Source: Tubulanus polymorphus (Eukaryota; Nemertea; Palaeonemertea; Tubulaniformes; Tubulanidae). Taken from it: a stretch of 64,000 bases of DNA. Positions within the stretch are counted from its first letter, which is position 1, and each line of letters opens with the position of its first letter. The position numbers were made by a program, and so were the translations under genes. Where the stretch lies: contig NC_134035.1 in assembly GCF_964204645.1 (NCBI RefSeq), positions 7,130,501 to 7,194,500 on the forward strand, given 5' to 3'. The notes under the pieces are model-generated. The model was not told the origin of the DNA. It ran no database searches and saw only the letters and a program-made list of their open reading frames with translations. Shown here piece after piece: positions 1 to 64,000 of this stretch.

Positions 1-21932
<21,932 letters not shown>

Positions 21933-22353
21933 TATTTTTGACTCGCACGTCGGCGCCGAATTTTTCATGGAGGCCGCCATTTTGAAAACGCCGCGTTAAT
22001 CTCGAACAATTACGACGACTATACAGATTCTCGACATTTTCACCAGATAAAATATCTATCAGATAAATCATCGAACTCGTAAAAACCATTAACCGCCAAA
22101 GGGAATGAGACGGACGGTGTCCGTCAAACCATTTATTTCATTTTCAACGATGAGATTACAAATACGCCGTGAATCAGTAATCTGAAACCCCATATCCGGT
22201 CCAATTTACTTCCTGGTTTTATTATTTTGATTTTGACTGCCGTACTAAATAAATACTGGCTCTGGGCTTGTGTCGCTGGAGCGTTGCCCATTCAATTCTG
22301 CAGTAGAAGATCGCTGTTTTGAACCGGATTTGAGCAGCAGGCAGTGAGGAGGC
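21933..22353. promoter_or_regulatory. Divergent promoter region between NUP210 and CRK
   Basis: The start codons of the two genes face away from each other with 421 bp between them. The half nearer NUP210 is locally rich in CG dinucleotides, unlike the surrounding introns, and carries a YY1-type motif. No clear TATA box was seen at either side. By inference the two genes share a bidirectional, housekeeping-type promoter; the transcription start sites cannot be read from sequence. Confidence 0.7.
21973..21984 (-). promoter_or_regulatory. YY1-type site upstream of NUP210
   Basis: On the minus strand the sequence reads CAAAATGGCGGC, a full match to the YY1 core AANATGGCGGC. It lies about 40 bp upstream of the chosen NUP210 start codon and points the same way as that gene. 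This is the usual place for YY1 sites in first exons of housekeeping genes. Binding is inferred. Confidence 0.55.
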
Positions 22354-34315
<11,962 letters not shown>

Positions 34316-34908
34316 TAGAATCAACGACGTGTATCGATCTATTCGACGGATATGAGATTTATCATCGTGTGTGAATATTCGACCAGTAAAACGTCACTGT
34401 CACTGTCGTCGTGTTGCGTAACGCGATGATTATTGGAATCGTCATCGAGCATAAATCTTCAATATTTCACGAATATGGAAATCGTAAAATGCAAATGTTG
34501 CTCACGTTCGGTGTTTCTTCATCGACGACAACGAATACAGAGATACAGTGAACTCCGTATGAGTCGTATGTTTACCGTGATGTTGCATCGCTGTAAGGAC
34601 AGAACTTTACTGGGAGATGCATTCCTGTATTATCGCACATTTATTCTGATGCCACTTCCAAATTGCGTTTTGATTCTGAATCAGATAGATCCATTGTTGT
34701 GCAAAATTGATTTCGTTTTCAATCTTGCGCAAAATTCCATAAGAAATGATGGGGTTGGCCGAAAATTACCATCATTTAGGTCCATTAAAATTTATACTTT
34801 CATTCACCATCAGATAAAGTACGTTCCATCAATATTATCTACCTTGCCATAAATGATCCTCTGTCTTCAGTCTGCCTTCATTTTGTCCAAATTTTATACA
34901 TTTATTTA

Positions 34909-35058
34909 CAGTAGACTCTGCTCAAGTTGGACTGTGAAAATGTGTCCAACCTTAGTGATATCTATCCAAGTTTGATGTCACTAATAGATACCAAAAACAT
35001 TCGAGTTGAACAGTTGTATCATAGTTGATAGGATCCGACTTGGGCGGAGTGTCCACTG
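34909..35058. mobile_element. Pogo/Tigger-like MITE with TA target duplication
   Basis: Left end CAGTAGACTCTGCTCAAGTT; right end, inverted, CAGTGGACACTCCGCCCAAG. TA flanks both sides. It is 150 bp. A related right end (GATCCGACTTGGGTGGATTCTACTG class) lies near 39550-39574. Confidence 0.75.
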
Positions 35059-36306
35059 TAGGCTATGTAGAGTTATAACAATAAATATTAAATTACTGAG
35101 CGCAATATCTCAATTATGTCGTCGGCTGAATTCAGAATTCATTCCTAACGTTGCATCTACGGCTAAGGAATTTTATCGAATTCATATGATTTTGTATCAT
35201 GAATTATGTACGTACGCGATTTGTGATTATTCGTCTACTGCAATGATAACTTCTACGGGGTTAGTTGTATATATACATATATTGAGTGTCCTGTCCTGTA
35301 AAAGTGAACTGCTTTTTGATTATTTTGAGTATTTTCTCACCACTTGGAAAAACACATTCATTGGACATTTTCAAATTTAACAATCTGCAATATCTGATAT
35401 CTGAAACATCAGTCACAAGTTGTACCATGCGTAGTCTCAGCGTATCATTACTCAGTTTTCAGTCTACATTTTTGACGTGCTGTTTTAGAATTTAGAACAC
35501 TCATATTATTAAGCAGGTTATCCATCGCTGAGAAATAAGAAATCAAAAAGCAGTTTATTTTATTCGGGACACGCGATGATATGATGCTATGATGAAAATG
35601 CTCACTGCAATAATTGTCTGAGACATTTATACGTGATATACAGTACTTAAAATAACTATAATGATACTCTGCACAATGCTTGTTGGTTATTATTATTAGT
35701 CAGGGATGTCGTCTTTTTATTTCTAGAGATTTCACTTTGATGTCTTGCTGATGCTTTTTGTTGTATAAGAAATCGAATTTAGTAGTAACTGTCCCTCGTA
35801 TATTAATTATAAGCGTATATTGTTATTTATTGTGGTCGTTTTGAGTTTTGTTAGTTTTTCGAGGTGCGTAGTTGCAGACATCAGATGGCATAAAAGTTGC
35901 AGCAGCCTTATTGAAGGTTGTTATGTAAACCAAATTATCTGCATTTTTTCGTACTGAATGGGAGCGTTCATGAAATGACGTATGCAAGCGGTAGCTAGGA
36001 CGACCTAAAGTCAAAAGCATATGATCTGTATTTATATTTTAGCTAGGTAGCTATTTTACATACACAAAGCATCTACCAAATATTTATGAATGACATGTTG
36101 TTATGTTAATTGCACATACTGTATTTTTAATGACATTCGATTGGATATGAATACAAAACTAATGGTCCTTCTGTTTATTTTATGATGTGTACGTCTTGAA
36201 GAGTAGCTTAAGACAGTCATAAAGTACCCGGTAACACAAAAATTCAAATAAATACATTGTAGTATGTTATGGTTACTAAAGGTATTTGCTCTACTTTCTG
36301 CATATA

Positions 36307-36560
36307 CAGTGAACCCTCGATATGTCACACCACCCTCCCATATACCGCACCCCTGCCTACCGCCAGGTTTTCTCAATGTATATCTCTATACAAATACATA
36401 TTAAAACACCCCTGATACACCGCCCTTCCATTTACCGCCAGGTTTGCTTGATATGTTCATCTTCACAAATACAAAGTAAAACACCCGCAATATACCGCCA
36501 TACTCTCTAACTAAAAAATCGTTCTGCACTGGATGTGGGCGGTATATCGGAGGTTGACTG
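36307..36560. mobile_element. Pogo/Tigger-like MITE, copy 1, with internal duplication
   Basis: It begins CAGTGAACCCTCGATATGTC and ends in the inverse GGTATATCGGAGGTTGACTG, with TA on each side. An internal unit of about 75 bp beginning TACCGCCAGGTTT occurs twice here and once in copy 2 (38279-38454). Confidence 0.85.
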
Positions 36561-37190
36561 TATGCACACTCCCCTTCATATTTTAGATTTTTAGATGAAT
36601 TACTTTAAATCAAACTACAGTTAACCTCTGCTTTACTGGGTTGTGTTATATTTCTCCAATTGACTGGGTAAGTTCAAAATCATGGAAATAGAAGGTTTTC
36701 CAAATAGATTAAGTAAAATTCACCTACCAAAATTTAAGGAGTTTTCCGATTTGCCAAGTGTCTGGTAAAGCGGAGTTTTTCATGCCATGTTATGTCCGTT
36801 CATGGGTAAAGTATTATGTTCCGATGAGAAGGTGTTAGCCTGCAACTACCTCGTTAGGCGTGCGCTTAAATATTAATACGGTACAGGATTTGTTGCAAGT
36901 CAGAAAAATTCTGAAAAATGTTTACTTTTGGAAAAATTTAGGATAGACCCTGATTAGTTCTTATTTATCAGTTGAAATCGTGAAGGTGCTGAAAATAAAA
37001 TTCTTTTTGGACATCACAGGAAATTTCTATTGACATTCTACTTACAACTTACAGATTTGAATTGGTTATATTTGTCAAAATTGATTTCAAATTTGATTCC
37101 AAATGTAATTCCATGTTTCCTGGCTTAATTGATTTAGAAAAATGATGACGTAAGCATCTGTCTGACTGCTACGAATCCTGTTAGTATATA

Positions 37191-37348
37191 GGGATCACTC
37201 ATTTATTACGTACACATAAGGGGAGGGGGAGGGGTGCAATTGCGTACTTTAATGCTTAATGTATATGAAAAAATGGCCGATTTTGCGTACAGGGGGCTGG
37301 GGGGTTGAAAAGTCAAATTTCATGCGTATGTAATAAATGAATGATCCC
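37191..37348. mobile_element. MITE with ~27-bp inverted ends
   Basis: The left end is GGGATCACTCATTTATTACG. The right end, inverted, is GGGATCATTCATTTATTACA, and similarity continues several bases further. The interior is G-rich and short. The target duplication is unclear, so the superfamily is not assigned. Confidence 0.75.
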
Positions 37349-37476
37349 ATACTTACATTTTGTACTAACTTACATTTGGTTGATGCTTAATAGGTGCTGA
37401 TTGACACCATAGGGTTATTTTCTGGTTCTTGGGCTTCTGTGAGACCCTTATTCTCATACTGTATGTCTCTGTTTAT

Positions 37477-37802
37477 AGCCGCGATCTCACGGAGATGATT
37501 TGGCCCAGGCCAAATTGGCACGTATCTGGCCCGAGCCAAATTTGGCCCGTGCCTAATTAGAGAGTGCGTTCACACGTATACCACTCACTCGATACTAAAC
37601 AATGCTCAAACAAATCTAAGTGGGTCATTTCCGGTACCAGTTGCAATTCAAACGCAATCATTCGTCTAGTGCTAAAATTTGGCTCAGGCCTAGCCCGACG
37701 TTTTGGTTTGGCCAAACAGGCTGGGGTCCATTTGGCACCCGTGTGAACAGTTGTCCCGGGCAAAATTTGGCAGGGGCCAAAAACGCTCGTGTGATCACGG
37801 CT
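37477..37802. mobile_element. MITE with ~35-bp inverted ends
   Basis: The left end begins AGCCGCGATCTCACGGAG and the inverted right end AGCCGTGATCACACGAG. Both are followed by TTTGGCCC(A/C)(G/T)GCCAAA-type palindromic blocks. Length is 326 bp. The superfamily is not assigned. Confidence 0.75.
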
Positions 37803-38278
37803 TATGTGTGTGTGTCCGTCTTTCAGCTACTTAGCTTCATTAGTTTGGAACGATGAAATGTGGGTAGAATGTAAATATGGGGGTTGAGTTGTTCGGTGTA
37901 AAGTGGGTCTAGTAGGCATGTTATTTACAGATTTTGAACCTGAGCCCGGGAACCGTTGCTCATAATTATCTTTGAATTTTTAGCGTGTACAATGTAATTG
38001 TAATTATCTGGCTCAGTGATAATGTTTAGAATTATGAAATTTGATAGGTCGACCAGTAATTGAATCATAATATTGCTACGTTTTTGTCTCTACTCGGCTA
38101 AAAGTCTACGCGTGTGTATGTATGTTTGAGTGCGACGATGTGTGTGATCTGACTGTAATCTCCAAGCTGTGTGGAGCGAACTGTACCACCAAGGCAGTGA
38201 AGGTGCACCAAATACTAAATGCAGAAAAAACTTCAGATATTTGTGGATGCTTCAATGTATCAATTCTATCTGTATATA

Positions 38279-38454
38279 CAGTGAATCCCCGATACACCAC
38301 CCTCCCATTTACCGCCACCCTCGCCTACCGCCAGGTTTTCTAAATGTACATCTCTATACAAATACATAGTAAAACACCCCCGATATACCGCCATTCTCTC
38401 TGTACCACCAAAATCATTATACACCAATGTGGGCGGTATATCGGGGGTTGACTG
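38279..38454. mobile_element. Pogo/Tigger-like MITE, copy 2
   Basis: Same family as 36307-36560: CAGTGAATCCCCGATACACC at the left, GGTATATCGGGGGTTGACTG at the right, TA on each side. It has a single TACCGCCAGG unit. Confidence 0.85.
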
Positions 38455-39069
38455 TATTTATAACTCATACCTTTTGAGCAGATATCAATCTTTGGTCTGG
38501 AAGACCGCTGAAAAATGTTAGGTGTTGGTCCAGGCTGCAGATTGATATGATAGTGTAACTCATGTTGGTGAAATAAGTAATGCTAAAATACCGGTATTTA
38601 ACATATTATTACAGAATTACATTATTACAGTTTAGCACATAATCAAAGCTCCGCCATTTCAATTTGAGTGTCATAAAATGCCTGATTATTTCTTGATTCA
38701 AAAGCTGATGATGTTCTGAGCAGTTAGATGTATAGCATTATATATACAGTAGACTGTTGGGACCACGAATATTCCCATTGAGTTGATGGGGTTTTAGGAT
38801 CAAGGAAATTGAAGGTACCGGATACATATATTCTCATAGTAAAGTTGAACATTTTTTCTCCCGAGATACAATTAAAGTCTATTGTGATAGAAAAAACATT
38901 GGAAATATTTCTGAAAGCTAGTTTAGCGTGAAACAATAATGCTTTGGCCGTTGAATGACAGCATGATGATCAGATGGAATGCTGGTGTGATGTGATGAGT
39001 GACAGGAATCAATAATACTAATTCTTATCAGTTATTAGCAGAATATATTATTATAATGAGTAAATATGA

Positions 39070-39072
<3 letters not shown>

Positions 39073-39140
<68 letters not shown>
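39073..39140. repeat. (TA)n microsatellite, 68 bp
   Basis: Uninterrupted alternating T and A. Confidence 0.98.
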
Positions 39141-39141
<1 letters not shown>

Positions 39142-40924
39142 CGTAAATATTGTATATAAAGTGACGATGATAAGTGGTGTTACGCTGTGCTGCTGCTTGT
39201 ATTGTGCGTTTGTATGGGAAACTTCTATTTTATAGACAGTTCAATGGTTCGATGAAAGTAATTTCTAACGCTTAAGTGTTTTTGTTTTCTAGGGCCTTCT
39301 CAATTATCAGGCATCATCCCAGTTTCTCAAAAGCCATAAACCCTTAAACCGTGGTGGAAAATGAGGATTAGACCTTAAAAAATACACTGGTCAAATTATG
39401 AAAGTATCACGGGGAGTAGTGTATTTTCAGAGTTGGTTGACTTAAAGTTAACTTCAGAAATGAATTCCATTTATGACTCGGCTCAAGTTGAGTTCGGTGT
39501 ATGGTACATGGTTAAAAAAGTAATTCAGAAAAATATCTGAGTTGGTCAGATCCGACTTGGGTGGATTCTACTGTTTTGAAAACTTTGCCCTGGTTATCAA
39601 TGGACTGATGTTTCTGTTAATGTATGCATGTTTATTTTAGACTGGTTCCTTTATGTACGTGATACCTCTCTATGTTTTCATAGGAGTTTTTGTGATTCGA
39701 TTTACATTAGTTCGATTAAACCAGATTAGACAAATACGCAAGTGAATATTACAGTTATTGTAATGACACGCTCTATGCCGTCGGCCGGCACAAGCCGTTG
39801 AACACCGATCGGCGCTGAACAATCTACTCACTTCCGCCGATAGATCACTCATGCGGACCGTTTAACGATTTACATAATTGAACATAGCGAACGAACTAAA
39901 CTGTCTGTGAATCGAATCGCTTCTGGGGTATGAAAGGAACGAGTCTAAGATGGTGCTTTCTGTTGTTCTTATCGAATCCTATACTATAGCGCCGCCGTAT
40001 TTTGTGAATAATGTAAAATAAACATGTATTGGCCTAGTTTTTCAATTACCTATTCAAGCGTTTTATGAGTTGTGAGATTTTTAAGGATAGTATCACCAGG
40101 ATTTAAATGTTCATTACAGTCGAAGCTGTCGTCCCGCCTTGGAATTGAATCCAGCATTGAATCTGTTTCATAATGGCAACATTCCGTATTACTAGATCAT
40201 TAGGCACTTTCCCTATGTTCATACTAGCGCTGTCATTTCTGGGGATAGAAAGGGCTACGAGAAATCATCTCAACCTTTGGGAATTTCTTTTACAACGACG
40301 AAGCGAGCACCGAAGGGGGAGTTCTGGGGTCTCCAATTTATATGTTTTTGACCGCTGTGCACTCAATCGGGACAGTTCCTCACTAGCTTTACTGCGGCAA
40401 TATCATTTATTAACTTCGCGCCATATCCTATCAGATAGTTGTACGCCTTGAAATCAGCTGACACATGTATACGAAGTGTGGCTATATGTATACGTTCTGC
40501 TGCTTCGCGTAAATCCCGCGCTGTGGTGAAACCGCGTGGAGTGGGGCCAATATGGTACAAAAGGGGTACGATACGGTCGGTACTAATGGGGCTTCAGCCG
40601 AGCGGATAGAAAACCGCAAATAAAAGAATTTGATTCGATATATGAATATCGCCGACTTTTTTATTGGTTTACTGATTGCGTGGCATTTGTCTCGTTAAGT
40701 ATTGGGTCTAGTTGCTGATTTCTCCGAAGATACACTCGCAATACAATAAACCAGTGTAACCTGAGGGAGGTCTCGCTCTTCCAATATAATCGCCATGGTA
40801 GTCAACAAGGACTGACTTCGCGGCATCCTCCAAAGCCAAAAATGACATACAAAACGTAATTACTTGTTATTAAACCCACAATTCTATATCACTTTAAATC
40901 TAAAAATAAATCTGACCTTGCACT

Positions 40925-43900
40925 TCAAAGAATGTTACATGTTTTTGACTTTTTCGGTGGGTCGTTTTGTTTGGGTGGAGCTGGTTGTTTCACATTATTT
41001 TGCTGCGCATTGTTACTAGACACATTGTTGAACTGTGGAGTTTCCAGAAGTTTATCATTGTCCATATCATGGCTTTCCTCTGGCTTTTCCTTGACAGGAC
41101 CTTTGGTGGATGGATTTGTAGCTTCGGGTTCTGTTACTGCCATTGCTTCGCGTGGTTTAGACACGATTGGAGATTCCTTGGATTCCTCTGTAACGCTGGG
41201 CTCCGGATTGTCCGTTGATTCCTCGAGAGGGGCCTTGGAATCTTGGGCATCATTTTTGGCATCCGTTTTCTCGTCAACCGCTGCGCTCGAATCCTGGGGA
41301 TCGTCCGCATATATTCTCAATTTTTCGAACAGTTGATCGAATGAATTTCCTGTCCAAGTTTCTTGAACATTTTCTTCGTGAGCAAAATCTATATAAAGCA
41401 ACTCTGTGAATACCATGCTCATAGGACCGCCCGGTGGCCATCTTGTATCTTCTAACAATAAGGGAATAATCGGCTTCTTCAAGGCGTCGCACAGTGAAAC
41501 CTCTTTACGACAATTTGCTGATTTGGAATATGTTTCAGTGACACACGATACAACTACTCGACAGTTTCTAATTCCGCGGTCGATTTTATCGTACAGTGAG
41601 TCGCCGCCTCCCATCTGATAGATATCCATCCAGCAATGAAATCCTAGTTCAGTCAATCGGCGATACAGCCGTTTAATCTGAGGCTGTTTACCCCACTGGT
41701 AAGATATGAACACTTGCGCTGCTTCGGGCGGACTCTCCGCTGGAGATGTTATCTGTAATATAGAACCATTCAAAAAGTCGTGAAGGATGACGCACCATAG
41801 GTTTCGATGAGAATTTACGACATATTCGAAATCAGATTCTAAATTTCATGTGTTAACCTGATATGTATACCTGATTCGATTTCGTCTTCTGATCTTCTCG
41901 AATGGGAAGAATTATCTCCTCCGGCTCGGGTTCCCACCAATTTCTGTACTCTATTCGATAGAAATGCGAATCAACATGATACACGGGGTGGATGGAGTCA
42001 ATAGTTTTTTTTTAGTGTTTAAGCGCGGTACCTACCAGGATCGACAATTTCTTCTTCGGGCATTATCTTATTGAAACTGAGCTGCATGAGTAGTTCACTG
42101 AATTTCTCATCGTGCCAATTCCTTTCCCCTCTCCCCAGCGATCCCTTCCTCAGGTGCATGCTGATATACAGATATTCGCCGAATATGGGCCCCATTGATC
42201 CAGCTGGTGGCCACTGCACTCGCTCTAGTAGAATCGGGATGATGGGCTTGCCCAGATTGACAGCCAGGTTCACCTGAAAGACACAATTGTCCCCAGACAC
42301 AGTGAGATCTCGAGTCTATGTACGTGCATTCTAGTAGGAGAATTTCACCCTATATACCAAAAGCCCGGGATTGGCATTTAATTCAAACTTGCAGAATAAT
42401 ATTCGATTCAATTCAATATTTCATATCTTAGATATTACGTTGTAAATCATATGATACACATGATATTTGAATTCGTAAATGAAGCACATTCGACGGTTGT
42501 TACCTCTCTGATACAATTTGGAGATTTCGCGTATTTCTCTGTAACGCAACAAACGACGACTTTAGCTGCCCGAATTCCTTCGTCTATTTTGGCGTAGAGT
42601 TTATCGCCCCCTCCCATCTGACCGATGTCCATCCAACACTGAAATCCGGCCATTAGCAAATGCTTGCGAAGTAGCTTCACCTCTGGTTGATGGCTCCACT
42701 GGTAACTGAGGAAGACGGGTGGAGGCGAGGCATACTCTGGAGCCTCTTCGGTCACGACGTCCTCTGTATTGTCAAATATGTTATCTTAACTGCATGTTGT
42801 TTAAGGCTGTATGAAGCACCGTTATAATATTCAATATACAATTTTTATTGGTACCGGTACAGGCTTTGAGGTTTAATTTCTAGAGTATCGTGGTGGATTG
42901 TATTGTTTTTATGAACCAATCTCTCAATATCGCTACGGAGCGGTTGTAACTTTTCGTCCAGCATTCGAGAAATCAATACAGAATACAAATGCGCTATCGG
43001 GTTTCTATCCGTTTCTAGTTGCCCATCGTGTATAAGGACAACCACGAGTTTGGAAACAGATAATGTAGATCTTTGCTTATCTCGAGAACTAGATTGGGTA
43101 CAGTGTAACGTTTAAAGATGTGAGACCATTGCAAATACATGCTGCCGATTTTAATGTGTTTTGAATGTGTATGCTCCGAGTTAGGACAATTTAGTAGACT
43201 TACCAACATTTTTAAGAGCTTCCTCGATAACTATTGCAGCGTCCAATCTGTCGATTTCAACCAATATCTCCAAAACTGCATGGCTGGCTTCGCTGGTTTT
43301 ATGCGTGGCAAACCATTCGCTAAGCAGTGACATACAGGGATCGTTTTGAGTCGCCCAGCCACGAATATCAGTCGGGTTATACCCGAGACGCTGGGCTAAC
43401 AGGCGCCAGTCGTGTTCGGCTTCGGGGTTCAACAATGTTGAAACTTGTTTCGACCAAGCGGGTGCATTACTCACAGTCTACAAGAATTCACCATCAGAAA
43501 TGGATATGGATCAAATATTGCTTTATTTTGTGTTAATTTTCTCGAATATAATGTTATCCTCGACATCAAATGAAGCATTCTCTCCCTGCAGGGATCCGAA
43601 CCTGATGACATCGAGACTCGCCCTGCCACACTAGCCCGAGTGCGCCGCTTACATGCGAAGCTTAGATGGTGTCATTATTAGCCAATCAGATATGCCGTTT
43701 TATTCTAGTACGGGTTTTTCAATTTATAGTTTTTACGTAAAATTTGTCTCAGCGATTATACAATGGGCAATCTGATTAGTGCCGCAAGTTTTCCTTCAGC
43801 AAACCTGCGCACCCGGTCTAGTGTGGTAGGGTTTCATGCTGTTGCTGAATATAGCAATGCCAACAGGTTCGAATACCTGCCAGGGAGTATGTTAATGGCT

Positions 43901-46900
43901 CCTGTTCTTTCCGGCAACGCAGATACTTGTAAAAGAAAACATTTCAACCATATATGTCTTGCACACAAAGAAAGGTAATCCTGATAGTGAAACAGGAACC
44001 GTAAGGACAGTTACTCAAAACCTAGTATACAATCTACATACCTTCATATCTATTTCTTCTACCTTTTCATCTAATTCGTCAACTTTATCGTCAAGATTAT
44101 CCAGACGTTCGTCTGCGACGATCGCGGCTACAGCCAGTTTATCAACTTCTTCTTTGGTCTTATCAACATCTTCGGTCAGTTGATCAACATTATTTTCAGC
44201 CGTGGTAACTCTTGTGTCTAAATCATCGATATCTTCTTGATGTTTTTCAACAGTTTTTACGATATTACCTAAGCTGTAGTCGTATTGATTCATTAAATTA
44301 AGCTTGTTACAATAATCCCGTTGGCGCTTAGTTATTGTATATGCATTTTAAGTTGTAAGGTATGACGAAAACCAGTTTTAAAACCCTTACACAACTGGCT
44401 AATGGTGGGAATATTTACCTTCGTCCTTCGATTATGTTGATTATATGTTCAACCGCTTGAGCAAGTCCTCCGTGCTTTTTTGCAAGCGCTTCGAACAGGT
44501 TCCGTTCCCTGGTCAGCAATGCCTTATATTCAACTCCGAACTGACCGACTGCACCAATTCCTGTTACACAGGTTTGAGCATCATCTGTATTCTTTTTCAC
44601 CCAGTCTATCAAAGCGTTGAATACCTTTTCTGCTACAGGAGAGGGTCTCTGATAAAAACAATTTAAGTTAAGTGAAGTATCATACATGTCGTGGTCAAGA
44701 AACTAGCTAAATATAGTGTTTCATACATTCTTTGTAAACGGGGCATATTAAACTCCTCGCAAAACCAACTCCGACTGTCTTTTCCAACGTCCCCTTAGAC
44801 TACACCGCATATAAGACTGTTACACTGTGATCAGACCAAATAGCCAATTACCCCTCGGATAGGAGGAGCATAGAAGCCATGACATAAAATGTCAGAAAGT
44901 TTAGAGCACTCCAAACATTCGCCTAATCCATATCTTTCAATTTAGAGCCGTTGCGATGAGTTAATACTTGTAGATATCTTTTAATTAAACTTAGCAAACC
45001 TTTTTCGAATTTTTAACTATGCTAGCAAGCATGTAAGGCAACATGGCAGATTTCACTTGACTCGCTCCGATCTCTTTTGTTATGATATCCACAGCACTCG
45101 GTGATATCGGCGACGGGTCCTTCTGCGCAAGCGTGTTCAACACCATAATCGCCGATCCGAACCTCGATGGGTCGTTGAAGTCGTGTTTCATTATTTGGTC
45201 GATCATTTCTTCTTTTATTATCTGCAGTAGGAGAATTCATAGGCGAGTGTTATCTCAAAAATTTGTGATAAAAAGATTATCCCATAGGTTTCACAATTGC
45301 TGGAATACATAACCGCCTCCCAATATAAGGCAAACGTAATGGTATGATTTTCAAAATGGACGCTATCATGGCTGCCTACTACCCGATGGTTTGGGCTCAT
45401 GAAGCGGTTCATCTATAAAGTTCCTTGAGATATTATCCAAACGAACTGAGAAAATGATTTAGAAAAGTTAAGCAGAGAGATGATTTAGAAAAGGCAAACC
45501 ACGTGGACTTCGTTCAACAGAAGGTGGCTCTATGTTTGTCTTTGGAGGTAATTTTGAGAGTTGGAAATACTGGTATTTAGATAGAACTTGAAACATACTG
45601 ACGGATTCTCACTCGCTATGGCGTTCAGTAAAATAGCCCAGTATTGTCTGCAGTCTCCTTTCGCAACCGCTTGAAGCTCGTCTAACTTAGCTTCGACAGG
45701 CTTCGGACATTCGGGATACACGGCAGCGATTACACCTAAAATCACGATTCGTTTGAATAAATATTTCGAGTGTTTCAATATCATTCGATTATTACATTAT
45801 ATGTCTCATGTATTTTACCGAATAGATCAGTTTTTTCGTCCACAATTACTAATCCTATGATTTCATTCAATATTTTCGCTAATATCACTGGTTGAGTTCG
45901 TGATATTAGTTCTAAAACTGTTTTCATACAGTTCGACAGATCTTCGTCCTCGTCGTTTAGTAGTTTAACTATGTGTCCGAAAAGTGGTTCGAGTACTTGC
46001 AGTGTACAGCTCTGAGCGTGCTACAATATACAAAACAATAAGCCTTTCGAATTGAATCCTGTCCCATTTCGAACACTAGGCTCTGCTCTGTTGATGTTAC
46101 GTCAACTAGTCCTACAGAGCCGAGCGATCATTTTCCAACAAAAATTAAGGGTCTTTTTAAATCTAAGATGATCGTTCTTATTAATTTCACGATAACTTCT
46201 ATGAATTCATGAAATAGAGGACATCCACAACGTTCATCATTTTTACAATTGGTGTAAGGGGTACCTTAGAAGTATAAACAGGTAAGCATTGTAATGTCAA
46301 TAGGCCATACGTATTTTTGTTGCCGCTTGAATAGTCCATATAGTCACGCGTTAGACATTGCTCGTAGATATAAGTGAAAGACTCACTATAGGCCATCAGC
46401 TCAGTACCATCTCTATAATTGATGATAAAGATAACAACTGTACAAAAGACGTTCTTATTTTAACAATGATAATATGGAATTAATACCACTTTCACAGTTG
46501 TGAGTTAGGATTTGTAAACTTTGTAAATGTTGGGGAATATGAACCTCTCCTCTGCAACCATGGATAGGTCTAGGTTTTATACGATGATTTTTCTTAAATG
46601 AAACTCACTCGCAGACCTTGAACACAGCGTCGAGCAGGTGACTAACCACTTTATGGCACCAACCAATCTCAAAATCAAAATCCTCCTTTATCAAACGCGC
46701 TAATGTTGTAACCACATCCTTTATGAAGTGTTTATGTTTCTGTAAGATATTCATCGTCAGTTTCATCTTTCATTCTTTTAGAAATTAACAGAGTATTTTA
46801 TGTAGTGCAGTTACCTTTAAATCGACGAATTCGCACGTTTCTCTCGCGATGTTGATCAAATACGGCGAACCGGACTTAAGAGATTCTAACGAAAATCTAA

Positions 46901-49900
46901 ATATTTCTTCTTGATAATGATTTACAACGCGTGAACTCCTGTCAATTATAAAACAATTCAATGATTACCAATGAAATCTAAGAGAATTTATATATTGGTA
47001 TATTATCTGAAATGAATATATTCTGAAATAAAGTTTTAGATAATCGGAAGCCTGCTCGATAGTGCAAGTTATGACTCGAAGTTTTGCCTAAGCACTGTGA
47101 CGTGGCATAATTTAATTAGATTTCTTACTCTCGTAATGGGGAATTAATTTGTCATTCGTCTCGTTCGCGAATTATTGAGTCATAGCGTATAACATTTGAA
47201 TAGGTATTCATTTCCCGTTCATGGTTGCACACATAGACATTGTTTTGGCAGATTGAACTTTGTAAATATGGTCTATAGCTTACTGTAATGATTCAAGGAA
47301 ATCTTCGATGAAATCAGCTATAGAGCTCGCTGTCCAAAAGTCCTCGTGCTCCAGTTCGTCTGGAGTAAGGTTCTTGTAGGCCGACGTCGCCAAGGCTATC
47401 ATTCCGTCAAACACAGGCCTTGCGCCTTCCACATCATCCTGGAGCATTAATAGATGAAATAGACTTTAGTCGAAACAAGGTTTCTTAAACATTACGGGGA
47501 AATATGGTGCCAAATTCTGCCGCTGGGATTTGGGTGGAGTGAACGAGATCCTACCTTCCAGCGCATCATGTCTTTGTAATGTTCGATCATTCTATCGCAG
47601 GCCGACGCTATTTCTTTCTTCGGTTTAGTTACCAACATTCCCATATACGAGGCCCACAATCTTTGTACCTTTTTGTTCCTAATTGATAATCGCAGTAGGT
47701 AAGTACAAAACTCAAACCCGAAGAGAGTCACGAGTAAAAAACGAGTATTCAAAGTTTTGTAAAAACATACAGGAGGGAATTGATTTCAAAGATATTGTGA
47801 TTGTTTTAGGAATTTCTTTCAAAATTCAAAACTGGCAAATGTTTGTTTCTTTTGTTTCGCTTCAAATCTAGGCTTGGTGCATACAGCAAAAAATTGAACA
47901 CAAACAGAACAGCGCTTCTGGCGTGTTTCGTGGCTGTGAACACGGTCTTCGCGACACCCTTTTTTCAAAAGTTGGTTTCACGAAATCCGAAAAACTTATT
48001 TCGATTGGTGTCTGCTTTCTCTAAAAACAAGGAACATTCTTCAGCTTAAGCCTGGCGCACACAACAGAAAAACCTCGAAACAAGTCGGATATAGTATGAT
48101 CCTTTCTTATTCTCTGTTAAGCGGTGATGTCGGTTTGTTTGCCGTATAGGATAGCGGTCGAACAAAACATTGGAACGCATGAACACAAAATCCGTTCTCT
48201 TGTTTCGTGTGTTTCTTGTTGTACGCGTGCTAACTTTTGCTGTCTTCACTCTCCGAATGGAGCAGACTTGTTTCTACAACATAAGTTTCCTTCATTCCGT
48301 GTTTCGTGTTTAACTTACTGCTCTTTGTTGCCGTGGCTCACTTTACAAGCCGCATCCAGAAAATCTGTGTATCGCGCGATTACCTTCGCCAACAATCTAT
48401 AGTTTTTCAACGAATGTCCTAAATCTGTCATTTTCTGGATGTATTCTTCAAACAATTGTTCGTTATCCTTCAATACGAAGACTATTATATGAGCGTTTGG
48501 CGGGTTTTTACAGTATGCTTATGACATGTAATATGGTCATCCCTTCCGTAAAGGATATAAATAATAACGAGAGGATCGAAATTCACAGCATTCATATCAA
48601 ACAGATCAGAACATTCTGCCTTAATATCATATAAAATGACCAGGAAACTCCTCCAGAATGCTGAATCTGTTTCCCAAATGTTATAGATTTGATTGAGGCG
48701 GGTACCTGAGATAGGCCTACCTGAATATATGGACGAAGCTCATCGCTGTCAAGACGTCGATAGAAAGTAGTCACGCTATCCAGGAGATCTTTTGCCAATT
48801 TAGTTGGTTCGTGGTCTACGGCCACCTCTAAAAGCCGAAACACCGTCGCAATCTGCTTCAAACATATTTCTTTGCTGGATCTAGAAATACATGTCATATT
48901 GTAAGTTCTCCATTCGTAGAACATAATATGATACATTTAGGTATACTTTGCGACAACATCAATTACAATTGCGTTTATTTCAATCTTCAACGTATTTCTA
49001 CCGCTGACAAATGAAAATGAATATATTCCTTTATGGAAAGAAACGTATATACAAGATTTTCTATCACGTTTAGACTGGTATTAATTCACCTTATATTCAA
49101 GATTCTATAATTTATCACCAAGCAGTAAAACTTACAGTGCAGATTTTATATAAGACTTTATTTGATCGATCACATTTTCGACTTTGTCTTCATCTTCAAT
49201 AAACTTTTCATCTTGGATTATTTTGATGATTCCTTCAATGTTGAATGGGTCTCCCGGTTGCTGTCACAAAAGAAATGTTTCATATTCAAATTTCTCGGTA
49301 ATGATAAACGAAAACATTCTCGAAAAGTTCTCCCACTCATAATGTTCATTGCATATCTTATCTTACCTTAAGTATTTCAGCTTGAATCTCATCTTCCAAT
49401 TCACGATCCAACAAACGGCAGACGTCCTGATAAACACTGGCCATATCAGATGAAAGATTTGAATCGTTGGACTTGCGTTGGTAATACACGTACAGCTCCG
49501 TAGTCTCAGTAAGTACATTCCTATACTGGGTTTCACTGCGAATATGAATATTCATGAAATTAATGTTTGAAAATGATAATATTGTTTCGATGAACTGACA
49601 ACCGTAGAAATAGGTCTAGGTTTTTTCTCACGTACATATCTTAGGAATTTAAGAAAGCAAGCGATGCGCTTTGTATCTTACTGAGACCAGACTAGTCATA
49701 ATAGATTAATCGCATTGAAGACGACACTGTCGATATACGTAGGCCTTTATCAAGCCTTTGTTTATTTCACAGCGTTTTGAAATGAGTTTTGTCCCAATGA
49801 ACTATTATAGATATACCTGATATAATCGAATATATAATTCCTCAGCAAATCGCTGACCCATGAACTGTAGAAATCATCCGTGGTTTCCACGTGTTTCTCG

Positions 49901-51072
49901 GGTATGAATTCACGCATTAAGATCCTCAGTAATTTCTTAAGCTGTTCAGAATCTAATTTGTCCTGCAGAAAACGTGGATATGATTCTATGCCACGGTAAA
50001 GCAATGGTAAAAAAAGCAAGTGACGTCTGATTTTGGTTTTATGAAAACTTAGGCTCGAAATTCAACATTAAATCAATTAGCAGCTGGACTGTAAATCAAA
50101 TAAACGTTTAAAAGTATTCTTCGCACACAATCGTGGGAAAAAGCTGCATGAAAACGCATGAATAATGAGGGTTGTTTTTCTTCAAATTGTGGGTGTGTGC
50201 TTCTTCTTCATATTCAATGCCTTTGTTAACTTTAGTCATGAAAATGGTATCAAGATGGTTTACGATAGATCCAGAAATTGTACATACTTAAAAATTTTGA
50301 TTTTGGAAATTGTGGATTGTTTGTTCTTTATCGCTGTTAGCGGATGATTACATCGCGTTTTCCATCATACCAGTATTTGTAGGAATACAGATTTCTTCTG
50401 GGTTTTTATTAGACCTATCAATATCTATTCACCGTCGCGACATACCTCCATGTATTCTTTCATTTCAAAGCGTCGGAATATCTCGCGTATCAATTCTATA
50501 TGGGTTGAACCCGGTCCAGCAGTAAGCAGGTGCACGACCAAATCATAGATTAATGGGTAGAATTCGTCTGCAACCGAATCCTCAAAATCACTTTCAAATA
50601 GAAAACAATCTTTTATACGCGTTTGATATGCCGCCGATGCACGTCTGTCCTATGTTTTCATTTTTCTTACTTATCTGTAAGTCCATATCGCAGATTACAA
50701 CTTAATGATCGTTAATGTAAAGCACTAGGCCTCTGATAGATCAGAACACTATACATGTTTATATTCTAGAAACAATTCTAAGAATGTTCAGATTATCTTT
50801 AATTATTCATAAGCGATGACGATTATCATCGTTAAATTCAAACCTTACTCATGTTTCGATTTAATCCATTGCAGAGCGGCAATGGCCATCGTCCCTGGTG
50901 GAGTTGAGTAGCGTGGATAACCTGGTGCACACACCGCATCTCGCAGGTATTCTATCTCCCCGATTAGTTGTGCGCTCGAAACTTCTCGATAACCTTCCTC
51001 GTCGTCCCTAAGGAGATCTTCGTCATCCTCGCTCGCATCTTTAAAACGATACCGCGGAAGAAATTTCGCCAT
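40925..51072 (-). CDS. Death domain plus tandem TIR protein with long helical-repeat N-terminus and C-terminal CaaX box
   Basis: Exons in coding order: 50849-51072, 50446-50590, 49817-49962, 49367-49535, 49136-49260, 48721-48880, 48319-48467, 47555-47678, 47284-47438, 46815-46938, 46609-46739, 46265-46412, 45819-46020, 45599-45735, 45000-45221, 44419-44648, 44042-44273, 43204-43477, 42504-42763, 42036-42273, 41871-41950, 40925-41752 (4503 nt, 1500 aa). Residues 1-863 are helical with ARM/HEAT-like spacing; part of it recalls the N-terminal region of Melted/VEPH1, which I hold weakly. Residues 864-941 are a heptad coiled coil, 942-1032 a death domain (EHDWRLLAQRLGYNPTDI), about 1047-1180 TIR1 (VFLSYQWSHQPEV, GFQCWMDIGQMGGGD), and about 1238-1365 TIR2 (VFISYQWGKQPQI, GFHCWMDIYQMGGGD). 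A Pro/Glu/Ser-rich tail follows and ends KKSKTCNIL. The Glu in NCIRE (1119) and NCRKE (1309) aligns with the SARM1 NADase glutamate. It is neither SARM1 (no SAM domains) nor MyD88 (too long, two TIRs). A role in innate immunity or cell death is inferred. Introns hold SINEs and diverged repeats. The acceptor at 48467 is weak. Confidence 0.85.
43580..43655 (-). repeat. tRNA-derived SINE, minus strand, intron 17 of the death/TIR gene
   Basis: On the minus strand a box-A-like GGGCTAGTGTGGCAGG (within 43623-43645) is followed by the box-B GGTTCGGATCCC (43591-43602). No cloverleaf acceptor stem pairs, so it is not a functional tRNA gene. It is the opposite-strand relative of 43800-43895. Confidence 0.7.
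43800..43895 (+). repeat. tRNA-derived SINE, plus strand, intron 17 of the death/TIR gene
   Basis: Box-A-like GGTCTAGTGTGGTAGG (within 43809-43830) and box-B GGTTCGAATACC (43866-43877) are spaced as in a pol III promoter, and CTGCCAGGGAG follows. It shares GCGCAC(T/C)CGG(G/T)CTAGTGTGG with the copy at 43580-43655. Confidence 0.72.
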
Positions 51073-51709
51073 TTTTGTCGTTCACTTACTTATTAGTTCT
51101 TTCATACTGAATACAATTTTCATGCACCGTTCTACCCGGTAGTAATTGTCACTATGCGCATACGTCATTCCGTGCTATGTTTATATTTCAAAACGTTTCA
51201 TTTCGATAACCTGTTTTCCTGTGTTAACGTTCCCCTTATTCAAGCAGTAGGTTGGTGTATTTACTGGCGTAGAACACAAATGTGATCGAATGGCAAACGA
51301 CCGTACGTTTTACTTTTTGTCTGATTAATCCATGAGCTGTAATAGCTAAAGGTTGGCTACGTTCTATGTACTGTAGTAGCTTGGGATACAGCTGATCGTT
51401 TGCCTGGTTGCTATTCGCGACAATCACACGATACCGGTACTTTAATCATCGATGTACGCTTCATTCTGATTCTGATTATTCTTTTGTTCAACGGCATAGT
51501 TTAGCTGCTATTCGAAAAAAATTGTTATATTACCATTGAAGCTGAAACTATAACCAGATGAATGCAGACTTTGCATGAATGAAACTTTTATCAGAAACGG
51601 CGAATCGAATGAACAATCTGTGACGTTTGATGGATGATTCGGGCCATTTGAAAAATCAAGGACTTCCCGGTGACAATAAGCCAGCGGTGTTAGAACTAGC
51701 CACACATTT
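51073..51709. other. Upstream region of the death/TIR gene
   Basis: This holds the presumed promoter and 5' untranslated region of the minus-strand gene starting at 51072. No TATA box, immune-type response element or coding sequence could be supported by eye. Confidence 0.4.
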
Positions 51710-51790
51710 ACAGGCGCGGATCAAGGATTTTTTCTAGGAGGGGGTTCATAAAACATGTTAATGTTAAACTGCCGACTAAAATCTCTAATG
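51710..51790 (+). mobile_element. Left terminus of a hAT-like element
   Basis: CAGGCGCGGATCAAGGATTT closely resembles the CAGGGGCGGATCCAG ends of the elements at 20615 and 25913. No matching right end was found before the LINE remnant that follows, so it is truncated. Confidence 0.5.
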
Positions 51791-51904
51791 ATAGGTGGCC
51801 TATACGGCATGTTGTTTGGCCCAACATAAGATGATATGGTACTGATTATGTGGTACCGTCCGCATTTGTCTTGAGTTCATCCCTTCATGAAAACGATAAT
51901 AAAA

Positions 51905-53060
51905 TCTTAGCATCTTAGCATTTGAGTGTTAGTACGAAGGTCGAAAAGGGAGATGTTGCCGTTAAGTAGGAAGTTTATCTTATTGGTTTCAGTGAGATTT
52001 GAGATGTGATCAGTTATTTTATTGTCGAATGAGGAAAACAGAGCGTCGATTTTTGTTTTGTGACCAGGTGACTGGCATTTAAGCATAAAGTGTTTAGTGT
52101 TAGCTGGTTTGTTACATAAGTTGCATGTAGGATTACGGACATTGATAAAGTTGTGAACATAAAATTGAGATTTTAAAAGGTCGGCGCGTAATCGGTTAAG
52201 TGAAATTTCTTCATCGCAGTTTATGTCCTTAAACAAGTAGGTTGGAACAGCAGTCGAAACTTGATGTTTGATACGAGACTTGAATATGGAAAGCGTAGTC
52301 AGCGAGCGAAGATTATTGTCGGTGTTGTTCCAGGTGTCTATGAGTAAAAAGGATGGGGACGAACGAATTTCCGCACTAGTACCGGCTGGTATGGTGAAGG
52401 GTCGAGGATTTCTGATGAAGCGAGGTCGAGCCGATTTGTATGTATTAAAGATAGTAGAGACGTAAGTGGGAATATTTCCTGATGAGACTCGGTACATATA
52501 TGTTTGAAGTCGTTCTTTCCTACGAGTATCGAGTGTTTTCCAGTTGAGACAAGAAAAGACTTTGCTAGAATTCGAGCCACGGATACACCCGGAAACGCAA
52601 GGAGCTGCTGAGTAGTGGACTCGGTCCAGTTTTGCGAGGGAGGCTTTACTTGCACTGTTGTACAATATGCCTCCATAGTCGATATGAGGGCTAATGAAGG
52701 ACGAGTAAATCTTATTGAGATGACGGGATGTAACAAACCGGGATAAGTGCTTCAGTGGATTTATTTATTTTTGCACCTTATTTGCTAGAGACTCCACATG
52801 ATCATTAAACGAGAGATTCTCGTCAAAGATGAATCCTAAATGTTTGTGAGTTTTTTGCTCGGAACGACTTCGTTTCCCAACTTTTTAGAGCCTTTCTTAC
52901 TAAAAATCATATCGACGCTTTTCGATGGTTTAAAGGATAGGCACCATGTTTGTGACCACTCAAAGATCTTATTTAGGTCCGATTGTAGTATAGAGTAGCG
53001 GGGTTTTCTGGGTCAATTGGGATGTAAAGAGAGGTGTCGTCTGCATAAAGGAAAGTTGGC
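51905..53060 (-). pseudogene. LINE reverse-transcriptase remnant, C-terminal part
   Basis: Reading on the minus strand: FLYADDTSLYIPID with the YADD active site (about 52985-53055), then IFEWSQTWCLSFKPSKS, GFIFDENLSFNDHV, SPHIDYGGILYNSASK, and a C-terminal zinc knuckle CNLCNKPANTKHFMLKC, stop near 51907. At least one in-frame stop (near 52770) and two frame changes break it. The region from 53061 to 53587 holds nothing certain apart from a possible continuation of the same element and the SLC16 gene's 3' untranslated region. Confidence 0.82.
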
Positions 53061-53587
53061 TCAAGTCCATTAAAGCATTAAATAGTTCCAAGTGAGACTT
53101 ATCACATTGGACTGGTATTTGGCTCATTGGGTTGTAGACATTGTCGACGAGTAGAAACGGTCGCAGCCGAATATTCACAGTATAAAGAACAAGATTCTCT
53201 AGTACAGGCAATGATTGAAAATTCGCGGATCAGCTACCAAAATAGGTGGAAGATGCTTTGTGTACGTTTAAAAGATTTATATAGACGTATATGTGTTTTT
53301 GTCTCCTAGTAAACCAGTCAATCAAGAGAACGATAACAGTGTTCTTTGATGACGATAATTCATAGCTGTCACCTTTTATACAATTTTTTACAATCTTTAT
53401 TTTCTATATTTAGGCAACATTCATCCCAGAATAAGAAAGAAAAATGAGCCCGAAATGTATCCTTGAGTTAATTAATGGTAATCCAACTAGTCATCTTCAG
53501 GAATACTGAATGTCACTGCACCTGGAAACATTTCAGCCTCGTTCTTTTTTTTCTTATTGTGCGACTCCACATCATCGTTACGTTTCA

Positions 53588-55205
53588 TCAATGATTTAAA
53601 GTTTCAATCTGTTGACTGATGAGCGGTTTCGTCACAGGAATTTTTAACTGACCAGGCGATGTAAGATTCATTTTATCATCAGGATCCTCCCCTTCCTCCT
53701 CAAGCTCCGAAACCACTTCACACCGCCTGTGTTCATTGCAGCTCTTCCACCACGTTTTCAACAAAATCATTACGGAACAGATTATAGAAACGGCAGTGAA
53801 ATAAAGCGAATATTTGTAATCACCACTGGTAGAATAAATCCACCCGGCGATCGGTGCTCCGATGATCAGTCCTATACCGCAGGTGAAACTGAGATAGGCG
53901 AATCCAATTTCAAATCGCTCGTAGCCAACAATATCAGTTGTTATTGCCGGCGATAATACTCCATAAGGTACCGACATAAAACTAGTTACACAACCGAATA
54001 TAAGCATTATCCAGAACTTATTCGTTACTGTCATTAGTATTACACATATTGCCATTATCATATAGGATAATAGCATCTGAGAAAATAAGTGTACTTTCTT
54101 TATATGAGCGATTGGACCTTGAATAACACGACCTGCTAGATTAGCAATACCGTATCCCATTAAAAATCGACTTGCTTTTAATTTACTGACGTTCGTTTGG
54201 TGCTGCACCAGAGCCGTCAGATGCACGAACATTACTGATAACGCCATCGCAAAAAGAAACCCGTTGATGAGCAATAGTAAGAAAGGTACAAATTTCAACA
54301 TCGACAACTGTAAGACGTTCTTTTTGGTTTTTGGTTGTTCGTGCTGTTTTAGTTTTGGAACCAGGCGAATCATTACTCCGCATACCGTCAGATTAAGAGA
54401 CATACCAGCTAGTATCAATATGCTACCGCGCCAACCATATGCTACAATAGTTGATTCAATTATTAGTGGCATAACAATCGTTCCTAATCCTATTCCGGAT
54501 ATTGCAAATCCCTGCGCTAATGACTGTTTTTCAGGGAAAAATGTAGGTGCGATGACTAGTAACGGCGTGAATGCAATACCGTAACCAAATCCTGAAAAAT
54601 ATACATAGGTAAAGCAGTGACCGATTCTTGACCGAAATGAACTTCAAAATCCACCACTTACCTGTCATGATACCGAATGTAATTATCAAAACATGGATAT
54701 TGTTTGCAAATACGGCTGACAACATTCCGGCAAACGAAACAATTCCGGCAAATATAAATACCCAGCTATATCCAATGTAACTGACTAGGACACTAGCCAA
54801 TGGACCTGAAAAATAAACGAGTCAATATACTAGTATTACATCTCGTCTGATTTTCTCATATCCTAACGTATTTTTGTAACTCTCAACTCTAACTACTCTG
54901 AGCTCGGGCCAATTTTGTCATCTTATCGGTCACCTCTTGTCAATATGATTGCTATACTACTACATATTTCATATGTAATATGTTTAGTGTATTTAGTTGA
55001 ATAACATACCGAGCAAAGACGACAGACCGATATTTAACGATGCTACAATACTCGTTAACGAATAACTCTCATCAAACGACTCAATCCATTCGACGTAATA
55101 AATACTCGTAGAGTATGAGATTCCAGTTGTAACGAATCCTGCAATAAACGACGATACAACGACAATCCAGCGTGTTTCTGGCATGGGACAGGTTTTTGTT
55201 TCCAC
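53588..55205 (-). CDS. SLC16-type monocarboxylate transporter (major facilitator family), complete, 3 exons
   Basis: A plasma-membrane MFS transporter expected to carry monocarboxylates or related small solutes. Exons in coding order are 55010-55205, 54662-54805 and 53588-54591 (1344 nt, 447 aa). The start Met gives a short hydrophilic N-terminus (METKTCPMPE) running straight into TM1. About twelve hydrophobic segments can be counted, with the large cytoplasmic loop after TM6 carrying VPKLKQHEQPKTKK. The TM4-5 region GFGYGIAFTPLLVIAPTFF followed by EKQSLAQGFAISGIGLGTIV is the clearest family signature (YF-KRR-LA-G-A-AG type). The family's usual N-terminal DGGWGW motif is replaced by PETRWIVVV, so substrate and proton coupling cannot be assumed. 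The C-terminus is acidic (ELEEEGEDPDD). A minus-strand AATAAA near 53400 could serve as its poly(A) signal. Confidence 0.93.
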
Positions 55206-55944
55206 GTTGTAGCAATAGCAATATTCACATATAAGCCCAGGTAAAATTTATTCGGTCTGAAAAACTGGTTCTTGCGATCGTCATTTATCAACAATAAAAT
55301 GTGACATTTATTGTACAATCGTTATTAGACCTGTTTAATCCGACGCTATACTGAGCCCGTTTGTTCGGTTATACAAAACACCATCCACAAGTCAGTTTTC
55401 TTCGACGATAGGTTCGTTCTATGTAATTGTATGACAAAGTGATGCAATAACCCAGATTTTTGTAATTTCAAAAGATGGCAAAAATCAACATAGTTGATCA
55501 CTTATCAACATAGGTAGCAATGGGGTAACGGTGCCGCTACTGTGGCAAGTGATGGCATTAGTGACGAATTTGCATCAGTCTATTGTAATAATTGGCGCCC
55601 GCCGTCCCAGAGAAAACGCTTGGGTCAGGGACTGTCATCGAGTTCATGGGGATTGAGCTGGATTCCGTGAGCATGCAAGCATGCTTACCCCGAGATAAAC
55701 TGGACAGGTATCGCTTACTTCTTGGTGAGCTACGAAGAGTAACTTTACGGGTGTTGCAATCAGTTCTGAGCCTCCTACATTGATGTCAGTTCGACCTGAG
55801 GTTCTTAACAAAAAGAAACAGACAAACGATTTTGGTTATGTTATGTCAGCTATTTAGGTTTATTCATTTCGAATTCATTCTAACTCAATTAATTGAAATA
55901 TTTCTATGACATTCTATACTGGATTATAGCTGATAATTTTTGAT
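55206..55944. other. Gap between the SLC16 and VWA genes
   Basis: It contains the SLC16 upstream region, the retroelement fragment at 55590-55785, and the VWA gene's 3' untranslated region with a possible minus-strand AATAAA near 55857. Nothing else is recognised. Confidence 0.5.
55590..55785 (+). pseudogene. DIRS/Ngaro-like retroelement RT fragment
   Basis: The plus-strand frame reads PEKTLGSGTVIEFMGIELDS, then LPRDKLDRYRLLLGEL and TLRVLQSVLSLLH. This is the connection region after the reverse transcriptase in tyrosine-recombinase retroelements (F-G-E-D, LP-DKL, L--LQSL-G-L). Only about 60 codons remain. Confidence 0.6.
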
Positions 55945-58900
55945 TCATTTTTTCGTTCCTGGCACTCCTGCTCCAGCACTTCCAGATCCTGTAAGAAAAT
56001 ATATTTTTGTAAACCAACATTCGATTATCGTTCAATAATCACATCGATGGATGAAACTACCTTTAGCGCAGATTTTCTGAAGGGCAGCCGAAACCTTAGT
56101 GGCAACTCCTTGCCAGGAGGAAACAAGAATTTTCAAATCGTTGTTGTTATTGGAAATAGCCTGATATTCCGTCTGGCTTCTTTCACTCATCGAGTGACCG
56201 GGAACTCCGACTACGATAGATTCAATTCCTGCAAAATATCAGATCTAAATTAATATAATCATCTGTTTGTATCTAATTTCATCGAATCCTCAGACGGTGA
56301 CGATAAGGGCTCCTTAATGTTGATTTTGTGAAATTTATTCATTTCGATATATTCAATTTTAGATATTTCAGCGATTGACAATGAGAGCGATATTTGGCCA
56401 GGTTTTATAAGGCAAAATCATGTAAAGTATTCGTCAATAATGAGTATCATAAAAAATCCAATCGAAAAAGGGTTCTACCGCGTATATAGCAATTAGAAAA
56501 TTAGCTGGTTACTTCGAACAGGGTCTGTATCATATGGTTTCTGTCCGTGAATGAAGGGTAAATAGAAAGAAACGCATCGAGTGAAGCGACTCGTCGCGTC
56601 GACCCCGATGAGTCGAAGCTGTGTTTACCTGCATCGACGTTCTTCTCGGATTCTTGTTTAACCCAGTAAGCGCTTCTCGAAACACCATCGTACAGCAAGA
56701 CGATCATTTTAGCCGTTGAGTTTCGTCTGGAATGCGCTGCAGAGAAGCTAACGTCTCGAGCATATTTTAGAGCATTACTTGTAGCCGTGCTGCGGCCTAG
56801 GTATTCCTGTAAGGTAGGACGTGAGAAAATATGTAAAGACGAGGAGCTAAATCTACAAGATTGCTGATGAAATACTTACCACAGAGGATTTCGCCACGAG
56901 ATCAGTGACAGCTGCTTTTGAATTTCCTGCTTTCAGAGCAAAGTTTCCGTGTGTCGCACGAGCGTATGACAGCAGCCCAATTTGAGTTTCGTTACCAAAA
57001 TGACCGAAAGCGTTACTCGAAACGTAATCTACAACATGCATCGCATTGGCCCATTCGGCTGTTCTAGTGCTCGCCGATACATCAACGATGAACACGATAT
57101 CAGCCAGGTCACACTCTAAAGTACAAAGATTCGTTTGTTTTAGACATACAAAACTTTAAATGACCAATCATACATACTTTGAATGTCATTTAATCGCAAT
57201 TTGTTATGTAGTTAATGAAAAAACCCACAATATTGATACATGGAATTTGAACAACGAAAAATCTGTTTCATATCAGTGACGTTTCAGATTGATGATGGTT
57301 GGAAGGAATTTGTCTAAAACGTCGATATTGTGGATTTCTATATATTTAACAATACATCAATGTCTGAATATGTAAATGTTTTTCTCTTTTAGTACGAATT
57401 ATGTATAAATGATTAAATTTTGAAATCGGTTGCTTACTTTTCTTTTCTGGTGCTGGTGCAGGTGCTGAAATGAATACAATGAGAATATTTAATGAATCGT
57501 ATACAGAATTATCATCAAGATAAATGAAATGCGGTCCTTGTTTACTAACGTTTTGGGCAGAGGTCATCAAAACCAGAAATGAGCTTTTTAACAGTCTCTT
57601 CAATGAATCCATTGTCCGCAGCGCTGCCAGAGTAAGCATCGGAGCTTGGGTTCGCCGCTAGTTTGAAGTTAGTCTTTTGAATATCGTTCGGTTCCACGAT
57701 ACGTCGTGGATCCTGAAGATTTAAGACAATTCGCTTCACACCATTTTTGTTCAAGCCATTAGCTGCAGCCGTCAGGGCTGTTTGATTACTGGGAAATCCA
57801 TCGAAGAATACTATCATGAATTTTTCGGCATCAGCTCGACCTCCATACGCCTGCGACATGCTCTTCTGGTATGATTTCTTAATCGCCTCACCAGTTATTG
57901 ATCCATGAATAGCAACATCCTTTAGATTGAAAAAAAATCATGATGTTAAGACGTACTTATGTTATCGATAATTATGATAATGTATTGAGGTACTAACTGG
58001 CATTTTGTTTGAAATAATGTCATTAAGAAGTTGCTCCTTATTGTCTGTGCTATTCAGAAGGATCGACTGTTTCCAGTTATTTCCGTAGTAGTCAATACCA
58101 ACGCGAAAATCATCTTTTCCTACGAGAACAAATATATACCTTCGTTTCACTGATATTCAAAATAACTGAAATAAGGTAATATGTCGAGCATTTTGTGCTG
58201 TAAATTGGGAATCTTGGATGTGTAATTTAAACGAAGGATTAGGTTTTGGCTATTACTGGCACAGGTGGTGAAAAATGAAACAGGTCGAGCACAGATTGAA
58301 GGATCATTTCTTACAACAGCTGGTATGAAACTATAGAGACAATGTCTATGATAATTTTACCGGAGCAATTTGCAATGGCGGTGATCATTCCGGGGGTAAT
58401 CTTCGAGGGGGATATTACTTGAGGCATTGTCCTAGAACCTCCAATGAAGTCAGGCGAAATGAAGACGCCATTAGTGTACTTAATATTCTTTCCAAAAAAT
58501 ATATATTTTCCCCTTCGTTAAACATGGATCCATTTGACGTAACATACTAGCACATCTTTAGACCGTTAGAGTCTATCAAACCACTAATAAGGTAATGCTT
58601 TGATGATACGTGTTCATTGCGGATGAATTGAGGAAACTATCGTTTCCGGATGGAGTGTCTTACCTATTGCTGGGATAGCAGAGACGTATCGTAATATGAA
58701 GCTTTTGATGTTCATTTGTCTCAGATCTCTTTGACTCATCGATGCGTCCACAAGAAATATGACGTCACGTTTTCTTGGAACGCAAGCTGGAAATATTTAA
58801 AAAGGCGATTTTTATCGTATATAATTAATAAGTATAATGACAAAGGGAGTAACGTTCGAACTGCACTGGATAATTGGCATGAAGTAGCGTTCGTTGACTT

Positions 58901-61298
58901 ACGTGTTGGCTCATTATCCGGAACTAGAAAAAGATACACAAATTATGGCGTTATGGCATACGCATTTTATCGTGTCAATCGGGAAGCTTTAATGTGCGGC
59001 CAGGTTTATTGATGTAAGTTTAGAATATTGGACCTAATTTTTAAACCTCGAACTATGGACTGGCGATATCTACTACATTTCATTTCATTTGCGGATTTAA
59101 ATTTCCTACATATGAGTCCATGTCTGACCACCGGTATTCAAGAAATAACTCACATAGTGAACATAGTATTTTCGAAGTCAATTCAACCATACCATCACCC
59201 GTCAATTGTATGCTTCTTTCCAGTATCATTACCCCGGAATTACCAATCAAGGTCATCAAATTATCTGACGTGACATCCGGTCCAATGCCGAATGCATAAC
59301 TGTAATAAGAAAATTATCACGTATCTATTGTCATAGCCTAATCGAATTATTCAAGTATTCTTTGAATGGTATTTCATACCCGTTAACGTTAGGGTCTTTG
59401 AATGTTGAACCACCTGGTACCGCAATATTCTTGTCGGTCAGTAATACAACGGCTCTAGCGACGCCTAAAATCAGAAAATACATTTTCCAGATGTGCTTGA
59501 AATCTGTGTTCTACAGAAATCAGAAATAGTTCATTAAAGAAGAAAGATTCATTACCAGATCTGGCTCCGTTACCAGCTGTGAACAGATGATTATGGAGGA
59601 AATCACCGACGGAGATACTGGAATCAATTTCCTTGTTCAAATTGTCGTTTGGATTTGTTGCCCAATTAGTGACGGTGAAATCGCCCATTTTGCTACTGGT
59701 ACCGTTATACAGAACGATTGCGATCCGAAGGTCTTTAGTGACGAGACCGGGTGTTGGAAGGATGCGTCGTTTGACGTTTGCGACGAAATCTAACATATCC
59801 CTTGCATTGGAGGAAGATGGCGCGTTTATTACAAAAGCTACGTCCGCTTTCATTTGTCTGTCGCATACTATTAAAAGTGTAGAATACAAACTCATTATCA
59901 TAAAAGATGGAAAATAAAAAAAAAAAGATTAATTTCGTTTGATTTTCAATCGATTGAAAACTATGTTTTGGAAAGCAAGCTTTTTAAAGATAATCTGGTA
60001 GTAACTACATCATAAATATAAAGCTAAATATAAATAGATATAAAAATTAAGCTAAAATTTACCTGAGATTGATCGCCGTTACTACATTTTCAAAGAAAAA
60101 TTTAAAGTTCTTCTTGAAATAGCAAAAGGTAGAAAGTTTCTAATGTACGATCGACAGTACCGGTAGCGCCGCTACTTAGCAATAATAAGAACTAATGTTA
60201 TTGACGATGTTTTGTTAAGTGGAAAGACGCCGAGTACCAGTATATATTCGATAGGTTCGAATCCCCAATTTCTGATTGACTCGCCTAATACTAAAGGGCA
60301 GTTGGTTCCACAAGAGAAGTACTATAAATTAAATGCCCTGTCACCGTTTATAGACTGGTTAAACTAAAAAAGTACTTATATCATGACTGAAGCAGTGATA
60401 TCTGGTAGGTGCATGAATAGATATAATAGACCATAAGTACTCTGGGTCCTGATCGTTTAGCTAGGTACTTGTAAGTGTCGAGAAGCACTTAAAACTCGTC
60501 CTTGTAGAAATTAATTTTGATTAATGTTTTTAATGTTGGCTTGATGTGCTCAGATTCTTTCATCTCACATAAAAGACGAGCAGCATTATTTTGAACTAAC
60601 TGCAAATGCTTCAACGAAGTAGCATTTATCACAACAAGTTAGAAGTTAGCATAGTCAAGTCTGGAGGAAGCCAATGCAGAAACTGCTGCCTAACATGACG
60701 AATCATCATGCAGATGTCGAATTTTGCTGATAGAATATGGGTGGTAATTGGCTGTCCGCCAAGTGTCATTTTTATAACTGACAAAGGACTGGTTTTTGTC
60801 ATGACTGACGGCAAACAATTCTGGTTAAAATGAGAAATAACCTCGCCATCTGCAATTAGATTAAGATCGTTTGGCAGAAACCCTTTGCCACGAAAGAGAT
60901 GCCAGTATAATAAATTATATTTTGTCAAGAGTTTGCTTTTACGAACATTTTTGATTGTCATTTAGTTGAAAAGCGCACTTATTGGAATAATTCTTCATCA
61001 GATGCAATGCTGACATGGAATCAGCGAAACATTTTGGATTATTTGACTATTATTGATTATTAACTACAATTATTCTAAAACAATGGTTCTAAAAGAACAG
61101 GAACACAAGTTTAACGAAAGGTTTATTTTCTAGCAAGTTTAGCGTTTCTAACTGATATATCTAATGTCACGGCACCGATCTATTGTTTTGCTTAAAAAGA
61201 TTTCACAAAGTGTACACCACGCACGCATACATACCTTGGACTGGAGACATTGTTTGGCTCACTCCAACGCAAGCAACTAATATCGCAACGAAAAGCAT
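55945..61298 (-). CDS. Secreted protein with three von Willebrand factor A domains, complete, 12 exons
   Basis: Exons in coding order: 61235-61298, 59556-59867, 59380-59464, 59154-59299, 58664-58786, 57998-58119, 57550-57919, 57438-57464, 56880-57115, 56629-56806, 56061-56228, 55945-55988 (1875 nt, 624 aa). A signal peptide, MLFVAILVACVGVSQT, opens the protein. VWA1 (about 23-205) has a broken metal site: the DxSxS motif reads NAPSS in VAFVINAPSS. VWA2 (about 206-405) has FLVDASMS and VWA3 (about 418-610) has FIVDVSAS, both intact. A Pro/Ala linker encoded by a 27-nt exon separates VWA2 from VWA3. The protein ends in a short Gly/Ser/Ala tail, GSGSAGAGVPGTKK. VWA modules mediate adhesion and matrix assembly, as in collagen VI, matrilins and shell-matrix proteins; an extracellular matrix or hemolymph role is inferred. 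No enzyme or transmembrane segment is seen. Confidence 0.88.
60485..60961 (-). pseudogene. Decayed LINE reverse-transcriptase remnant, VWA gene intron 1
   Basis: The minus strand encodes LQLVQNNAARLLCEMKESEH (about 60550-60612), the LQ-VQN-AARL motif of CR1/Rex-type LINE C-termini. An upstream piece reads VRQQFLHWLPPDL. Frames are shifted. It lies in the 1.4-kb first intron (59868-61234) of the VWA gene. Confidence 0.6.
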
Positions 61299-64000
61299 CC
61301 TGGAGAAGACAGATGCTAATTCTTTATTCAACCACATAATTTTGTCTTATGGAATATATACGGATATAAGGGCATGACATTTCTATAGACATATCACTGC
61401 CCAGTTCCCTAGTTTTAATGCAATGAACCTTCTTATAGCGGTGTTGAAACGGTTCGACTCATCTGATATAGCGTTTTGATGCTTCTTTAGCAATTAAACC
61501 GTCAAAAAGAAATGTAGAGATTTGAGTCACGAATTGTAGATTCTGCGCCTGAATCAGCCGCCATACAATGTATTCAGGTTAAGCTGACATTGGCTTGAAT
61601 GCAATATTTAACACAAGTTTAAGGTTCTTATCATGAAAATAACAACTGCAACATATTTACGAACCACCCTGTAGTTCGCACCACTGCCACACTAGGATAC
61701 AATATTTCCCGAAAGCATTGCTGAAATTGATGGCGTATCAGACACCAATTAGTAAAGATGAATCGACATTAGGTCGGACGTAAGCGGAAACATAGAGAGC
61801 TATTTTTGAGAATTCTGAACCCAACCGTAGTGACATCACAACAATATAAGGACAGTCCAGACCACAGCAATTTGGACTGGACCATTTTAGAATCCTTTTA
61901 TGATCATGCTATCTCCCTAAGATGCTTCCGTTATAATTACGACTGCCAAAGTGAACAACAGAAAACAATGAAGTTCATCATAAATTATCAGTGTTTAGAA
62001 AACATGTATTTGGAAAAGAAACTTACTTGTTGAAAGCTCCTTTACCAAACGGTAGATCAGCTCTAAGTGATGCAATTCCAATCGTAAGCGGCTATATACA
62101 TTTATATCAAAATACTGTGGATTTAATTCGACCGTGTTGCCACTTCAACAAAACTCGTCATCGTGAGAAACTAACCTACTTGAGCGCTCTTGTTTTGGCT
62201 ACTTACCACAATCTGTTGGGCGAATTCTCGCGTTTCCAAATTTACACGTTTACATGTTTTCCCAAACTGATTAGTATGTAGACAACCATACTAGAAAAGC
62301 TGAAACACAAAATATATTGAAGTGTATCTTACTCGTACAAATCCCTCCAATCCGAAATGTATGTGTGGTCATTTTGAGAAGTGCACAAATATATGTGAAG
62401 AAAAGTTTATAGCGTTGTGATGCTAATGTGAAATAACGATTAATGGCAATTATGGTAATGTCCAGGAGCCGATGGACGAATCACAGTATCTACTCATTAT
62501 GTAACACATTATTAATGCAAGATTCAATGTTTAGTATATTCACTCATGTTAATCTCTGTATCTTATGTTTTGTTTCATTCTACATACAATCGACGAATAA
62601 ATCCTCTTTTTGCTCCTCGAAATGAATTGCGTACTAAAGATACCCATAGGGACGGAGTTAGGGACGGAGTTAGGAGGGGGATGGAGTTAAGGGGGATGGA
62701 GTGAGGGGGAGTTGGGGAGGGTGGGAGGTAGGGAGGGAGAGACAGTGGTCAACTATGTTTGTCAATTCAGGGTTCACTATGTTTAACTTGTTAATTCAAC
62801 TATGACCACCGTTTTGTAGTTTACGAGGTTCGAAGTAGCAGATCACATGACTTATACGAATCATCGCCTTCGATATTATGTGATACTTTTTCACAACGCC
62901 AGTGGCGCTGTAGGTTGGTCTCCTTCGATGTTTCGTGTTGGCTGTGCGGAAGCGGGAACACCAAACTTCAAAACATTTTGTTTTGGGTTTATTTTCTGCT
63001 GTGTGCACTTGACTTGAATAAATAATCTCCATCCTCCCACCTTAACACGCCAGTCCTCTCTGGCTTCACTGCTCTGGTGAGCCAGTATGTAACTATGCCC
63101 TGTGCACATACACGAAATTTAATTTGAAACTTCGAATCGCCATGACACGTGTAAACGTTGGAACTCAATCCCCAACAGCCAGGGACACTCGAGACTGGTG
63201 CTAGGAGTTTTCAAAAAATTATCAGAATATTAAACGTGAAAGTAACTGAGGTAAACACAACAGCTGGCATTTACTTTTGAACAAAAGACGGATTTTATTT
63301 CACCAGAGTTTCCCATGCAAACCTGAAATGCAATAGCCGGTTAATGACACATGTCATATTTGATCGATTTCAAATTGTTTCTGGGTTTCTACTCAACTAA
63401 AATTCACACCGTCTGACCGACTTATTGGAATTGACAATTGAGATTTTTGGAAGAAAATGATAAACATTCTGTCACACATCGAACATTAAATGGCAGGAAT
63501 TCGCCTGACATTGTTCGCCTGTTGTGATACGTTTCCACCGAAATGTGTTCAGATCTTGTATTCCAGTTGGTGCCATCGTAAACGTAGATGCTGCGAAGGG
63601 TAATTGTGTCCCACAGTATCTATTTATTCATCTATCTATTTCACAAATAAATTACAACAATGTGTGAAAATCAATAAATAATGTTGTGATATAACACAGG
63701 AGTTTCAGTAAAAGCGAGGCTTGTACGGACAGAAATCCAGAGAAGAAATATAAGATATAAAATGTAGTACATAGTCGGCTAATGGAGAATGCCGAGCCAA
63801 AATGAAATGCGATAAATGCATAGATTTGGGAATGCTTCAGTATGCTGAATAGATAAAGCAGCTTAAAATGAATCAGCAAATGAAGAACGTCAATAAGTGG
63901 ATATATAATGGTGTTCAGCTTAGATTTGAAAACATTCAAACTCATACTGGTTTTCATTGCCTGACTAATTTGAGGAAGAGCGAGAACTTCAGGATAATCA
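61299..64000. other. Upstream of the VWA gene; no gene recognised
   Basis: The presumed promoter of the VWA gene lies next to 61298. A purine-rich simple repeat occupies about 62640-62745 (GGGACGGAGTTAGG units). On the minus strand at the right edge (about 63890-64000) LPQISQAMKTSMSLNVFKSK resembles the last residues of LINE polyproteins, which would make the edge the end of another retroelement. No other reading frame has support. Confidence 0.45.

Follow-up and report, generated by a model that had tools for sequence, protein, structure and literature searches.

What kind of protein is made by a gene that joins a long helical N-terminus to a Death domain, two TIR domains and a C-terminal lipid-anchor motif, and what might such a protein do? 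The question is raised by a predicted gene on the minus strand of the window, the 64,000-nucleotide stretch of Tubulanus polymorphus DNA analysed here. In our preferred reading, to which we give a probability of about one half, this is one gene of the ecTIR-DC family 6 type, composed of a Melted-related helical half, a coiled coil, Death, two TIRs and a CaaX motif, and its product is a membrane-tethered, SARM1-like NADase.

Gene structure

Rebuilt from the raw sequence, the gene runs from 51072 to 40925 in 22 exons with canonical splice dinucleotides, and the chain stays in phase to give a predicted protein of 1518 aa followed by a stop codon. The first-pass annotation had proposed a 22-exon chain closing in phase over about 1500 aa, and the rebuild, the splice-site counts and the Pfam domains bear this out. 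The features are as follows; the basis is the rebuilt chain where no other is given, and exons 11 to 16 are called Melted-like from intron positions and phases.

50849..51072, minus: exon 1, start codon, from aa 1 (rebuilt chain, 5' in-frame stop)
50446..50644, minus: exon 2, weak acceptor
49817..49962, minus: exon 3
49367..49535, minus: exon 4
49136..49260, minus: exon 5
48721..48880, minus: exon 6
48319..48467, minus: exon 7, weak acceptor
47555..47678, minus: exon 8
47284..47438, minus: exon 9
46815..46938, minus: exon 10
46609..46739, minus: exon 11, start of the Melted-like block, from aa 526
46265..46412, minus: exon 12, Melted-like, 148 bases, the length of Melted exon 2
45819..46020, minus: exon 13, Melted-like
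45599..45735, minus: exon 14, Melted-like
45000..45221, minus: exon 15, Melted-like
44419..44648, minus: exon 16, Melted-like, to aa 881
44042..44273, minus: exon 17, predicted coiled coil aa 883-959 (heptad score, weak Pfam coiled-coil matches)
43204..43477, minus: exon 18, Death domain aa 969-1046 = 43450-43217 (PF00531, six-helix low-confidence model)
42504..42763, minus: exon 19, first part of TIR 1, E1137 at exon end (PF13676)
42036..42273, minus: exon 20, second part of TIR 1 (PF13676)
41871..41950, minus: exon 21, linker, perhaps skipped
40925..41752, minus: exon 22, TIR 2 (aa 1257-1374 = 41713-41360, E1327), low-complexity tail, stop (PF13676)
40928..40939, minus: CaaX motif CNIL after basic KKSK (sequence motif)
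40660..40665, minus: candidate poly(A) signal AATAAA, 3' of the stop (hexamer match)

G is found at -1 in 15 of the 21 donors, a purine at +3 in 20 and G at +5 in 14, against 20%, 48% and 23% for all 522 GT of the same strand stretch, while a pyrimidine at -3 is found in 20/21 acceptors compared with 42% among all AG; as the sites were hand-picked, these statistics depend on the choice of sites. GC content is 0.44 in exons versus 0.36 in introns. The acceptors of exons 2 and 7 fit the consensus poorly, and an acceptor lying 13 bases inside exon 22 would allow the 80-base exon 21 to be left out without loss of phase. An in-frame stop lies immediately 5' of the ATG of exon 1 (open frame 50845-51081). 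The poly(A) candidate is weak, because the scanned stretch contains 18 hexamers of the AATAAA or ATTAAA kind.

Domain organization

Pfam TIR_2 (PF13676, E 2.7e-47) matches the protein in two stretches, both C-terminal of a Death domain (PF00531, E 6.1e-10 for the whole protein and 1.4e-11 for the domain alone). The best 25 of 39 Pfam matches, reaching E 0.49, include no SAM domain, no PH domain and no above-cut-off match in residues 1-880; the top ARM-type match of the N-terminus among them, ARM_FBXO47 (E 0.35), is not significant. The top heptad window of the whole protein is 883-917, whose score of 7.5 was reached by none of 2000 shuffles (maximum 7.0), in agreement with the coiled coil claimed earlier. 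The predicted model of the Death domain has six helices at low confidence (pLDDT 61). In a structure search with this model the death-domain chains of Fas, FADD, UNC5b and TNFR1 hold ranks 1-9, a weak ranking since none is at E <= 0.001 (best 0.51). No solved relative of aa 1-881 was found, the single match (E 0.14) being taken as chance, and no relatives could be assigned to exons 1-10. The order first proposed, an N-terminal helical part, coiled coil, Death, TIR, TIR and CaaX, thus fits the Pfam, heptad and motif evidence.

The alternating intron phases (2,0) prompted a search for internal duplication of two-exon cassettes. The cassettes compared were six covering exons 2-13, one formed by exons 14-15 and one taken from Melted (its exons 2-3), with 500 shuffles for each pair. 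We rejected the idea: 0/28 pairs were significant, the lowest p being 0.094.

A published family, and one gene or two

The first-pass annotation did not know this architecture from any characterised animal protein. The combination of an Armadillo-like N-terminus, Death and two TIRs has, in the passages cited here, already been described for one clam unigene, in a 2019 paper, as ecTIR-DC family 6, a name that follows Gerdol 2017 (PMC6836662). That text places the TIRs 'N-terminal', probably a slip. The invertebrate family is treated in PMC6836662 and PMC5549309; according to the passages cited, its sites of expression include the gills of mussel and clam, one of them a symbiont-housing gill, and its published role, as an immune-signalling adaptor or regulator, is a guess. 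Of the refutation that the first-pass annotation set itself, a known characterised family with this domain order, half has come about: the family has a name, although a functional test of it was not found in the passages cited. Published proteins of a MyD88-like kind from Aplysia also contain an Armadillo-type fold together with Death and TIR domains (PMC9334734). With its central Death domain, two TIRs and long N-terminus (Armadillo-like in the published case), the gene analysed here is, judged by these descriptions, probably of the ecTIR-DC family 6 type. The same passages do not mention Melted-type introns, a coiled coil or a CaaX motif. New here are the Melted-type introns, the NADase-like matches and glutamates of the TIRs, and a CaaX motif that also occurs in a second Death-TIR gene.

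The same literature bears on whether there are two adjacent genes here, with exons 1-17 forming a Melted-like helical and coiled-coil gene of their own and exons 18-22 a gene for Death-TIR-TIR. Intron 17, at 564 bases the second longest of the 21, contains two AATAAA hexamers, and the second gene has Death-TIR without a Melted-like N-terminus. Exon 17, however, has a consensus-like donor (AAG|GTATGT) and joins exon 18 in phase, and a break between these exons is disfavoured because the unigene from another species, as described in the passages cited, carries the whole domain set, from Armadillo-like motifs to Death and two TIRs. We consider two genes very improbable.

Possible relation of the helical part to Melted/VEPH1

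Melted is a membrane-linked adaptor in metabolism, and Melted/VEPH1 carries a membrane-binding PH domain at its C-terminal end. The genome has its own Melted/VEPH1 gene (contig C7, 0.477-0.485 Mb). When exons 11-16 are aligned with the first exons of this gene, 4/5 introns lie at most 2 alignment columns apart and 5/5 at most 6, and six successive intron phases are identical (2,0,1,0,0,2), the sixth depending on a hand-corrected boundary. This agreement was equalled by 0/20000 random placements and 0/200 shuffled blocks. Exons 11-16 also ranked top among 17 six-exon blocks compared with Melted, near values coming only from blocks that overlap them. The shared introns suggest that aa ~526-881 of the helical part share ancestry with the N-terminal region of Melted/VEPH1.

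Sequence similarity gives a mixed picture. For aa 526-881 against a VEPH1 query sequence, 0/2000 shuffles equalled the observed value; against the genome's own Melted, similarity alone was not significant (p 0.07, 2000 shuffles), and neither was that of exons 12-13 to Melted exons 2-3 (p 0.23). When Melted and the N-terminus were compared as HMMs, the match fell on the coiled coil and had a probability of 0.3%. The top local match of the own Melted falls on exons 5-6 (aa 236-319) and not on exons 11-16, with a score of 63 where the maximum of 1000 shuffles is 79, and an alignment of the whole of residues 1-960 with Melted recovered 2/5 introns. The N-terminus might accordingly be a generic ARM/HEAT-like solenoid unrelated to Melted, as its Armadillo-like label in the published passages would allow, and the intron match a product of chance or of hand-picked sites; the splice sites of both genes were indeed hand-picked, and the run of phases by itself has a chance of ~5%. 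The restriction of the joint agreement in position and phase to exons 11-16, and the failure of random placements, shuffled blocks and the other six-exon blocks to match it, make this unlikely. The link to Melted/VEPH1 that had been guessed at is thus supported for residues ~526-881 by intron positions, but the sequence of the genome's Melted gene lends it no support.

Likeness to Melted/VEPH1 lies in the introns of exons 11-16. The protein differs in having Death-TIR-TIR, without a PH match among the best 25 of 39 from Pfam, and at its putative membrane-binding end a CaaX motif stands where Melted/VEPH1 has PH. A literature search found no VEPH1 combined with a TIR domain.

The CaaX end and a second Death-TIR gene

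The protein ends in KKSKTCNIL, where basic KKSK precedes the C-terminal CaaX motif CNIL; this fits the lipid-anchor signal noted before. Among 532 distinct open frames (60 aa or longer, window and loci), two end in C-x-I-L. One is the gene described here and the other is a Neuralized-Roc-COR-Death-TIR gene at L018/L009 in this genome (splicing modelled in part), which ends in the CaaX motif CTIL. The two genes share Death-TIR and a tail ending in C-x-I-L, and in an alignment of 56 residues the first half of the second gene's TIR shows 66% identity to TIR1. The second gene differs in having one TIR, and Neuralized and Roc-COR where the Melted-like part sits. Judged from the motif, in which X is leucine, the tail would be geranylgeranylated and would tether the protein to the membrane.

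TIR domains: enzymes or docking sites

A profile built from four TIRs of the genome (TIR1, TIR2 and those at L009 and L010) matched 31 different sequences in the PDB with E <= 0.01. Ranks 1-22 (E 4.5e-8 to 7.1e-6) are AbTIR and other bacterial TIRs, together with SARM1 and Cat1, a CRISPR-associated TIR; the first Toll-type chain follows at E 2.3e-5 and TLR15/TLR2 at 0.004, and no MyD88 chain is among these matches. TIR2 alone matched 7 PDB sequences, AbTIR included. E1137 of TIR1 and E1327 of TIR2 align with the glutamate of the catalytic position, and where the profile is aligned to SARM1, its conserved E coincides with that of KEIVTAL, the catalytic residue. TLR TIRs that are not known to be NADases also have a glutamate at this place. 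The AA loop differs from that of SARM1 (SYQW for SYRR). The active site is without structural support, because TIR2 predicted without an alignment did not fold (a meaningless helical model, pLDDT 46, left unused). Judged from these matches, the TIRs may hydrolyse NAD+.

Whether they are enzymes or docking sites only is the least certain step of the proposed mechanism. A MyD88-like adaptor is a serious though less probable alternative: its TIR pair would dock onto the TIRs of TLRs, its Death domain would recruit an IRAK/Pelle-type kinase, there would be no enzyme activity, and the CaaX motif would serve membrane sorting, like the C-terminal localisation domain that has been published for arthropod MyD88. 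The combination of Death with TIR fits such an adaptor, as does the finding that 19 of the 37 TIR_2 matches across the genome lie in TLR-looking frames of 690-884 aa. In the passages cited, the Aplysia authors count their Armadillo-type proteins with Death and TIR domains among the MyD88-like ones (PMC9334734), and the clam authors speculate on TLR signal transduction (PMC6836662). Against this, NADases match the TIRs better than TLRs do and MyD88 is absent from the PDB matches, both TIRs have glutamates at the catalytic place, and the genome has a separate MyD88-type gene (C1, 9.548-9.550 Mb). With a MyD88 TIR query, the top match was C1:9548307 (E 2.7e-7), which has a Death exon 0.85 kb away, and none of the 6 matches lay in the window. 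We therefore rejected the gene as the MyD88 of the genome and, given a separate SARM1-type TIR on C2 (22.697 Mb), also as its SARM1.

Like MyD88, the protein has Death followed by TIR, but MyD88 is short with a single TIR, whereas here 1518 aa include a long N-terminus, a second TIR and a CaaX tail. With SARM1/TIR-1 it shares a helical part, an oligomerisation domain and NADase-type TIRs in which the glutamate at the catalytic place is kept; it differs in having Death and a coiled coil, with no SAM among the Pfam matches considered above, as well as two TIRs and a lipid-anchor motif.

Proposed mechanism

The SARM1-like NADase of our preferred reading would work as follows. A geranylgeranylated CaaX tail would anchor the protein to the membrane; the helical part would keep it inactive, or take in an upstream signal; the coiled coil and Death domain would gather copies; and the clustered TIR pairs would cleave NAD+, giving a signal nucleotide or loss of NAD+. 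A helical part, clustering domains and NADase TIRs would together amount to a SARM1-like way of working, in which coiled coil and Death substitute for the SAM domains and the lipid anchor is extra. The protein is likely a membrane-tethered, oligomerising TIR platform, and the membrane-tethered signalling or cell-death platform imagined in the first-pass annotation is consistent with the CaaX and domain evidence.

More tentatively, we speculate that an invertebrate SARM1-like NADase of cell death or immunity arose from a duplicated Melted N-terminus, with a prenyl anchor in place of PH and a tandem TIR in place of the single one, and that the Death-TIR-CaaX cassette is mobile, occurring also on Neuralized-Roc-COR; we hold this to be improbable as a whole. 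If the TIRs are NADases and the protein is prenylated, invertebrate immunity would gain a membrane-bound counterpart of SARM1, with Melted as its relative.

Gene structure and domain organization

Rebuilding the gene from raw DNA, using minus-strand stop-to-stop frames and a list of possible splice sites, reproduced the chain that the first-pass annotation reported as closing in phase: 22 exons on the minus strand, from 51072 to 40925, which joined in phase encode 1518 residues and a stop. An in-frame stop precedes the start codon. The consensus letters of donors and acceptors far exceed the background of all GT and AG there, with the caveat that the sites were hand-picked. Weak acceptors precede exons 2 and 7, and use of an alternative acceptor lying 13 bases inside exon 22 might lead to skipping of exon 21.

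The predicted domains were also recovered. Pfam finds one Death domain (E 6.1e-10) and two TIR_2 stretches (E 2.7e-47), and the protein ends in KKSKTCNIL, the proposed CaaX lipid-anchor signal. Pfam matches of coiled-coil type near residues 884-960 are weak; in a simple heptad scan of our own no window of the protein scores higher than 883-917 (7.5), a value above all 2000 shuffles of this region (maximum 7.0). No significant Pfam match was found in residues 1-880 among the best 25 of 39 matches, and a sequence search of solved structures found no significant relative of residues 1-881. Residues 1-1395 gave 26 matches in the 268-Mb genome (E <= 0.01), 22 of them within the window, one per exon. 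The remaining four all fall in the TIR region, from residue 1062 onward, so this search, within its limits, shows no other match for the N-terminal 1000 residues at that threshold.

Other features of the window
1475-1996 and 8102-8518, minus strand: probable NUP210-type nucleoporin exons, from Pfam matches (Ig_NUP210_16th, E 3.2e-11; Big_2, E 1.2e-6)
23184-23900, minus strand: reverse-transcriptase-like remnant, by eye (weak RVT_1, E 3.4e-4, below cut-off)
51907-52764, minus strand: reverse-transcriptase-like remnant, by eye (no Pfam match)
53588-54643, minus strand, the same as and upstream of the 22-exon gene: major facilitator superfamily transporter exon (E 2.3e-27)
57545-57937, minus strand: exon encoding a VWA domain (E 6.5e-8)

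Relationship to published proteins

The architecture had been regarded as unfamiliar, a view superseded by the ecTIR-DC type as published. Since the ecTIR-DC proteins described there resemble it, we regard the protein as a further member of an already named type, family 6 (probability about 0.9). The unigene assigned to this family in clam, as presented in PMC6836662 following Gerdol et al. 2017, combines an Armadillo-like N-terminus, Death and two TIRs. This supports joining exon 17 to exon 18 over a break there into two genes, which had been considered. ecTIR-DC proteins are described as widespread in invertebrates and apparently absent from vertebrates, and a role as adaptors or regulators is hypothesized (PMC6321704). 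Families 6, 11 and 13 are reported as elevated in mussel gills (PMC5549309), and Death-TIR and ARM-TIR genes are listed in oyster (PMC4346834). Five MyD88-like proteins are given for Aplysia, an Armadillo-type fold being noted in three (one accession is printed twice) and Roc-COR in one (PMC9334734).

Descent of the N-terminal region

The suggested link of the N-terminus to Melted/VEPH1 finds support in the introns of exons 11-16, not in significant similarity to the Melted gene of T. polymorphus itself. A VEPH1 query sequence aligns to residues 556-783 (pairwise BLAST E 1e-6, composition correction off; score reached by 0 of 2000 shuffles). On contig C7 it also detects the Melted gene (best E 3.7e-14, with 49% identity at its start), among whose frames Melted-type C-terminal pieces are recognizable by eye. 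Six exons assembled from this gene (locus L017) have end phases 2,0,1,0,0, then 2 (last boundary hand-corrected), equal to those of exons 11 to 16 (2,0,1,0,0,2), a run by itself expected in about 5% of shuffles. In an alignment built without the VEPH1 query and blind to the introns, the two genes have their five internal introns offset by 0, 1, 6, -1 and -2 columns with equal phase in each, and 0 of 20000 random placements had at least four of five within 2 columns. Exons 11-16 rank top among 17 six-exon blocks aligned in the same way, sharing 3, 4, 4 and 5 of 5 introns at tolerances 1, 2, 3 and 6. Scores fall in step in the overlapping blocks starting at exons 8-10, 12 and 13, and are 0 or 1 in those starting at exons 1-7 and 14-17; none of 200 shuffled blocks attained the observed counts. 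Against this, the similarity of Melted to residues 526-881 does not on its own reach significance (p 0.07), nor does that of its exons 2-3 to exons 12-13 (p 0.23), its best local match is to exons 5-6 instead of 11-16, and alignment over the whole of 1-960 recovers only two of five introns. Despite this counter-evidence, the agreement of intron positions and phases makes it quite probable that residues 526-881 and the Melted N-terminal region share descent.

The phases of the first ten exons alternate 2,0, with no sequence repeat detectable among them. Between its exons 4 and 5, Melted carries an intronic minisatellite array (L017:4616-6823), with repeats such as ERSLLYHPTQISLSSQK.

TIR domains and candidate mechanism

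The two TIRs are 53% identical, and both keep the glutamate at the SARM1 catalytic place (E1137, E1327), although the AA loop differs from that of SARM1 (SYQW for SYRR). A profile built from four TIRs of the genome found 31 PDB sequences. The top 22 are AbTIR, further TIRs which we take to be bacterial, SARM1 and Cat1; Toll-type chains rank below these, and MyD88 is absent among the 31. This ranking and the glutamates make NAD+ hydrolysis plausible.

TIR loci elsewhere in the genome
C2:30.2338-30.2453 Mb (G000 C2:30233849-30245294; L018:3850-L009:6295), one strand: apparent Neuralized-Roc-COR-Death-TIR gene
L010:4519-5079 and 1941-2213 (locus at G000 C2:28286000-28295900): two TIR-related stretches

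In L010 one TIR exon is clear (E 4.5e-13); it carries an insert following the BB-loop position and has D at the catalytic place. The second, upstream stretch is TIR-like by eye, with no Pfam match. Open frames of 690-884 aa on contigs C3, C6, C7, C8 and C10 hold 19 of the 37 genome TIR_2 matches and probably represent an expansion of single-exon Toll-like receptors.

The gene is neither the MyD88 nor the SARM1 of this genome. A MyD88 TIR used as query has six genome matches, none in the window. The top one (C1:9548307, E 2.7e-7) lies about 0.85 kb from an upstream Pfam Death exon, whose frame we take by eye to resemble a MyD88 start, and C11:9141565 matches the same part more weakly. A SARM1 TIR query matches C2:22697453 with 62% identity.

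The domains at L018/L009, by order and strand, appear to form one gene: Neuralized (E 2.2e-39), a Roc fragment (E 3e-5, slightly below the curated cut-off), COR-A (E 2.6e-11), Death (E 3.7e-9) and a single TIR (E 1e-23), the last two each joined by eye from two frames. The TIR has the catalytic-place glutamate, and the last frame after it ends in KCAICTIL, a CaaX tail. The combination is unusual. Across the window and loci, 532 distinct frames are at least 60 residues long; four of them have CaaX-like ends and two end in C-x-I-L, namely those of this gene and of the 22-exon gene. That two otherwise different Death-TIR genes have the same end argues for a functional anchor.

The chief alternative is that the protein is a MyD88-like adaptor, its CaaX motif doing the work of the localization domain that arthropod MyD88, as described in PMC7075850, has at its C-terminus. 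We instead propose a membrane-tethered, oligomerizing TIR platform, with the likeness to SARM1 as its working logic. The helical part would act as a brake or sensor, assembly would proceed through the coiled coil and Death domain, and CaaX would serve as the anchor. The TIR pair may act as an NADase, a step for which we put the odds at even.
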